Below, piece after piece: positions 1-58,057 of a DNA stretch of 58,057 nt. Location: IMG/VR virus record IMGVR_UViG_3300025435_000024, positions 1 to 58,057 of that record; one strand, given 5' to 3'. Position 1 is the first letter of the stretch; every line of letters starts with the position of its first letter. The translations under genes were made by a program, and so were the position numbers. The notes beneath the pieces are model-generated. The model was not told where the DNA came from, did no database searches, and saw only the letters and a list, made by a program, of their open reading frames with translations. Source of the DNA: a virus.

Positions 1-284
1 GTGTTATCCTTACCTTCTGCTTTAGGTTCTTTCTTTTCAGACTTAGCCTCAGGCTTTGGCTTAGATGTTTCCTTACCGCCAGTGTCCTTAATCTCTTTAG
101 GTTCTTTCTTGATAATAGCAGCATTAAACTTGTAGTCTTTAGGCGAATTAAAACCACCAGACTTCATTTCTTTGCCTTCTTTCTTTTCTTCTTTTTTAAT
201 AAGCTTTTTAAATAGCTTCTTATCTTGTGCTTCATCTGAATGAAGTACACCACCAGATTTCAAAAATTTAACAGGACGTGCCAT
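1..284 (-). CDS. Lysine-rich small phage protein, 3' end cut by window edge
   Basis: The reading frame opens at an ATG at 284 with a good ribosome site (TTTTAGGAG, 7-8 bases upstream) and stays open to base 1, giving at least 94 residues. The product is very rich in Lys and Glu, with two short 'KSGG' motifs like those in other small proteins of this late cluster (the gene ending at 57695 has a similar one). It is probably a small late or virion-associated protein, but no domain is recognised. It is the last gene before the window edge, and its stop is not visible. Confidence 0.75.
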   Translation of the reverse strand, partial: MARPVKFLKSGGVLHSDEAQDKKLFKKLIKKEEKKEGKEMKSGGFNSPKDYKFNAAIIKKEPKEIKDTGGKETSKPKPEAKSEKKEPKAEGKDN

Positions 285-294
285 AATTTATCTC

Positions 295-522
295 CTAAAA
301 TTTAATAGAATTAATACAATGATCTTTATTAATTAGATCAAGAAACTTACATAAATAACACGCCCATTTTTCATTATTTTGTTGAGCAAATGCTGCCCTT
401 TGAGATAATGTAATAGGTTGCTTACTACCTAAAAATACAACATTAATAAACCGATCAATTTCAACTAAAACTCTTAACCAATATGGGTGAGGGTCTTGAG
501 GTGGAATTATACTGTCGGCCAT
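295..522 (-). CDS. Hypothetical protein, 75 aa
   Basis: The frame starts at an ATG at 522, inside the last codons of the upstream gene (16-base overlap), and ends just before the next ribosome site. The product has a CxxC pair (WACYLC) and a mixed hydrophobic middle. Its position in the tightly packed late operon supports a real gene. No family is recognised. Confidence 0.6.
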   Translation of the reverse strand: MADSIIPPQDPHPYWLRVLVEIDRFINVVFLGSKQPITLSQRAAFAQQNNEKWACYLCKFLDLINKDHCINSIKF

Positions 523-935
523 ACATCTAACACAGCTTGTTTACCATTAGGTAAATAACCAGTTGCATGTAATGCATCTAAACCGTTAGAGGTGAGAGAT
601 GAAGCTTTTTCAATTTCTTTGGCGTATGTAAATTTAAGCCACAGAGAAGCAAGATTTGCATCGTTGTGTGCTGCTACTAACATTGCATCAGTCATGCCAC
701 CAGCGGTTTCACACAAACCTAAGAATTCCAAGGGACTTAAAATTGTTGAACTAGTGCCAGTTGAGGGATCAGGGACAGTTGGTGCAATAAAAGTTACACC
801 ATTGTCTTGTGTTGTCCAACCTATCCATTCACCAGCAGAGGACTGTGGCTGACTAATTTCAGCTTGTAAATCATGTCCCATAGTGACATGAGTTATTACC
901 CCACCATTTATTGAAACATATTTTTGTTCTGTCAT
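507..935 (-). CDS. Hypothetical tail-region protein, 142 aa
   Basis: The start is placed at the ATG at 935 (MTEQKYVSINGG), preceded by AAAGGT. A longer frame opens further upstream but would run into the adhesin gene that ends at 947. The N-terminal half looks beta-rich and the C-terminal half helical (AMLVAAHNDANLASLWLKF). It lies directly after the glycine-rich adhesin gene, where tail-fibre assembly chaperones often sit, so a chaperone or accessory fibre role is possible but unproven. Confidence 0.65.
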   Translation of the reverse strand: MTEQKYVSINGGVITHVTMGHDLQAEISQPQSSAGEWIGWTTQDNGVTFIAPTVPDPSTGTSSTILSPLEFLGLCETAGGMTDAMLVAAHNDANLASLWLKFTYAKEIEKASSLTSNGLDALHATGYLPNGKQAVLDVWPTV

Positions 936-946
936 ATTTTTAACCT

Positions 947-1774
947 TTACCAAAATATTACGCAGCAACCAGCCGTACCATTACCGCCAGCACCGCCATA
1001 AGCACCGCCACCACCACCGCCAGAACCATATCCAGTACCATTACTTCCATTACTACTAGGACTACCTCCTGTACCGCCTACGCCTAGATAACCAGAACCG
1101 CCACCACCACCTGATCCGCCATAGCTTGAATTACAAGCTACAGAATAAGCTATGCCATTTGATAAAAAGGTTCCAGACCCACTACCAGCATAGCCAGAAT
1201 GACTAGATGTAAAATATATTCCACCACCGCCACCGCCACCGTTAAGCCCAGATTGCGCGTCATTATACGGTGTCGCAGAAGTGCCAAGGATAGCGCCAAG
1301 TCCACCAACCCCTTGTTGAGCAGAACCTCCACGCCCTCCAGCAGCCGTAGAACTACCTCCGTATTGTCCACCTTCACCGCCAGCAGTAGTATATGTAACA
1401 CCACCAACAACTAATGTCGATGATGTTCCATTACTACCAGTAGAACCCGTCGATGCTCCGCCAGCTCCGCCAGCTCCTAGAGTTATTGTTGCAGTGCTTC
1501 CAATATAAATTGGTACTGGTTGCATTGGACAGCCTGAACCGCCGCCACCACCACCAGCGCCAGCAACACCGCTCTGTGTCCCATATCCGCCACCGCCGCC
1601 GCCACCGACAAGTAGTACGTAATAAATACCAGGACCTTTTACATTTGGGTTAATAGAAGTGTTAGATGGATCAAAAGTACCACTAGATGTAAAAGTTGTA
1701 GAATAATTTAAACCTGACAAATATGTGTTGTTTAGTGTACCATTAAGCGGAAATCCAAAAATACCTTGATTCAT
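947..1774 (-). CDS. Glycine-rich tail adhesin (receptor-binding tip candidate)
   Basis: This 275-residue protein has a short non-repetitive head (about 1-55) and then a long Gly-rich body with runs such as LVGGGGGGGYG, AGGGGGGSGC and GSGGGGGSGYLG, ending in a Cys-Cys pair. The spacing of Gly runs resembles the polyglycine type II sandwich domains of T-even gp38-like adhesins and other 'glycine-rich domain' fibre tips. It follows the 622-residue fibre gene, fitting a host-recognition role at the virion surface. The adhesin role is inferred from composition and position. Confidence 0.7.
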   Translation of the reverse strand: MNQGIFGFPLNGTLNNTYLSGLNYSTTFTSSGTFDPSNTSINPNVKGPGIYYVLLVGGGGGGGYGTQSGVAGAGGGGGGSGCPMQPVPIYIGSTATITLGAGGAGGASTGSTGSNGTSSTLVVGGVTYTTAGGEGGQYGGSSTAAGGRGGSAQQGVGGLGAILGTSATPYNDAQSGLNGGGGGGGIYFTSSHSGYAGSGSGTFLSNGIAYSVACNSSYGGSGGGGGSGYLGVGGTGGSPSSNGSNGTGYGSGGGGGGAYGGAGGNGTAGCCVIFW

Positions 1775-1789
1775 TTTATAAATTCCCTA

Positions 1790-2179
1790 TTATAGGTCAG
1801 CTGCAAAACATTCCACGTTCCAATTTTCCGTGGTGTAAGCTGATGCATAAAGCGTGTACCCTGTTGGCAACACAAAGTCAGTATAAGTTTTATCAGCTTG
1901 GTAAGATGCAACCGTACTAGAAGGAGTTGTAGAAGTAGTAACAAACTGATCAAACAACTGAGCATTACCAGAACCAGAATAAATCCACAATGAAACTAGG
2001 CTGGCAGCATTGGATGCCGTCGCTTTAATACGTACACGATTAATACGTGTACCATTAGCACCTGCTGCAATAATAGATGTAAGACCAGTAACACCCGTTA
2101 CTGTAAGAGTTGTAACACCTGTTGTTAAGTTACCTACTGCGTAACGTGGTGTTGCTGCATATGCTGGAGCCGTAGCCAT
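1790..2179 (-). CDS. Beta-rich virion surface protein, 129 aa
   Basis: The product is Thr/Ala/Ser-rich with alternating hydrophobics (LTVTGVTGLTSIIAAG, VSLWIYSGSG), as expected for a small beta-sandwich virion protein. It begins at an ATG at 2179 after GGAGATAAT. It sits between the long fibre gene and the adhesin and resembles in style the small proteins encoded at 4268-4947 and 51581-51958, so it may be a fibre-associated or decoration protein. Confidence 0.65.
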   Translation of the reverse strand: MATAPAYAATPRYAVGNLTTGVTTLTVTGVTGLTSIIAAGANGTRINRVRIKATASNAASLVSLWIYSGSGNAQLFDQFVTTSTTPSSTVASYQADKTYTDFVLPTGYTLYASAYTTENWNVECFAADL

Positions 2180-2190
2180 TAATTATCTCC

Positions 2191-4059
2191 TTAGAATAGA
2201 TTATAGTAGTTGAAAGGGTTTGTGCCACTTGTTTGATATGTGGCGTTGAACGATAAATTACCTGAACCATCATTTGTCAAAGCACCAGCAGCATTAGCTG
2301 TAGGTAATGTCATAGAATATGTACCTGCAACAGCCTGTGCCTGAAGTGTAACTGTACCACTTGTTGTACCAGCCAATTTTAAAGAGCCCGTACCAGTACC
2401 AGCTAAACCTGCCGTTAATGTAGTGTTAGCTAATACAGTTGTAAATGAGCCAGCAGCTTTAGTAGTCTGCCCAATAGACACGTTATCAATTGTACCTGCC
2501 GTTGCAGGATTAATCGTAACTACACCTGTACCAGTAGGGCTTATAACTACGTTAGCACTTGCTGGTGACATTGTAACTAAACCACCAGAAGCGGTAAATG
2601 TACCAGATGTTACTGAGGTATTCCCAGTAATTGCAGCACCGCCAGAAGATACCGTAAGTGTTGTTACAGATGGACCAGTGGCAAGTACTATAGAACCAGA
2701 ACCTGTAGTCGTGTTACCTAACACCGTCATAGTGCCAGTAGAAGCAGGTACAGTAATTACAGCAGAACCTAACGCACCAGCGACTGATGACATTGTAATT
2801 GTACCAGATGTTGTATTAGCTAATACAAAAGAACCGTTTGCAGAACCTGCTGTACCTGATTGAAGTACGCCAGATGTAATAACACTTGTACCCGTAGCGG
2901 CACCAATATTAGGTGTAGTAAGAGTTGGTGAAGTAGCTAATACAATAGAACCTGAACCAGTAGCTGTATTACCTAATGCAGTTACTGTACCAGATGTTGC
3001 TGGTAATGTCAATACTGTTGAAGTACCTGCAACAGCACTTGCGATAAGCTGGACAGTACCACTTGTAGCACCATACATAGTAACGGAACCACCAACAGGT
3101 CCAGTAGTTTGTCCAAGAGTTAAAGCACCGTTTGAAATGGTGACGTTAGCATTACCAGATACTGCTGTTGTGCTAGATGCATAGTATGCCATCTGCCCAG
3201 TAACACCAGAGTTGACTGTACCAGACCCAGCAGACACGTTAAGGGTAGAACCTGTAATACTTAAACCAGTACCAAGTGTAATAGCTACAGCAGTACCAGC
3301 ACCGCCTGAACCACCATACAACTGACTTGTTGTAGCACTAGGTAGTGCAGTATTAATATTAGCTGTGGTAGCTAATGTACCACTAGTAGGAAGAGTGACA
3401 CTAGTAGTACCAGATACTGTAAAGGTAGTACCGAATGCACCAGAAATAGTTAAAGTACTAGAAGCATTATTGGCTACACCTGTACCACCTGATGCTGGGC
3501 TTAATGGATTATTTAATACCAACTTTTGTGTATTGTCAAAAGTGGCTGCTTTAGTTAAACTACCATTGTCTGCTTTAGTCCAAATCTGTAACTCCCCACC
3601 AAGATTATTAGTGGTAGAACCAGTTACATAACCTTTAAGAGAAACGTGCTCATTATAAGCAGGAGAAACACCAGAATAGGGCCAAAAGGCAACTTTACCA
3701 ATAACATCCCCAGTGTTAGAAATAACAGGAGAAGACCCAGTACCACGAGAAGTACTGATACTAATGCCAGGAACAGTAGACGAATTAGCGGTATCAGTGA
3801 TTGCACTATTAGGTACATAAGAGTCTAATTCATAATAAATGTTTACAGAGTCTGTACCACTAAAATCACCATTGGTATTAATGCTAAGCCCTTGAGCTAC
3901 AGGCCCACCAGTCTCAGCAGTATTCCAATAGAAATTAGCATTGTTCTGTGCTACAGTAGTAGAACCAGACGCAAATAAAACTGAACCAGCAGTAAGTGGA
4001 GGAGAGCTAGGCGTAATGCCTGAACCACTACCAGCGGCTATGGCACGTAGTAATCCCAT
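2191..4059 (-). CDS. Tail fibre protein with internal repeats
   Basis: This 622-residue protein is made almost wholly of Ser/Thr/Gly/Val-rich beta repeats. The phrase TGSGSIVLAT recurs (TATGSGSIVLATSPTLTTP and TTTGSGSIVLATGPSVTTL), as do SGTVTLQAQAVAGT-like blocks and the phage-fibre motif LSPASGGTGVANN. This is typical of trimeric fibre shafts. The N-terminus (MGLLRAIAAGSGSGITP) is short and would be the attachment end. No enzymatic tailspike domain is apparent. It overlaps the gene upstream by one base. Confidence 0.75.
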   Translation of the reverse strand: MGLLRAIAAGSGSGITPSSPPLTAGSVLFASGSTTVAQNNANFYWNTAETGGPVAQGLSINTNGDFSGTDSVNIYYELDSYVPNSAITDTANSSTVPGISISTSRGTGSSPVISNTGDVIGKVAFWPYSGVSPAYNEHVSLKGYVTGSTTNNLGGELQIWTKADNGSLTKAATFDNTQKLVLNNPLSPASGGTGVANNASSTLTISGAFGTTFTVSGTTSVTLPTSGTLATTANINTALPSATTSQLYGGSGGAGTAVAITLGTGLSITGSTLNVSAGSGTVNSGVTGQMAYYASSTTAVSGNANVTISNGALTLGQTTGPVGGSVTMYGATSGTVQLIASAVAGTSTVLTLPATSGTVTALGNTATGSGSIVLATSPTLTTPNIGAATGTSVITSGVLQSGTAGSANGSFVLANTTSGTITMSSVAGALGSAVITVPASTGTMTVLGNTTTGSGSIVLATGPSVTTLTVSSGGAAITGNTSVTSGTFTASGGLVTMSPASANVVISPTGTGVVTINPATAGTIDNVSIGQTTKAAGSFTTVLANTTLTAGLAGTGTGSLKLAGTTSGTVTLQAQAVAGTYSMTLPTANAAGALTNDGSGNLSFNATYQTSGTNPFNYYNLF

Positions 4060-4268
4060 TAAGCTTCGGTAGGCTCAACAGTGCGAGTATCTGACACTGT
4101 TTCAGTTTCAGCATAATTAGGAACAGATTTCAGTTGAATGTTAGACACATGATTATGTACTTCACTGTATGGACGGTAAGCCAGATACTGCAAAACATTA
4201 TAAAGTGTTTCAGCATCAATGGTATAAGTTACAATATCTTTACCATTATCGTCTTTAATCGAAGCCAT
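4059..4268 (-). CDS. Hypothetical protein, 69 aa
   Basis: This small acidic protein has an Asp-Gly-Lys-rich head and a helical middle (DAETLYNVLQYLAYRP). Start and stop overlap both neighbours by one base (TAATG type), which suggests translational coupling in the tail-fibre operon. No domain is recognised. Confidence 0.65.
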   Translation of the reverse strand: MASIKDDNGKDIVTYTIDAETLYNVLQYLAYRPYSEVHNHVSNIQLKSVPNYAETETVSDTRTVEPTEA

Positions 4269-4606
4269 TATTGACCAACTCCATATGTAATATTAAGCGT
4301 GGCATTGCCACCAGTCGTGATAGCAGAGAAATATCCACCATACACATCATTGACTAAAAGATATGCTCCAGGAGCTAATTCAATACCGCCATTAACAGTA
4401 TTAGTAGGTACAGCAGCAACTACAGAACTATCTCCAAAAGCAATAAAGATAGGATAAGTATTAGTAGTAGGACTAAATAACAGTAGTGATTCAATATTTA
4501 CTGGAGAATAAGAAGGATAAGCTGTAGCACTAAGTGCGCTAGTTGTAATTGTATACTTACGAGTACTATTAGCAGCACATGGTGAGAAGTTAGCAATAGT
4601 AGCCAT
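4268..4606 (-). CDS. Beta-rich small virion-type protein, 112 aa
   Basis: The product contains alternating polar and hydrophobic strands (YTITTSALSATAYPSY, NIESLLLFSPTTNTYPIFIA) and a Gly-rich end. It is coupled by one-base overlaps to its neighbours. The pattern suggests a compact beta-sandwich, possibly a decoration or fibre-base protein; this is inferred from composition and position only. Confidence 0.6.
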   Translation of the reverse strand: MATIANFSPCAANSTRKYTITTSALSATAYPSYSPVNIESLLLFSPTTNTYPIFIAFGDSSVVAAVPTNTVNGGIELAPGAYLLVNDVYGGYFSAITTGGNATLNITYGVGQ

Positions 4607-4947
4607 TACACTAACACCACATAAGCGCCTGTAGTTGTACCATCAGCACTGGCTACAAAACACCTCACATAAGGAGCAAGGCAATCAAATGCCAAAGCTA
4701 CCTGAGTCGTATTAGGAGATATCGCAGATGTAATTGTAGCAGTCATATCCTGCCATAGCGTACCGTCAGGACTACCTTGCACCTTCACAGTAAATTGCGT
4801 ACCACTTGTCGTCCAAGCCATTAAAGCCCTACGAGTCGTACCAGCAATATTACGTGGATTAGAAATTGTGCTACCAGCACCATTAGCAGCAGTACCGTTT
4901 GTGGAAGGTAAAAGCACTAATGGTTGGACTGCTTCTGATGCAGACAT
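4606..4947 (-). CDS. Beta-rich small virion-type protein, 113 aa; first gene after the minus-strand promoter
   Basis: The ATG at 4947 follows AAGGAGTAACT, a strong ribosome site. The product has the phrase WTTSGTQFTVKVQGSPDGTLW and then DMTATITSAISPNTTQVALAF, resembling beta-sandwich modules found in phage structural proteins. It is the first minus-strand gene leftward of the divergent control region, directly downstream of the promoter at 4974-5002. Confidence 0.65.
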   Translation of the reverse strand: MSASEAVQPLVLLPSTNGTAANGAGSTISNPRNIAGTTRRALMAWTTSGTQFTVKVQGSPDGTLWQDMTATITSAISPNTTQVALAFDCLAPYVRCFVASADGTTTGAYVVLV

Positions 4948-4973
4948 AGTTACTCCTTGTGGGATGAAACAAT

Positions 4974-5002
4974 AGTATATGTGTAAAAAAAGTGTAAGTC
5001 AA
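4974..5002 (-). promoter_or_regulatory. Sigma-70-type promoter for the minus-strand (late/tail) unit
   Basis: On the minus strand, TTGACT (4997-5002) and TATACT (4974-4979) are separated by exactly 17 bases. Transcription would begin near 4967, about 20 bases before the ATG at 4947. If the window ends are joined it could drive the whole structural unit. Confidence 0.65.
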
Positions 5003-5015
5003 GTATTATTTTTGA

Positions 5016-5044
5016 TTGACATTTAAATGATTTTGATATAGTAT
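5016..5044 (+). promoter_or_regulatory. Sigma-70-type promoter for the 5.05-5.69 kb RNA
   Basis: TTGACA (5016-5021) and TAGTAT (5039-5044) are 17 bases apart, inside a TATAGTATATT context. The same -35, spacing and TATAGTATATT block occur in the minus-strand promoter at 49390-49418. No open reading frame of credible quality follows on this strand before the terminator at 5661. Confidence 0.7.
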
Positions 5045-5050
5045 ATTCTG

Positions 5051-5694
5051 GTGATGGAAGTGATGACTCCATCTAGGAACTCTATTGGCTACCTCAGCCC
5101 GCAACAAACGCATATCAGGTTTAAAGACCCATATTGCAGCGTGTTCCGTCCAAAGCCCCACTTTAAGGATTAGGGGGTAAGAGTAGGCTCTGTGACGAAC
5201 CACAACCTACAAGTTCTACACGGTTTCTTAGCAGCTGTGTAGACTGCGTTGTATAGGTGATGAGATACATAGATACTGAACCGGACTTAAGTACCCAAAT
5301 TCTTTAGTTCAGTCTATGTAGCAGGAGACAGCACAACCTCCCTCCATGATGCTACTAGGGCTATATAGACTGGAATGCCCCATCATGTCTCTGCTAAGCT
5401 CTATTCGTGTGGCTCCAGACTTCAAGGGCTATCGGATACATCTAGTCTACTACAGGCTAGGTGTATCCGGTACACCACCTTCAAGCTCCGCAGGAATGGC
5501 TACGCAAATAGATATATAATATATTAATATATATTAATATGGGTAGCGAATCTTTAAAAAACTAATAAAAACAATAACTTAATAAAACTATATTTGTAGC
5601 TACAAACAACATGATACCAGAATATTTATTGTTACAGGTCTAAATTGTATAAAAATTATAATAGCTTAGCATGTTTTTGCTAGGCTATTTTTTT
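5051..5694 (+). ncRNA. Candidate large structured non-coding RNA, about 640 nt
   Basis: The segment is bounded by a promoter (5016-5044) and an intrinsic terminator (5661-5694) and has no plausible gene. It is packed with helices. GATGGA/TCCATC (5053-5058/5068-5073). ACCTACAA with TTGTATAGGT (5205-5212/5249-5258), enclosing TCTACAC/GTGTAGA (5215-5221/5237-5243). A 13-pair arm with a 2-nt bulge (5267-5281/5307-5319). GTAGCAGGAG with CTCC...TGCTAC (5318-5354). A 13-pair hairpin (5433-5445/5457-5469). GGCTAC with GTAGC, closing an AT-rich stem near 5501-5547. Size, ornate folding and a phage setting recall GOLLD and ROOL RNAs, but I cannot show that it belongs to either class. Confidence 0.55.
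5661..5694 (+). terminator. Intrinsic terminator of the structured RNA
   Basis: ATAGCTTAGCA (5661-5671) pairs with TGCTAGGCTAT (5678-5688) with one G-U pair, around a six-base loop, and is followed directly by a run of seven T (5688-5694). This is the clearest plus-strand intrinsic terminator in the window. Confidence 0.85.
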
Positions 5695-6057
5695 ATGTTT
5701 GTTTGATACTGTTGTAAATGATAAGCTATATTGTGGTACTTTATAAGTGATATACTACATGAAGTATGTGTATGTATGTTATTGTTACTGTTGTGTTTTT
5801 GGTAATTTATAGCAGTGACATATATACATATATATCAACGCTCAGTCCCCAGCCTACCCCCCTCTACAGCTATACAGCTAACCATACATACATATAACTG
5901 TATATACAGCGATACAAACAGAGAACAAATATTGAATGATATTCGTTTCATTCATTCTGCATTGTTTAATGATTAATGATTTGTCATTACCATTTCATTG
6001 CTGTGTCAGTATGTCGCATAGGGCTATAAAGCCATTTAAAAGGCCGTACAGGGCTAT
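5695..6057. other. AT-rich intergenic stretch, possible replication-origin area
   Basis: No gene is seen. The stretch is low in GC, with TATATA-type runs, a 12-base palindrome CTGTATATACAG (5898-5909), and repeated ATTCATT/AATGATT words at 5931-5985. A weak promoter-like pair TTGATA (5703-5708) and TATATT (5727-5732), 18 apart, lies just after the terminator. AT-richness next to divergent promoters would suit an origin, but nothing here proves it. Confidence 0.3.
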
Positions 6058-6087
6058 TTGACAGATTATGGCACTACGCCCTATAAA
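6058..6087 (+). promoter_or_regulatory. Promoter for the early plus-strand unit, overlapped by an inverted repeat
   Basis: TTGACA (6058-6063) and TATAAA (6082-6087) lie 18 bases apart. An inverted repeat, GACAGATT (6060-6067) and AATCTGTC (6086-6093), brackets the promoter and could be an operator. Transcription would start near 6094 and run through the repeats and leader into the small early genes beginning at 6999. Confidence 0.6.
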
Positions 6088-6119
6088 TCTGTCCACATAA
6101 GTCAACCAATGAAATCAAT

Positions 6120-6169
6120 ATGTTAGCCCTTAACTGGCTACAAAATGTTAGCCCTTAACTGGCTACAAA
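6120..6169 (+). repeat. Two perfect 25-bp tandem repeats containing a dyad
   Basis: Two identical copies, 6120-6144 and 6145-6169, abut each other. Each contains the inverted repeat TAGCC-CTTAACT-GGCTA. They sit just downstream of the promoter at 6058-6087. They could be operators, iterons of an origin, or paired RNA stems in the leader. Confidence 0.85.
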
Positions 6170-6239
6170 GTGGACATTTTGTCTACAAATAACATATCAA
6201 ATCCTGGCATAAATCATGCATAACCAAATAAAGGTTAAT

Positions 6240-6956
6240 AATACCCGGACAATATTCATGCAGCATATACCAGTCATATCTAGGTGATATGTAGCACATA
6301 TGGCACAATTCTTACTCATACGCAGACACGCGCTTATCCACTATTCGCGGGTATAGGGAATTAGAATAACTCTAAACTAGACGGCCTGATAGAAACTGTG
6401 GCAAATATAACACAAGTGCGACGGACTGCCGCACCCTCACATTTTTCAAAAATATCGCTAGACATTCCAAAATCATGGGCCTATACCTTGTCCATCGAAG
6501 GCGAACACAACGGCTTGGGGGCCTATCCCACCCTCCCTTCGATTAGATGATCCTCGTCTAGCTAGTGCAAAATAACGCACAATAACATGGCTAGGGCAGG
6601 CACTCTCTAGCGGTCACGGTGAAGGTATGCGAAGGCATACAGGCACTAAGCAAGCCGCCCCTCTCCACAAGTGAGAGTGTAAACAACCAGAAACCGGCGA
6701 AATATGGCACGGTTCAATCTGGTTGGTCCTAGTATAACTCCCTATGATTGGATATGCACACGCACCTCTTAGCTTAGCCATACCGACTCGGTGAAGGATA
6801 AGTGTTCTCCTGCCCCTATCTTCTAATTTGGAGCCAAGCTAGAGACAAAACATTAAACCGATTAGGCTGGCCTGACACTCTGGCCTAATCAATCAATCAA
6901 TACTTACTAAGCACTAGTCACTGTGACAATTAAATCACAGATTGGCTAGTGCTTCC
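6240..6956 (+). other. Hairpin-rich untranslated leader or second structured RNA
   Basis: No credible gene is found. Many local helices are visible: GTGCG/CGCAC (6416-6434), ATCGAAGG/CCTTCGAT (6494-6543), GTATGC-GAAG-GCATAC (6625-6640), CTCTC/GAGAG (6661-6677), AACCAGA with TCTGGTT enclosing CCG/CGG (6685-6724), GATTAGGC/GCCTAATC (6860-6890), and a long composite hairpin pairing AAGCACTAG with CTAGTGCTT around CTGTGA/TCACAG (6909-6953). It lies between the 6058 promoter and the first early gene, so it may be a long 5' leader or a separate RNA processed from it. Confidence 0.4.
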
Positions 6957-6998
6957 TTGTGTTGATTACGTCTTAACCTTAACTCTTGGAGAATTGCT

Positions 6999-7226
6999 AT
7001 GAGCGCACAACAATTGACTGAAAAGAAAACGTATCTGGTTCGTTACTTGTCAAAAGCGGGTAAAGGTGGCGATGCTACCACATTCCGCTACACTGAAATT
7101 CAAGCCAAGAATATTGAGCAGGCTAAACTTAAGGCTGAAATGCTTATGGATGATAAGGATTGCTTCACCTATGATGTGATTGATCCTATCGTATTGCATA
7201 GCGTAACAGCGGGAGTAAAAGCATAA
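6999..7226 (+). CDS. Small early protein, 75 aa
   Basis: ATG at 6999 after TTGGAG. The product has a beta-strand start (KKTYLVRYLSKAG) and a helix (IEQAKLKAEMLMDD) in a compact alpha/beta pattern. It is the first gene of the plus-strand early cluster. Function unknown; small early phage proteins of this kind often act in host takeover. Confidence 0.75.
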   Translation: MSAQQLTEKKTYLVRYLSKAGKGGDATTFRYTEIQAKNIEQAKLKAEMLMDDKDCFTYDVIDPIVLHSVTAGVKA

Positions 7227-7301
7227 CTAATAGTTACTCTTTCAAAGCCTAGTAAATGCCATGCTAGGCTTATATGGACTAACTAAACCAGGACTATTGC
7301 T

Positions 7302-7508
7302 ATGTCTTACACCACAACTAACTTTAAAACCAAGAAAGCAATCAAGGAGGCCATTGTTTCTGGTAAACGTATCACTTGCTTTAATCCGGGCATGGGTACT
7401 TGTCCTGATAATGGTACAATATACCTTGAAGGACCGCATTATCCTGAACCGCATAAATGGTACGCTCAAGGTGTAATGAAAGACGGATTGCTTGTATCAA
7501 TCAAATGA
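7302..7508 (+). CDS. Small early protein, 68 aa
   Basis: ATG at 7302 after an AGGA ribosome site. The product begins MSYTTTNFKTKKAIKEAI, then has a CFNPGMGTCPDNG turn and an aromatic tail. Some phages carry small proteins with this 'fktKKalkeAv..G' lead and a Pro-Gly-rich centre. Function unknown. Confidence 0.75.
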   Translation: MSYTTTNFKTKKAIKEAIVSGKRITCFNPGMGTCPDNGTIYLEGPHYPEPHKWYAQGVMKDGLLVSIK

Positions 7509-7519
7509 GGAGAAGTATC

Positions 7520-7705
7520 ATGTCTATGTCTAAGAAAGACTTTGAAGCTATTGCTAGTGCATTTAAAGCTGAACATACGTATGCTAAAAAGTATGGTGTT
7601 CAGCCTTCACTAGAAGTATTGTCTGCTAGACTAGCAACATACTTTCAACAGTGTAATCCTCGCTTTGATGACTCTAAGTTTATCATTGCTTGTATGGGAG
7701 ACTAA
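7520..7705 (+). CDS. Small early protein, 61 aa
   Basis: The start is placed at 7520 (MSMSKKDFEAIASAF) because GAGGAG precedes it; a frame opening earlier at 7457 overlaps the upstream gene. The C-terminal phrase NPRFDDSKFIIACMG fits the recurring phage small-protein pattern 'NPRFDrerFl.Ac', which follows a helical front half. Function unknown. Confidence 0.75.
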   Translation: MSMSKKDFEAIASAFKAEHTYAKKYGVQPSLEVLSARLATYFQQCNPRFDDSKFIIACMGD

Positions 7706-7707
7706 TC

Positions 7708-7899
7708 ATGATTACTTGCGGAACAATCTTAGAACAAATGTGGTCTATAGATTACGTCACTAAACAAGGCGTTGATATAGATCATGAATTAAATATGTTG
7801 ATGTATCGCATGGTAAGAGAACTTGCACTAGATAATTACCCTTTGATATTTAAAACCCTCGCTCGTCATGAACATGACACTACCCCTAACCTAGCATAG
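7708..7899 (+). CDS. Small early protein, 63 aa
   Basis: ATG at 7708 follows GGGAGA by three bases after the previous stop. The product is mostly helical with a hydrophobic face (LNMLMYRMVRELALDNYPLIF). No family recognised. Confidence 0.65.
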   Translation: MITCGTILEQMWSIDYVTKQGVDIDHELNMLMYRMVRELALDNYPLIFKTLARHEHDTTPNLA

Positions 7900-7906
7900 G
7901 TGAACC

Positions 7907-8107
7907 ATGACTGACACTTACTCACTAACACTAACAGCCACTACTCGTAATGGCATCGAGCTAAAGCAATTGCGTTTGGATAATGCTTTGTCTAAACAAG
8001 TATTAGACTTGCAAGCTGAGCCATTGTTTAATGAATTGCGTACACTATATCCTAATGGATATGTGTTTCGTAAATATGAAACTAACCGAGTCAACAAAAC
8101 AATCTAA
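7907..8107 (+). CDS. Small early protein, 66 aa
   Basis: ATG at 7907 after TAGGTGA. The start is beta-rich (YSLTLTATTRNGIELKQL) and the second half helical. It is spaced seven bases from the gene before. No family recognised. Confidence 0.65.
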   Translation: MTDTYSLTLTATTRNGIELKQLRLDNALSKQVLDLQAEPLFNELRTLYPNGYVFRKYETNRVNKTI

Positions 8108-8119
8108 GGAGATTGTATC

Positions 8120-8260
8120 ATGTACACTGAATTGATTAAGTGTATTGAACACTATGTCAATTGGCATAGGCATAATGTATCACTACTTCAACACGAGTAT
8201 CAGTATGCGTTTGATTTGTCTTTGAACTATATCAATCAGTATAACTGGAGCAAGGTGTAA
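8120..8260 (+). CDS. Very small early protein, 46 aa
   Basis: An ATG at 8120 preceded by AAGGAGATTGT opens a 46-residue frame (MYTELIKCIEHYVNWH..) that is helical with many His, Tyr and Asn. The strong ribosome site and tight fit between neighbours support it. Function unknown. Confidence 0.65.
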   Translation: MYTELIKCIEHYVNWHRHNVSLLQHEYQYAFDLSLNYINQYNWSKV

Positions 8261-8261
8261 C

Positions 8262-8372
8262 ATGACTAATAACCAGGTTACTAATCATAGACCTATTGAC
8301 TATGTAATAGATGCTATAGCATTAGCATTGTTTATATTCATGGTCTACTCATGGAGCATTGCATTGACATGA
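8262..8372 (+). CDS. Single-pass membrane peptide, 36 aa
   Basis: ATG at 8262, one base after the previous stop. The product has a polar N-terminus and one membrane segment (AIALALFIFMVYSWSIAL). Its stop codon overlaps the ATG of the next gene. It could be a small membrane effector; no family recognised. Confidence 0.5.
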   Translation: MTNNQVTNHRPIDYVIDAIALALFIFMVYSWSIALT

Positions 8373-9022
8373 CTACATACTACCACTTCACACCTAAGTC
8401 TAGTAATGCTAAGACTGGACCTATACCAGTTACTACTACGTCACGTAATAGTTGTCCTGATACTTGTGCATTCAAGAACAATGGATGCTATGCTGAGTCA
8501 GGACCATTGCGTATACATTGGAATAAAGTAAGTGATGGTTCTAGGAGTATTACATTGGAGCAATTGCTTGGTCATATACAATCATTACCTACGGGTGCAT
8601 TATGGAGACATAACCAAGCCGGGGATGTATCTGAACAGGATGTAATTAACATTGCTATTGCTAATGTAGGGCGTAAAGGTTTTACATATACTCATAACCA
8701 TTCATTGCTTATGGGTCGTAAGATTAAAGAATGTAATGCTTATGGGTTCACTGTAAACCTTAGTGCCAATAACTTAGAACATGCTGACAAGTTACTTGAC
8801 CTTAACATTGGTCCAGTATGTAGCGTAGTACCATCAGACTATCATGTGCACGGTGGCATGACGCCTAAAGGACGCAGAGTTAAAGTATGTCCTGCCACAC
8901 AATTAGATCATGTCAATTGTGCTAATTGTGGTCTATGTCAGATTGCTAATCGAGATTATGTTATTGCTTTTCCTGCACATGGTACGGGTAAGCGCAAAGC
9001 TAATGGAGTGGCTAATGGTTGA
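8369..9022 (+). CDS. Cys-rich conserved phage protein (DUF7227-like)
   Basis: Start at the ATG at 8369, in an ATGA overlap with the gene before; the earlier in-frame ATG at 8351 lies inside that gene. The 217-residue product carries the phrase KTGPIPVTTTSRNSCPDTC, then NGCYAESGPL, LWRHNQAGD, GFTYTHN, FTVNLSANN and a C-terminal CPATQ...CANCGLC cluster ending in AFPAHG. I recognise this combination from many phages, where it is annotated as a DUF (DUF7227 as I recall). Its clustered cysteines suggest metal binding. The biochemical role is unknown. Confidence 0.75.
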   Translation: MTTYYHFTPKSSNAKTGPIPVTTTSRNSCPDTCAFKNNGCYAESGPLRIHWNKVSDGSRSITLEQLLGHIQSLPTGALWRHNQAGDVSEQDVINIAIANVGRKGFTYTHNHSLLMGRKIKECNAYGFTVNLSANNLEHADKLLDLNIGPVCSVVPSDYHVHGGMTPKGRRVKVCPATQLDHVNCANCGLCQIANRDYVIAFPAHGTGKRKANGVANG

Positions 9023-9200
9023 TGCACACTTTGATGATGACTATGCTGATTACAAATCAAATATTGTAAGTGATCAGTGTGAAACTTGTAGTAAAATATT
9101 TCAGTATGAATTAGACTTTGCTTATGAACATCTAATCAGAGACACAAATACTAATGAATTAGTAACTTGCTGTCATGATTGCTTAAACCAGGACTATTAA
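9015..9200 (+). CDS. Small putative zinc-binding protein, 61 aa
   Basis: The ATG at 9015 overlaps the end of the previous gene by eight bases. The product holds CETC and CCHDC, a likely zinc-ribbon pair, with acidic flanks. It was probably placed here as part of the translationally coupled early cluster. Function unknown. Confidence 0.6.
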   Translation: MVDAHFDDDYADYKSNIVSDQCETCSKIFQYELDFAYEHLIRDTNTNELVTCCHDCLNQDY

Positions 9201-9201
9201 C

Positions 9202-9399
9202 ATGATTACTGTATATAAAATAATCAATCGTGGCTTTAGTACAGACATTGTACTTCATGCAGATACTCTTGTAGAAATTCAAGAATACAAAAAACCTAAT
9301 CTAAAAGATTGGGGATACTCTCCATCATACGGACCAACTATTAAACTACCTGATGGTAAGTTTGAGTTTACTCGTAATGTTTATAACTCTTGTGATTAA
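9202..9399 (+). CDS. Small early protein, 65 aa
   Basis: ATG at 9202, one base after the preceding stop. The product is a mixed alpha/beta protein (MITVYKIINRGFSTDIVLHAD). No family recognised. Confidence 0.65.
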   Translation: MITVYKIINRGFSTDIVLHADTLVEIQEYKKPNLKDWGYSPSYGPTIKLPDGKFEFTRNVYNSCD

Positions 9400-9410
9400 A
9401 GGATATTAAC

Positions 9411-9629
9411 ATGTCTATGTGTTTATGTAGTTTCTGTGATAACTTTGTAGACAGTGATGATTATATGGATTGTTGGGTAGTAAACTATGAATGGCTACCT
9501 AAAGTAACTAATGTAATTGGTAAAGATGTAATCTGTGAAACCTGTTTGCATGATTATGAGATTGAGTATGATGCGTTTTTAGATTGGGAAGAAGAAAAGA
9601 CTAACTTGCAACAAGAGGAGATTAAGTGA
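9411..9629 (+). CDS. Small acidic zinc-ribbon protein, 72 aa
   Basis: ATG at 9411 after AAAGGA. Cysteines are arranged as CLCSFC near residue 4-9 and C..C (VICETC) near 45-48, a likely zinc ribbon, followed by a Glu-rich tail (DWEEEKTNLQQEE). Function unknown. Confidence 0.65.
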   Translation: MSMCLCSFCDNFVDSDDYMDCWVVNYEWLPKVTNVIGKDVICETCLHDYEIEYDAFLDWEEEKTNLQQEEIK

Positions 9630-9913
9630 TGAGTGTATTTCTTAAAACAATTGAATTAGATAATGATCCTATCCCGTATGCTAAAGTCGGACAATGGGTC
9701 CGGGATAAATCTAAAGGGAAGGGACGTATAGTTGCTAATCGCAATGGACGTATCTATGTCTCTTGGTTAAAGGGTGACAAGTTTAAGCATTACAATAATC
9801 GTTTTGCTAAGGCTTGCTGGTATCAACGTGGTGGTGATGTAGGTGAGAAGATTAAGACTGCACCATTGTCACTTACTATTTATTCACTCAAGAAGCGGTT
9901 AGGAATGATCTGA
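9629..9913 (+). CDS. Small basic early protein, 94 aa
   Basis: The start is taken at the ATG at 9629, overlapping the previous TGA, with GAGGAG upstream. The centre looks like an SH3-type or KOW-like small barrel (AKVGQWVRDKSKGKGRIVA then GRIYVSWLKGDKFKHY) that might bind nucleic acid. This is a fold guess from pattern only. Confidence 0.65.
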   Translation: MSVFLKTIELDNDPIPYAKVGQWVRDKSKGKGRIVANRNGRIYVSWLKGDKFKHYNNRFAKACWYQRGGDVGEKIKTAPLSLTIYSLKKRLGMI

Positions 9914-10122
9914 TGTGGCTCAGGCTTATTAAGTTACTTAGTCCACCTAGTGATACTGGTACGTATAGGTATCTATATGTTAATCAGTATCGTGGGCATA
10001 AAGTACCTGAACACTTTACATACTCTATGTTCTATACCTGGTATGCAGCTAAAGCTCATGCTAAGTGTAGTAAACGATTTGTAAAGACTCATTATGTAGC
10101 CATTCAACCTAAAGAAGTTTAA
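9913..10122 (+). CDS. Small basic early protein, 69 aa
   Basis: ATG at 9913 overlaps the preceding stop (TGATG). The product is rich in Tyr, Lys and His (YRYLYVNQYRGHKVPEHF). No family recognised. Confidence 0.6.
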   Translation: MWLRLIKLLSPPSDTGTYRYLYVNQYRGHKVPEHFTYSMFYTWYAAKAHAKCSKRFVKTHYVAIQPKEV

Positions 10123-10123
10123 C

Positions 10124-10366
10124 ATGCAAATGGAAATTAAATCACGCTATGACAATAAGCTAAATGTATGGGCATTGTTTCCACATTTAGATGATGACCC
10201 TGAAACTAATGATGAGCTGTTGCGTCAGGCATCATTTGTATATGATCATTGGCTTGGACAATTTGGTATTGTTCAATCCACTTGGCAAGTGGTTGATGTA
10301 ATCGACAAGCATGATAAGAATGCTTTGCGCTATTACATGGATCAAGGTGCAACTCTTATTCAATAG
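10124..10366 (+). CDS. Small acidic early protein, 80 aa
   Basis: ATG at 10124, with an alternative in-frame ATG at 10130. The product has an acidic loop (HLDDDPETNDE) and aromatic helices. It stands just before the broken methyltransferase-like gene. Function unknown. Confidence 0.6.
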   Translation: MQMEIKSRYDNKLNVWALFPHLDDDPETNDELLRQASFVYDHWLGQFGIVQSTWQVVDVIDKHDKNALRYYMDQGATLIQ

Positions 10367-10377
10367 GACTATCACAA

Positions 10378-10653
10378 ATGCGTGTGCTGGTGGCTTGTGA
10401 ATATAGCGGGGAGGTCAGGGATGCCTTCCTCGCTAAAGGACATGATGCAATGTCATGTGATCTATTACCAACTGATGTACCTGGACCACATTATCAAGGT
10501 GATGTGTTTGACATTATTGATGATGGTTGGGACTTAATGATTGCCTTTCCACCATGTACACATCTATGTGTAAGTGGTGCTAGGTGGTTTAAGAATAAAG
10601 TAAAAGAGCAGCTAGAGCAGGATTACCTTGTGACATTACAGCAGAGGATATAA
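10378..10653 (+). pseudogene. Truncated DNA methyltransferase-like gene (N-terminal part)
   Basis: The 91-residue frame begins MRVLVACEYSGEVRDAF, with CDLLPTD and the catalytic-loop-like FPPCTHLCVSG, matching the N-terminal half of the phage C5-cytosine methyltransferase-like proteins that start with this sequence. Homologues continue well beyond 'SGARWFK'. Here the frame ends after about 20 further residues where an HNH reading frame (from 10599) takes over. The target-recognition and remaining catalytic parts are missing, so methyltransferase activity is unlikely. Truncation by a homing-endonuclease insertion or deletion is inferred. Confidence 0.7.
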
Positions 10654-10898
10654 AAATTCCTGAGTATTGCCCGGTGTTAGGTATAAAATTACACAAGGCA
10701 GTAGGTGTGTTTGCACACCACTCTCCGTCATTGGATAGAGTTGTACCTAATTTAGGATATGTAAAAGGAAATGTACACGTCATATCTTGGAGAGCTAACA
10801 GTCTCAAAAAGAATGCTACGATTGAAGAACTTGAAAAAATCATACAGTATATGAAGGAACATATTAATGATACTAGCAGGAGCGAACAGACAGATTGA
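10599..10898 (+). pseudogene. HNH homing endonuclease remnant lacking its N-terminus
   Basis: A frame open from 10599 encodes SKRAARAGLPCDITAEDIKI, then PEYCPVLGIKL, SPSLDRVVPNLGYVKGNV and HVISWRANSLKKNATIEELE. This is the C-terminal core of the same HNH family as the intact gene at 14635 (compare PSYCPVLGIPL and LDRIVPVLGYTKGNV). A TAA at 10596 closes the frame upstream, and the first usable start (GTG at 10674) lies inside the core. The zinc-finger N-terminal region seen in the 14635 gene is absent, so this is a fragment. Its end overlaps the rIIA start at 10867. Confidence 0.7.
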
Positions 10899-12855
10899 AC
10901 GTAGCGATGCGTTTGTATCTAACACATTCAACATTAGTGCTGGAGCGAAAGCATTCGAGGTGCTTAGCTCTGGTATCTATTCTAACAAACCCGCAGCAGT
11001 AGTCCGTGAGACACTGTGTAATGCTGTTGATAGCCATAAGGAACAAGGTAATGCTAGCACTCCAATACTTCTGCATTGTCCTAATCGCCTTGAACCTTGG
11101 TTCTCTGTACGTGATTATGGTACAGGGATGTCACACGAAAAGGTTACTAACTTATACTCTACCTATTTTGGTTCAGATAAGTCAAATAGTAATCTGGGCA
11201 TTGGTGGCTTTGGTCTAGGTTCTAAAGCACCACTATCATATGTAGATAGCTTCACTGTTACTGTATGGCATGGCAACAAGAAGCGTGTGTATAATGTATT
11301 TAAGAATGAGGATGCTATTCCTGAGATTGCTTTATTACATGAACAAGATAGCATTGAGCCTGTAGGTGTAGAGGTTAAAGTACCTGTAAAGACACAAGAT
11401 ATTGATGACTTTATTCGTCAGATCACTATATATACCAGGTATGCTACTATACCTGTTGAGTGTGTTGGTGCTAAGATTACGCATAATAAGCGTAACTATA
11501 TCTATGAAGGTTCAATTTGTAAGGTGCATGATGAAGGTCATTGGAATGATCATACCATTACGTTTGTAGTTGGTGGTGTACCTTACGAGCATTCGCATTC
11601 AGAAATTATTAATCTAAGTATCACATTACCTGAATGCAGTCTAGAAATGCACCTACCTATTGGTAGTGTAGAAATTGCTGCCAGCCGTGAGAAGATTAGT
11701 GCTAAGCCAACTACCATTAAGTACATTCAATCTGTTATTGATGCTGAACGTGCTACTGCTAGTAAAGCTATCAACAATCAAGTATTGAATGCAGATACAT
11801 ACAAAGATGCTTTGAATATTATTGTAGACAAAAGCACTAAGTGGATTAAGTTTGATTGTAAATGGTTAGATAAGAATACTGGCATTACTCATAATCTTGA
11901 AAGAGATAAGGTATACCAGAGTGATGGATTCCATGTACACTACATGGAAGACAATCTAAACCTTATATCAGAGCGCTATAGTAAGAATCGAATACGTTTA
12001 AACTTTACTGAATCGCCTGTAGTTATTCTTGTAGATGTTAGTACGAACTGGAGAGCTAAGGTTCGTCAGTATGGTAAACCTTGTTGGGTTGTGAATAAGG
12101 TTATTGCTTATTGGCAGGATGCTGTTTGGGATAAGGTTGTATCCGATAATACACATCGTGTTACATTTCTTAAGATTTCTGAGTTACCTTACATTAAGAC
12201 TGATATTACTAAGAACTCAGCTAGGGCTAATACAATTACTGTATGGGACCATAGTAAGAAAGATGTTAATTTAACAGAAATTACTGATCCTTTGCATGTA
12301 TTTGTAGGTACAGTCAAAGACCTTAAGTATACCTACATTAATTATAAAGAAGTGTTTGGCGTTAGAGCTGGTATCATTACATATGTTCAATATCGTAAAG
12401 CGTTGAACATTAACCCTGATATGATTATCAATGCTATAGATAATCTTGAAGAGTTCTGTAAAGATACTGAGGATAACAAAGATTTTATTAATTGGCTTTC
12501 AACAGTGAAAGGAGAAACACCTTATATTGCATATGGAGTTAGAAGGGGTATAGACAAACTAAATAAGACATACAAGTGCAAATGGACTGATGAATTATAT
12601 ATGTTTGCTAATGACCATGAGTCAGCAGATTATATGTTTGCAAAGGATTGTATATATAGGTACAATGTTGCCTGTGATTTATTGAGTCGTGAAAAGCAGT
12701 CAAATATTAAATTGTCATCGGCCAAAAGTTGGCCTAGTAAGTACGAGTGGATACCTGAATCGGTATTGAAAATGCTTGGTGACTCATACGACATTCATGA
12801 AACAAAGAAGTTAGTTGAATTATTAAACAGCGGTGCAAAGGAGCACGGACTATGA
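10867..12855 (+). CDS. rIIA: RIIA-like protein with GHKL ATPase domain
   Basis: This 662-residue protein begins with a GHKL-type ATPase fold. Visible boxes are the N box RETLCNAVDSH (47-57), DYGTGMS (83-89) and the glycine lid GIGGFGLGSKAP (111-122). These are the hallmarks of phage RIIA proteins, known in T4 for lysis-inhibition control and for countering Rex exclusion at the host membrane. AAGGA precedes the ATG. The gene overlaps an HNH remnant at its start and the rIIB gene by four bases at its end (ATGA). Role in this phage is inferred from T4. Confidence 0.85.
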   Translation: MILAGANRQIERSDAFVSNTFNISAGAKAFEVLSSGIYSNKPAAVVRETLCNAVDSHKEQGNASTPILLHCPNRLEPWFSVRDYGTGMSHEKVTNLYSTYFGSDKSNSNLGIGGFGLGSKAPLSYVDSFTVTVWHGNKKRVYNVFKNEDAIPEIALLHEQDSIEPVGVEVKVPVKTQDIDDFIRQITIYTRYATIPVECVGAKITHNKRNYIYEGSICKVHDEGHWNDHTITFVVGGVPYEHSHSEIINLSITLPECSLEMHLPIGSVEIAASREKISAKPTTIKYIQSVIDAERATASKAINNQVLNADTYKDALNIIVDKSTKWIKFDCKWLDKNTGITHNLERDKVYQSDGFHVHYMEDNLNLISERYSKNRIRLNFTESPVVILVDVSTNWRAKVRQYGKPCWVVNKVIAYWQDAVWDKVVSDNTHRVTFLKISELPYIKTDITKNSARANTITVWDHSKKDVNLTEITDPLHVFVGTVKDLKYTYINYKEVFGVRAGIITYVQYRKALNINPDMIINAIDNLEEFCKDTEDNKDFINWLSTVKGETPYIAYGVRRGIDKLNKTYKCKWTDELYMFANDHESADYMFAKDCIYRYNVACDLLSREKQSNIKLSSAKSWPSKYEWIPESVLKMLGDSYDIHETKKLVELLNSGAKEHGL

Positions 12856-13688
12856 CAATGTTATCTTTTATTAAAACTGGTGAATCAGTTACAGTGTACC
12901 TGGATGGTGAAGCTACTACAGTTGATAGCAGCCATCCTAACTATTTAAAATTGCTTGATGCTTTGCGTTCCAAAGACATTGCAGACATTAAGGCTAATAT
13001 GGATATTGGTTCAGCAGTCAAGGCTTATGTTGGCACTGGTCGTGCCTATCTTATGAATGGTGTTGTGTACTATGACGATGCACCTGTTCAAGGTGTTATC
13101 GTTGATCGTATCATGACCATGATGACTGAAGGCTTTGATGTTCAACCTATGTTGAATTTCTTGGCTAAGGTATATGATAATCCTTCTAACTCTGCCATTG
13201 AAGAAACATATCTGTTCATGGAACATAATGATCTTACGTTGCATGAAGATGGTGATCTGATTGCATATAAAGGTGTCACAGAAGATTACAAGGATTGTCA
13301 TACCAAGAAAATTGACAATCGAGTTGGCTGTGAAGTCTCTATGGATCGTCGTAAGGTAGATGATCGGCGTCATGTTACTTGTTCACATGGTCTACACGTT
13401 GCCAGCCTTGAGTATGCTCTAGGGTTTGGTAGCAAGACTGTTGTGGTCAAGGTTAATCCTCGTGACATCGTTTCTATTCCAAACGACTATCATAACCAGA
13501 AGGCCAGGGTATGTCGTTATGTCGTGGTGGACGAGCTTAAGTCTAACCAACGCTATTCAGATAAGTCTGTAGTGTCTGATGATGAATTGGGTCGGGAATC
13601 AAATGATGATGGTGATGAATATGAAGTTGAAGAAGTTACTGTTAAGTATCACAACAAGCGTGATGCTTTAGGTCGTTTCACTAACTAG
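12852..13688 (+). CDS. rIIB: RIIB-like protein
   Basis: This 278-residue protein is coupled to rIIA through ATGA. It carries the RIIB-type phrases FLAKVYDNPSNSAIEE, LYLF-like FMEHNDLTLHEDGDLIAYKG, CSHGLHVASLEYA and VVVKVNPRDIVSIPNDY. The C-terminus is acidic and then basic (RDALGRFTN). RIIB acts together with RIIA; the precise function is unknown even in T4. The adjacent order rIIA-rIIB supports the call. Confidence 0.85.
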   Translation: MTMLSFIKTGESVTVYLDGEATTVDSSHPNYLKLLDALRSKDIADIKANMDIGSAVKAYVGTGRAYLMNGVVYYDDAPVQGVIVDRIMTMMTEGFDVQPMLNFLAKVYDNPSNSAIEETYLFMEHNDLTLHEDGDLIAYKGVTEDYKDCHTKKIDNRVGCEVSMDRRKVDDRRHVTCSHGLHVASLEYALGFGSKTVVVKVNPRDIVSIPNDYHNQKARVCRYVVVDELKSNQRYSDKSVVSDDELGRESNDDGDEYEVEEVTVKYHNKRDALGRFTN

Positions 13689-13701
13689 TATATAACTATG
13701 T

Positions 13702-13740
13702 CGTTGTTCGGGTACATTGTTATAGTGTACTCGAATGACG
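13702..13740 (+). other. 15-bp hairpin after rIIB
   Basis: CGTTGTTCGGGTACA (13702-13716) pairs with TGTACTCGAATGACG (13726-13740), using three G-U pairs, around a nine-base loop. No T run follows, so it is not a classic intrinsic terminator; it may be an RNA-processing or stabilising structure for the rIIAB message. Confidence 0.6.
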
Positions 13741-13766
13741 ACTATTGCATATAGGAAAGTTAAGTG

Positions 13767-13886
13767 ATGTTAGAACTATTAATTATTTGTGGGTTTGTTA
13801 TTTTGTTTAGTTTAAGCTGTGCTGTAGGAGCAGCGTTAAGTATTGTAGTATTTAATTTTTTAGTTAAAAAGTTTTATATTGAATGA
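13767..13886 (+). CDS. Single-pass membrane peptide, 39 aa
   Basis: ATG at 13767 after AGGAAAGTTAAGTG. The product is one hydrophobic segment (LLIICGFVILFSLSCAVGAA) followed by a second apolar stretch and a short basic end. The stop overlaps the next ATG (ATGA). Function unknown; the position after rII genes might link it to membrane or lysis control. Confidence 0.55.
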   Translation: MLELLIICGFVILFSLSCAVGAALSIVVFNFLVKKFYIE

Positions 13887-14062
13887 CTGACATATCAGTC
13901 TTTCTAAAAATGCTTAATCCAAGCCCTGAACAAATCCGAGAATTTATGGAGTATGAAAATGTCAGACGAAAACAGCAATCAACTACCCCCACAAATGCCA
14001 CAGGATGGCTCAGGAAGCCCGGTAAGCCAATTTCAGGTGCAAGGTATAGGGAAGGGTATTGA
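13883..14062 (+). CDS. Small protein, 59 aa, overlapping the next frame
   Basis: The ATG at 13883 overlaps the previous stop. The product MTDISVFLKMLNPSPEQIRE.. looks helical at first, then basic and Pro-rich. It shares 104 bases with the frame starting at 13959. ATGA coupling supports it, but one of the two frames may be spurious. Confidence 0.4.
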   Translation: MTDISVFLKMLNPSPEQIREFMEYENVRRKQQSTTPTNATGWLRKPGKPISGARYREGY

Positions 14063-14150
14063 AATGGCCTCAGTGACTAAATTTTCAGATAAGGGATACT
14101 CCAAACTCTTTCGTAACTTTTTTGATGGTTGTTTGCAGAAAGGGGATTGA
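13959..14150 (+). CDS. Small Gln/Pro/Ser-rich protein, 63 aa
   Basis: The ATG at 13959 has GGAG seven bases upstream. The N-terminus is polar and disordered-looking (MSDENSNQLPPQMPQDG) and the end is basic and aromatic (KLFRNFFDGCLQKGD). It overlaps the frame starting at 13883. Function unknown. Confidence 0.5.
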   Translation: MSDENSNQLPPQMPQDGSGSPVSQFQVQGIGKGIEMASVTKFSDKGYSKLFRNFFDGCLQKGD

Positions 14151-14174
14151 CTTTCTCCAAAAGTATGCTATAAA
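14147..14174 (+). promoter_or_regulatory. Promoter-like site before the AT-rich cassette
   Basis: TTGACT (14147-14152) and TATAAA (14169-14174) are 16 bases apart, overlapping the end of the preceding gene, and would start transcription just upstream of the frame at 14200. Confidence 0.45.
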
Positions 14175-14199
14175 AATTATATGTGCGAGACAAGAGTAT

Positions 14200-14580
14200 A
14201 TGATATTTAAAATTAAAAAACATAATAAGAAAATATATATAGAAATAAATATAGAAGATAATACTAATACTATTAATGCAAATAGTATAGAACAACTAAT
14301 ATTTTTGTTTTTTAAAACATATATACCTGATACTCCTAATAAAATTATACAAGATGTAATATCTTATAGTTCTTATATTGCAAATAGAAGTTTTTATTCC
14401 ACAAAAGAATTAGGTAATTCTATAAATTATAATCAACATAAAAAGCAAAATGAAGTTATAGCTAAAAACATAAAGACTAATATATTAACATGTATGACTG
14501 GAACTTTAAAGTTCTCTCCATATCAAATTAAAAAAGTTAATGCTTTATTCAAAGCTATAGAAGATTTTTGTTCCGTATAA
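14200..14580 (+). CDS. Orphan AT-rich protein, 126 aa
   Basis: The start is placed at the ATG at 14200 (MIFKIKKHNKKIYIEINIE); an earlier in-frame start exists but lies within the preceding gene and promoter. The product is very rich in Ile, Asn and Lys, and its base composition is more AT-rich than its neighbours, suggesting recent acquisition with the HNH gene that follows. No domain recognised. Confidence 0.5.
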   Translation: MIFKIKKHNKKIYIEINIEDNTNTINANSIEQLIFLFFKTYIPDTPNKIIQDVISYSSYIANRSFYSTKELGNSINYNQHKKQNEVIAKNIKTNILTCMTGTLKFSPYQIKKVNALFKAIEDFCSV

Positions 14581-14586
14581 AAACTA

Positions 14587-14618
14587 TTGACAAGAGTTAT
14601 AAAAAAGAATAATATAAT
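14587..14618 (+). promoter_or_regulatory. Promoter for the HNH gene
   Basis: TTGACA (14587-14592) is followed after 17 bases by TAATAT (14610-14615), which overlaps a perfect TATAAT (14613-14618). A TTGGAGG ribosome site and the HNH start come next. A private promoter is common for free-standing homing endonucleases. Confidence 0.6.
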
Positions 14619-14634
14619 TCTTTTGGAGGATTAT

Positions 14635-15186
14635 ATGGAAAAAATTTGCACTCAGTGTTTTACGTTGAAGCCTTTAGTAGATTTTTATACTGATAAAAAA
14701 AGTAAAGATAAAAGGGCGAGTATGTGTAAAGCCTGCAAAAAGCAATCTGTTAGGGAATATTATGCACTTTCGCCCGAAGAAAAAGTTATAAAAAAACAAA
14801 ACAGAAAAGTGCGAACTGAAGAAGATAAAAAAGAATATAGTAGAAAATACGCAGCTAACAAACGTGAAAATAAAGCTGAATTAAATATGCTAATAAATAC
14901 AAAGGCAAGAGCAAAGTCTAAAGGATTAAATTTTAATTTAGACATTGGTGATATAAAAATACCTTCGTACTGTCCTGTGCTAGGTATACCATTAGAAATA
15001 GGTTTTAAGAAACCAACAGATAACTCTCCTACACTTGATAGGATAGTTCCTGTTCTAGGTTATACAAAAGGCAATGTAATGGTTATTTCACACAAAGCTA
15101 ATAGAATTAAAAATAGCGCAAGTGTAAAAGATTTAGAGAAAATATTAAAATTTCTAAAGAAAAAGTTAGGAATGCTGGATGATTAA
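14635..15186 (+). CDS. Free-standing HNH homing endonuclease
   Basis: The start is the ATG at 14635, with GGAGG upstream; a TTG further upstream lies in the promoter. The 183-residue product has an N-terminal zinc finger (CTQCFTLKPLVDF and CKACKK), a basic coiled stretch (about 45-90), then the HNH core: IPSYCPVLGIPL, SPTLDRIVPVLGYTKGNV and ISHKANRIKNSAS. It would make a DNA break to spread its own gene. The same core survives as a remnant at 10599-10898. The local sequence is more AT-rich than surrounding genes. Confidence 0.85.
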   Translation: MEKICTQCFTLKPLVDFYTDKKSKDKRASMCKACKKQSVREYYALSPEEKVIKKQNRKVRTEEDKKEYSRKYAANKRENKAELNMLINTKARAKSKGLNFNLDIGDIKIPSYCPVLGIPLEIGFKKPTDNSPTLDRIVPVLGYTKGNVMVISHKANRIKNSASVKDLEKILKFLKKKLGMLDD

Positions 15187-15409
15187 ACTAATAGGATTCA
15201 TTAGCATAGTATGTAATATGGCTGTTGCAGATTTGAATACTTATCACAATGTGTATAATATTCCGAATAGTAAATGTCATACCCTTATGATGGATGGATT
15301 TGTTTCTGTACAACATTGTAAAGATTATCAAGCTATACTGAATACTATTCTGGAGGATAATGAGTTCATCCTGGATTACAAATGTCATATGTATGAATAC
15401 AAGGCTTGA
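15179..15409 (+). CDS. Small possibly exported protein, 76 aa
   Basis: The ATG at 15179 overlaps the HNH stop. The N-terminus MIKLIGFISIVCNMAVADLN resembles a signal peptide with a possible cleavage after VA-D. Four Cys occur in total (one in the leader). The rest is mixed polar. Function unknown. Confidence 0.55.
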   Translation: MIKLIGFISIVCNMAVADLNTYHNVYNIPNSKCHTLMMDGFVSVQHCKDYQAILNTILEDNEFILDYKCHMYEYKA

Positions 15410-15411
15410 CA

Positions 15412-15588
15412 ATGGGTAAGCATTTCAATAAAGATACTGTTGCGGAAGTGTTAGCATTTTTTCAGGATGGGTATAGCGAAAAACATATTGCATCTGTGAT
15501 GCACATGAGTTATAAGGATATTCGGATAATCCTGCGGGATTACAAAGGTAAAGAAATTATTATAGAACGGGAGTTTGATGATGAGTAA
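15412..15588 (+). CDS. Small helix-turn-helix protein, 58 aa
   Basis: Start taken at ATG 15412; an in-frame TTG at 15406 precedes it. The sequence DTVAEVLAFFQDGYSEKHIA then SVMHMSYKDIRIILRDY reads as a three-helix HTH of the resolvase/sigma type, so it may bind DNA. It could regulate middle genes; no direct evidence. Confidence 0.6.
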   Translation: MGKHFNKDTVAEVLAFFQDGYSEKHIASVMHMSYKDIRIILRDYKGKEIIIEREFDDE

Positions 15589-15823
15589 GTTTATTTCAAT
15601 TGGTAATTATGTAGTTAATACGGACGAAGTTATTCTGGTTAGTTATTTTCCTGAAGAGGAGCAGCTACAGATTACTTTAGCCAGTGCCCCTTATTTCACT
15701 ACTAAGGCTACTCGTATTCAGTTCAACACATTGCTTAATAAGCTAAATGCTGTGGAGATTCCTGATGAATCTGATGGATCAATCCCTAAGTTTACTGGGA
15801 CTAAAGCACCACCTAAGAACTGA
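15581..15823 (+). CDS. Small hypothetical protein, 80 aa
   Basis: Tandem ATGs at 15578 and 15581 follow CGGGAG; 15581 gives the better spacing. The product has a beta-hairpin start (FISIGNYVVNTDEVILVSYF) of the kind seen in small phage proteins with a PH-like or single-domain beta fold, then a helix. It overlaps the primase start. Function unknown. Confidence 0.6.
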   Translation: MSKFISIGNYVVNTDEVILVSYFPEEEQLQITLASAPYFTTKATRIQFNTLLNKLNAVEIPDESDGSIPKFTGTKAPPKN

Positions 15824-16550
15824 TTGTCCATTATGTAGAGGCAGAAACACCTTCAGTATCACCAAAGAAAACGGTAAACTGAAGGTGTTTTGTTTTAAGG
15901 CTTCTTGTAATGCTAAGGGTATATATGATGTTGGGAGAAGTATGAATGACATACAAATTCGATTACGAAGAGATTGTAGCAAAGTTGACGAATCAGTACA
16001 ACGAAATGAATTCACTTTACCAACCCACTTCGTTCCAATCACTACAGATTCACAAGCCTACGAATGGCTTGAAAAAAACAATTGTGCTGACGCTTACTGG
16101 GGAAAACGGATTGATGTATGCTTCGATCCGAAACTTAGGCGAGTCGTCTTTGTTGTTGAAAGAAGCGGGACTATCATTGATGCCGTTGGCAGAAGGCTCA
16201 CAGTGGGAGCATCGTATACACCTAAATGGTATAGATATGGAACAAGTCGTTACCCGTTTAGTACAAGAGCTAGTGGCAATACAAACCAAGTCGTAGTTGT
16301 AGAGGATGCTGCCAGTGCTGCTGCTGCGTCTGCTATATTACCCGCTATAGCATTAATGGGTACACATATGACCACAGAAGCATTGGAAGTTATACGAGAA
16401 TATGATAATGTCATATTTGCGCTTGACCCTGATGCTCGTAAGAAGTCTTTAAACCTGGCTAGGTCAGTTGACAATGCTGTGGTTAGGTTTATATCTGATG
16501 ATCTTAAATATATGAAACCGGATCAGATTCGTAAGGAATTGAAGTTATGA
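15765..16550 (+). CDS. DNA primase (zinc-binding and TOPRIM domains)
   Basis: I start it at the ATG at 15765, eight bases after GGAG, though other in-frame ATGs lie at 15747 and 15774. The 261-residue protein has a zinc-binding N-terminus (CPLCRGRNTF and VFCFKASCNAKG) and a TOPRIM core (QVVVVEDAASAAAASA then NVIFALDPDARKK, the E and DxD motifs). It would lay RNA primers for the helicase encoded at 16802. It resembles the primase half of T7 gp4, here split from the helicase. It overlaps the preceding gene by 59 bases. Confidence 0.85.
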   Translation: MNLMDQSLSLLGLKHHLRTDCPLCRGRNTFSITKENGKLKVFCFKASCNAKGIYDVGRSMNDIQIRLRRDCSKVDESVQRNEFTLPTHFVPITTDSQAYEWLEKNNCADAYWGKRIDVCFDPKLRRVVFVVERSGTIIDAVGRRLTVGASYTPKWYRYGTSRYPFSTRASGNTNQVVVVEDAASAAAASAILPAIALMGTHMTTEALEVIREYDNVIFALDPDARKKSLNLARSVDNAVVRFISDDLKYMKPDQIRKELKL

Positions 16551-16801
16551 CTTATGTAGTTTGTAATGGATGTGGAGCAAAAACTAAAGGACAGAACATT
16601 GGAGGTGGTTTAATTTTAGACTTACATCTTTGTCCTACATACACAGAAAAAACCAAACGCATTACGGAACTGGAGGATGTGCTTTTAAGTTTAAAAGGTT
16701 ATGGTACTTGCTGGTGCGAAATATCAATTGGCAACCCAATGATGAAAGATCATTCTATAGAGTGTAAAGCCGCACAGAATGCTATGCGAAAAGAGAGTTA
16801 A
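16547..16801 (+). CDS. Small Cys-rich protein between primase and helicase, 84 aa
   Basis: The ATG at 16547 overlaps the primase stop. The start VCNGCGAKTKG and later CPTY, CWCE and SIECKAAQ offer several metal ligands. Many phages encode a short zinc-ribbon protein at this position. Function unknown. Confidence 0.65.
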   Translation: MTYVVCNGCGAKTKGQNIGGGLILDLHLCPTYTEKTKRITELEDVLLSLKGYGTCWCEISIGNPMMKDHSIECKAAQNAMRKES

Positions 16802-18022
16802 ATGAAACCGGCATTTATTAGACTATTACTTAACCATGAATTTTGGGTGCAGAACAAGTCTAAACTTGCACCTGAAATGTTTGTAGAGGATGCAAAGTTA
16901 ATCTATGAAACACTTAAATGGGCGCATGAGGAGTTCAAGCGAGACTTATCTGTTGAGGAGATACATGACCTCACCAAGTCTCGTAACCCTACTCTTACAA
17001 GGGCACAGCGTACAACTCTTGCGTCATTTATTGAAGACGTTGAAGAAGCGACCGGCATTAAAGCTGACACAGGGGCCTTTCTTCTTAAAGAGGCGTGGCG
17101 CAAAGAAGTTGGTCGTAAGATCGCAGAGATTGGGATTGAACTCGATGAAGGATCGCAAACAGATTTATCTGCTGTTAGAGAAGTACTATCCAAACACGAA
17201 GATGACTTTATTCCAACGGACAAAATTAATGAAGTTACAACGAATGTCAAAGATGTACTCAAGGCATTAAAGAACCGTAAGCACTGGAAGTTTAATATTG
17301 AGTCACTCAATGAACAAGTGCCAGGTATTGCCGAAGGTGAGTTTGCATATATTCTAGCTCGTCCTGATGTTGGTAAGACATTATTCACAGTAAATATGAT
17401 TGCTGGTCCTAATGGTTTTGCTGATCAGGGGGCACGAGTATTATATCTAGGTAATGAAGAACCAGTTATTCGAACTGTCATGCGTTGTATTAATAGCTTT
17501 ACTGGTATGACTACAGATGAAGTGGATGAAGACCCTGATAAAGCAGCAGAGCTATTCGCTAAGATTGAGAACAATATAACCTTTATTGATGAAGTGGGAT
17601 TTACAATTGACCGATTACATGCTTTATGCCGTAAGCGCGGCTTTGATATTATCGTCATTGATCAGCTTGATAAACTTAGTGTTTCGGGTCGTTTTGAATC
17701 GACACATGAACAACTTGGAGAGTTGTATTGCAAGGCTAGAGAGGTTGCTAAATTAAATAAGTGTAGTCTCATTGGCGTTACACAGGCAAGTGCGGACGCT
17801 GATGGTAAAACGCTTGTCACATACTCAATGAGTGCTGGCAGCAAGACGAGCAAAGCGGCAGAAAGTGACCTTATTTTAGGCTTAGGCATGGAAGAATTGG
17901 CTGATCCAAATTCAGAACGGCGCTTTATTAGGTATTGCAATGTGTCTAAAAATAAGTTAAGTTCGTTTCATGGTCCTGTGATTTATAAGATTGATCCAAA
18001 AGTAAGTAGGTGTTATTCGTGA
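16802..18022 (+). CDS. Replicative DNA helicase (DnaB/T7 gp4-type, SF4)
   Basis: This 406-residue protein has a helical N-terminal part (1-150) and a RecA-type motor: Walker A ARPDVGKTLF near residue 190, a conserved Glu in LYLGNEEP, Walker B FDIIVIDQLDKLS, and a GVTQAS sensor before a conserved YSMSAGSKTSKAAESDLIL segment. It unwinds the fork ahead of the polymerase at 20106. It starts directly after the stop of the gene before it and overlaps the next by GTGA. Confidence 0.88.
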   Translation: MKPAFIRLLLNHEFWVQNKSKLAPEMFVEDAKLIYETLKWAHEEFKRDLSVEEIHDLTKSRNPTLTRAQRTTLASFIEDVEEATGIKADTGAFLLKEAWRKEVGRKIAEIGIELDEGSQTDLSAVREVLSKHEDDFIPTDKINEVTTNVKDVLKALKNRKHWKFNIESLNEQVPGIAEGEFAYILARPDVGKTLFTVNMIAGPNGFADQGARVLYLGNEEPVIRTVMRCINSFTGMTTDEVDEDPDKAAELFAKIENNITFIDEVGFTIDRLHALCRKRGFDIIVIDQLDKLSVSGRFESTHEQLGELYCKAREVAKLNKCSLIGVTQASADADGKTLVTYSMSAGSKTSKAAESDLILGLGMEELADPNSERRFIRYCNVSKNKLSSFHGPVIYKIDPKVSRCYS

Positions 18023-18939
18023 CAAACTTTAATATCTCATTAGCCAATAATCCTACAGCAGCGGGAGTGTATGGTGACATTCTAAAACCCATTATTTACG
18101 GTTTACAGGACTGTGGATACCGTGCACATGTATCGTGTAGTATACTGGAGCAAGACGCCATACAGCTAATCCCTGAGCATTTTACGAACCAGAATGCCTT
18201 CGATGCTTTGATGGCTCTTAAGGCTAATAAGATCAGGACTGGGTGCATTCTAACTGAGGATTTTATTGAATTGTCCTCACATGAGTTACATAAGCATAGG
18301 CTGAATACACTATTGGCTGCTATTCCACACTTTGATTTCTTCTGGTCTATGGCACCAGTAGAACCCTGGTTACAAGTTATTCCTGCTGATAAGATTTGTT
18401 ATCTGCCTGTACCAGCATATAATCCTAAGGGAAGGACTGTTATTGAACGTGAGAAGGTTAAGTTCATTAATTTTCTAATCTATGGTAAGCCTACAGATTA
18501 TCGTGAGCAAGTGCGAGCTAAGCTACAGGGACCATATCGTATTGAGTATTCAGCTTTTATGGTTCAGGGAGGTATGGCTAATCTACCTGATTACGTGGTT
18601 GCATCTATGATGGCGCATACTCAATGTATTATTGATATTCCTCGTAAGGAGTATGTTAATCTAGCTTCTACTACACGTTTAGCTTTTGCATTACAACATA
18701 GTATTCCTATTGTTGTATCTGATAGGTTTAATCTAGATGGTACATCTTTTAAAGGTTACGTAGCTACACATGACTTTGATAGCATTGAAGGAGTATTAGC
18801 GTTTCAAAACAATGCAAGTCAGTATTTAAGCGAAGATTTTGAACGTGGTGCGAAAACTTGGTCTGCTGCATGGCGAGCTAATAATCAAGCTACTAAGGTA
18901 TATAAAGAGCCAATTAAATTAGCTAAAGGAGAAGTATGA
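18019..18939 (+). CDS. Glycosyltransferase-like protein, 306 aa
   Basis: GTG at 18019 overlaps the helicase stop (GTGA), with AGTAGG upstream. The protein starts VTNFNISLANNPTAAGVYGD and contains two alternating alpha/beta halves, the second with SMMAHTQCIIDIPRKEYVNL and TRLAFALQHSIPIVVSD, like the donor-binding half of GT-B glycosyltransferases. Some phages use such enzymes to modify their DNA or host surface. The assignment rests on fold pattern; I see no definitive motif. Confidence 0.5.
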   Translation: MTNFNISLANNPTAAGVYGDILKPIIYGLQDCGYRAHVSCSILEQDAIQLIPEHFTNQNAFDALMALKANKIRTGCILTEDFIELSSHELHKHRLNTLLAAIPHFDFFWSMAPVEPWLQVIPADKICYLPVPAYNPKGRTVIEREKVKFINFLIYGKPTDYREQVRAKLQGPYRIEYSAFMVQGGMANLPDYVVASMMAHTQCIIDIPRKEYVNLASTTRLAFALQHSIPIVVSDRFNLDGTSFKGYVATHDFDSIEGVLAFQNNASQYLSEDFERGAKTWSAAWRANNQATKVYKEPIKLAKGEV

Positions 18940-19178
18940 GCATCAACAGTCCATTTGATCTAGTCAAAGATCAGCTTGACAATCTTCACTCTCAGGTTAA
19001 GATTGCCAAGGATATTATTGCAGAACAGAATAAGAAAATTGATGGTTTGAATACTGCTATTGCAGATTATACAAAAGCTATTGACGAACTACGCTTTCTT
19101 GGTGTAGGTAATAAGAACTATGGGGTGAATACCCAAACAGAGAAACCTATTGAAACTGGAAGGAGTATGGGTCGATGA
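18936..19178 (+). CDS. Small coiled-coil protein, 80 aa
   Basis: ATG at 18936 in ATGA overlap, preceded by AAAGGAG. Heptad-like hydrophobics run through FDLVKDQLDNLHSQVKIAK and IIAEQNKKIDGLNTAIAD. It is followed immediately by another coiled-coil gene with a 4-base overlap, so the two may interact. Function unknown. Confidence 0.65.
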   Translation: MSINSPFDLVKDQLDNLHSQVKIAKDIIAEQNKKIDGLNTAIADYTKAIDELRFLGVGNKNYGVNTQTEKPIETGRSMGR

Positions 19179-19495
19179 AAGGTCCGAAACGTATTTTAGA
19201 GAAAGAATTAACAGCAATTGAACATATTGTTGCTAATTTGACACATGAGAATGATGAACTGAACCAAAAGCTAATGGAGCTATTGTCTCTTGAGCAGGAG
19301 TTTGGTATTGCTGCCAAGACGCCTAATGGACGGAATGTGACAGAATACATCAAGAAGAAGCTGGCAGAGATCAGTACAGAGACAGAGATTACTCGTGCTA
19401 AGATGAGTGAAAACATTGAGAAGATCAATGCTCAACAGCCTGAGATTCAGAACTTTAAGTTTGCATTACGTGCTATTGACCAAGTGAGGGTTTAA
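19175..19495 (+). CDS. Coiled-coil protein, 106 aa
   Basis: ATGA overlap with the preceding gene. Long charged helices dominate (LEKELTAIEHIVANLTHEN and LAEISTETEITRAKMSENIE). No enzymatic motif. Position among replication genes suggests an accessory role, not shown. Confidence 0.65.
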   Translation: MKGPKRILEKELTAIEHIVANLTHENDELNQKLMELLSLEQEFGIAAKTPNGRNVTEYIKKKLAEISTETEITRAKMSENIEKINAQQPEIQNFKFALRAIDQVRV

Positions 19496-19496
19496 T

Positions 19497-19724
19497 ATGT
19501 CAGAACGAATTACATTTTCCTATCAGTCCTATGGTGACATTGGGCAACGTACCGTGGAAATAGAAAAATACTTTGACGATGCTGACGAAGGTATGCTACA
19601 GAACTACATCAATGAATTTGATTATTTTCTGAAAGCTGTTGGGTTTTGTTTCGATCACTTGGCTGTATTGAATAAAGATAAAGATGGACGAGATGAACCC
19701 ATTAAGCTAATATCCAATCCGTAG
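19497..19724 (+). CDS. Acidic hypothetical protein, 75 aa
   Basis: ATG at 19497, one base after the preceding stop, with GAGGGT upstream. The start MSERITFSYQSYGDIGQRTV is beta-like and the rest helical and acidic (YFDDADEGMLQNYINEF). A short protein with 'F.YH.fgdig.rtveI' style exists in several phages, but no function is known. Confidence 0.6.
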   Translation: MSERITFSYQSYGDIGQRTVEIEKYFDDADEGMLQNYINEFDYFLKAVGFCFDHLAVLNKDKDGRDEPIKLISNP

Positions 19725-19730
19725 GTTATT

Positions 19731-19806
19731 CAGCCATGACGTAGGGCAAGATTACTACCACCCTTGGAAGGTGGTGAACCTGGGGCAGCGCCAGGATGGC
19801 TGACCA
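19731..19806 (+). tRNA. tRNA-Pro(UGG)-like RNA with aberrant T-loop
   Basis: Exactly 76 nt fold with tRNA geometry. Acceptor CAGCCAT/ATGGCTG is followed by discriminator A and encoded CCA (19803-19806). The two-base linker is GA. The D-arm is weak (GTA/TAC). The anticodon stem ACCACC/GGTGGT closes the loop CTTGGAA with anticodon UGG (19765-19767). A 4-nt variable region is followed by a 5-pair T-stem CCTGG/CCAGG. C1-G72 and UGG fit proline. The T-loop is GGCAGCG instead of TTCRANN, and position 8 is G, not U, so it may be degenerate or a tRNA mimic. Confidence 0.55.
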
Positions 19807-19808
19807 AT

Positions 19809-19907
19809 ATTAATGTTAGGCATTTAGTAGTGGCTCTATTAAGCAACGTCAGCGTATAAGTCTTAGTAGTAGCCTCCAGTGTAGGCAGCTAAATAGTCTG
19901 CATTAAT
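19809..19907 (+). ncRNA. Folded RNA segment between tRNA-like and tRNA genes
   Basis: ATTAATG (19809-19815) and CATTAAT (19901-19907) close the element, and ATTTAG/CTAAAT continue the helix inward. Inside are CCT/AGG and GGCT/AGCC pairings. It contains no start with a ribosome site. It may be a spacer structure for tRNA processing or a third divergent tRNA-like element. Confidence 0.35.
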
Positions 19908-19914
19908 TGCGTGT

Positions 19915-19958
19915 TTTGGTGGCACAATATCATGGTATGGTCTAGATATCACACCAAA
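19915..19958 (+). other. Hairpin just upstream of tRNA-Thr
   Basis: TTTGGTG (19915-19921) pairs with CACCAAA (19952-19958), with ATAT/ATAT pairing inside. It ends five bases before the tRNA 5' end and may assist tRNA processing. Confidence 0.45.
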
Positions 19959-19962
19959 TTTA

Positions 19963-20036
19963 GCTCAGTTCGTATAATGGCATTACGTCAGTTTTGTAAT
20001 CTGATCATGGGGGTTCGATTCCTCCACTGAGCACCA
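19963..20036 (+). tRNA. tRNA-Thr(UGU)
   Basis: The acceptor GCTCAGT pairs with ACTGAGC and ends in encoded ACCA (20033-20036). The anticodon loop TTTGTAA gives anticodon UGU, reading ACA threonine codons. The T-arm GGGGG-TTCGATT-CCTCC is canonical, with one G-U pair. The D-arm is GTA...TAC with GG in the loop. The encoded CCA is typical of phage and many bacterial tRNAs. It would supplement the host supply for an AT-rich genome. Confidence 0.9.
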
Positions 20037-20038
20037 TT

Positions 20039-20090
20039 TATGCACCTTAAGTGCAGTTTTGTAGGTTAAAGTGCGTAATTATGCACCTTA
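20039..20090 (+). repeat. Paired 11-bp repeats and hairpins before the polymerase gene
   Basis: TATGCACCTTA occurs at 20039-20049 and 20080-20090. The first copy sits in a hairpin TGCAC-CTTAA-GTGCA (20041-20055), and the second is preceded by GTGC...GCAC. They lie between the tRNA and the DNA polymerase start at 20106 and may mark RNA processing or regulatory protein binding. Confidence 0.5.
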
Positions 20091-20105
20091 TTAAGGGCTA
20101 TTATA

Positions 20106-23100
20106 ATGACGCTTGCAGTGGTCGTTGATGTGGAGCACGAGATTACGTGTCTAGATTCTGATAAAGATAAGTGGGATTATAGCCCATACAATCCAAGTAA
20201 TCGTTTAGTATCTGCGGGATGGAAGTTTATTCAGGACGGTAAGATTATAGGTAACACAGAGTATAGGTTCTTTAATCACGCAGAGGGTTCAGATGAAGAT
20301 TCTTTCAACGTATTACAAGCAGCATTGTCCAAAGCAGACGTATTTGTTGGACACAATGCGAAACATGATTACAACTGGCTTCATGAGTGTGGGTTTACTT
20401 TGCCTGACACTATTCATTGTACTTTTATTGCAGAATATGTCTTGGCAAGGGGTTTATCCGTAGCATTAGATTTAGGTTCTGTTGCTGAACGCTATCATGT
20501 AACGCAGAAAAAGGGAGACATTGTAAGTGAGTATTTGGATCAAGGAATCACTTTCTTTAACATTCCTAAGCCTGTGGTGCTTGAGTACGGGATTGCTGAT
20601 GTTGATGCTACTGCTGACCTATATATTGCCCAGCTTAAAGAATACGGTAAGTCTACCAACATTGGACTGGTGCCTACTAGGGACTTGTCTTATGAGTTTT
20701 GCAGCGTCCTTAGTGCTATGGAGCGAAATGGAATAGCCATTGATCAGGAGGCATTAGCATCCGTTAAACAGGATTATGAGAATGAACGATTAGAACTCAA
20801 GCAAAAGTTAAGAGAATTAACTCAAGCGATTATGGGGGATTATCCTTATAATCTGGCAAGCCCTGAACAGCTTAGCCAGATTATTTATTCCTATAAGATC
20901 GTTGACAAAGTTAAGTGGATTGAGCAGCTTAACATTGGCGTTGACGAGCGTGGCAAGGATAAGCGTAGACCTAAGATGCACAAGCTAGAGCTAGAGGCTC
21001 TGGTTAAGGATTGCATGGACCCAGTGTATCGTATGAAGGCTAAGCAATGTCCTGTGTGTGAAGGCTTAGGTAAGATTCAGAAAGTTAAGAAAGATGGAAC
21101 TAATCATAAACGTCAAAATAAGTGCAGCAACTGTGGAGGGCATGGACTGCTCTATGAACCAACTACAACCCGTGCGGGATTTGGTATTCAATTTGGGGGA
21201 GTTGAAGATGCCAGCATCGGAGGCTTTAGCACTGATAAACATACACTTACCCGGATACATTCGGGATTGGATGAGTCGAGCCAAGCAGGAGCTAGAGAGT
21301 ATCTCTCCTGTATCATGCGACTCAACGCCATTGACACCTACATCGACTCCTTCTGCGTAGGTATTCAGCGAGCAGTACAGAAGGACGGATTACTACATGC
21401 TAAGTTTAACCAGTGCATTACCAAGACCGGGCGACTATCATCCACAGACCCAAATCTACAAAATCAGCCAAGAGGGAAAACCTTTCCAATTCGCAAGGTA
21501 TTCACTTCCCGTTTCCCAAATGGAGAGTTATGTGACACAGATTTTAGCCAGCTTGAATTTCGTGCTGCTGTTCATCTTGCTCGTGATGAGCGAGGCCGAG
21601 AACATATCCTTCAAGGAATAGATGTACATAATCAGACTGCAAAGATTTTGAGTGATGCTGGGCAAAAGACGGATCGTCAGGCTGCTAAGAGTCATTGTGT
21701 ACCTATGAACACAGAAGCTCTGACACGTGACGGTTGGAAGAAGTATGATGAACTTACTGTCGGTGAGGACATTTTAACTTTTAATCCTGTTACTAAGCAA
21801 AATGAGTGGAAGCCTATTCTGGCCTTGTCACATTACAAAGCTCAGGATGTTTACAGGCTGCGTAATGGACACTGGGAAATGTTTGCTACGAGTGACCACA
21901 AGTGGTTTGGCCGTAAGCGCGTTGATAATGGACAGACCAGAGAGTACCAAGATCGTGTATTTACGACTTCTGATATTAACCAGAGCTATGAAATTCGTAC
22001 ATCTGCATATTGTCCAGAAGGTGCGTTGAACATTTCTGATGATGAAGCAGCTATTCTGGGATGGCTGTGGATGGATGGTCACACAAATGTTAAAGATAAT
22101 ATAGTTCGTTGTGCCACTATAGTTCAGAGTACCAAAAAAGGAACAATTTTCACAAAGTTAGTAGAGTTATTAAAGCGGGTTGGCATAAACACAGATGTAA
22201 AAATGCAGAGTAACCAAGCACACTATTTTAACATTCCCTTAAAACTATTAAGAGACATTTATAAAAAGTGTAATTTTGGAATAGAGATTGACTACGTTAA
22301 ATTTGTATTATCTTTAAATGTAAATGCTCGTAGGGCTTGGTTACAGGCTGTAATAGATGCTGAAGGAACCGACAGAGGTTTTGGAGTTGTCCGTATTGCA
22401 CAGAATGTTGGAGGCAAATGTGAAGCTATTAAATTAGCAGCAATACTAGAAGGCTATGAAATTCGTGTTACACAGGCAGTATTTTATACCAATAAACTGC
22501 ATGAGCAAATTACTTTACGCACACGTCAATACGTTACAGGTCAGCGATTAAAGATTGACAAGTATTCTGTTGAAGATGTATGGTGTCCCATGACTGAGAA
22601 TGGTACATGGGTCATGCGTCAAGACAAATTTGTTAGTATTACTGGCAACAGCTTCAAGCCTTTGTATGGTGGGCTAAGTGGAACACCAGCAGAAGTAGTT
22701 TATTATAAGCAATTTTTACAGATATATAATAGTATAGCCAAGTGGCATGAGGAGTTAGGTGATGAAGCTGTCAGAACCAAATGTATACGGCTACCTACTG
22801 GCCGTGAGTATGCTTTTCCATTTGCTAAGCGTAATCATTATGGGGGAGTTAGCAACAAAACTCAGATCGTCAATTTCCCAGTTCAAGGATTTGCCACGGC
22901 TGACATTGTTCCTGCTGCAATTTGCGTCTTGGCTAGAGCTTTTAAAAAACACAAGCTTAGGTCTTTGCTTGTTCTTACTGTTCATGATTCTGTTGTCGTA
23001 GATATATACCCAGGTGAGAAAGAGAAAGTTGTGTCACTGATGAAAAAATTACATAATATGGCAGAATGGTACTTGAAAACTGTTCATGGAATTGATATGT

Positions 23101-23162
23101 ATGTGCCCCTAATGTCCGAAAGCAAAGTTGGTCATAATCTATTACAGATGGAGACAGTGTGA
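20106..23162 (+). CDS. Family A DNA polymerase with DnaJ-type zinc insert and an intein
   Basis: The 1018-residue precursor has a 3'-5' exonuclease domain (VVDVEHE near 6-12, FVGHNAKHDYNWL, and YGIADVDATADLY). A cysteine module CPVCEGLGKIQ...CSNCGGHGLLYEP lies near 316-350. The polymerase domain follows (motif A DTDFSQLEFR; motif B RQAAKSH with SFKPLYGG after splicing; motif C VLTVHDSVV). An intein occupies residues 531-848, leaving a 700-residue enzyme, close to T7 polymerase in length. A DnaJ-like insert between exonuclease and polymerase parts is a trait I recall from HMO-2011-type phages. AGGG precedes the ATG. Confidence 0.92.
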   Translation: MTLAVVVDVEHEITCLDSDKDKWDYSPYNPSNRLVSAGWKFIQDGKIIGNTEYRFFNHAEGSDEDSFNVLQAALSKADVFVGHNAKHDYNWLHECGFTLPDTIHCTFIAEYVLARGLSVALDLGSVAERYHVTQKKGDIVSEYLDQGITFFNIPKPVVLEYGIADVDATADLYIAQLKEYGKSTNIGLVPTRDLSYEFCSVLSAMERNGIAIDQEALASVKQDYENERLELKQKLRELTQAIMGDYPYNLASPEQLSQIIYSYKIVDKVKWIEQLNIGVDERGKDKRRPKMHKLELEALVKDCMDPVYRMKAKQCPVCEGLGKIQKVKKDGTNHKRQNKCSNCGGHGLLYEPTTTRAGFGIQFGGVEDASIGGFSTDKHTLTRIHSGLDESSQAGAREYLSCIMRLNAIDTYIDSFCVGIQRAVQKDGLLHAKFNQCITKTGRLSSTDPNLQNQPRGKTFPIRKVFTSRFPNGELCDTDFSQLEFRAAVHLARDERGREHILQGIDVHNQTAKILSDAGQKTDRQAAKSHCVPMNTEALTRDGWKKYDELTVGEDILTFNPVTKQNEWKPILALSHYKAQDVYRLRNGHWEMFATSDHKWFGRKRVDNGQTREYQDRVFTTSDINQSYEIRTSAYCPEGALNISDDEAAILGWLWMDGHTNVKDNIVRCATIVQSTKKGTIFTKLVELLKRVGINTDVKMQSNQAHYFNIPLKLLRDIYKKCNFGIEIDYVKFVLSLNVNARRAWLQAVIDAEGTDRGFGVVRIAQNVGGKCEAIKLAAILEGYEIRVTQAVFYTNKLHEQITLRTRQYVTGQRLKIDKYSVEDVWCPMTENGTWVMRQDKFVSITGNSFKPLYGGLSGTPAEVVYYKQFLQIYNSIAKWHEELGDEAVRTKCIRLPTGREYAFPFAKRNHYGGVSNKTQIVNFPVQGFATADIVPAAICVLARAFKKHKLRSLLVLTVHDSVVVDIYPGEKEKVVSLMKKLHNMAEWYLKTVHGIDMYVPLMSESKVGHNLLQMETV
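21696..22649 (+). mobile_element. Intein in DNA polymerase motif B (318 aa, LAGLIDADG type)
   Basis: Residues 531-848 of the polymerase. It starts with Cys (CVPMNTEALTRDGWKKYDEL), has a splicing block B (FATSDHKWF), two dodecapeptide-like endonuclease motifs (ILGWLWMDGH and WLQAVIDAEGTD), and ends SITGN, followed by Ser as the +1 residue. Extein flanks RQAAKSH/SFKPLYGG rebuild the O-helix motif. The usual penultimate His is Gly here. Splicing must occur for polymerase function, because the intein splits the dNTP-binding helix. Confidence 0.88.
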
Positions 23163-23356
23163 TGAATACGTACTGTTTAACTATGGAACAGGTTGAAGAT
23201 ATTATCATGGCCTATTTGCATGAAAATTATAAAATCCCGTTGACACCAGATCAATACTGGACTATAAATTGGGCTGAAACTGTTTTTGAAGAAGAACTTT
23301 TGACTGGAGATACAGACGAAGTTCTCGTTACGTTTACACTTGGAAAGGACCATTAA
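23162..23356 (+). CDS. Small acidic protein, 64 aa
   Basis: ATG at 23162 overlaps the polymerase stop, with ATGGAGACAG upstream. The product MNTYCLTMEQVEDIIMAYL.. reads as a helix and then a beta-hairpin with acidic residues. It sits between polymerase and SSB genes and may be a replication accessory; unproven. Confidence 0.65.
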   Translation: MNTYCLTMEQVEDIIMAYLHENYKIPLTPDQYWTINWAETVFEEELLTGDTDEVLVTFTLGKDH

Positions 23357-24237
23357 TGTCTACAGAGATTGCTAATTACGGTGAGTATGATGATGCCGCT
23401 CTTAATAAGATGCTTGGCATTAGTCAAGAGTTTTCTGGCTCTGGTATTACAAAGCTTAAGATTAATGCTTTGGCAGAGGATGATCAGGACCGACCTATGC
23501 AAATGGGTACGTTCTTTCTCACGGGTTATCATGAAGATAAGGAAGATACGGTGTATGCTAAGGAAGCTACCATTCGTGTCATTATGCCAACATATCAGTA
23601 CATGCATTATGACTCGGCTGAAAAGAAGATTGTGGCGCAAAGCATTATTGCCAATTCGTTGAATGGTACAGAATTTGTTTCAGATAATGGCCTTATTCGT
23701 TGTGGCAAGTTGCCCAAGGCTAAGGCTGAAAAGAATCCAATGACTCCTGAGCAAGCTAAAATCCAGAAGGATGTTAAATGCAAAATGAGCTTGTGGGTAC
23801 TGGTCAGTATGAAGGGGAAGACCATTGATGGGCGCGAGGCTGAGGTAGCTGATGTTCCTGCTGTATGGACTGTCTCACAATCCGCATTCATGACTGCTCA
23901 GGAGTTGTTGGAGCAATTTGCTAAGTCAAAGCGTAGTCCTTTGAAGTATGACGTAACTGTCACACTTAAGAAGGAAAAGACTGGCACTACGATTTATTAT
24001 GTACCAATCTTTAGTGTAAGTGACAAATCCTCTGCTGTTCCTGGAACTATTGGAGGAATTGTCACAAGTGCTCAAGCATACATTAAGGAAAAGAATGACA
24101 CTGTGCGGGAAGCTTATGATGGCATTATTCGTGGACGTAACTCTACTAAACGTGCAGAAGATGTTGTTGGCAAGGTGCTAAAGTCAAAAGTTAATCATGT
24201 TGATACATCTGACCTTGACGATGAGATTCCCTTTTAA
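23356..24237 (+). CDS. Single-stranded DNA-binding protein
   Basis: The 293-residue protein overlaps its neighbours by one base on each side. It ends in an acidic tail DTSDLDDEIPF, the signature tip by which SSB proteins contact replication partners. The middle is beta-rich with aromatic strands (FFLTGYHEDKEDTVYAKEA and KYDVTVTLKKEKTGTTIYYV), consistent with an OB-type domain of phage gp2.5-like length. Its location between polymerase and nuclease genes supports the call. Confidence 0.75.
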   Translation: MSTEIANYGEYDDAALNKMLGISQEFSGSGITKLKINALAEDDQDRPMQMGTFFLTGYHEDKEDTVYAKEATIRVIMPTYQYMHYDSAEKKIVAQSIIANSLNGTEFVSDNGLIRCGKLPKAKAEKNPMTPEQAKIQKDVKCKMSLWVLVSMKGKTIDGREAEVADVPAVWTVSQSAFMTAQELLEQFAKSKRSPLKYDVTVTLKKEKTGTTIYYVPIFSVSDKSSAVPGTIGGIVTSAQAYIKEKNDTVREAYDGIIRGRNSTKRAEDVVGKVLKSKVNHVDTSDLDDEIPF

Positions 24238-25100
24238 TGAACGTAATACAAGCAAAACTTGAAGCGTATTTAGATTCTATTGCTCGTGGTGAAGGTAGTT
24301 TAGCTAACGACATTGCTGATGAAGCAGGTCATAGCATACAAGATGCACTCATGCGACAATTTAATCCTGTTGAGCGTAAGTTTGGGTTGCGTATGTCCAA
24401 TGTTGGTAAACCTCTCTGTCAATTGCTGGCAGAGAGGGACAACATGGAACGAGAGGATAATTCCTTTGAGCATGTGTTTCGTATGCTCACTGGAGACATT
24501 CTTGAAGCAATTATCGTGCCAGTTATGAAAGCTGCTGGCATTAATATTACTAGGGAGCAAGGTGCCTATACACTTAAAGTACCGTTAAAGAGTGGTAAAA
24601 TACATCAAATTAATGGTACGGATGATATTGAAATTGATAATGAGTCTGTGTGGGATATTAAATCTGCATCAGACTATTCATTTAAACATAAGTTTGTATC
24701 TTATGATGCCCTAAAAGCTGGGGATGACTTTGGTTATATTCCACAGTTATATGGATACTCATTAGCTACAGGCTTACGTGCTGGTGGTTGGATTGTCATT
24801 AACAAGAACTCTGGTCAAATTAAAGTACTAGAAGCTGATCAATCTAATGCTAAAGAAGAAGCTGAAAAAGCATTCAACATTATAAAGCAATCTGTAGAAG
24901 CTGTTTATAATGTTAAACCGTTTGAACGTAGTTTTGAAGCCATTGTAGAAACATTCTATGGTAAAGAGACTGGTAAAAAGTATTTGTCTACCTCATGCGA
25001 GTTCTGTAATTATAAACGATCATGCTGGCCTGGTTTAGTACATGCACCTATAGAAGCCTCTAAAGCCAAGAACCCACAATGGAGGTATTACGTAGAATGA
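24237..25100 (+). CDS. PD-(D/E)XK exonuclease, RecB/Cas4-like
   Basis: The 287-residue protein has GDILEA near 82-87, then HQINGTDDIEIDNESVWDIK (D and E-x-K-type residues of the PD-(D/E)XK core; here the motif reads VWDIKSAS), a downstream Gln-Tyr helix (YIPQLYGYSLATGL), and a C-terminal SCEFCNYKRSCW cluster that could bind iron-sulfur or zinc. These fit phage RecB-family exonucleases that act in recombination and DNA processing. It overlaps the SSB stop by one base. Confidence 0.8.
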   Translation: MNVIQAKLEAYLDSIARGEGSLANDIADEAGHSIQDALMRQFNPVERKFGLRMSNVGKPLCQLLAERDNMEREDNSFEHVFRMLTGDILEAIIVPVMKAAGINITREQGAYTLKVPLKSGKIHQINGTDDIEIDNESVWDIKSASDYSFKHKFVSYDALKAGDDFGYIPQLYGYSLATGLRAGGWIVINKNSGQIKVLEADQSNAKEEAEKAFNIIKQSVEAVYNVKPFERSFEAIVETFYGKETGKKYLSTSCEFCNYKRSCWPGLVHAPIEASKAKNPQWRYYVE

Positions 25101-25450
25101 AGCCACAATCGGCAAAGCAGAAGGGGAGAATTTTGCAGCAGACTGTCGCTAAGGCTATTATATGCCTTGGTGATGGCTTGTCTACACGAGACGTACAATC
25201 TTGTTCTATGGGAGCTAATGGGGCTGACGTAAAGCTTTCTGAGGCAGCATTTAAGATATTTCCGTACAGCGTTGAATGCAAAAATCGTAAGACTATGAAA
25301 TCTTTGTACGATGCATACCATCAAGCAGATGGGCATGGCGAAGGAGAGCCTTTGTTAGTGGTTAAAACAGACAGGCAGAAGCCTTTAGCCGTTGTGGATT
25401 TTGAGCACTTTATGGAGCTAGTAAAGAAAGCTAAAGGGGATAAGTGGTAA
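25097..25450 (+). CDS. PD-(D/E)XK endonuclease (Holliday-junction resolvase-like)
   Basis: Start taken at the ATG at 25097 in ATGA overlap; an alternative ATG lies at 25079. The 117-residue protein shows the pattern KGRILQQTVAKAI, GANGADVKLSE, FPYSVECKNRKT, YHQADGHGEGEPLLVVK and a closing VVDFEHFMEL. This matches Hjc-like or phage PD-(D/E)XK nucleases (E in the first helix, D, ExK). It would resolve branched DNA before packaging. Confidence 0.75.
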   Translation: MKPQSAKQKGRILQQTVAKAIICLGDGLSTRDVQSCSMGANGADVKLSEAAFKIFPYSVECKNRKTMKSLYDAYHQADGHGEGEPLLVVKTDRQKPLAVVDFEHFMELVKKAKGDKW

Positions 25451-25806
25451 TGGATAATGAAATTGCAGAAATTGTACAACGCTATGACGATGGTACAATT
25501 GACATTCGTACTGCCAAAGGTACTGCTGCCTTAGTATTTCGCTGTCAGTTAGATGATGATACTCCACCTAAATTACAAATCTTTTTAGGTAATATAGAAA
25601 ATCTATCAAATAACTATGCAGCTACATTACATTGTATGGTACGTGGATTAGCAGAGACATTGATTCATAACTGGAATCAAGTGTTTTTAGCTGGTAATAC
25701 TGCACTTACAGCAGAGTACATGAAACAAAGTGAGGAAGAATTGAAAAAACTTGAGTCTGGAGACTTGATTAATTTACATAAAGTATTACCTCAAGGAACA
25801 GCATAA
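25450..25806 (+). CDS. Hypothetical protein, 118 aa
   Basis: ATG at 25450 overlaps the previous stop (TAATG). The product starts with a small beta domain (IVQRYDDGTIDIRTAKGTAA) and then helices with an acidic C-terminal region. It is embedded in the recombination gene block. Function unknown. Confidence 0.65.
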   Translation: MDNEIAEIVQRYDDGTIDIRTAKGTAALVFRCQLDDDTPPKLQIFLGNIENLSNNYAATLHCMVRGLAETLIHNWNQVFLAGNTALTAEYMKQSEEELKKLESGDLINLHKVLPQGTA

Positions 25807-26591
25807 TGGGAACACATCTTGTCATACCTGACACACACGCTAAACCGAATGATGACTTTCGCCGCTTTGAGTGGGTTGGTAATGCTATTGTCGATCTACG
25901 TCCTGATGTTGTGGTTTATCTTGGGGACTTTGGCGATTTTGAGTCATTGTCTTCCTACGACAAGGGTAAGCTATCTTTTGAAGGTAAAAGGCTCCAAGAA
26001 GATATTCAGTCAGTTAGACATGCTCTAAGCTTGACTACATCTCCTTTGATTCAGCATAATTTAATGCTTGCAAAGAACCGTAAGAAGCAGTATAAACCAC
26101 GTATTATTATGCTAGGTGGCAATCACGATGACGATAGGCTTAAAAGATTGGTCAACAATACTCCTGAGCTTGCTGGTCTTGTTGGTGTTGATTCCATCGG
26201 TTATAATTCTTACGGCATGGAGTATTTTGAATACCAAGTTCCCGTTGTGGTTGACGATATTGCTTATTGTCATAACTTTGCATCTGGAGTCATGGGTAAG
26301 CCTATTGGGGGTGTAAATCTTGCTCGTTCCTTGGTTAAGCGAAACCACATGTCATCCACAGTCGGCCATGCTCATGTCTTTGATTATGCTGTTGAAGCAC
26401 GAGCAGACGGGCGAAAGCTTCATGGACTATCAGCTGGTTGTCTACTTGGCGGTTATGTACCCTCATATGCTAAGAATAGTGCCAAGTTCTGGTGGGAAGG
26501 TATTGTACTTAAAACTAATGTGAATATGGGTGATTATACACTTAAGCAGATTAGTCAAGATGAATTAAGGAGTTCCTATGGGCAAGGTTAA
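25806..26591 (+). CDS. Calcineurin-like metallophosphoesterase
   Basis: The 261-residue protein carries all metal-ligand motifs: VIPDTHAKP (residues 7-15), VVYLGDFGDFES (D and GD, near 37-47), MLGGNHDDD (GNH, near 102-110), CHNFASG and GHAHVFD. It may act as a phosphatase or nuclease (SbcD-like) in DNA metabolism. Its place after recombination nucleases favours a DNA role, but the substrate is unknown. Confidence 0.8.
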   Translation: MGTHLVIPDTHAKPNDDFRRFEWVGNAIVDLRPDVVVYLGDFGDFESLSSYDKGKLSFEGKRLQEDIQSVRHALSLTTSPLIQHNLMLAKNRKKQYKPRIIMLGGNHDDDRLKRLVNNTPELAGLVGVDSIGYNSYGMEYFEYQVPVVVDDIAYCHNFASGVMGKPIGGVNLARSLVKRNHMSSTVGHAHVFDYAVEARADGRKLHGLSAGCLLGGYVPSYAKNSAKFWWEGIVLKTNVNMGDYTLKQISQDELRSSYGQG

Positions 26592-26979
26592 AGAAGCAGC
26601 TTATTGTGAGACATGTGGTAATTTTAGTACAGGGATGCTATTATACGACAAATGTGATTATTGTGAAGACTTTATAACTGGTTGGAATGGTAAGACTTTA
26701 TGCCCAACTGAAGACCCAGTAGTAAACAATGTTATCAACAAGTTTATTACTCGTTCTGCTGAAGGTATGAAGAAATATGGCTTGACAATGCGAGAAAATC
26801 CACTAGACTTCATGGCTTGGGCACAACATGCACAAGAAGAAGCAATGGATTTTATTCTGTATATTGAACGGCTTAGGGAAGAATATATTAAGGAGCGCAC
26901 ACATGGATTTGACACAAGGGAAGATGTTAAGCCAAATGATCCACGAGTCCAAGGTGAACGACCTGGAGACTATTTATAA
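26578..26979 (+). CDS. Zinc-ribbon protein with all-alpha NTP-pyrophosphatase-like domain
   Basis: The 133-residue product begins with a zinc ribbon (YCETCGNFSTG and CDYCEDF), then a helical domain with KKYGLTMRENPLDFMAWAQH and AQEEAMDFILYIERL. That second part resembles small MazG-like nucleotide hydrolases (E-E-x-x-D pattern). It overlaps the phosphoesterase end and precedes a clear MazG gene, so nucleotide-pool control is plausible. Confidence 0.6.
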   Translation: MGKVKEAAYCETCGNFSTGMLLYDKCDYCEDFITGWNGKTLCPTEDPVVNNVINKFITRSAEGMKKYGLTMRENPLDFMAWAQHAQEEAMDFILYIERLREEYIKERTHGFDTREDVKPNDPRVQGERPGDYL

Positions 26980-27385
26980 CCCGACTTATGAGAATGCAGG
27001 GTATTTTGGGGCTTTACATGAGTTCCAACGTGCTGTATACTCTAAGACCTTTTTGCACCCCTCAGCTAAGTATCAAAAGACTGGACAGCTATTTGAAGCT
27101 GGCTCCAAATCCGCAGAACTGTGTGCTACATTGGTTGCAGAGGAGACTGGAGAGCTTATTGAGGCCCTAGGTCAAAAGACCGCTGACGAGGTTCTTAAAG
27201 AACTTGTGGACGTTATATATGTGGTAGTACGTATTGCTGCTATTTATGGCTGGCCTTTAGAGGAAGCATTTAGCCGAGTACATGAGAATAATATGGCTAA
27301 AGTGGCTAATGGTATTGTACGTAATGATGGTAAACTAACTAAAGCAGCTAATCATCCTAAAGTAGATTTGAAGGACTTGGTATGA
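26903..27385 (+). CDS. mazG: MazG-like nucleoside triphosphate pyrophosphohydrolase
   Basis: I place the start at the ATG at 26903, eight bases after AAGGAG; a frame open upstream lies inside the previous gene. The 160-residue protein carries EETGELIEALGQKTADEVLK and ELVDVIYVVVRIAAIYGW, the E-E-x-x-E and E-x-x-D metal motifs of the MazG fold, and the tail VHENNMAKVANG typical of phage versions. Phage MazG hydrolyses (d)NTPs and is proposed to help alter host stress signalling. Confidence 0.8.
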   Translation: MDLTQGKMLSQMIHESKVNDLETIYNPTYENAGYFGALHEFQRAVYSKTFLHPSAKYQKTGQLFEAGSKSAELCATLVAEETGELIEALGQKTADEVLKELVDVIYVVVRIAAIYGWPLEEAFSRVHENNMAKVANGIVRNDGKLTKAANHPKVDLKDLV

Positions 27386-27552
27386 GTCTAATCCGAGCTA
27401 CAGTACTGGTTGAGATTGACACAGAGCTATATCCTGTACCTGCTGATGGTAAACTGTCAGAGTCTATTAGAGATGATCTAGAAGCTATTGCAGATGAAAT
27501 TTCTGGTCTAGAGGTTAAGAAAGTGAGTGTACGACATGAGTTTTTCTCTTGA
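27382..27552 (+). CDS. Small acidic protein, 56 aa
   Basis: The frame begins ATGAGTCTAATCC in ATGA overlap with the mazG stop and ends inside the next gene's start. The product MSLIRATVLVEIDTELYPVP.. is followed by an acidic helix (ESIRDDLEAIADEISG) and a beta end, consistent with a small alpha/beta protein. No family known. Confidence 0.6.
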   Translation: MSLIRATVLVEIDTELYPVPADGKLSESIRDDLEAIADEISGLEVKKVSVRHEFFS

Positions 27553-27994
27553 GTTAATCATTGCTGCTACTATATTAGGTGGTGTATGGCGGGTTATGCT
27601 AGGCGGTTGGCTAGGTCTGCCACGAGGGCTATTAATGGCTATTGGTGGGCTTATGGCGGCTGGTATTACATACATTAATACTCATAATTTTATTTTTGTT
27701 GGTTTAGCAACTGGCCTGACTCTATTCTACTTTTCAATTGGTAATGGGGCAGTACTAGGTAAACAAGGTACTTTTGTAGATTATTTAAAGATTTACATAG
27801 GTCCATCATTACTGGCGGTAATACTGGCGCTAGACGGCTATAATACTCCTGTAGAGATTGCGGGTGTTATTGCCGCCGCAGGTTATTATGCTTTTTGGCA
27901 ACCTTTTACTGTAAATGCTTCTCCTTGGAATATTAAAGCGGAAGCATTAATGGGTGCATCTTGGTTTGGTTTATTGGCGGTTAATTTAGGTTAA
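27536..27994 (+). CDS. Multi-pass membrane protein, 152 aa
   Basis: Start taken at ATG 27536; an in-frame GTG at 27527 precedes it. About five apolar segments are visible (LIIAATILGGVW, GLLMAIGGLMAAGITYI, FIFVGLATGLTLFYF, SLLAVILALDG and a last one, ASWFGLLAVNLG). It is not in the lysis cluster. It stands just before the ribonucleotide reductase and its role is unknown. Confidence 0.65.
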   Translation: MSFSLELIIAATILGGVWRVMLGGWLGLPRGLLMAIGGLMAAGITYINTHNFIFVGLATGLTLFYFSIGNGAVLGKQGTFVDYLKIYIGPSLLAVILALDGYNTPVEIAGVIAAAGYYAFWQPFTVNASPWNIKAEALMGASWFGLLAVNLG

Positions 27995-28005
27995 TAAGGA
28001 ATAAT

Positions 28006-31000
28006 ATGCAGAATCTCCCTACCCCGTATCAAGAGTTCATTTTTAAGTCTCGTTATGCCCGCTGGGTGGATAGTGAGAATCGTCGTGAGAATTGGCCTGA
28101 AACAGTAAAGCGTTACTTTGACTTTATGGTTCGTCATCTATCCAAGAATATGAACTATGAAGTTGATAAAAATGTTCGTAATGAATTAGAACAAGCTGTA
28201 CTTAATCTAGAAATTCTGCCGTCCATGCGAGCTTTAATGACTGCTGGACCGGCACTTGAACGGGATGCTATCTGTGGCTATAACTGTTTTAGTGGGTATC
28301 AAAAATTCCTAACTAAAGAGTATGGATTAGTTAGATTTAAACATGTTCCGAGTACATCTGTTACAGTGCTTAATAAAAATAAAGAATGGGTGCCAGCAGA
28401 AATTAAATCTTTTGGCAACCAAAAGCTAATTCCTTTAGCGTTTGGACATGATAACACCAAGCGCACAGTATGGGCAACCGAGGGGCACGACTGGCTTCTG
28501 GAAAATGGTGAAAAAGTAAAGTCCAAATACCTGCGTGTTGGCGATAAAATTCCATACATTACTGCGCCAAAAATTGTCAGCAATAACATTGACTATGTTC
28601 GTGGTGTACAACACGGATTAGTTTATGGAGATGGCACTGTCACAAAAAGCGCAGAACGAGTGAAGGGTTATCATATTCGCCTCTGTGGCGATCAAAATGA
28701 TCTACTACCATACTTTGAAGGCTACCCAGTAACATATCCGCCATCCACAAATGGTGAACCTGTAATAATGATGTATGACGGATTTGCTAAAACGCACAGT
28801 CTAAAAACATTGCCTGATATTTCTGAAACGTCAGATTATCTGATTGGATTTTTCCGTGGGTGGATGGCTGCTGATGGCGCTGTTGCTGCCAATCATCAAG
28901 TCAGTCTGTGTTGCTCAGAAGAAGAGGCAGAATGGTGTAAGACTGTAATGTCTATTCATGGTTATACATTTTCTGTCTGGTCTAGATTGCCTGATACTAC
29001 TAATTTTGGCGAACGTAAGAAAATTTCTGGTAGGCTTTACGTTGATAGAGCCTCTTTAGATTCTGAAGATTTTATTATACAGCGTAAACGCGATAATTTT
29101 AAACCTGCTAAAATTACTTGGTCTTATCGTGGAGAAGACGAAGAAGTAAAAAAAGTACGAGTTGAGGCTGGGTTAGATGCGTACATGTATGATGAAGTCT
29201 ACTGTGCAGTAGTTCCTAATACACACACTTTTACATTGGAGAGTGGAATTGTCACCGGAAATTGTGCCTATCTTACTGTCGATGATCTACGTGCCTTTGA
29301 TGAGTGCCTTGTTATTCTCATGTCGGGTACAGGGGTGGGCTTTTCAGTCGAACAGAAATACGTGGATAAGTTACCTACTGTGGCTGAGCATTTTGAACGA
29401 TCTGATACTACTATCGTTGTAGATGATTCTAAAGCAGGTTGGGGTAGGGCATTACGTGAGCTTATCACTCTCTTATATTCTGGACAAATTCCTAAGTGGG
29501 ATGTATCTAAGCTACGTCCTGCTGGTGCAAAACTTAAAATTATGGGAGGTCGTTCTAGTGGGCCTGAGCCTCTTGTTGACTTGTTTAATTTTTGTGTACA
29601 CACTATTAAGTCTGCAAAAGGACGACGACTAACTACGTTAGAGTGTCATGACCTTGTCTGCAAAATTGCAGAAGTAGTTGTTGTAGGTGGGACACGTCGA
29701 AGTGCGTTAATTTCATTATCAGATTTGTCAGATGTGCGTATTCAGACAGCTAAATCTGGTCAGTGGTGGCTAACACATCCACATCGTGCGTTAGCTAATA
29801 ACTCTGCTGTGTACCATGATGATGTGACGCTAGACCAGTTCATGGATGAATGGAAGGCATTGTATCAATCTGGTTCAGGAGAACGTGGAATTATAAATCG
29901 TGACGCCATGCAACGAATTATGGCTAGGAATGGACGCAGAGATTCTAATCATTTGGTAGGCACAAATCCGTGTGTTCCTGGTGACACTTTAATCCTTACA
30001 GATCAAGGATATAAAGAGATTAAAGATTGCGTAGATAAAGAGACAGTTATCTGGAATGGCAAAGAATGGAGCAAAGTTAAACCATTCTCTACTGGTTTTA
30101 ATCCGTTAGTTCGAGTGCATTTTTCTGATGGTACGTACCTTGACTGTACGCCTTACCACAAGTTTGTATTGGCTGGTAATGTACGTGTCATGGCATGTGA
30201 ATTGGCACCGGGAGAACGGCTAGAGAAGTTTAAAATGCCAGTTGTTGAAACTGGTATTGAATACTCTGTTGACGCCTATAGTCAAGGTTTCTATTCAGGC
30301 GACGGTACAAAGAATATTAAACATTCTAATTTGTATAATACAAAATATATGTGTCAAAATCGTCTGGTTGGCACGTTTAGTGAAGAGCATTATGATAAGC
30401 GTAAAACATGGAAACATGGTGCTATGTTTACAAAAGATTTTGTGCCAGTTGATGGCACAAAAGAGTATTGCTTAAACTGGCTTGCAGGTATTCTAGATAG
30501 TGATGGTACAGTTACACGAGACATTAATGGAAACGGTGTACAAATTGGCTCTATTGATAAAAACTTTTTGTTAAACATTCGCCTGATGTTGACTCGTCTT
30601 GGTGTACAGGCTAAGATTAGCACAGGTAATGTTGCTGGTATGCGCCCATTGCCCGATGGTCGTGGTGGCACTGCTATGTATCAGTGTCAAACTGGTTATC
30701 GTTTATTGATTGGTAACACAGACACATATCATCTGTTGTATATTGGGTTAAAGTGTAATCGCTTGGAGTTGCATAATAATGCGCCACAACGTGATGCTCG
30801 TAGGTTTGTACAAGTAACTGGCGTTACAGATTTAACTAATTATGATGAATACGATTATGGATATACAGAGACTTTCTGTTTTACAGATGAGCTAAATAGC
30901 ACAGGTACATTTAATGGAATTGTCACAGGAAACTGCTCTGAAATCATTCTACGACCACAGCAATTCTGCAATCTCACTTCAGTCATTTGTCGATCAAGTG

Positions 31001-31863
31001 ACACTCCAGATATTCTTGTACGGAAAGTCACACTGGCTACAATCCTTGGAACATGGCAATCGACTCTTACCCATTTCAAGTATCTACGAAAGAAGTGGAA
31101 AGATAACTGTGACGAAGAACGACTGCTAGGCGTAAGTCTTAATGGTATTGCAGACTCATTTCTAGGTACTAATGCACCTTATTACACTAAGCCAGTACTA
31201 AATCAACTAAAAGAGGCTGCTATCAATGCAAACAAGGTTTGGGCAGATAATCTTGGTATTAATGTGTCTACTGCTATTACTTGTATTAAGCCTGAAGGTA
31301 CTACTTCTCAACTTGTTAATTGTAGCAGCGGTATCCATAGCCGCCACGCTCCTTATTACATTCGACGAGTGAGGCAGGATAACAAAGACCCATTGACACA
31401 GTTTATGAAGGACCAAGGCGTACCGTGGGAGCCATGTGTACTTAACCCTAACCAAATATCTATCTTTAGCTTCCCTATTGCTGGTCCAGAGAATACAGCA
31501 CAGTCAGCTATTCATCAGCTTGAGCAATGGAAGGCATTTCAAGAGTCCTACACAGAGCATAAGCCTAGCATTACTGTAACCATTAAAAATAATGAATGGC
31601 TTGATGTAGCTGCCTGGGTATGGAAGAATATGTCCATCATGTCTGGTGTATCGTTCCTGCCTGATGCTACAGAAGGTAATGTCACATATCAGCAGATGCC
31701 ATATGAAACCATTACCAAAGAAGAATATGAAAAACTTGAAGCAGTTATGCCAAAAACACTTGACTGGGATAAGCTTTCACAGTATGAATTAGAGGATACT
31801 ACTACAGCCAGCAAAGAATTTGCATGTGTTGGTGATGTGTGTGAAGTTGTGGGGAGTGCATGA
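28006..31863 (+). CDS. Class II (B12-dependent) ribonucleotide reductase with two inteins
   Basis: The 1285-residue precursor splices to about 638 residues. Extein sequence includes DAICGYN/CAYLTVDDL, MSGTGVGFSVE, KIAEVVVVGGTRRSA, TNP/CSEIILRPQQFCNLTSV (thiyl-radical Cys and its partner), TCIKPEGTTSQL and a C-terminal CVGDVC pair. This fits the monomeric adenosylcobalamin-dependent RTPR family. It makes deoxynucleotides without oxygen but needs host B12. Two inteins sit at residues 94-419 and 656-976, each immediately before a catalytic Cys. ThyX and MazG genes nearby complete the nucleotide set. Confidence 0.92.
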   Translation: MQNLPTPYQEFIFKSRYARWVDSENRRENWPETVKRYFDFMVRHLSKNMNYEVDKNVRNELEQAVLNLEILPSMRALMTAGPALERDAICGYNCFSGYQKFLTKEYGLVRFKHVPSTSVTVLNKNKEWVPAEIKSFGNQKLIPLAFGHDNTKRTVWATEGHDWLLENGEKVKSKYLRVGDKIPYITAPKIVSNNIDYVRGVQHGLVYGDGTVTKSAERVKGYHIRLCGDQNDLLPYFEGYPVTYPPSTNGEPVIMMYDGFAKTHSLKTLPDISETSDYLIGFFRGWMAADGAVAANHQVSLCCSEEEAEWCKTVMSIHGYTFSVWSRLPDTTNFGERKKISGRLYVDRASLDSEDFIIQRKRDNFKPAKITWSYRGEDEEVKKVRVEAGLDAYMYDEVYCAVVPNTHTFTLESGIVTGNCAYLTVDDLRAFDECLVILMSGTGVGFSVEQKYVDKLPTVAEHFERSDTTIVVDDSKAGWGRALRELITLLYSGQIPKWDVSKLRPAGAKLKIMGGRSSGPEPLVDLFNFCVHTIKSAKGRRLTTLECHDLVCKIAEVVVVGGTRRSALISLSDLSDVRIQTAKSGQWWLTHPHRALANNSAVYHDDVTLDQFMDEWKALYQSGSGERGIINRDAMQRIMARNGRRDSNHLVGTNPCVPGDTLILTDQGYKEIKDCVDKETVIWNGKEWSKVKPFSTGFNPLVRVHFSDGTYLDCTPYHKFVLAGNVRVMACELAPGERLEKFKMPVVETGIEYSVDAYSQGFYSGDGTKNIKHSNLYNTKYMCQNRLVGTFSEEHYDKRKTWKHGAMFTKDFVPVDGTKEYCLNWLAGILDSDGTVTRDINGNGVQIGSIDKNFLLNIRLMLTRLGVQAKISTGNVAGMRPLPDGRGGTAMYQCQTGYRLLIGNTDTYHLLYIGLKCNRLELHNNAPQRDARRFVQVTGVTDLTNYDEYDYGYTETFCFTDELNSTGTFNGIVTGNCSEIILRPQQFCNLTSVICRSSDTPDILVRKVTLATILGTWQSTLTHFKYLRKKWKDNCDEERLLGVSLNGIADSFLGTNAPYYTKPVLNQLKEAAINANKVWADNLGINVSTAITCIKPEGTTSQLVNCSSGIHSRHAPYYIRRVRQDNKDPLTQFMKDQGVPWEPCVLNPNQISIFSFPIAGPENTAQSAIHQLEQWKAFQESYTEHKPSITVTIKNNEWLDVAAWVWKNMSIMSGVSFLPDATEGNVTYQQMPYETITKEEYEKLEAVMPKTLDWDKLSQYELEDTTTASKEFACVGDVCEVVGSA
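28285..29262 (+). mobile_element. Intein 1 of RNR (326 aa, LAGLIDADG type)
   Basis: It begins CFSGYQKFLTKEYGLV after DAICGYN and ends LESGIVTGN, followed by Cys of CAYL. Endonuclease motifs are VQHGLVYGDGTV and LIGFFRGWMAADGAV. A block B-like WATEGHDWL is visible. The penultimate residue is Gly, not His. The +1 Cys corresponds to the first redox-active Cys of the reductase. Confidence 0.87.
29971..30933 (+). mobile_element. Intein 2 of RNR (321 aa, LAGLIDADG type)
   Basis: It begins CVPGDTLILTDQGYKEIKDC after LVGTNP and ends FNGIVTGN, followed by Cys of CSEI, the expected thiyl-radical cysteine. Endonuclease motifs are YSQGFYSGDGT and WLAGILDSDGTV. The block B-like segment is LDCTPYHKFVLAG. 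Its last residues match those of the other two inteins in this window. Confidence 0.88.
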
Positions 31864-32213
31864 CCAACACTAAAGTAGTAACTAAACACGGTTTTCTATT
31901 GATGAAAGTTGTACGAGAGTTGTCTCTAAAGCGTATGGATGATCAAGGCTTACCTCATTCATACTTTAAAGCAATTAAGAATATTGGACCAGCAGCAGAA
32001 GATGTATGTCGTGTAGTCAGTGATGATGATGGTTATTGGAAATACAGATTTATTAAATACTCTGCTCCAACAGCCACTCTTGAAAGTTTACCTGATACAC
32101 TTACATTAGAACAAGTTGATCTATTCCAATGGGATAAACATACAAAAGAGGCTATTAAATTAGTGTGGAATAATCCTAAGACCATTGTAAAGCCACCAAA
32201 GGATGCAGCATAA
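31860..32213 (+). CDS. Hypothetical protein, 117 aa
   Basis: ATGA overlap with the RNR stop. A helical start (LLMKVVRELSLKRMDD) leads into an acidic central part and a Trp-rich end (VDLFQWDKHTKEAIKLVW). Position between RNR and ThyX suggests a middle gene. No family recognised. Confidence 0.65.
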   Translation: MTNTKVVTKHGFLLMKVVRELSLKRMDDQGLPHSYFKAIKNIGPAAEDVCRVVSDDDGYWKYRFIKYSAPTATLESLPDTLTLEQVDLFQWDKHTKEAIKLVWNNPKTIVKPPKDAA

Positions 32214-32455
32214 TGGAAGAATTGCCTAAGCTATGGTATTGGTTTACTTGGGCTAATGATGGAGCCTATGAAGCTCGTATTGAAACATTTGAAGACATGA
32301 TTGAAGCTCATGCTAAACATACAGAAAGGTCTAGACATGCCCTCATCATCACACCAGTCACAGAGCACTTTGGAGCAGAGATTGGATGCAGAGATGCAGG
32401 ACTTCGTTTCTGGTCCTCCAAAGGAGCATTTGGACGACCAAAGCGAGATAGGTGA
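32213..32455 (+). CDS. Hypothetical protein, 80 aa
   Basis: TAATG overlap with the gene before. The start MEELPKLWYWFTWANDGAYE is aromatic; the rest is mixed with a basic end. Its last 119 bases lie within the next gene in another frame, so its C-terminal part is uncertain. Confidence 0.5.
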   Translation: MEELPKLWYWFTWANDGAYEARIETFEDMIEAHAKHTERSRHALIITPVTEHFGAEIGCRDAGLRFWSSKGAFGRPKRDR

Positions 32456-32735
32456 GGAACAGGATTGGGTATATCATCCTCATATTAGTCGTATAGCTGC
32501 TGACTTTGGTTGTGATGAAGATACTATTCTAGAGATTGGTAATAGACTTCTACGACCTCCAGGTGATGCTGTTCGACACATAACTGAAGGTATGGATGGA
32601 CACGCCTCTCAGCGTCTATTAGATAAATTAGCCATGCTGCATACATTCTATAGTTTGGCTATATTTGCAGATCAGCCAATGCCACCAATTCAAATGCGAG
32701 AAGGTGTTAAACCTCGCGGAACAGGAAACTTTTAA
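32337..32735 (+). CDS. Hypothetical protein, 132 aa
   Basis: Start taken at ATG 32337, with AAAGG upstream. A later ATG at 32391 is possible and would reduce the overlap with the previous frame. A polar N-terminus (MPSSSHQSQSTLEQRLD) leads to a helical domain HISRIAADFGCDEDTILEIG and a further ADQPMPPIQMREG. Function unknown. Confidence 0.6.
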   Translation: MPSSSHQSQSTLEQRLDAEMQDFVSGPPKEHLDDQSEIGEEQDWVYHPHISRIAADFGCDEDTILEIGNRLLRPPGDAVRHITEGMDGHASQRLLDKLAMLHTFYSLAIFADQPMPPIQMREGVKPRGTGNF

Positions 32736-32977
32736 TGACTGATAATGTAGTTAAGTTAAATAAAGATGATGTAACTGCACGAGAGTTTCTAGAAAAGTTC
32801 TTATCTAAGTTTGAAGAAGATATTGGTGAGTTTAATAGGTTCTTTATTATTGCAGAATTTAAACACAAAGATGACGAGTCTATTACAGAGACACTGGATG
32901 CGTGTTTTAAATACTCAACTATTGAGATTTTAGGTAATCTGGAGTTTGCTAAACTTGCTTATTTTGAGAGGGATTAA
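32735..32977 (+). CDS. Small acidic protein, 80 aa
   Basis: TAATG overlaps on both sides. A single helical domain (FLEKFLSKFEEDIGEFNRFF) is followed by a beta-like and second helical part. No family recognised. It is coupled to the Ntn-hydrolase gene that follows. Confidence 0.65.
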   Translation: MTDNVVKLNKDDVTAREFLEKFLSKFEEDIGEFNRFFIIAEFKHKDDESITETLDACFKYSTIEILGNLEFAKLAYFERD

Positions 32978-33498
32978 TGACCACTGTAATAGGCTGTGCT
33001 GTTAATGGCGTAGTTCATATGGCTTCCGATAGTTTAAGTTCTACGGAAGATATACACCAAGAGTGCACAATGCCTAAGATATTTAAATTAGGTCAATTCC
33101 TTATTGGTATAGCCGGTTCGTGGGAAGGTACTAATTATCTTAAATACAAGATGAATCTAGCCAAAATAAATAAAACGTCTATAAAGCAGGACGTGTATGG
33201 CAAAGTTTATGAACTGTTCTATGACCATAAAGACAAGCTAGACAAAGACCTTGAAGTGCTTATTGGTCTTAGTGGTAGGTTATTTCAATGGACTGATGGC
33301 GTATTGACTGAGAATAAAGATGGTGTAGAGGCTATTGGCTCAGGTTATATGTATGCTTTAGGTTCATTTTATACACAGTACGATAGACCATCTGATTCAG
33401 ATATAGAAACTGATTTAATTACAGCTATTAAAGCTGCTACGTATTATGATCCACGCACAGGTGGAGATATTCAATATATGAACTCATTAGAGGGGTAA
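32977..33498 (+). CDS. Proteasome/HslV-like Ntn hydrolase
   Basis: The 173-residue protein begins MTTVIGCAVNGVVHMASDSL. After Met removal, Thr1, the 'ASD' Asp and the Lys in MPKIFKLGQFLIGIAG align with Thr1, Asp17 and Lys33 of proteasome beta and HslV subunits. EAIGSGYMYALGSF and the late AIKAATYYDPRTGG match the C-terminal half of the same fold. It may be a self-compartmentalised peptidase or a relative with altered role. No HslU-like unfoldase is seen in the window. Confidence 0.75.
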   Translation: MTTVIGCAVNGVVHMASDSLSSTEDIHQECTMPKIFKLGQFLIGIAGSWEGTNYLKYKMNLAKINKTSIKQDVYGKVYELFYDHKDKLDKDLEVLIGLSGRLFQWTDGVLTENKDGVEAIGSGYMYALGSFYTQYDRPSDSDIETDLITAIKAATYYDPRTGGDIQYMNSLEG

Positions 33499-33499
33499 T

Positions 33500-33691
33500 A
33501 TGTACTCAGACGAATATCATAAATGGATGAAATGGTCATATGCTTTAAATGAGATTGGTGCAGCACTAAATGCAGCCTGTGTATTTGAAGTTTCTAGCTT
33601 AGTAATAATGCATAGGGCTTGTTATCCTCATTATCAATTTAGACTTCCACAACCGTATGATGCCTTAAAATATAGAGAGAAGTATGCCTAA
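33500..33691 (+). CDS. Small hypothetical protein, 63 aa
   Basis: ATG at 33500 after AGGGGTAAT. Aromatic and helical (WMKWSYALNEIGAALNAACVF). It overlaps the thyX start by eight bases. No family recognised. Confidence 0.6.
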   Translation: MYSDEYHKWMKWSYALNEIGAALNAACVFEVSSLVIMHRACYPHYQFRLPQPYDALKYREKYA

Positions 33692-34343
33692 GTTTATTAC
33701 AGAACCAGGATTTGTAGAATACAAAGACCATATGGGTACAGATATGTCTGTGGTCGATGCTGCACGAGTGTCATTTCACAAGGAATCAACTAATTATGAT
33801 GATGTTTCAAACGAAAAGCTTATACATTTCCTTGCTAAAGAACACCACGAGCTTCCTTTCGCCCATACTTCTATACAGTTACGTATTAAGTCAAGCATAT
33901 CCATTGCACGACAATTCGGAAAGCACCAGGTGGGATTTAGTTGGAATGAAGTAAGTCGTAGGTATGTTACTGATGAACCAGAGTTCTACATACCTGCTGA
34001 ATGGCGTGGTAAGCCAATTAATAAGAAACAAGGTTCATCTAAGTATGAAGATGAAAATAGCATAGACTGGCTAACTCATAATTATAAATCCGCTATTAAA
34101 GCGGCATACGACACATATTTAGATATGATTAAGCTTAATGTTGCACCAGAGTTAGCTCGTCTAGTGCTACCACAATCTATGATGACTGAGTGGATTTGGA
34201 CAGGTAGCTTGTTAGGCTATGCGCGAGTTTATAAGCTACGTACTGGTCCAGATAGCCAGTATGAGTCTCAATACATAGCTCATAAAATTGGCGAAGTATG
34301 TGAGAAGCTATTTCCTATTAGTTGGAAAGTACTTACTTCGTAG
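33684..34343 (+). CDS. thyX: Flavin-dependent thymidylate synthase ThyX
   Basis: The 219-residue protein has DAARVSFHKES, HHELPFAHTSIQLRI, the signature segment ARQFGKHQVGFSWNEVSRRY, and VLPQSMMTEWIWTGSL, all hallmarks of ThyX. The usual RHR of the signature is KHQ here, with one additional residue before NExS. It makes dTMP with FAD and folate, supplying thymine to an AT-rich genome. It ends the plus-strand unit, overlapping the convergent o-spanin stop by 11 bases. Confidence 0.88.
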   Translation: MPKFITEPGFVEYKDHMGTDMSVVDAARVSFHKESTNYDDVSNEKLIHFLAKEHHELPFAHTSIQLRIKSSISIARQFGKHQVGFSWNEVSRRYVTDEPEFYIPAEWRGKPINKKQGSSKYEDENSIDWLTHNYKSAIKAAYDTYLDMIKLNVAPELARLVLPQSMMTEWIWTGSLLGYARVYKLRTGPDSQYESQYIAHKIGEVCEKLFPISWKVLTS

Positions 34344-34551
34344 GAATGGGTTTCTGACACACTTTTTGCACAGTTAGATTGTGTGTCAGAATTTCCCTAG
34401 CAGTAATATCGGTAAGCTTGTCGTCCTTTGAAATCATAATGTAATTCAAAAGATCACAATTATTGATCTCTTGTAAATGGTCGCAACTGCTCAGTAACGG
34501 CATTAGTGCCAAGCTGACCAACAGTAGTTTGAATTTGAATTGTTTTAGCAT
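34333..34551 (-). CDS. o-spanin (Rz1-like outer-membrane lipoprotein)
   Basis: The 72-residue product MLKQFKFKLLLVSLALMPLL continues SSCDH: a lipoprotein signal with lipobox LSSC (Cys23). It starts inside the i-spanin gene in another reading frame, the classic nested Rz/Rz1 arrangement. The mature part is short and polar. It would anchor in the outer membrane and act with the i-spanin to fuse membranes at lysis. Confidence 0.8.
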   Translation of the reverse strand: MLKQFKFKLLLVSLALMPLLSSCDHLQEINNCDLLNYIMISKDDKLTDITAREILTHNLTVQKVCQKPIPTK

Positions 34552-34714
34552 CGTCCTCTGCTCGCTTTTCTGAAATTTGTGCTTTTACAGCATTGGCTCC
34601 ATCTGACCGAGCCTTAAAATAACCTAATACTAAAGCTAGAGCAATAGCCCCACCAGTGGCTAAATACCCCCAAACTTTATCCAGCCCTGTCAGTGCAAAT
34701 AATGTACTAAACAT
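34460..34714 (-). CDS. i-spanin (Rz-like)
   Basis: Start taken at ATG 34714 (MFSTLFALTGLDKVWGYL), with AAGG upstream. An N-terminal membrane segment (GYLATGGAIALALVLGYF) is followed by a charged periplasmic helix (SDGANAVKAQISEKRAEDDA). It overlaps the lysozyme gene by eight bases and contains the o-spanin start. Length 84 residues. Confidence 0.78.
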   Translation of the reverse strand: MFSTLFALTGLDKVWGYLATGGAIALALVLGYFKARSDGANAVKAQISEKRAEDDAKTIQIQTTVGQLGTNAVTEQLRPFTRDQ

Positions 34715-35423
34715 TTGTATTAGCCTTATGTTTTTGATATTCCGTATATGCAAAATATAATGCACCAAGGATTAGTATGGCTCCAATAACCCAAGGTGCC
34801 GTAGTAATGACCTGCTGAATGAGCGGAGTTACAGCACTAATTTGGTCATATGGAATGCTCTGTACTGCCTGTGACACAACCGTGATAGTCCCAACACCAC
34901 CTGCCGCACTAGCAGCTACAAGGTTAGGATTAGACTTAACAGGTGGTGGAGGAGCATCAGCAATACCAGCTAATAGCAATCCCTTACGCATAGTTTCAGT
35001 ATCATACCACGGTGTAGTTGTAGCACCATTCTCTTGCATAATAATAGCACTCACAAATGGTAACATTATTTCATACTTATCAAAGTCCAAAACATCATCC
35101 GCACTACCAAGGAACCCTTGTTCCTTCATGCGATGAGTGACAAATGTTACATAGGCGTCAGTATCATTTTCATTGGGCGGTGCCCACCGAGTAATAGCTT
35201 TACGGATTGTGTTAATTCCTTGCTTATCGTAAGTAAGAATAATCTTAGCGATAGCACGAATACCGTATTCAGGTGCAATGAATTGCTCAAATTCTTTCCT
35301 CCCAAGCTTAGAACGCTTATCGTCAGTATTTTGATCTAGTGGAACTTTACCTTGCCACTTAGTATCACTTATACGAATATTACCAGGATTGGAATTCCTT
35401 ATGCCACGAGGTAATTCAGACAT
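34707..35423 (-). CDS. Endolysin-like muramidase/transglycosylase with C-terminal membrane anchor
   Basis: The 238-residue protein begins LPRGIRNSNPGNIRISDTKW, a motif of phage cell-wall hydrolases and virion lysozyme-like proteins, followed by EQFIAPEYGIRAIAKIILTY and KAITRWAPPNENDTDAYVTF. The last 40 residues contain a membrane segment (PWVIGAILILGALYFAYTEY). The placement in the lysis cassette with a holin-like protein before and spanins after argues for endolysin function. Confidence 0.78.
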   Translation of the reverse strand: MSELPRGIRNSNPGNIRISDTKWQGKVPLDQNTDDKRSKLGRKEFEQFIAPEYGIRAIAKIILTYDKQGINTIRKAITRWAPPNENDTDAYVTFVTHRMKEQGFLGSADDVLDFDKYEIMLPFVSAIIMQENGATTTPWYDTETMRKGLLLAGIADAPPPPVKSNPNLVAASAAGGVGTITVVSQAVQSIPYDQISAVTPLIQQVITTAPWVIGAILILGALYFAYTEYQKHKANTNV

Positions 35424-35764
35424 TATACCAGTTTTCCTCTTTGATTATTTTGCAACAGTTGATCTAGTCGCGTAGATATACTAGAAAAATTACTGGTATT
35501 GTCAAGCCTTAAATCACGTAAATCTGATCGCAAGTCTTGAATATCTGCTCGATGATCATCTTTGCTAATGAATTTATTTGGTAGTTCCTGAATACGCACC
35601 TCTATTGCTTTCATGTTGTCCTGCACTTCCTTGATTAATCTGGTGAATGCTTCATTTTCACTCTTAATGAGTGTTTGAATATACTTAATGGCACCACCAA
35701 TACCCCCGATAACGGTAAATAGAGCTAGGACTACGGTTATTATTGTTTGTGGATCAGTGGGCAT
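35423..35764 (-). CDS. Holin-like membrane protein with coiled coil
   Basis: The 113-residue product has one strong N-terminal membrane segment (IITVVLALFTVIGGIGGAI), then a long charged helix (SENEAFTRLIKEVQDNMKAI). One-base overlap couples it to the endolysin gene. Such one-segment proteins next to endolysins often act as holins or pinholins, though antiholin or other roles are possible. Confidence 0.6.
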   Translation of the reverse strand: MPTDPQTIITVVLALFTVIGGIGGAIKYIQTLIKSENEAFTRLIKEVQDNMKAIEVRIQELPNKFISKDDHRADIQDLRSDLRDLRLDNTSNFSSISTRLDQLLQNNQRGKLV

Positions 35765-37668
35765 TATCTATTTACTCCAAAAGCTTTATTTGTTTGATCT
35801 TCAGCATAATCCGTAAGCGGTGTCGCAGCAGGTTTAGCCCAATTATAGACTTCATCAGACAATGCTGGGATAGCTTTAGGAGTTATTAATGAATTTTGTA
35901 TAGAATCAGATAGTGCATGTCTAGCTGCAAACGATCTAGCAGCAGTTCCTGCTGCAATAGGTACAGCAACTTTTGGATGAGAATATAAAAAAGTTAATGC
36001 GCTGTCTAGTACTAAAGGATTTATTTCATGTTCTGATGCTCCTACTGCTTTACTAGAAGCAATAGCATCTTTAAAGCGTTGGGTTGCTTCAACCATATCC
36101 TTAAGTTTACCAGTGTAGCTTGGATTCAGTCCAGTTTTTTGAGTATAGTTTGTAGCTTTATCTGCTAATTTGCCAATATCCAAGTATCCTGTATTTTCGT
36201 CCAGAATACCTTTTACCGTATTTGCTTGTGCAATTTTAGCTCTTGCATTTTTTATTGTAGCAAGAGAGTCACCAAATCCATATTTAGTTAAATTCTCATC
36301 TAGTAAATTATCATACATATCAGCAGCAGCAGCATATGCTCTACCCATTTCAATATCATTTGCTTTATACGCAGCAGCAGCTTTTTTATTAAGTTCTCTA
36401 GCATTAGAAATAACTTCTTTTGGCGTTAAAATTCGTGATAATGAATCATAAACATCCGACACTAAAGATTGAACTCTTTCAGGAGCTTTAAAATGTGCAC
36501 CAAGTTCAGGAGAGGTTTCAGTTGTAGGCTCTAATATTTTGTTTAATTCTGCTACACTGTTTGATGTTTTATTAATTGGTAATTTATACTGTGACCCTAA
36601 ATTACCAATATTATCAATTAACGCTATGTTTTGCTCTTTTATAGCATTTAAAGCTTCTTGTGTTAATGGAGTGTTTGCATTAATTCCTAATTCTTGTTTA
36701 ATGCCATTTTCTAATGCAGCAGCATTAGCCTCCTGTGCCGCTTTCATTGTGGCACTTTTACCGCCAAATACATTAAGCATCTTGCCCCACAAGCCTTGTG
36801 GAGAATCTTTTAACATTTCAGGAGGAATTACAAATCCCGCGTCTTGTGCAGCTTTTATTGCTTGCTGACCTTGAGTTAATCCTTCTGTTAAAGTACTGGG
36901 CAAAATAGCATTTGCCCCTTTTACTAATCCCGCACCAATAAAAGGTCCAGCAGCATTGGCTAACGTATGAGCAGCAACATTACCATAATCAGGCTGAGCT
37001 GATTCCCAGTCGTTGTTATATGATTTGTCAGCATACTCTCTAACTAATTCTCCTGCACCGCCAGCAGCTCCTGCTACGGCAGCTGTACCTACTAACGGCA
37101 ATGCAGAACCAGCTATAGCTCCGGCAGTGCCAAATAGTCCCGGAATAGCTGATCCTACACCAGATGCTAAATATCTGCTTAAACCGCCCGGTTTACTTAC
37201 ATCTGGAATAATCCGAGCATATTTTTGATTACCCTGTTCATCTAAGTCTCCAGGTGTAGCACGTAAAATGTTTCCTTTTGGATCAATTATAAAATCTTTT
37301 TCATCCTGTCCATATGCTTTAGCATATTTTTTAATCATGCCTCTTGGTTCTGTTGATAATGAAGCATTTGCTACGTCAGATATAGGCGCGGCATGTTCAT
37401 AATCATTATAAATTTCAGATGACGGTTTTCCAGTTGGTTTAGGAATACTGTCTTCATTAGCATAAGGATCAAACGTGTAGGATGATGTATTTGTAGATGA
37501 AGAAGAACTTGCGTAAGGATCAAATTCATATGTTGTATTTGGAATAGCCTTTTTATTCCCACCTGCTGCCCAATCAGTTGTTTGCATAGTACCCATAGGA
37601 GAAGAATCTGCTGTAGCAGATGCAGGAACTATTTTGTTAGCATTTGCTAATTCTTTACTAATATCCAT
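35764..37668 (-). CDS. Internal virion (ejection) protein, 634 aa
   Basis: The N-terminal 90 residues are low-complexity with FDPYA repeats (EFDPYASSSSSTN, TFDPYANED). A Gly/Ala-rich membrane-like part follows (IPGLFGTAGAIAGSALPLVG and TAAVAGAAGGAG), then long helices. This design is common in podovirus core proteins that are ejected and span the cell envelope. It follows the 712-residue gene in the same operon and precedes the lysis cassette. Confidence 0.65.
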   Translation of the reverse strand: MDISKELANANKIVPASATADSSPMGTMQTTDWAAGGNKKAIPNTTYEFDPYASSSSSTNTSSYTFDPYANEDSIPKPTGKPSSEIYNDYEHAAPISDVANASLSTEPRGMIKKYAKAYGQDEKDFIIDPKGNILRATPGDLDEQGNQKYARIIPDVSKPGGLSRYLASGVGSAIPGLFGTAGAIAGSALPLVGTAAVAGAAGGAGELVREYADKSYNNDWESAQPDYGNVAAHTLANAAGPFIGAGLVKGANAILPSTLTEGLTQGQQAIKAAQDAGFVIPPEMLKDSPQGLWGKMLNVFGGKSATMKAAQEANAAALENGIKQELGINANTPLTQEALNAIKEQNIALIDNIGNLGSQYKLPINKTSNSVAELNKILEPTTETSPELGAHFKAPERVQSLVSDVYDSLSRILTPKEVISNARELNKKAAAAYKANDIEMGRAYAAAADMYDNLLDENLTKYGFGDSLATIKNARAKIAQANTVKGILDENTGYLDIGKLADKATNYTQKTGLNPSYTGKLKDMVEATQRFKDAIASSKAVGASEHEINPLVLDSALTFLYSHPKVAVPIAAGTAARSFAARHALSDSIQNSLITPKAIPALSDEVYNWAKPAATPLTDYAEDQTNKAFGVNR

Positions 37669-37669
37669 A

Positions 37670-39808
37670 TTACTTACCTACTGGTGGCGTTGCTAGGGTA
37701 CTGCCATTCCAGACGCCCCACCTACCATCAGGAGTAACATAAGTTTCTCCAACTTTAGCCTGTCCTTTTGGTGGTAGAGGTACTGCGTTGCTAGGAGCAG
37801 CACCAAACTGTTTAATAAAATCGTCAGATTTTAATGTTGGAGGAGGTCCATCAAACACCGTCGAACTTGAAGGATTATTAGATTTTGGCTGAGTGTCAGA
37901 AGATTTATCTTTTACCTGTACTCCTTTAGGAGTTAAAGAAATGATCTTACCAGTTAAATCTTTATGCTGATCAGTATATGCTTGTTCAAATTGGGCAGCT
38001 TCTTGATGATAAGTATCTAAAGCAGCACGTAAGCCTTCTGGACTCATCGAGTTATTAATAGATTCCCAAGCACGATTCAATTTTTGATTTGTACTAGTGC
38101 CAGAACCAGGCAATGATTCTAACTTGGCATGTTCTTGTTGAATAGCTAATAAGTAATTATTTAATTTAATAACATCAGGATCATTTTTAATATTAGCACT
38201 AATGTAATTTCTTACGTTTGTGGCTGGCGTCCAATTATATAATTTACCTCTTTCTTGCATTTCGTCAAGTTGATTAGTTATAAGTCCAGCAGTATTACCA
38301 ATTTCTTTATTGACAGCGCCGATAACACTTTCTTGCTTACTGATATTATTAAGCGCCCCTTTGTATCCATAGAAGGAGGCTTTATTAGCAGCAATGTCAC
38401 CTTCGGATAAACCATACTGATCTTTTAAATACTGACGTGCGGCTTGATAATTTTTAACATCCATAGGTGTACGTAAGTCATTACGAGCAGGACGTTCCCC
38501 TGTCGTAAATTCGCGTTCAGCCATAGCCATTAACATATCATTGGTAAGATTACCATTTGACAATTGATCTAATCGCCCAGAGTCCAACGCTGCTTTAGCC
38601 AACGCTGCTTTAGTTTGTGCTTGTACTATAGGACTATTATTTTTAATATCGGTCTTAGCTTGTGCTTCGCCTGTGACATTCTGCACCATAGCAGCAGCTT
38701 TTTGATACCAATCTGGATCATTAAAATCTTGAGCTGCTTTAATAGCTGCATTTACTGCATCTTGACCAACTGTATGGTACAATGAGGCTTGTTTTGTAGC
38801 TATATCTTTCAAGAAAGCTTGACGATGCTGAAAATCAATAGGGTCAATTTTTGGCATAGCCACACCTTCTGGTAATGTAGGAGGTGTAAATACCTTACCA
38901 GAAGGATAATTACCCTGCATTACGCTATTAGCTTCATCTGGTGACATACCATATCGTGCAGCAGCGTTAGTTACAATATCACCTTGTGACTTTTGACCAA
39001 ACACAGCACTATGTAATGTGTCAGCAGGTGGACCATATTGAGAACTGTGATACATTGATTTAAAGCCGCCTGTAGGGGCTTCTGGTGTAGCAGGTGGAGG
39101 TGCAGCAGCAGCACCAGCAGCGCCAGTCATACCGCTAGTAGTGGGTGCAACAGCAGCTTGTTGAGCATCATTCTGCTTAGCCGTAACACCATTAGATTGA
39201 CCCGCAATAGGTAAACCACTTTGATCAGGCGTAGCTGGTGCAGAAGGAGGTGTAGGCTGCTCAGAAGTATCATTAGATTGAGCAGGTGCAGGTGTACCTT
39301 GATCTGAAGGTGCTGCATTCTGAGCACTTGAAGTAGACGCAGTAGGTAGAGCTTCAGGAGTAGCAGCAGTACCAGTTTGAGGAGCGTTAGGTGCAGAAGG
39401 TTGATTATCAGTATTAACCCCAGCAGCTGCTTGCTGTGACTTTACATTCTTATTTTGTGTAGTAGCTTGTTTATACAATGTGTTAGCATATGCAAGCATT
39501 TCTGGACCAGCAAGGCCAGAAGTCATAGCTGTATGAGCAGCAGTTACAGCAATAGGGTCTAAAGGATTACCACTAATCTGACGAGCAGTTTGTCTAATTT
39601 GTGCTTCAAGATCATTAGCTTGCTGAGTAGCTTGACGCTTCATACGAATACCTTCGTCAATATTCTTAGCTACTTGATCTTCAACATCCATAGCACGTTT
39701 ACGATTTTCATCATTAATCGTATTAACTTGTTTAAAGAAGCCTGTAGCCAAGCCTACTGCTGGGCTAAAACCACCCATACCCAATCCAGTATTAGCTCCA
39801 GTAGGCAT
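37670..39808 (-). CDS. Internal virion (ejection) protein, 712 aa
   Basis: AAGGAGCGTAATTA precedes the ATG. The product has a Gly-rich start, a long Gln/Ala/Pro/Thr low-complexity section (about 110-240) and a helical C-terminal half (QLSNGNLTNDMLMAMAERE and further helices). The composition, large size and position between tail and lysis genes fit a core protein ejected with the DNA. No transglycosylase motif is obvious. Confidence 0.62.
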   Translation of the reverse strand: MPTGANTGLGMGGFSPAVGLATGFFKQVNTINDENRKRAMDVEDQVAKNIDEGIRMKRQATQQANDLEAQIRQTARQISGNPLDPIAVTAAHTAMTSGLAGPEMLAYANTLYKQATTQNKNVKSQQAAAGVNTDNQPSAPNAPQTGTAATPEALPTASTSSAQNAAPSDQGTPAPAQSNDTSEQPTPPSAPATPDQSGLPIAGQSNGVTAKQNDAQQAAVAPTTSGMTGAAGAAAAPPPATPEAPTGGFKSMYHSSQYGPPADTLHSAVFGQKSQGDIVTNAAARYGMSPDEANSVMQGNYPSGKVFTPPTLPEGVAMPKIDPIDFQHRQAFLKDIATKQASLYHTVGQDAVNAAIKAAQDFNDPDWYQKAAAMVQNVTGEAQAKTDIKNNSPIVQAQTKAALAKAALDSGRLDQLSNGNLTNDMLMAMAEREFTTGERPARNDLRTPMDVKNYQAARQYLKDQYGLSEGDIAANKASFYGYKGALNNISKQESVIGAVNKEIGNTAGLITNQLDEMQERGKLYNWTPATNVRNYISANIKNDPDVIKLNNYLLAIQQEHAKLESLPGSGTSTNQKLNRAWESINNSMSPEGLRAALDTYHQEAAQFEQAYTDQHKDLTGKIISLTPKGVQVKDKSSDTQPKSNNPSSSTVFDGPPPTLKSDDFIKQFGAAPSNAVPLPPKGQAKVGETYVTPDGRWGVWNGSTLATPPVGK

Positions 39809-39811
39809 TAA

Positions 39812-40297
39812 TTACGCTCCTTGTTTCTTAAAAAATCCAGAAGATGACTTAGGTAGTTCTTTAGCTACTTTTTCACCTTCTTTGGCAGTTTCTTGTGGTG
39901 CTACAGGCTCTTCTTGTAGTTTCTTTTCAACCATAGCATCTAATAAAGGATTAGGTTGTTCTGGCTTAAGCTTGTACTTAACCTTGGCTCGCATAGCCAT
40001 AGCCTCAATCATATAGACTACTGGCTGAATAAGAATAATACCACAATGGTACGTATACAAACCTTCTGAAAATCCAACTTTAACAATAAGTGTAGCTAAC
40101 TCTAAAACAGTTACACCCTCTTCTAGAAAGTATAAAATTTGAGCTACTTTATCAGGTTTAGTAATTTGCTTCCATAGATGATCGGCTGCTTCATGTGGAT
40201 CGGTGTATTGAGGAGGACGCTCCCAAGGAAATGAACCCGGTGGATGTGTTAATGATTCACCCGGAATAGGGGCAGCAAATGTTTTATCAGGTATCAT
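39812..40297 (-). CDS. Conserved virion-region protein, 161 aa
   Basis: The start PDKTFAAPIPGESLTHPPGS then PWERPPQYTDP is a pattern I recall from aquatic podovirus and cyanophage genomes ('PIPGqSLT...PWERPP'). A hydrophobic helical centre (VLELATLIVKVGFSEGL) and a Lys/Glu-rich tail follow. It lies between the ejection genes and small Gly/Ser-rich gene. Probably a minor virion protein. Confidence 0.65.
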   Translation of the reverse strand: MIPDKTFAAPIPGESLTHPPGSFPWERPPQYTDPHEAADHLWKQITKPDKVAQILYFLEEGVTVLELATLIVKVGFSEGLYTYHCGIILIQPVVYMIEAMAMRAKVKYKLKPEQPNPLLDAMVEKKLQEEPVAPQETAKEGEKVAKELPKSSSGFFKKQGA

Positions 40298-40626
40298 TAA
40301 GCAGCGGCCTTATCTGAAAATTGACTATAGTTATAGGCTTGTTGTGCCCATTTGCTATTAATACCAGTAGGATCATTTGAGTTGTTCATGCCAGCAATAG
40401 GAATCTGAGCAACTTGATCGGATGATTTTACGTTATTGTCATTAGTAGCATTGCCAGACATGCTGGATTGCACTTCTCCACCTAATTCTTGTAGCGCGGC
40501 TTGACCGGGTGTAAAACCACCACTAGAGCTACCTGTGCTGCCACTAGAACTACCTCCACCAAACACTTTGCTGCCTACAGATACAGCAGCACTAATCCCA
40601 CCAATGATAGCACTAATTCCACACAT
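40297..40626 (-). CDS. Small Gly/Ser-rich virion-type protein, 109 aa
   Basis: N-terminal apolar segment (ISAIIGGISAAVSVGSKVFG) then a Ser/Gly stretch (GGGSSSGSTGSSSGG) and a polar C-terminus. It could insert in a membrane during ejection or be a linker protein. It overlaps its downstream neighbour by one base. Confidence 0.6.
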   Translation of the reverse strand: MCGISAIIGGISAAVSVGSKVFGGGSSSGSTGSSSGGFTPGQAALQELGGEVQSSMSGNATNDNNVKSSDQVAQIPIAGMNNSNDPTGINSKWAQQAYNYSQFSDKAAA

Positions 40627-41103
40627 TTATTCCTCCATTAGCAATTTGCTAAATCTACGTTCAATTTCTGTATAACCAAGCTTTTCCCACAATTTACCTA
40701 AATCAGAATGAAGCTTAGTTGTAGTAAAATGTTGTTTAATACCAATTTCTTTTAATCGTCCTTCTACAAATCTAGCCAACTTACGGTATCTGTCTACAAG
40801 AGTTACTGGATTATCACCCGGATCAATGTAGTAAATATCCTGACCTGCTTGACTAATTTGAGTATAATGTAAAGACTCTGGTATTAAAATATTAAAAAAG
40901 TAACCAATCAACTTACCATTATTGCGAACTGTACTTATGTGAAGCCTACCAGACTGCTCCATTATTTTGTATAGTTCTATATTAGGCTGTAGTTCTATTT
41001 TATCATGGTATAGGGCTGATACTTTCCAGTGCTTTTTCCATAATTCCGGCAACTCTGGTAAAATGTCAGAAAACTGCTCAACTTGATAAGTTACATCACT
41101 CAT
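40627..41103 (-). CDS. GNAT-like acetyltransferase-fold protein, 158 aa
   Basis: The pattern NGKLIGYFFNILIPESLHYT, AGQDIYYIDPGD, YRKLARFVEGRLKEIGIKQ, and LWEKLGYTEIERRFSKLL matches the beta-bulge, helix and final beta strands of GNAT-fold proteins common beside podovirus internal-protein genes. Whether it transfers acetyl groups is unknown. GGAGC precedes the ATG at 41103. Confidence 0.65.
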   Translation of the reverse strand: MSDVTYQVEQFSDILPELPELWKKHWKVSALYHDKIELQPNIELYKIMEQSGRLHISTVRNNGKLIGYFFNILIPESLHYTQISQAGQDIYYIDPGDNPVTLVDRYRKLARFVEGRLKEIGIKQHFTTTKLHSDLGKLWEKLGYTEIERRFSKLLMEE

Positions 41104-41161
41104 AGACGCTCCAAGTAAAGCCTATAGTTTACTGGAAATTCTATGTTTTGGCAAGAGTTAA

Positions 41162-43291
41162 TTAAAACACTGTACCGTCACTAATCCCCTGTAATGTACC
41201 ATCTAATTTAACTTGACTTGACGGAGATGAAGTATCTCCACCATTTAACCAACCACCAACCGTATTAGCAATAGAACCAGCATTATTCAATACATTACCA
41301 GCAAAAGCACCGATCTGTGCATACATACCATTTTGAGCCTGTAGACCAGCAACAGCCAGTTGACCATTAGTAGCCAATGTAGTCTGAGCTAACTTAAGAC
41401 CACGATCCTTAGCATTTTCAGCAGATGTAAATGCCCAAGTAGCTTCGTCACGAGCTTGTTGTTGTAAGTTCTGATAAGCAGTATTACTAATGCCTAAAGT
41501 ATTCAATGCATTAAGCTGAGTAGCCTGATTAGCCGCCGCAGTATTTGCGGTGTTTACAGACCTATTCCAAGCAGCATTAGACTGTTGAATAGTTAAGTTT
41601 TGACTTGCATTAAACTGATCACGAGCGTTGGCCTGTTGAGCATTAAATGAAGATACTTGAGTAGTCAATTGAGCATTTTGTAATGCTTGTTGAGTTGCAG
41701 ATTGCATAGAACTAACATTAGCTGTAGTAGTCAAACCGGCATTCTGATTTGATGTAGTAGTAGCTAATGTGGCGTTAGTTGTAGATGCCTGAGTACTTAA
41801 CTGGGCGTTTAATGCAGACTGCTTATTGCTTTCAGCAGCATTAAAGATACTTGCTTGCTGCGTTTGAGTAGCATTAAACTGACTCATATTATTGATTTGA
41901 GAAGCATTAAATTGGTTAATTTGAGTAGCTAATTGAGCAACAAATTGATTAACTTGATTGTCAGATGAAGCATTAAATTGTTGAGAAGCATTAATAGCAG
42001 ACTGATTGCTTAACAATGTTTGTACACGAGCCTGTTGATTAGCTAATGCAGTCTGTTGGTAGGTAGCAGCGTCTGTTTGTGCAATAGGTAATGCAGCACT
42101 AATTAAAGCTTGTGTAATAGCTTGTCCAGCCATGCTAGATGCATCCATACCACGAGCAGCCATTAATTGATTAGCTTTAGCTACAGCGCCCGTAGCCCAC
42201 AATGGAGTAGGTTTATTTGGGTCAAAGTTAAGCAGATTAGCCATTTGACCTGCAACTGTTTGCTGGTCGCTAACACCCATCTGTGTAGCATTAGGATCAA
42301 CTAATGCAGCAGAATACTTAGCAGCACCTTGAGCAGCTAGTTTATCTACAGGAGCACTAGATGCAGTCTCTGTATGATCTACAGTAGAAGCTTGAGCAAG
42401 TGTGGTGGTAGCAAATCCAGCTTGTGCAGTACCAGCTTGACCTTGACCAGCTGTTGTAGGTCCAACATTAGCTTGCCCAGCATTAGCATTAGTAGTAGGT
42501 ACAGCAATAGTACCATTTGTATTAATAGCAGTACCAGGAGCATTAGCATTAATATCTTGAGTAGTTACCTGTGCACCAGGTGGCAGATTAGGATTAGTCA
42601 TACGCTGCTGATTATTCATCTGCATAACTTGAGAATTAGTCAGTGCAGCAGGAGTAGTGGTAGTAGTAGCTTCAGTAGCTGGAGTACCCGTAGTGTTAAT
42701 ACCTATATTGGCATTTGCACCACCAGTACCATACCCATTATTACGTTCACCAGCAGCATTAGGATCATTAGATGTGTTTACCCAATTCTGCCAATTTTTA
42801 ACAAATTCTTGTAGATTAGAAGCATCGCCAAACTCATTAGGATGATCTTTAAAAGCTTGAGCAAGATCAGGTCGCTGGGTAGCAACCATATTATCATCCC
42901 ACGCACCCGGTGCTACAGCAGCAGTAGCGCCTGTTGTAGTAGTTGTAGTTGTAGGAATAACAGCTTTAGTTAATCCAGTGTTAGGATCAACTGTAGTTTG
43001 ATATGTGCTTCCAGTAGCAGGATTAGTTGGATTAGTAGGATCAACGCCCGTAATAGTACTATTAGGGCTTAAATTCAAATTAGTATTTGTAGGTAATGCT
43101 GTGGTAGTCTGCGAAGGAGAAGAAGAGCTTAAAGCTGCTTGCGTAGTACCAGCAGAATTAACATTTTGTGCAGTACCCCCTGGTGCTACAGTAGTATTAT
43201 CTACAGTATTTGTGGTATCGTTATCCGCAGACTGTTTATTGCCTTTGCTTGATACAGTGTCAGAATCAGCATTTAAATCTGTGCTCGACAT
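41162..43291 (-). CDS. Gln/Asn/Thr-rich virion protein, 709 aa
   Basis: Residues 1-300 are Thr/Asn/Pro-rich and disordered-looking. Residues 370-620 form a long Gln/Ala/Asn coiled section with repeats of the type QFNAS (SQQFNASSDNQ, QINQFNASQINN, SQFNATQTQQ). The C-terminus is Gly/Ala-rich (GAFAGNVLNNAGSIANTVGG). Repeats and position between fibre-like and ejection genes point to a minor virion or ejection protein. No catalytic motif seen. Confidence 0.6.
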   Translation of the reverse strand: MSSTDLNADSDTVSSKGNKQSADNDTTNTVDNTTVAPGGTAQNVNSAGTTQAALSSSSPSQTTTALPTNTNLNLSPNSTITGVDPTNPTNPATGSTYQTTVDPNTGLTKAVIPTTTTTTTGATAAVAPGAWDDNMVATQRPDLAQAFKDHPNEFGDASNLQEFVKNWQNWVNTSNDPNAAGERNNGYGTGGANANIGINTTGTPATEATTTTTPAALTNSQVMQMNNQQRMTNPNLPPGAQVTTQDINANAPGTAINTNGTIAVPTTNANAGQANVGPTTAGQGQAGTAQAGFATTTLAQASTVDHTETASSAPVDKLAAQGAAKYSAALVDPNATQMGVSDQQTVAGQMANLLNFDPNKPTPLWATGAVAKANQLMAARGMDASSMAGQAITQALISAALPIAQTDAATYQQTALANQQARVQTLLSNQSAINASQQFNASSDNQVNQFVAQLATQINQFNASQINNMSQFNATQTQQASIFNAAESNKQSALNAQLSTQASTTNATLATTTSNQNAGLTTTANVSSMQSATQQALQNAQLTTQVSSFNAQQANARDQFNASQNLTIQQSNAAWNRSVNTANTAAANQATQLNALNTLGISNTAYQNLQQQARDEATWAFTSAENAKDRGLKLAQTTLATNGQLAVAGLQAQNGMYAQIGAFAGNVLNNAGSIANTVGGWLNGGDTSSPSSQVKLDGTLQGISDGTVF

Positions 43292-43301
43292 ATATTATTC
43301 C

Positions 43302-43790
43302 TTAAATCACAAATTGAGATAGCATGACATCTATACCGGGAGCAGATATAGTAGGATTACCACTAATACCTTGCCCATTAGTCAAAGTAATGCCTTGAGT
43401 ACCAATAAAGCTACGAGATACAGACGTTATTCCATCCGGTGAAGCAAAGAAACCAATACCCGGAATAGCAATAAAACCGTTAGCAGTAGCACTAATAGTA
43501 GGATTACCACTGACACCATCAGGGTACGTAATAGATACGTTTGTACCAGCAACAAGCTGACGAGTGGTAAATGTACTTGTGCTTACTGCAACAACAATAC
43601 CAGTAGAACCTAATCCATTAAGAGATAGAGGTTGTAATGCTGCACCACTCCCAACATCACCATTGTGTGTATGTCCTGCAACACTGTCAAATGCTGTTTG
43701 AAGTGCATTAAATTCATTATTTAGTGATGCAGAAGCAATGGTCAATCCAGCAGCAATAGTAGCAGCAGCTTGTCGTGTATATCCTGTCAT
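43302..43790 (-). CDS. Short tail-fibre-like protein, 162 aa
   Basis: It starts with a helical segment (RQAAATIAAGLTIASASLNNEF) and VAGHTHNGDVGSG, a motif seen near the base of many fibres, then beta-rich strands with SGNPTISA repeated (GVSGNPTISATANG and GISGNPTISAPG). It is likely part of the tail tip or a fibre base. It follows the nozzle gene with a one-base overlap. Confidence 0.65.
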   Translation of the reverse strand: MTGYTRQAAATIAAGLTIASASLNNEFNALQTAFDSVAGHTHNGDVGSGAALQPLSLNGLGSTGIVVAVSTSTFTTRQLVAGTNVSITYPDGVSGNPTISATANGFIAIPGIGFFASPDGITSVSRSFIGTQGITLTNGQGISGNPTISAPGIDVMLSQFVI

Positions 43791-45349
43791 TACCTTCTCC
43801 CGTTAATAGCGTATTCAAGATACACAGACTTGACTATGTAAGGTGAACCACCAAGGCTGGAAAACCCAACACTAATTAATTTACCAGAACCAATTCCTTG
43901 TGCTTCTTGAGTACTTATAGGATTACCATCATACACAGCATAAGAGTCATATGTAGATAAAGGATCATCATATTTAAATGTACCTATTAAAGTACCAAAA
44001 TATATAGTAGATGGTTGTAATATATTTGATTGTGATGCATCTAATATTACGTTTGCGTAGATAACAGACACACCTTCAGACTCAAAATATCCTTTAATAC
44101 GGTATATAGTCTTGCGTATAGCAGGATCATTTAATGGATTATGAGCTAACTGAAACTGTGCAGGAATCAATACTGGATTATTAGACACATCAATAAAATT
44201 AGAGCCAGTATCCATCTGATACACATAGCCATCAGTGCTTGAATTATTAGCAAAAACAATTAACTCTTTATCTGAATTTAAGTAGTTGCTATCCGCACAG
44301 TATATATTTAACCCACTTATATCAAACCATTCCCATCCAACGGACCCATCTAATCCTAATCGTATTCCACCAAGAAAACCTTGTGCTGCATTAGTTTGAG
44401 TAGATGCTGTATTGGCAAATACACGATATTGAGCTTTACTACGAATAATGCAACCAGCAAAATTACCAGTAGCTTTATAATTAGTGATAAAATCTATCAA
44501 CTTAGGTTGAATTGTACGAGACAGATTTGATAAATCTACGTCACCAATACGCATAGTACCAGCAACAGTACGTACACCATCAGTAGATAAGAATATTAAA
44601 TCACCACCAATTTCAGCCAATGTTTCATACGCTACACAGCCAATGCTGGATGATATAGGAGTAAGTGTCCAGTCTGTTTGATTGGTGCCTGTAATACAGG
44701 CAATATTATTATCCCCAAACACAAACAGTTGATCACGCCATACTGCCATACCACAAGTAATATTAAAACCAACATTAATACTACCAGCACCATCTAAAGC
44801 ACTGTAGTCTGTCTCTGCTGCCGGAGCACTAAATGTAAGTAAATTACTATTCTTTTTAGCCAAAAACATATGACGTTTAAATGAACAGGCAAAGTCAGCA
44901 GCAGGGCAATTGCTATCTGTAATCTGTGTATATGTACCGTCAGCTTTATATGTAGCTGGTTTATTCACACCATCACAAATAATAATGCTTGGCTGTGAGT
45001 AATTGTATCTATGTGCTTGATATTTAGTTACACTGGAACGAGTATTAGCTCCAGATATATTAGACCATGTAGTACCAGTACCGTAGAATACGTCTACACC
45101 TCGCATAGCTACTACACCATTATTAAACACAAATGTACCTAGTATTTGACCAGAGTTAGGTACAACAGTACTAGAGTATCTAACAGTTCCAGAAATACGT
45201 CTATACCCACCTTTAATACTTGGTTCAAAGTTAGTACCTTGTATTAAAGAACCTGGACGACGAGAACCTTGCTCAATAGGGCCTTCATTTTGAATGGTGC
45301 CACCTTCTAGAGCAATGTTGTCTGTTTTCCATGAATCAGTTGATGGCAT
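43790..45349 (-). CDS. Tail nozzle / P22 gp10-like stabilisation protein
   Basis: This 519-residue, beta-rich protein contains NEGPIEQGSRRPGSLIQG, repeated blade-like segments (VAMRGVDVFYGTG, SIIICDGVNKPATY, GMAVWRDQLFVFGDNN) and ETLAEIGGDLIFLSTDGVRT. It resembles the beta-propeller type nozzle or packaged-DNA stabilisation proteins of short-tailed phages. It is coupled to the adaptor gene (45349-46080). Confidence 0.75.
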   Translation of the reverse strand: MPSTDSWKTDNIALEGGTIQNEGPIEQGSRRPGSLIQGTNFEPSIKGGYRRISGTVRYSSTVVPNSGQILGTFVFNNGVVAMRGVDVFYGTGTTWSNISGANTRSSVTKYQAHRYNYSQPSIIICDGVNKPATYKADGTYTQITDSNCPAADFACSFKRHMFLAKKNSNLLTFSAPAAETDYSALDGAGSINVGFNITCGMAVWRDQLFVFGDNNIACITGTNQTDWTLTPISSSIGCVAYETLAEIGGDLIFLSTDGVRTVAGTMRIGDVDLSNLSRTIQPKLIDFITNYKATGNFAGCIIRSKAQYRVFANTASTQTNAAQGFLGGIRLGLDGSVGWEWFDISGLNIYCADSNYLNSDKELIVFANNSSTDGYVYQMDTGSNFIDVSNNPVLIPAQFQLAHNPLNDPAIRKTIYRIKGYFESEGVSVIYANVILDASQSNILQPSTIYFGTLIGTFKYDDPLSTYDSYAVYDGNPISTQEAQGIGSGKLISVGFSSLGGSPYIVKSVYLEYAINGRR

Positions 45350-46080
45350 TACCAGACCCTAGTAGGACCAGTTAAAGGTAGAGGATGACCAATCATAGGA
45401 GATTTCATATAAGGGTCTTGTGGAACAATTTGACGTACTAGTGATTTAGCACCATCTTCCCATTTACCTTGCCAAGCAGAAGCAGCTTGTAGGTTTTCAC
45501 GAAACAACAAAGCATAGTACATAGCACAGTCTACAACTACACCATCAAACTGTGTAGGAAGTATACATACATCACTGTAGTTTACCATATCTGTTGGCAT
45601 CTGCCAAGCTTCATATGAAATAGTATATGCTGTATCTGGAAATGGACTAATTAAACAACCATTACCAGTTAAATCTTGAATAATGTTACGAGGAACTGAC
45701 CATAATGAACTAGCTGCATTAACGTCATTAGCATACTGGTAGTTCATGTATTCATTATAATCTTTATGTGCTAATGCTTTCTGTACAATAGGTGGTGTTG
45801 CAGATGAATTAGCAACTACGTAAAACGTATCCCAATCAGTCGGATTCATTGCACCAGATAAAGAATATTGATTTACACCGGCAGTAGTAGTAAATGTGGT
45901 ACGTAAATGTAAAAAAGGTAAACGGTTATATTTACGTGTAATATCATGCACAGCAGCATTGACAGCTTCTTTTGCATGAGCATAAAAACCTCCTGCACCA
46001 GAGAAGGTAGAGGAGCTTAGTGGCACTTCATTAAGACGTGCTAGAACTTTATTCACAAGTGTAATAAAAGTTGTGGACAA
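45349..46080 (-). CDS. Head-to-tail adaptor (T7 gp11 / P22 gp4-like)
   Basis: The 243-residue protein begins FITLVNKVLARLNEVPLSSS, then KEAVNAAVHDITRKYNRLPF, a helical lead common to adaptor proteins of short tails, then beta-rich sections (TTFTTTAGVNQYSLSG, AYTISYEAWQMPTDMV) and ILPTQFDGVVVDCAMYYALL. It would bind the portal ring and connect to the nozzle. Confidence 0.75.
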   Translation of the reverse strand: MSTTFITLVNKVLARLNEVPLSSSTFSGAGGFYAHAKEAVNAAVHDITRKYNRLPFLHLRTTFTTTAGVNQYSLSGAMNPTDWDTFYVVANSSATPPIVQKALAHKDYNEYMNYQYANDVNAASSLWSVPRNIIQDLTGNGCLISPFPDTAYTISYEAWQMPTDMVNYSDVCILPTQFDGVVVDCAMYYALLFRENLQAASAWQGKWEDGAKSLVRQIVPQDPYMKSPMIGHPLPLTGPTRVW

Positions 46081-46095
46081 TATAAACCCCTAGTA

Positions 46096-46136
46096 AAAAG
46101 GCCGTGACCGGATAATTAGTCCAATCACGGCCTTTT
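46096..46136 (-). terminator. Bidirectional intrinsic terminator
   Basis: On the minus strand AAAAGGCCGTGA pairs perfectly with TCACGGCCTTTT around a 17-base loop, followed by T. It divides the capsid/decoration genes from the tail genes and likely lowers, not abolishes, transcription into the tail genes. Confidence 0.85.
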
Positions 46137-46165
46137 GTTATACAAACTATACGACTAGCGTATAA

Positions 46166-46609
46166 TTAATTTACAGTAGTTACCACGTTGCTTAGGTCAA
46201 CATTCAATAGAATGACACGACCCACAGCATTAACTGCACCAGTACCAACTGTAACGCGAGCTGTAGTAGTAGCTGCGCTAGTAACAAGGGACTGTGTAGT
46301 ACCCATTGTAAGACCAGTAGCAGCAACTGTAGCAGCAGACAATAGAGTAGTAGCAGGAGATACAGTGGCAAGAGCCAAAGTACCAGAGTTACCGGCAGTA
46401 TCAGCAGTTGTAATTTCAAACCCACCACGCAACACCAGAGTGTTTGCAGGAATAGTAATTACGTCAACTGTGTCACCAGAAACCGCAGCAGAGAGCGTAG
46501 AACCAGCAGCAAAGCTAAAAGGCTTGTCTACTGTATACGCCAAACGTTGCGGTAGATCGGCAAAACGAGGTGCCGCAGGAGTACTAAAGAGAATGCTATA
46601 AGCAGTCAT
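46166..46609 (-). CDS. Head decoration-type protein A, 147 aa
   Basis: A Thr/Ala/Val-rich beta protein beginning MTAYSILFSTPAAPRFADLP. It shares the pattern 'DTVDVITIPANTLVLRGGFE', 'GTLALATVSPATTLL' and a final VGRVILLNVDLS with the neighbouring gene at 46622. Its location directly downstream of the capsid gene suits a decoration or head-fibre protein. Followed by a strong terminator. Confidence 0.7.
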   Translation of the reverse strand: MTAYSILFSTPAAPRFADLPQRLAYTVDKPFSFAAGSTLSAAVSGDTVDVITIPANTLVLRGGFEITTADTAGNSGTLALATVSPATTLLSAATVAATGLTMGTTQSLVTSAATTTARVTVGTGAVNAVGRVILLNVDLSNVVTTVN

Positions 46610-46621
46610 GCTATGCCCTCC

Positions 46622-47131
46622 TTAGTTAACTTTGACCGTGACCGCACTCACGTCAACGTAGATTAAGCCCACACGAATGATTGGGTTACCAAAGGCAGTA
46701 GCGAATGACAGACGAGCTGTCGTACCACCCGGCGCAATAGCCGTACCATAGATTTGCGAAGAGATTGCTGTACCAGTACCTGGCGGAATAATGCCGCCCG
46801 TAGTAGTAACCGAACCCATCGTATAACCAGTGGCATTATTAGCAACACCAGTAACCAAAGTAGTAGCAGGAGCAACCAAAGCCAAAGCCAAAGTGCCTGT
46901 AGTACCCGAAGTAGCAGCCTGAGTGACTTGAATAAAACCACGATCCACCAAAGTTTCAGGCGGCAGAGCAATCACGTCCAGCGTATCAGCTGTAGTGCTT
47001 GCAGAACCTGTAAGTGTGGTAAAATCGACAACCTTATCTGCAACACGCAGAGCAGAAACGTCTGTCAGAGACTCAACTTGACCAGCAAAAAGCGTGGTAG
47101 CTGAGTTAATTGCAACTGAATATGCAGTCAT
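46622..47131 (-). CDS. Head decoration-type protein B, 169 aa
   Basis: Begins MTAYSVAINSATTLFAGQVE and contains DTLDVIALPPETLVDRGFIQ, GTLALALVAPATTLV and NPIIRVGLIYVDVS, aligning along its length with decoration protein A. It has an added Gly/Pro-rich loop (GGIIPPGTGTAI). Tandem duplication followed by divergence is the likely history. Probably an abundant capsid surface protein. Confidence 0.7.
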   Translation of the reverse strand: MTAYSVAINSATTLFAGQVESLTDVSALRVADKVVDFTTLTGSASTTADTLDVIALPPETLVDRGFIQVTQAATSGTTGTLALALVAPATTLVTGVANNATGYTMGSVTTTGGIIPPGTGTAISSQIYGTAIAPGGTTARLSFATAFGNPIIRVGLIYVDVSAVTVKVN

Positions 47132-47153
47132 TGTATTTCTCCCTTAATCCCTA

Positions 47154-48357
47154 TTAACCGCGCTGCCAATAGACACGGGCCAAAGCTTCTGGACGGAGAG
47201 CCTTACGACCATACAGATGCAGACCACGAACCACGTCAGCAAAGCTGTCTGGATCACGATATGTTTCTGTCTTGGCAATCTGACTAACTGTAGCGACCGC
47301 AGACATATGACCAGCTAAAATGGTACCATAGTTGCCTGTACCAGTTGCATCCGAACCCGAACCACCTGTAACCAATGAGTTTGACAAGTAGCAATCAAAG
47401 CCGCGAATCTTACCTTCGATAACGCGACCATTCCACATGCCGGGACGCATTGGCGAAGTTGAGTCACCAGTTTGATTGACTTGCATCAAACGGCTTTCTT
47501 CAGCTTGCATTTGTTCCCAAAAGAACGGTTCAGCAACAACCCAGCGACCATCCGTAGGCACGTTAGCTTCGTCAAACTTACGGTTCAAACGAGCCAAAAT
47601 GTTCAGAGGAGAGAAGCCACCTGCTGGCGGATTGACACGCACAACAGAAGGAGTTGAAGAAGAGCCAATTGTGATGTTGGTATTAGAAGCAATGTAAGAC
47701 AACACTTCAGCGTCAAAGGCATCTTTCAACTTAAACGCAGCGCGTTCAGTTGCCAAAGATTCCCAGTTGACGTGAGATTGTTTAGCTTCAATGTCGTCAA
47801 CCTTAAATGCAAACTTGTTCGCATGGTCAACAACCAACGTAATATCCGTATCAATCAAATCAGTCGGAGTGATCGACTGTCCACGAACGTACGGAGATAC
47901 GATAATATCCGGTTCCAGAATGATGTGGACGCTATCGCCGTAGTTAGCGATTTCACCAGAATAATCAGTATTCGTAATAGCTTCCACGACGGAAACACGA
48001 CGAAACTTCTTCAGAACTTTCTGAGAGTAGATGGTAGGGCTGAATGCTCCGTTCCTAAGTCATTGATTTCTCAATGTGTCCAGGCTCTTTATCCTGGCTC
48101 CACTATATTTCTATAGTGAGTAGACTATATCATCATTCCGTAGAATGTTGGGCGCTCGTGTCAGGATTATTCTTTCGTCACCTGTTAGTCGTTGAACCTT
48201 CTAAATCCCTGGGGATAAATCCTTACGTATTTAGCTTGGCTGCTGATTGACTTCACCTTTACGTGGTCAGCTTTTCCAGCAATTCACCCAATTTTACCGT
48301 CCCCTAACGATTTTGAGAAGGGAGGTTTCCATAGCCCGCGCTAGTGGAAAATGCCAA
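47154..48357 (-). CDS. Major capsid protein (spliced; two exons)
   Basis: Exon 1 is 48319-48357 and starts at TTG, nine bases after AGGAG: MAFSTSAGYGNLP. Exon 2 is 47154-48053 and starts NGAFSPTIYSQKV. Joined, they read in frame to about 312 residues with YGNLPNGAFSPTIYS, VSVVEAITNTDYSGEIANYG and a C-terminus ending RVYWQRG, as in HK97-fold capsid proteins of this phage type. A 265-nt group I intron (48054-48318) separates the exons. Without splicing, only a frame from GTG at 47987 would be visible. The TTG start is unusual for a highly expressed gene. Confidence 0.85.
48054..48318 (-). ncRNA. ORF-less group I self-splicing intron in the capsid gene
   Basis: On the minus strand the exon end CCCT and the first intron base pair with AGGGG of the internal guide (P1, with the conserved U-G at the splice site). 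CGTT, just before that guide, pairs with AACG at the start of exon 2 (P10). The intron ends in G. Core signatures are present: TTGCTGG / TCAGCAGCCAAGC (P4-P6), GGTTCAACGACTAA (P3/P7) and GATATAGTC (P7/P3). Removal restores the capsid frame. Confidence 0.9.
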
Positions 48358-48452
48358 TTTAGTAACTCCTATGTTATAAGTTTTTTAAGTTTATAGTCTA
48401 GGGCTGTTACAAGAGGGGTACTTTTCAGGGCCATCTATCACAGGTTATCTAA

Positions 48453-48992
48453 CTACTTATTATTTTTGTACCTGACGAGTAGTTCTGCCCATCGCAGAAG
48501 ATCGTCCTCAATTAGGTTTTGTTTAATTTTGTTTACATACCAGCAAACAAATTAAACATTCCCTTCACAGTATCCAACGCTTGAATCAATTCTATCTAAT
48601 GACATTAGTTCTTGCGAGGATTTTAAAAAGTTCATGGTTACACCCGTAAGTGCACATTTACCTTTTTGTCTATTGTATAAATCTTCTAAATAACTAAAAG
48701 TTAAATTAAAATTAGATTTATTTCTTTTATTGGCAGAATCTAAACAATATTTAAGTCTACCAATTAATGTACTATTTCTAGTTCTTTGCTGTTCACGATA
48801 AACAGGTAAACGATTTTTTCTATAATTTAAACGTCTATCTTTTTCTTTTTGATAACGTCTACGATTATTTTCCTGCTCACATGCTTTACACCATGGACGA
48901 ATTCTATTACGTTTATTATTTCCTGTTACAGGATCATATTCATTGCGCGATTTAAGAACATTACAAATTTTACATGTTTTATGTGTTAGCAT
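48453..48992 (-). pseudogene. HNH homing endonuclease with premature in-frame stop
   Basis: The ATG at 48992 follows AAGGAAGG. A zinc finger (CKICNVLKSRNEYD and CKACEQ), basic linker and HNH core (GKCALTGVTMNF, SLDRIDSSVGYCEGNV) are followed by TAA at 48552-48554. The same frame then continues with FVCWYVNKIKQNLIEDDLLR to a TAG at 48453-48455, matching the normal HNH end 'NVQ(W/F)VC..VN.mK'. CAA to TAA would explain the stop. The gene lies directly upstream of the intron-bearing capsid gene. Either inactive, read through, or a truncated active protein. Confidence 0.75.
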
Positions 48993-49022
48993 ATTTTATC
49001 CTTCCTTAGTCTGGTAAATTAA

Positions 49023-49114
49023 CCTCTTGTCCCCACAAGAGGGTTTGTGATCAGGATTAGAAGGGTGAAGAAAGGGGGATTTACCAGAACCCCTCAATAA
49101 CCCTGATCACAAAC
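49023..49114 (-). terminator. Two consecutive strong hairpins between the small membrane gene and HNH gene
   Basis: GTTTGTGATCAGG (49043-49055) and its exact complement (49102-49114) form a 13-pair stem around a 46-base loop. CCTCTTGT-CCCC-ACAAGAGG (49023-49042) abuts it. On the minus strand the last is followed by TTAATTT. These may terminate or process the transcript before the HNH gene. Confidence 0.55.
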
Positions 49115-49126
49115 TATAAAACTCTG

Positions 49127-49291
49127 TTACTTAGTAGTAACGTCCTTTTTAACGTCTTGAATGACGGTTTCAACTGTGTTCACAGCAGTATCAAGCTTAG
49201 CTTGGGTGCCAGAACGAACAAGATAAGACTTAAGGAATGCACCAGCCACGACTAGGCCGACAACAATCAGAATCACAAAGATAGTTTCCAT
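49127..49291 (-). CDS. Small membrane protein, 54 aa
   Basis: ATG at 49291 with AAAGGA about ten bases upstream. One N-terminal membrane segment (IFVILIVVGLVVAGAFL), then an amphipathic helix (QAKLDTAVNTVETVIQDVKK). It has its own promoter upstream (49390-49418). Its role is unknown; it is too far from the lysis genes to be called a holin. Confidence 0.7.
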   Translation of the reverse strand: METIFVILIVVGLVVAGAFLKSYLVRSGTQAKLDTAVNTVETVIQDVKKDVTTK

Positions 49292-49389
49292 TATGCATTC
49301 CTTTAAAAAGGATAGGGCTTGAATTATAACATCCGATCTTTCACGGTTTTTCAGTTATAGGAACAGCGGCCCTAACCATATTAACCAAT

Positions 49390-49418
49390 ATACTATACTA
49401 CAAAAAATACCTTGTCAA
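49390..49418 (-). promoter_or_regulatory. Sigma-70-type promoter upstream of the capsid region
   Basis: On the minus strand TTGACA (49413-49418), a 17-base spacer, and TAGTAT (49390-49395) inside TATAGTATATT, identical in layout to the plus-strand promoter at 5016-5044. It would boost transcription of the small membrane gene, HNH region and capsid gene. Confidence 0.7.
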
Positions 49419-49426
49419 GTACTTTT

Positions 49427-50326
49427 TTAACGAGAACCTGAAATATCATAAATAACACGACCTTCATTACGAGCTTGGTCAATCATGTCTTCATACTTTT
49501 CAAATTCTTTACCCTTAAGGCTATGAATCCAAGACTCTTTAATCACAGACTTATCTCCATCTACGGAAATGTCTGCTGCTTTAGAGTTAGTTACAGCCTT
49601 AGAAGCTTCTAGATTAGGCTTAGCTGGCTTCTTAGCTGGCTGCTTATCGTTATTAAGCAAGCCCATTTCAGCCTTGTACATAGTAATGACCTTAGCCGCT
49701 GCATGGGGGTCATTATCTTCGTATAGAGCATCCCTAAAGTTCTTAGGCAGTGCTTTAGCCCAGTCATGGAAGGCTGGATCATCACCCAACTCATCCACAT
49801 CAGGATGAAGACTCTTAAGAATGGCCTTAGCTTTATCTGCTGATTCCATATGCAGATTAGTCATAAGCTGGTCTACTTGAGCCTGTAGAGCATTAATCTG
49901 GCTCTCCTGCTCCTGTGCAGCAACACTACGAACTAAAGCATATACGTCAGGGTATTGATTAGCCCAAGCTTGAACTTCATCCTTACTCTTAGGCATTTCC
50001 TTATTAGCTGGAACTTGAGCAGCAGCAATAGAGGCTTTAAGCTCTGCTAATTGCTTATTAAACTCTTTTTCTTGGCGCTGCTGGTGAGCACGTAGATCAC
50101 CATATCGTTTCTTCCAAGTCTGTTCTTCAGGATTAAGTGCTGTTTCCTCTACTTTATTAGTAGTCTCTTCAACAATCTTTTCAACATCAGCAGCAGTAAA
50201 CTTTGTCTTATCTTTTACTGCCACTTGGGGCAATGCGTTATCATCGTCTAGTTCTTGCCTACGATAAGGCTTTGGTTTCATGAACTTAGGCGAAGGGGCA
50301 TTGGTAGCCGCTTCTGTAGTTGTCAT
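49427..50326 (-). CDS. Scaffolding protein
   Basis: The 299-residue protein is highly charged and helical: TAADVEKIVEETTNKVEETA, RYGDLRAHQQRQEKEFNKQL and AELKASIAAAQVPANKEMPK. It sits between portal-side genes and the capsid gene, the normal site of a capsid scaffold. It would guide procapsid assembly and then leave or be cut. There is no protease domain. Confidence 0.8.
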   Translation of the reverse strand: MTTTEAATNAPSPKFMKPKPYRRQELDDDNALPQVAVKDKTKFTAADVEKIVEETTNKVEETALNPEEQTWKKRYGDLRAHQQRQEKEFNKQLAELKASIAAAQVPANKEMPKSKDEVQAWANQYPDVYALVRSVAAQEQESQINALQAQVDQLMTNLHMESADKAKAILKSLHPDVDELGDDPAFHDWAKALPKNFRDALYEDNDPHAAAKVITMYKAEMGLLNNDKQPAKKPAKPNLEASKAVTNSKAADISVDGDKSVIKESWIHSLKGKEFEKYEDMIDQARNEGRVIYDISGSR

Positions 50327-50335
50327 TGTTTAGTA

Positions 50336-51358
50336 TTATTCCTTTCTAAATAGTGGACTGGACTGTTTATATGCTGTTGGCATAATTTGGGGTAATTGAC
50401 TATTAGTATTTGAAGGTGGAATATTACCCGCTTTTAAACCACCTTGTGCCATGAAGTCGTCTTCGTCATCATGTTGATCAAAATTAACATTTTTACTATT
50501 GTAAGTCAAGTCTTTTTCACCCGGCTTCTTAATAATACCACCTTTTTTAAGGTATGGAGACACTACAGTAGTGTTAATATTCTCTCCCCCTTTAGCTTCT
50601 TCATATGCGTCTCTACCACCAGATAGAGTCATATCAGGAGCTTCATTCTCTTCACCAGGGTTTTTACCATCACCATCTTTACGTAATTGACCAGCCATGT
50701 CCATACGAGCTAGACCGACTAATGCCATATCACGCATGTCTGTAAAGAACTTTAATCCCCACCAACGTACTACATTGGCAGGAATAACCATCTCACCCTT
50801 AGACAGCATAGTAGGCTGGTCATCAGCAATCTCTTCTGGTAATGCACCGGGAGGTGGCTCATCTTTAGGCTTTTTGATAATGCCTTTATCCACTTTGCCA
50901 CCTTCTTTCATCATTACACTATTATTATAATCTCCTAGAGCGGCTAAAGCACCGCCGTTAGCAGCGTCTATTGGATTATCAATAGAAGTGCCAATCATAC
51001 TAAAGCCACCACCTTTATCGGCTTTAACAATTCCACCCTGTTTCATCAAAGGGCTACTACGACCAGCTTGTGTAGCTTGATTAAGTGATTGACCAGAGGA
51101 CATACCATCCTTCTGTAATTCATACGCAATAGAATTAGTATGAGTAGGATTAGCCACTTCAGGACTACGCATCATTGGGGGAGGTGTAGTATCAGTAAGT
51201 TCATTAATCTTATCTGTTAATTGCTTCATCTGATCTGTACTAGGAATAGAATTACCCGTCTGAGCAGCACCCGGAACAGTGCTAGTCTCAGTTGCATCAA
51301 ACGTCTTATCAGTAGATAAAGCGTTAGCAGTTGGTCCTAGTTTATGAATCATTCCCAT
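50336..51358 (-). CDS. Conserved virion-region protein, 340 aa
   Basis: The central segment DDQPTMLSKGEMVIPANVVR with WWGLKFFTDMRDMALVGLAR is a conserved block I recall from aquatic phage genomes ('LS.GEfViPadVvryyG.kff..lr'). Flanks are Gly/Lys-rich with 'KKGGIIKKP' and 'MKQGGIVKADKGGG' type motifs. It is likely virion-associated. It precedes the scaffold gene. Confidence 0.65.
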   Translation of the reverse strand: MGMIHKLGPTANALSTDKTFDATETSTVPGAAQTGNSIPSTDQMKQLTDKINELTDTTPPPMMRSPEVANPTHTNSIAYELQKDGMSSGQSLNQATQAGRSSPLMKQGGIVKADKGGGFSMIGTSIDNPIDAANGGALAALGDYNNSVMMKEGGKVDKGIIKKPKDEPPPGALPEEIADDQPTMLSKGEMVIPANVVRWWGLKFFTDMRDMALVGLARMDMAGQLRKDGDGKNPGEENEAPDMTLSGGRDAYEEAKGGENINTTVVSPYLKKGGIIKKPGEKDLTYNSKNVNFDQHDDEDDFMAQGGLKAGNIPPSNTNSQLPQIMPTAYKQSSPLFRKE

Positions 51359-51579
51359 TAGGTTTTTTCATACCTCTTTCGATCATCTAATACATGTTCA
51401 CGAAGCTTTTGCAATACTCGTAATTCTTTTAAAGCACCTTGTGATGCTGGATTAAGATTATTTTCTAATTCATTTCTATGATATTCAATGCGTTCTTTGA
51501 CATAATCTTGTAGTCGTGACATTATATCTATATCATTGACCACTGGTAGAAGTGTCTCCACCATATCTTTGCTGAACAT
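51358..51579 (-). CDS. Small helical protein, 73 aa
   Basis: Charged helices (LLPVVNDIDIMSRLQDYVKE and ELRVLQKLREHVLDDRKRYE). One-base overlap with the next gene. Probably a small head-assembly accessory; unknown. Confidence 0.65.
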   Translation of the reverse strand: MFSKDMVETLLPVVNDIDIMSRLQDYVKERIEYHRNELENNLNPASQGALKELRVLQKLREHVLDDRKRYEKT

Positions 51580-51580
51580 A

Positions 51581-51958
51581 CTATGGCCTATTTTGTGTGG
51601 TGCGAGTAATTACATTAGCCCTACCATAAATATTAATTTTATTAGCACTATCGGCATAAGCTTTAATAGACACGCCACCATTAAATAAATTGTCACCGTC
51701 AAGTACATCCTGAACAATTGAATTGGCTGGAACAACTATGATTACATTGTCTGATGTACTAGTACCACCAAGTTGTAATGTCAGTGTACGACTTACACTG
51801 TCAATATTAGCTGCATATAGATATAGCTGAGTAAAGTATAACCCTGTGGAATCTGTAGGCACAGTATGAATTAAAGTACCAGGAGAAGTAGTTGCTGCTA
51901 CAGCAATAGGTCTACCATTTGTAGAGCCAGACAGAAGTACTGGATTATCTATCGCCAT
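51581..51958 (-). CDS. Small beta-rich virion-type protein, 125 aa
   Basis: The sequence alternates beta strands (LLSGSTNGRPIAVAATTSPG, VSRTLTLQLGGTST and VSIKAYADSANKINIYG). This pattern is like other small decoration or head-fibre modules in this window. It lies directly after the portal gene. Confidence 0.65.
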   Translation of the reverse strand: MAIDNPVLLSGSTNGRPIAVAATTSPGTLIHTVPTDSTGLYFTQLYLYAANIDSVSRTLTLQLGGTSTSDNVIIVVPANSIVQDVLDGDNLFNGGVSIKAYADSANKINIYGRANVITRTTQNRP

Positions 51959-51969
51959 TAGTAAACTCT

Positions 51970-54147
51970 TTATCCTTTAGGAGTGCCAGAAAATCCAGGT
52001 GTAGCTGGTCCTGGTGCTGCTCCCGTGCCGATAGTTCCGCCTCCATTACCGCTAGGTCCTGCTGGAGGTTGTGCACCGTTTTGAGGAGTGTTTTGACCAT
52101 TTGGCGATCCGGCTCCTGCCCCCCCTTGAGGTGGCGAATTAGGCACTTGCTGAGCTTTTGCAAAGATGGCAGCCTGGAGTAAAGCTTCTTCATTAGTGTT
52201 TGTAACCTTATCTGGATCAAGATCAAGAGACTTAGCAATTTCACGTACAATATATGGAAACTTAATAAACGGAGCAAGTTGAGGGTTACTACCAACTTGC
52301 AGGAATGTAGTAAGCCGTTGACTACGTACTTCATTACGCATCAATGACTCAGTGCCACGTGAAATAACTTCTAGATCACCTTTAATGGCAGGATCAAAAT
52401 CAAACTGCATATTCCATGCAAACATAGCCTCACCAAGAGGCTGTAGCAAATAGTCATCAAGGTTTTTTACTACGTTACGAATATTGCCACTAGCAGCACC
52501 CATAATCATACTAATGCCAGATGCAGTACGACCTAAACCAGGACTAATCTGACTATTACCATGTGTGATACTAGGAACGCCAGTAGCTTCATCAGCAATC
52601 TCTCTAGCCTTGTCAAACATCTGCATATTAGATTGGGTGACATTAGGGAATTGATGACTAAAGATAGACTGGCCTGGTGCACCACCATTCTTGTAGAAGA
52701 TTTTACCCGGATAGAATGTCTTATCTTGACCCGGAACAAGAATAGTCTCGTCCATTTCAAAGACTAATGAACCAGACATGACACCATTATCAACAGCCAT
52801 TCGCATGAAGCCGTTCATCAAATCTTGGCTATCTTGCATATTTTCAGCTAAACCAACACCCCACGTAATATATGGTTGCAGTTCATACGGCACAGCATAA
52901 TATGGAATACGTTTAGGAACAAACGGATTCAATACTAAACGTAATACTTCATTGCCACATGCCCATGCATTTACTAGAATTTCATCTAATCCATCGTATT
53001 CAGGCGGAATAGTCAAACCTTGACGTTCAGCAGACTCACGATCAATATTACCCCAGTATTCTAACACTTCGTAGCGTTCAATAGCTGGAATCATAGGAAG
53101 GTCTTGTAATACAGGCTCCCACCATAAACGAGTATAATTAAAACCACCATCAATAACGCGTTCAATAGCATCTGCATCAAATAGAGGACGCTTCTTAAGA
53201 TTACGCAATTGTGTTTTGCTCATCTTATGGCGCTCAATTACATAAGACCATCCTTCAGCATTGCGAGCATCTGGATCGCAGTAAATATTCCAAATTGAAG
53301 GAGCATCGAGTAAAGGCATATGCTTGATACGAGGATTATACGTACCATCATCTTCCCAGTTAGGTAGCTCTTTTTCAAGGGTTAATGGACCTTTCATAAA
53401 CCCAGTACCAAACAAGACCATTTCAAACGCAGTTAAACGCAAATGTTTAGAAGCAGATGACGAATCTAGCTGATCGTGTATCTTTTTTTCCATGCGCTTA
53501 GCAGCAATCATCGCAGGTTCAACTTCAATTTGACCCGGCAACACTGCGTCTTGGAATGTGTTTTGGCTAGTTTTAAATTGTCCTGCTTTATCGGCCATTT
53601 CTTTTGACATTAAGTCACGAAGAATGTGTTCTGTGGCACCAGCAGGAATTTCACGACCATCACCAGGATAGCCGTACGGGCTTTCAGATACGCTGTCATC
53701 CTCTTGAGGAGCACTCTGTTTATCTGTAGGCTGATTAGTATCAATGACAATAGGAGCAGCAACACCATCCGGTAAACGACGAGGTTCTACGCCAATTGGA
53801 AACTTGTTAGCGGAAAACAAAACATCCATAATCTGACTGAATGCAGCCAGTACTTTAGTCTTAGTAATCTTAACAAATACACGACTGCGCTCAGTCTCAA
53901 GAAACTGTGTATCGGGGCCATATAGACCACGATAGTTTCTGTAAGACTGAATCCAGCGTTGTTCAATTGGACGACGAGCTGTCAGGGCACGTTGATAACG
54001 GTCTTGTACAAAACCAATGACACCATTGACTGCTTGAATCTCTGACGCTGATTGATGCTTTAACCCATCATGATCAAACGACATAATCTCGTCAGTGCCA
54101 GGATTTTGCTGCTCTGCTGACTCGCCCGGATTTTTAAAGAGGGCCAT
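51970..54147 (-). CDS. Portal protein
   Basis: The 725-residue protein has a helical lead (VQDRYQRALTARRPIEQRWI), RVFVKITKTKVLAAFSQIMD, LRLTAFEMVLFGTGFMKGPL, IPYYAVPYELQPYITWGVGL, MQDSQDLMNGFMRMAVDNGV and SGISMIMGAASGNIRNVVKN. These fit large podovirus portals that form the dodecameric DNA gate. The C-terminus is Pro/Gly-rich and disordered. It follows the terminase genes. Confidence 0.85.
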   Translation of the reverse strand: MALFKNPGESAEQQNPGTDEIMSFDHDGLKHQSASEIQAVNGVIGFVQDRYQRALTARRPIEQRWIQSYRNYRGLYGPDTQFLETERSRVFVKITKTKVLAAFSQIMDVLFSANKFPIGVEPRRLPDGVAAPIVIDTNQPTDKQSAPQEDDSVSESPYGYPGDGREIPAGATEHILRDLMSKEMADKAGQFKTSQNTFQDAVLPGQIEVEPAMIAAKRMEKKIHDQLDSSSASKHLRLTAFEMVLFGTGFMKGPLTLEKELPNWEDDGTYNPRIKHMPLLDAPSIWNIYCDPDARNAEGWSYVIERHKMSKTQLRNLKKRPLFDADAIERVIDGGFNYTRLWWEPVLQDLPMIPAIERYEVLEYWGNIDRESAERQGLTIPPEYDGLDEILVNAWACGNEVLRLVLNPFVPKRIPYYAVPYELQPYITWGVGLAENMQDSQDLMNGFMRMAVDNGVMSGSLVFEMDETILVPGQDKTFYPGKIFYKNGGAPGQSIFSHQFPNVTQSNMQMFDKAREIADEATGVPSITHGNSQISPGLGRTASGISMIMGAASGNIRNVVKNLDDYLLQPLGEAMFAWNMQFDFDPAIKGDLEVISRGTESLMRNEVRSQRLTTFLQVGSNPQLAPFIKFPYIVREIAKSLDLDPDKVTNTNEEALLQAAIFAKAQQVPNSPPQGGAGAGSPNGQNTPQNGAQPPAGPSGNGGGTIGTGAAPGPATPGFSGTPKG

Positions 54148-54155
54148 AAACTGGC

Positions 54156-54464
54156 TTACTTACCAGCGTTTGCTTCTTTAGCTGCATTGACCATGTAATT
54201 ACGGTCATCAGCCAAATCCCATAGTTTCTTGTATTCGTCTGGTTTCTTACCAGCGCCTTTAATCTTGGCAGCGTCTACGCCATTGATCGGAACATCAGAG
54301 AACTTTTGTTCAATATCAAACTCTTCGCCTTCATAGCCAGCTTTCTTATCTTTAGCGTCTTTTGCGCTAGAAAGTTCACCTTGTGGGACTTGCTTATAAA
54401 TAAAACTATCGCCCAAATTCTTGTATGCTGTATCCAAGAATGCCTTGCTTTCCTTAGTTGCCAT
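54156..54464 (-). CDS. Small charged protein between terminase and portal, 102 aa
   Basis: Lys/Asp/Glu-rich throughout (SSAKDAKDKKAGYEGEEFDI), with a Tyr-rich region. AAGGAGATAGAAT precedes the ATG. Function unknown; small acidic proteins here sometimes assist packaging or head assembly. Confidence 0.65.
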   Translation of the reverse strand: MATKESKAFLDTAYKNLGDSFIYKQVPQGELSSAKDAKDKKAGYEGEEFDIEQKFSDVPINGVDAAKIKGAGKKPDEYKKLWDLADDRNYMVNAAKEANAGK

Positions 54465-54475
54465 ATTCTATCTCC

Positions 54476-56173
54476 TTAATATCCAAATGTTGCATTTGCT
54501 GGTTGCCAAGTCCTATTATGCCGAATGTCCCACGTAGTCCTGTGGTTAGTGTCCGAAGCAAGAGGACGAGACATTACACCATATCTTAATGCGTCATACG
54601 CATGATCTTCCGCCTTTGTGTCAACATCCTCTGGATCAGTTTTGTCAAGAGGCAGAGTAGGCAATGTTCTTATAAGGTTAGCACAAGTATTAAATATTGT
54701 CAAGCGTGGTTTTTTAGTAATTGAATCTATTGCTAGACGCCTATGTACTTCCATTTTACCAGATATACGACTATTTCTAGCACCTTGTGCTGCCACTCGA
54801 CCAGATGGTTTCCATCTACATCCCATCTTATTCATTGTCTCGGCTATACTTGGGCCAATATCACCACGCCTAGACCAAGCAGATACGTCAAGCACTCCAT
54901 AAGACACGTATTCAGATTGCTCCAAATCCATAACTTTATTGCCAACTTCTGTAGCATTTAATCCTCTAAAGTATAACTCTCTGTATACAATGAGTTCATT
55001 GTCTGGGCTGACTGCAAACCACAATACACATCCGGGTGAGCTAAATCCCCAGTCTGCTCCTCTAAATCGAGTCCAGTGTTCAGGAATCTTGTATGGTTGA
55101 ACCACGTGTACAAGTCTGCTGAACTCTTGAAATGCTGCCCCTTCCACAATGTCCCAGTCACCTTCAAGCAGTCTTCGACGTTGTGCTTCTGGCAAAGAGA
55201 GCAGGTTGGTTTCGTAGTCACCTGATTCATAGAGATGGGGGTTATCACTCAATTTAGCAGGAATAAACCTACGCTTAAACAATGGCTGACCAGCTTTAGC
55301 ATGATTAGGTGGATACTCTAGTGTCTCACCAGTCTCAATATTAGTAGCCCAAAACGCTTGGCCCGGTACAGCAGGATCAATAAACATCTTACGAACCCAC
55401 CAAGCACCCACATTACCGGGGTTACAAGAAGCTCGCATACATAATGGTAAAGTAGGATCAGCAGACCGTAAACGAGAACGCATATATTCCCAAGCATAAG
55501 GGGTAGACCAATGCGTAAGCTCGTCAAACCCAATCCAATTGAATGCCTGACCAGTGTAACGTAATACGTCATCGTCCCTGTCCAAGTAAGTAAGCCAGAT
55601 CATAGCCCCTGAAGGAAAGGTCCATGTAGATTTCTGCTCTGACCACTTAGCTCCGGGGTAAGCTTTAGGATATATCTCCTTAGTCTTACTTACAATTTCG
55701 CGTAATTCGTCATTAGTATGACGTAAAAGCAATGCCCTATGGTTAGGATTAGCACAATAACGCAATGGATCAACGATCATAGCCATCGTTTTACCACCAC
55801 CAGCAGCCCCACCATACAGTACTTCACGCTCGCTAGAAGCTAAAAAGTCAGTCTGTGGACCCTCATTTGGCACAAAAATGACCGCATCTGGATCTGTTTT
55901 TATGTCTTCAATCAGCGATTCTGGAGCTAAATCAAGCTCGTTTGTCTCAATTATAGCTGTTTTACTAGTCTTTTTAGCTATTTTTTCCAGCTTTTCAATG
56001 GCTGAAAGGTCTTTTTTAGCCTCTTTTACCAGTTTTGATACTTCGCCAGTAGCTTTTCTAGCCCTTTTTACTTCTTTATTAGCCTGAAACTTACGTCTTT
56101 CCGCCTTTGTAACAAGTTGCTTAGTACTAACCTTCTTTTTAAGCGGTGGCGGTGGAGGTAGTTCGTTTGGCAC
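54476..56173 (-). CDS. terL: Terminase large subunit
   Basis: The 565-residue motor has a basic coiled N-terminus (1-70), Walker A YGGAAGGGKTM (residues 120-130), Walker B-like FNWIGFDELTHW, coupling SCNPGN and a RNase H-type nuclease domain with RGADWGFSSPG, YGVLDVSAW and KAEDHAYDALRYGVM. It packages DNA into the procapsid. Small subunit and portal genes flank it, in the usual order. Confidence 0.92.
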   Translation of the reverse strand: MPNELPPPPPLKKKVSTKQLVTKAERRKFQANKEVKRARKATGEVSKLVKEAKKDLSAIEKLEKIAKKTSKTAIIETNELDLAPESLIEDIKTDPDAVIFVPNEGPQTDFLASSEREVLYGGAAGGGKTMAMIVDPLRYCANPNHRALLLRHTNDELREIVSKTKEIYPKAYPGAKWSEQKSTWTFPSGAMIWLTYLDRDDDVLRYTGQAFNWIGFDELTHWSTPYAWEYMRSRLRSADPTLPLCMRASCNPGNVGAWWVRKMFIDPAVPGQAFWATNIETGETLEYPPNHAKAGQPLFKRRFIPAKLSDNPHLYESGDYETNLLSLPEAQRRRLLEGDWDIVEGAAFQEFSRLVHVVQPYKIPEHWTRFRGADWGFSSPGCVLWFAVSPDNELIVYRELYFRGLNATEVGNKVMDLEQSEYVSYGVLDVSAWSRRGDIGPSIAETMNKMGCRWKPSGRVAAQGARNSRISGKMEVHRRLAIDSITKKPRLTIFNTCANLIRTLPTLPLDKTDPEDVDTKAEDHAYDALRYGVMSRPLASDTNHRTTWDIRHNRTWQPANATFGY

Positions 56174-56528
56174 GTTTTAAAACTTTGTCAATTTTGTTTT
56201 TATTAAGGGTTGTGAAGCGTTTAGCTTCTCTTTTAGCCTTACGTTCTGCTAAAAGTTTCTTATGCATATAGAAAATCATTTGTCGAGTGCAGGATTTACC
56301 TGTAGCAGCCTGTAACCATATAGCTGCATCTTTATAACTTGCACCTTTTTCCACATATTCCATAGTCTTACGTAGACATTTAAGGTTATGCTGGTTTAAA
56401 AGTAGATACTGAGGATCATCAGGGTCTTCATCATAGATGAATGGCTTGCCTAATCCTGTTGTCCATGCAATACTTTTTGGAACTGTACCTTCTACAATGT
56501 CCCAAACGCTTATTTTAGTGTTCTTCAT
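56139..56528 (-). CDS. Small basic HTH-like protein, 129 aa
   Basis: The core KGASYKDAAIWLQAATGKSC followed by TRQMIFYMHKKLLAERKAKR looks like a recombinase-type helix-turn-helix with an exposed basic helix. It overlaps TerS and TerL coding ends. It may bind DNA during packaging initiation; no direct evidence. Confidence 0.6.
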   Translation of the reverse strand: MKNTKISVWDIVEGTVPKSIAWTTGLGKPFIYDEDPDDPQYLLLNQHNLKCLRKTMEYVEKGASYKDAAIWLQAATGKSCTRQMIFYMHKKLLAERKAKREAKRFTTLNKNKIDKVLKRAKRTTSTATA

Positions 56529-56886
56529 TCTGTTTTGGAGGTAAAAATACTATACCGAGCTGAGCACCGGATACAGTTTGTACCCTCTCCCTCTTAGTTA
56601 GACCAATGCGGTCAAGAATTTGTTTAGCAGCTTCTAATCGTTTCTCTGAACCTGGTTCAATGGCTTCATCACCCATCATATTAACCATTTTACGAGCAGC
56701 ATCTGGAGCATGTTGAGCCAACCACATCTCTGTAGCTTCTACAATTTGCTCACGAATAGCTTGATTTAGGTTAGATACAGCACCGGGATGATAACCAGCC
56801 TTCTTAGCGGCTTCCATAACAGGCAAACCTTCAAAGACTAGATATTGAATGTACGCTTGTTGCTTGTCTGTTAGCTTATCAGCCAT
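56515..56886 (-). CDS. terS: Terminase small subunit
   Basis: The 123-residue protein opens LTDKQQAYIQYLVFEGLPVM then EAAKKAGYHPGAVSNLNQ, a helix-turn-helix as in TerS proteins. A helical middle (GSEKRLEAAKQILDRIGLTK) and a beta end follow. It would recognise the packaging site and load TerL. Position upstream of terL agrees. Confidence 0.8.
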   Translation of the reverse strand: MADKLTDKQQAYIQYLVFEGLPVMEAAKKAGYHPGAVSNLNQAIREQIVEATEMWLAQHAPDAARKMVNMMGDEAIEPGSEKRLEAAKQILDRIGLTKRERVQTVSGAQLGIVFLPPKQNEEH

Positions 56887-57130
56887 GACATTGCCACTTT
56901 CTTAGAGACTTGTTAATGCGAGAGTTAGGATCATTCTTAGTCTTTTCTGATGTAAGCTTAGCTTTCATACCAGACATACGAGCACAGAATGATTTCTTAC
57001 GAGGTCCACCTTCTGGCTGTGGTGCTTTAAGGTGTCCACCAGTAGCTTTATTATAAGAGGCACGTCCTTTGGCGTTTAAACCACCTGACTCGTCTTTACC
57101 TTCTTTACGTTGCCATGCAGGACTAGCCAT
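56879..57130 (-). CDS. DUF6321-like conserved phage protein, 83 aa
   Basis: The phrase WQRKEGKDESGGLNAKGRAS, then KKSFCARMSGMKAKL and NDPNSRINKSLRKWQC, is a highly conserved small phage protein (DUF6321 as I recall) often near terminase genes. No function is known. One-base overlap with the next. Confidence 0.75.
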   Translation of the reverse strand: MASPAWQRKEGKDESGGLNAKGRASYNKATGGHLKAPQPEGGPRKKSFCARMSGMKAKLTSEKTKNDPNSRINKSLRKWQCHG

Positions 57131-57453
57131 TAGCTATGCTTCCAATGTTTAGCATTCTCTGCAAATGTAGCTCGCTTACGTTCAGCAGGGTCTTTACTAT
57201 GTTTAGCTTCAGCAAGCTTTTTAGCAGGAATAGGTTTACTAGATGGAACACCTAAGTCTTTGTGTAAAAGACCTTTATGAGATTCCTCAATCTTAATACC
57301 ACCTTTTTTAAGACCTAAACCATTAAGACCCATACCACGAGGTGTAGTCTTATATGTTTTACCTGACTCTAAAAGTTTTAAGCTATTAAGACCAGTCTTT
57401 ACGTTACTGGACTTTGGAGCATCTTTACGTAATGGAGGTAAATTGGTCCTCAT
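57130..57453 (-). CDS. Basic hypothetical protein, 107 aa
   Basis: Lys-rich protein with short motifs such as KTYKTTPRGMGLNGLGLKKG. It is coupled to its upstream gene by a 4-base overlap. Likely a virion- or packaging-associated small basic protein. Confidence 0.6.
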   Translation of the reverse strand: MRTNLPPLRKDAPKSSNVKTGLNSLKLLESGKTYKTTPRGMGLNGLGLKKGGIKIEESHKGLLHKDLGVPSSKPIPAKKLAEAKHSKDPAERKRATFAENAKHWKHS

Positions 57454-57695
57454 TTGATGCTCCTATTCTTAGATTTGCTTAAAACTCTTAGATTAGAACG
57501 TGCGTTATTAGTAGTGTTGTGGTTCTTGTGATCCACATCCTTACCATCACCTTTGGAAACTAATCCTGCTTTAGCTAATTTAGCACGAGCAGCGTTACGA
57601 CCAGCCCTACGTTCTTTTTGAGTTTCAGTTGACTGATACTTCTTATCGTAGCTGTAGTCTCGTCCGTCAGCTTTATTTACGCCGCCTCTAGGCAT
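57450..57695 (-). CDS. HNH-like small basic protein, 81 aa
   Basis: The product opens MPRGGVNKADGRDYSYDKKY and ends with an HNH-like patch: DGKDVDHKNHNTTNNARSNL then RVLSKSKNRS. This small conserved phage protein is found next to terminase genes; its Asp-His and Asn residues could form a nuclease site that aids packaging, but it is short. It overlaps its neighbour. Confidence 0.65.
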   Translation of the reverse strand: MPRGGVNKADGRDYSYDKKYQSTETQKERRAGRNAARAKLAKAGLVSKGDGKDVDHKNHNTTNNARSNLRVLSKSKNRSIK

Positions 57696-58045
57696 TATTT
57701 CTTTGCAGCATAGTCTTTAGTGTGTGCAGCAACAACTACACCACCTGATTTCATCTTAGCTCCACCACCACACATTTTGCAGCTGCATTTGTCTGGATGT
57801 GCTTTAGAACCTTGAAAAGACCCATTAACTTTGCTAAAACCAGCCTTACCCTTTTTACCAGTTAAAGAACCTGGTTTGCCATCAGACATACCACCCTTTT
57901 TCATACCTTGAGGCATACCAGGCATAGCACCAGGAGCACCGCCAGGAGCACCAGTAGGTGATGGCATAGGCACAGGAGCAGCAACTGTCTTACGAGCTAC
58001 AGCCAAACCTTTAGGAACAGAATTAGGACCACGAGGACCGCGCAT
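57695..58045 (-). CDS. Gly/Pro/Lys-rich protein with Cys cluster, 116+ aa, probably extends past window edge
   Basis: From the ATG at 58045 the product is MRGPRGPNSVPKGLAVARKT, then Pro/Gly/Met-rich PGGAPGAMPGMPQGMKKGG, and a C-terminal DKCSCKMCGGG cluster. The frame stays open to the window edge with Ala-Arg-Gly-Gly just before the Met, and many related phage proteins start MARGGMRG. The true start codon may therefore lie just outside the window. Function unknown. Confidence 0.65.
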   Translation of the reverse strand: MRGPRGPNSVPKGLAVARKTVAAPVPMPSPTGAPGGAPGAMPGMPQGMKKGGMSDGKPGSLTGKKGKAGFSKVNGSFQGSKAHPDKCSCKMCGGGAKMKSGGVVVAAHTKDYAAKK

Positions 58046-58057
58046 ACCGCCACGAGC

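Follow-up and report, generated by a model that had tools for sequence, protein, structure and literature searches.

A candidate untranslated transcription unit in the divergent control region of a podovirus of the HMO-2011 type

Carrier virus and locus

The DNA analyzed here (hereafter the window) is a virus contig of 58,057 bases (IMGVR_UViG_3300025435_000024), in which no end repeat was found. The terminase it encodes shares ~60% identity with that of Puniceispirillum phage HMO-2011 and with that of Roseobacter phage CRP-1, and the contig follows the genome plan of these phages, in which leftward structural genes are followed by a divergent control region and then by rightward genes for rIIA/rIIB-like proteins, primase, helicase, and DNA polymerase. 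The gene order flanking the control region is also similar to that of HMO-2011-type relatives. Judging from the terminase relatedness and the shared genome plan, the carrier is an HMO-2011-type podovirus. The only tRNA gene of the window lies at 19963-20036, 14 kb from the region described here. The features of the control region are as follows.

4974-5002, minus strand: leftward promoter TTGACT-17-TATACT, corresponding in position to a 12/12 TTGACA-17-TATAAT of relatives
5016-5044, plus strand: rightward promoter TTGACA-17-TAGTAT (10/12), expected start site near 5050
5049-5694, plus strand: proposed untranslated transcript of ~640 nt
5268-5374, plus strand: three-part inverted repeat, in which 5308-5322 has two alternative partners, 5268-5282 (13 pairs) and 5360-5374 (15 pairs)
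5385-5515, plus strand: long irregular hairpin of 131 nt and 51 pairs
5516-5659, plus strand: A+T-rich spacer (~20% G+C) without a significant fold of its own
5660-5696, plus strand: intrinsic terminator (stem 5660-5689, 12 pairs, loop of 6, seven T)
5819-5862, no strand assigned: A+T-rich, then C-rich stretch (TATACATATATATCAACGCTCAGTCCCCAGCCTACCCCC) resembling by eye the control region of relatives
6842-6974, plus strand: leader of the first rightward open reading frame (ORF; start at 6999), with a strong fold

Boundaries of the putative unit

A preliminary description of this DNA had proposed that about 640 bases between a TTGACA-17-TAGTAT promoter and a textbook terminator contain no credible gene and encode a large, ornate non-coding RNA of the GOLLD and ROOL kind or of a new class. 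Its account of the boundaries was borne out. The promoter sequence is present at 5016-5044, back to back with the leftward promoter (5002-4974), which probably serves the minus-strand genes, and another TTGACA-17-TAGTAT sequence, with ATT after it, is present at 49418 on the minus strand. Promoter-like matches are no commoner in this AT-rich stretch than in shuffled DNA (three found, 8.1 expected). The terminator has the form that had been claimed for it, and a 19.9-kb stretch from another part of the window contained no stem this long with such a T tail. ORFs of 50-65 amino acids occur between the two signals, none of them with a Pfam match. Judged by sequence, 5049-5694 would be a free-standing transcription unit, in which promoter, gene-free interval, and terminator follow one another in the proper orientation. 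Its RNA would be framed alone, unmerged with a neighboring gene, since the next rightward ORF begins 1.3 kb downstream, at 6999; a further promoter-like site lies between the terminator and that gene, at 5703.

Predicted fold

The whole region folds more stably than its shuffles (z -5.3 on the plus strand, -4.6 on the opposite strand), and nearly all of this excess stems from 5385-5515. The hairpin at this place surpasses 200 shuffles (z -6.4 on the plus strand, -3.6 on the minus strand), and of the 579 stretches scanned across the window, 5401-5600 has the most extreme fold. The hairpin is stronger on the plus strand because its G-U pairs turn into mismatches on the other strand. Its core is a perfect helix of 19 pairs (5430-5448/5454-5472) closed by the loop ACUAC, so that the stem previously reported as 13 pairs at 5433-5469 exists but is longer than described. 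By contrast, the first 354 nt (5049-5402) fold like their own shuffles (z -0.04 and -0.07). The energy test scores neither pseudoknots nor tertiary contacts, and an ornately folded 5' half is thus unsupported by it, yet compatible with it.

The "many long helices" of the preliminary description can accordingly be retained as individual stems, including the hairpin and the inverted repeat, but not as extensive structure along the whole RNA, where 5385-5515 and the terminator are the only conspicuous parts. Among the nested stems placed at 5205-5258, an 11-pair stem (5215-5225/5233-5243) is present. The stem placed at 5267-5319 was recovered as 5267-5272 plus 5276-5281 pairing with 5307-5312 plus 5314-5319, and competes with the 15-pair stem 5308-5322/5360-5374. 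The latter repeat exceeds chance, as none of 400 shuffles reached it. Because 5308-5322 can pair with either 5268-5282 or 5360-5374, the 13- and 15-pair stems, which have 5308-5320 in common, are mutually exclusive.

Such an either-or arrangement upstream of a terminator suggests the main rival to a self-contained unit, namely that 5049-5694 is the attenuated leader of a rightward early transcript. Polymerase starting at 5016 would normally halt at 5690, and a switch between the exclusive stems of 5268-5374, or an antitermination factor, would allow it to read through past the origin-like region into the genes from 6999 onward. The early genes do lie on the same strand beyond the terminator, and in related phages the first rightward gene is directly preceded by a structured leader (see below). 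However, the terminator is 1.3 kb away from the first gene with the promoter-like site at 5703 intervening, the terminator stem is not overlapped by any stem that could serve as its antiterminator, and no homologue turned up for comparison. We regard this explanation as unlikely, although it deserves to be kept in mind.

An antisense role was considered and dropped, because the RNA has no complementarity to the rest of the window beyond 12-18 bases.

Comparison with known RNA families

To our knowledge, only a few large untranslated RNAs have been described from phages, and their roles are unclear. ROOL self-assembles into a homo-oligomeric cage, lake samples were among the first sources of GOLLD, HEARO occurs in association with IscB-type nucleases, and put of phage HK022 is an antiterminator leader RNA of ~70 nt. 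No match of the region to any Rfam 15 model was obtained at the gathering score, and the matches at E ≤ 10 in 4900-7000 and 5040-5700 were those expected by chance. The covariance models of GOLLD, ROOL, OLE, and HEARO, which the preliminary description had singled out, were all unmatched in both spans even at this permissive threshold, so that membership in any of these families is not supported.

ROOL is a phage-encoded, untranslated RNA of the ~600 nt size class with unknown function, and the large RNAs known from phages have been described along with their tRNA neighborhood (PMC12286853). The putative RNA of the window is like ROOL in size class, phage origin, and untranslated state, but it has no adjacent tRNA gene and its 5' half is mostly without significant structure. 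It shares with GOLLD a large size and a phage origin, while it is shorter, does not match the conserved 3' domain of GOLLD, and lies far from the single tRNA gene, whereas GOLLD is found near phage tRNA genes. OLE and HEARO are likewise large, structured, untranslated RNAs; no IscB-type nuclease was noticed among the neighboring ORFs, as judged from the ORF list. Like put, the RNA would be a structured RNA just downstream of an early phage promoter, a likeness that was checked through Rfam only.

Search for relatives of the RNA

No DNA similar to the RNA region was found in INPHARED or PLSDB. Pattern scans of IMG/VR and GTDB with a 14-mer (CTCCGCAGGAATGG) and a 16-mer (AGCCCGCAACAAACGC) from the RNA gave chance matches only, and the read-through translation, used as a multi-pattern probe, found nothing in either database; as such scans depend on short exact words, diverged RNAs may escape them. 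No homologue was present in 50 related or neighboring contigs, searched as whole records, and a covariance model of the hairpin run over 49 sources matched the window itself and nothing else. Protein-based searches with 4606-4947 or rIIA yielded no relative spanning the region, and those with 8351-9022 and the terminase yielded many phages, none with the insert. A 13.6-kb contig from another sample (L083) is identical to the terminase side of the window, but stops short of 5049-5694. The RNA is therefore best described as a candidate orphan, known from a single sequence, on the basis of short exact patterns in IMG/VR and GTDB together with the INPHARED and PLSDB searches. Homologues with covarying helices, which would define a new RNA class, were not found in these searches.

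Control regions of relatives

The divergent control regions of eight relatives were read directly (L005, L010, L011, L018, L025, HMO-2011, CRP-1, and MW202701). The HMO-2011-type relatives (HMO-2011, CRP-1, and the IMG/VR contigs) share with the window the genome plan, the divergent control region, the leftward promoter, which is strong (12/12) in several of them, the C-rich element, and the structured leader. In contrast, an equivalent of 5049-5694 was absent from all eight, including the long control region of MW202701. A conserved rightward promoter had been suspected from a similarity beginning with ACATTTAAGTG in L005 and relatives; this candidate was dropped, as the similarity has an E value of ~3 and the strong promoter there is leftward.

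The absence from relatives, together with the chance-level fold of the 5' half and the frequency of promoter-like matches in AT-rich DNA, is what would be expected if no functional RNA were made, and if non-coding DNA had accumulated in or been inserted into the control region, the inverted repeat being a chance product or a fossil. This seems distinctly unlikely to us. The hairpin goes beyond 200 shuffles and is stronger on one strand, and the terminator is rightly placed; moreover, in genomes as compact as those of phages, 640 bases of ballast would be unusual.

The A+T-rich and C-rich stretch at 5819-5862 is possibly near a replication origin. The cumulative GC skew changes from falling to rising at ~6-8 kb, near this proposed origin region, and the adjoining position of the unit raises the alternative that transcription from 5016 toward the A+T-rich region primes or activates the origin. 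We consider this the least probable account of the locus, because the relatives retain the origin-like region without the RNA, the skew turn coincides with the change in gene direction, and the origin itself is a proposal.

Other repeats were seen in these control regions. A 25-base unit (CAATATGTTAGCCCTTAACTGGCTA) occurs in two tandem copies, 96% alike, at 6116-6165 of the window, and the control region of MW202701, a freshwater-spring relative, has a long run of CTACAGCACTACAG-type short repeats (L313, 8121-8250).

A structured leader upstream of the first rightward gene

A second structured element lies at 6842-6974 (z -6.5; -7.3 on a slightly different span), without an Rfam match. A strong hairpin is present at the corresponding place in L005, L010, L011, and CRP-1 (z -5.1 to -6.7), and counterparts were found by sequence match in L012, L303-L308, and L310. 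The leader coordinates in the relatives are as follows.

L005, 7133-7210
L012, 460-538
L305, 2115-2193
L307, 1761-1837
L308 (HMO-2011), 11816-11891
L010, 7505-7595
L011, 8856-8946
L311, 7943-8033

The counterparts in one subgroup of relatives show real compensatory changes. In its five distinct sequences, 94.9% of the cells pair and both sides change in six of the 32 pairs, with three adjacent compensatory changes converting GGTTAGT/ACTAACC to GGTTTTA/TAAAACC. The covariation score of these five sequences was reached by none of 500 shuffles, a figure that is not a probability, as the rows are related. The window is excluded from these counts, its 6842-6974 being assigned by position and fold alone. 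This leader is better supported as an RNA than the 5049-5694 unit.

Interpretation of the unit

The reading of 5016-5696 that we favor, tentatively and with somewhat less than even confidence, is a self-contained untranslated transcription unit that works as a free RNA. Host RNA polymerase would probably initiate at the TTGACA-17-TAGTAT promoter, which stands back to back with that of the leftward genes. Release at the terminator near 5694 would then yield an RNA of ~640 nt. The dominant feature of this RNA would be the 131-nt irregular hairpin, with the either-or two-stem repeat upstream, and it may function at the RNA level early in infection, most probably as a free regulatory or decoy RNA whose long hairpin binds a host protein. 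The promoter, the terminator, the absence of genes, and the strand-biased hairpin all fit expression of an untranslated transcript from the divergent control region, as the preliminary description had supposed. What argues against the unit is that it is a single sequence, that its first 354 nt are at shuffle level, that promoter-like matches are common in AT-rich DNA, and that the relatives manage without it.

The further suggestion of a new large ornate class is weaker, as most of the 5' half folds no better than its shuffles and the searches above brought up no homologue. We would call the unit a plausible candidate on one sequence, rather than a demonstrated large ornate RNA or member of a giant-RNA class. 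That it represents, as its first known example, a new class of large phage RNAs, unrelated to GOLLD and ROOL, acquired by a lineage of HMO-2011-type phages and acting in trans during infection, appears improbable. If real, an orphan RNA in an HMO-2011-type control region would be useful, as some relatives are cultured and the insert-free region is available for comparison.

Intron and probable inteins elsewhere in the window

A Group I intron was recognized by Rfam at 48101-48388 (minus strand), a short way upstream of the frame for the major head protein (47154-47987). The profile match of that frame starts only at position 60, and the ORF at 48552-48992 resembles an HNH endonuclease on reading. 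This intron probably splits the gene for the head protein. On the plus strand, the ribonucleotide reductase frame (28006-31863) includes a LAGLIDADG domain as well as a weak intein splicing match, while the match of the family A DNA polymerase frame (20106-23162) is interrupted by a long insert; both frames carry probable inteins.
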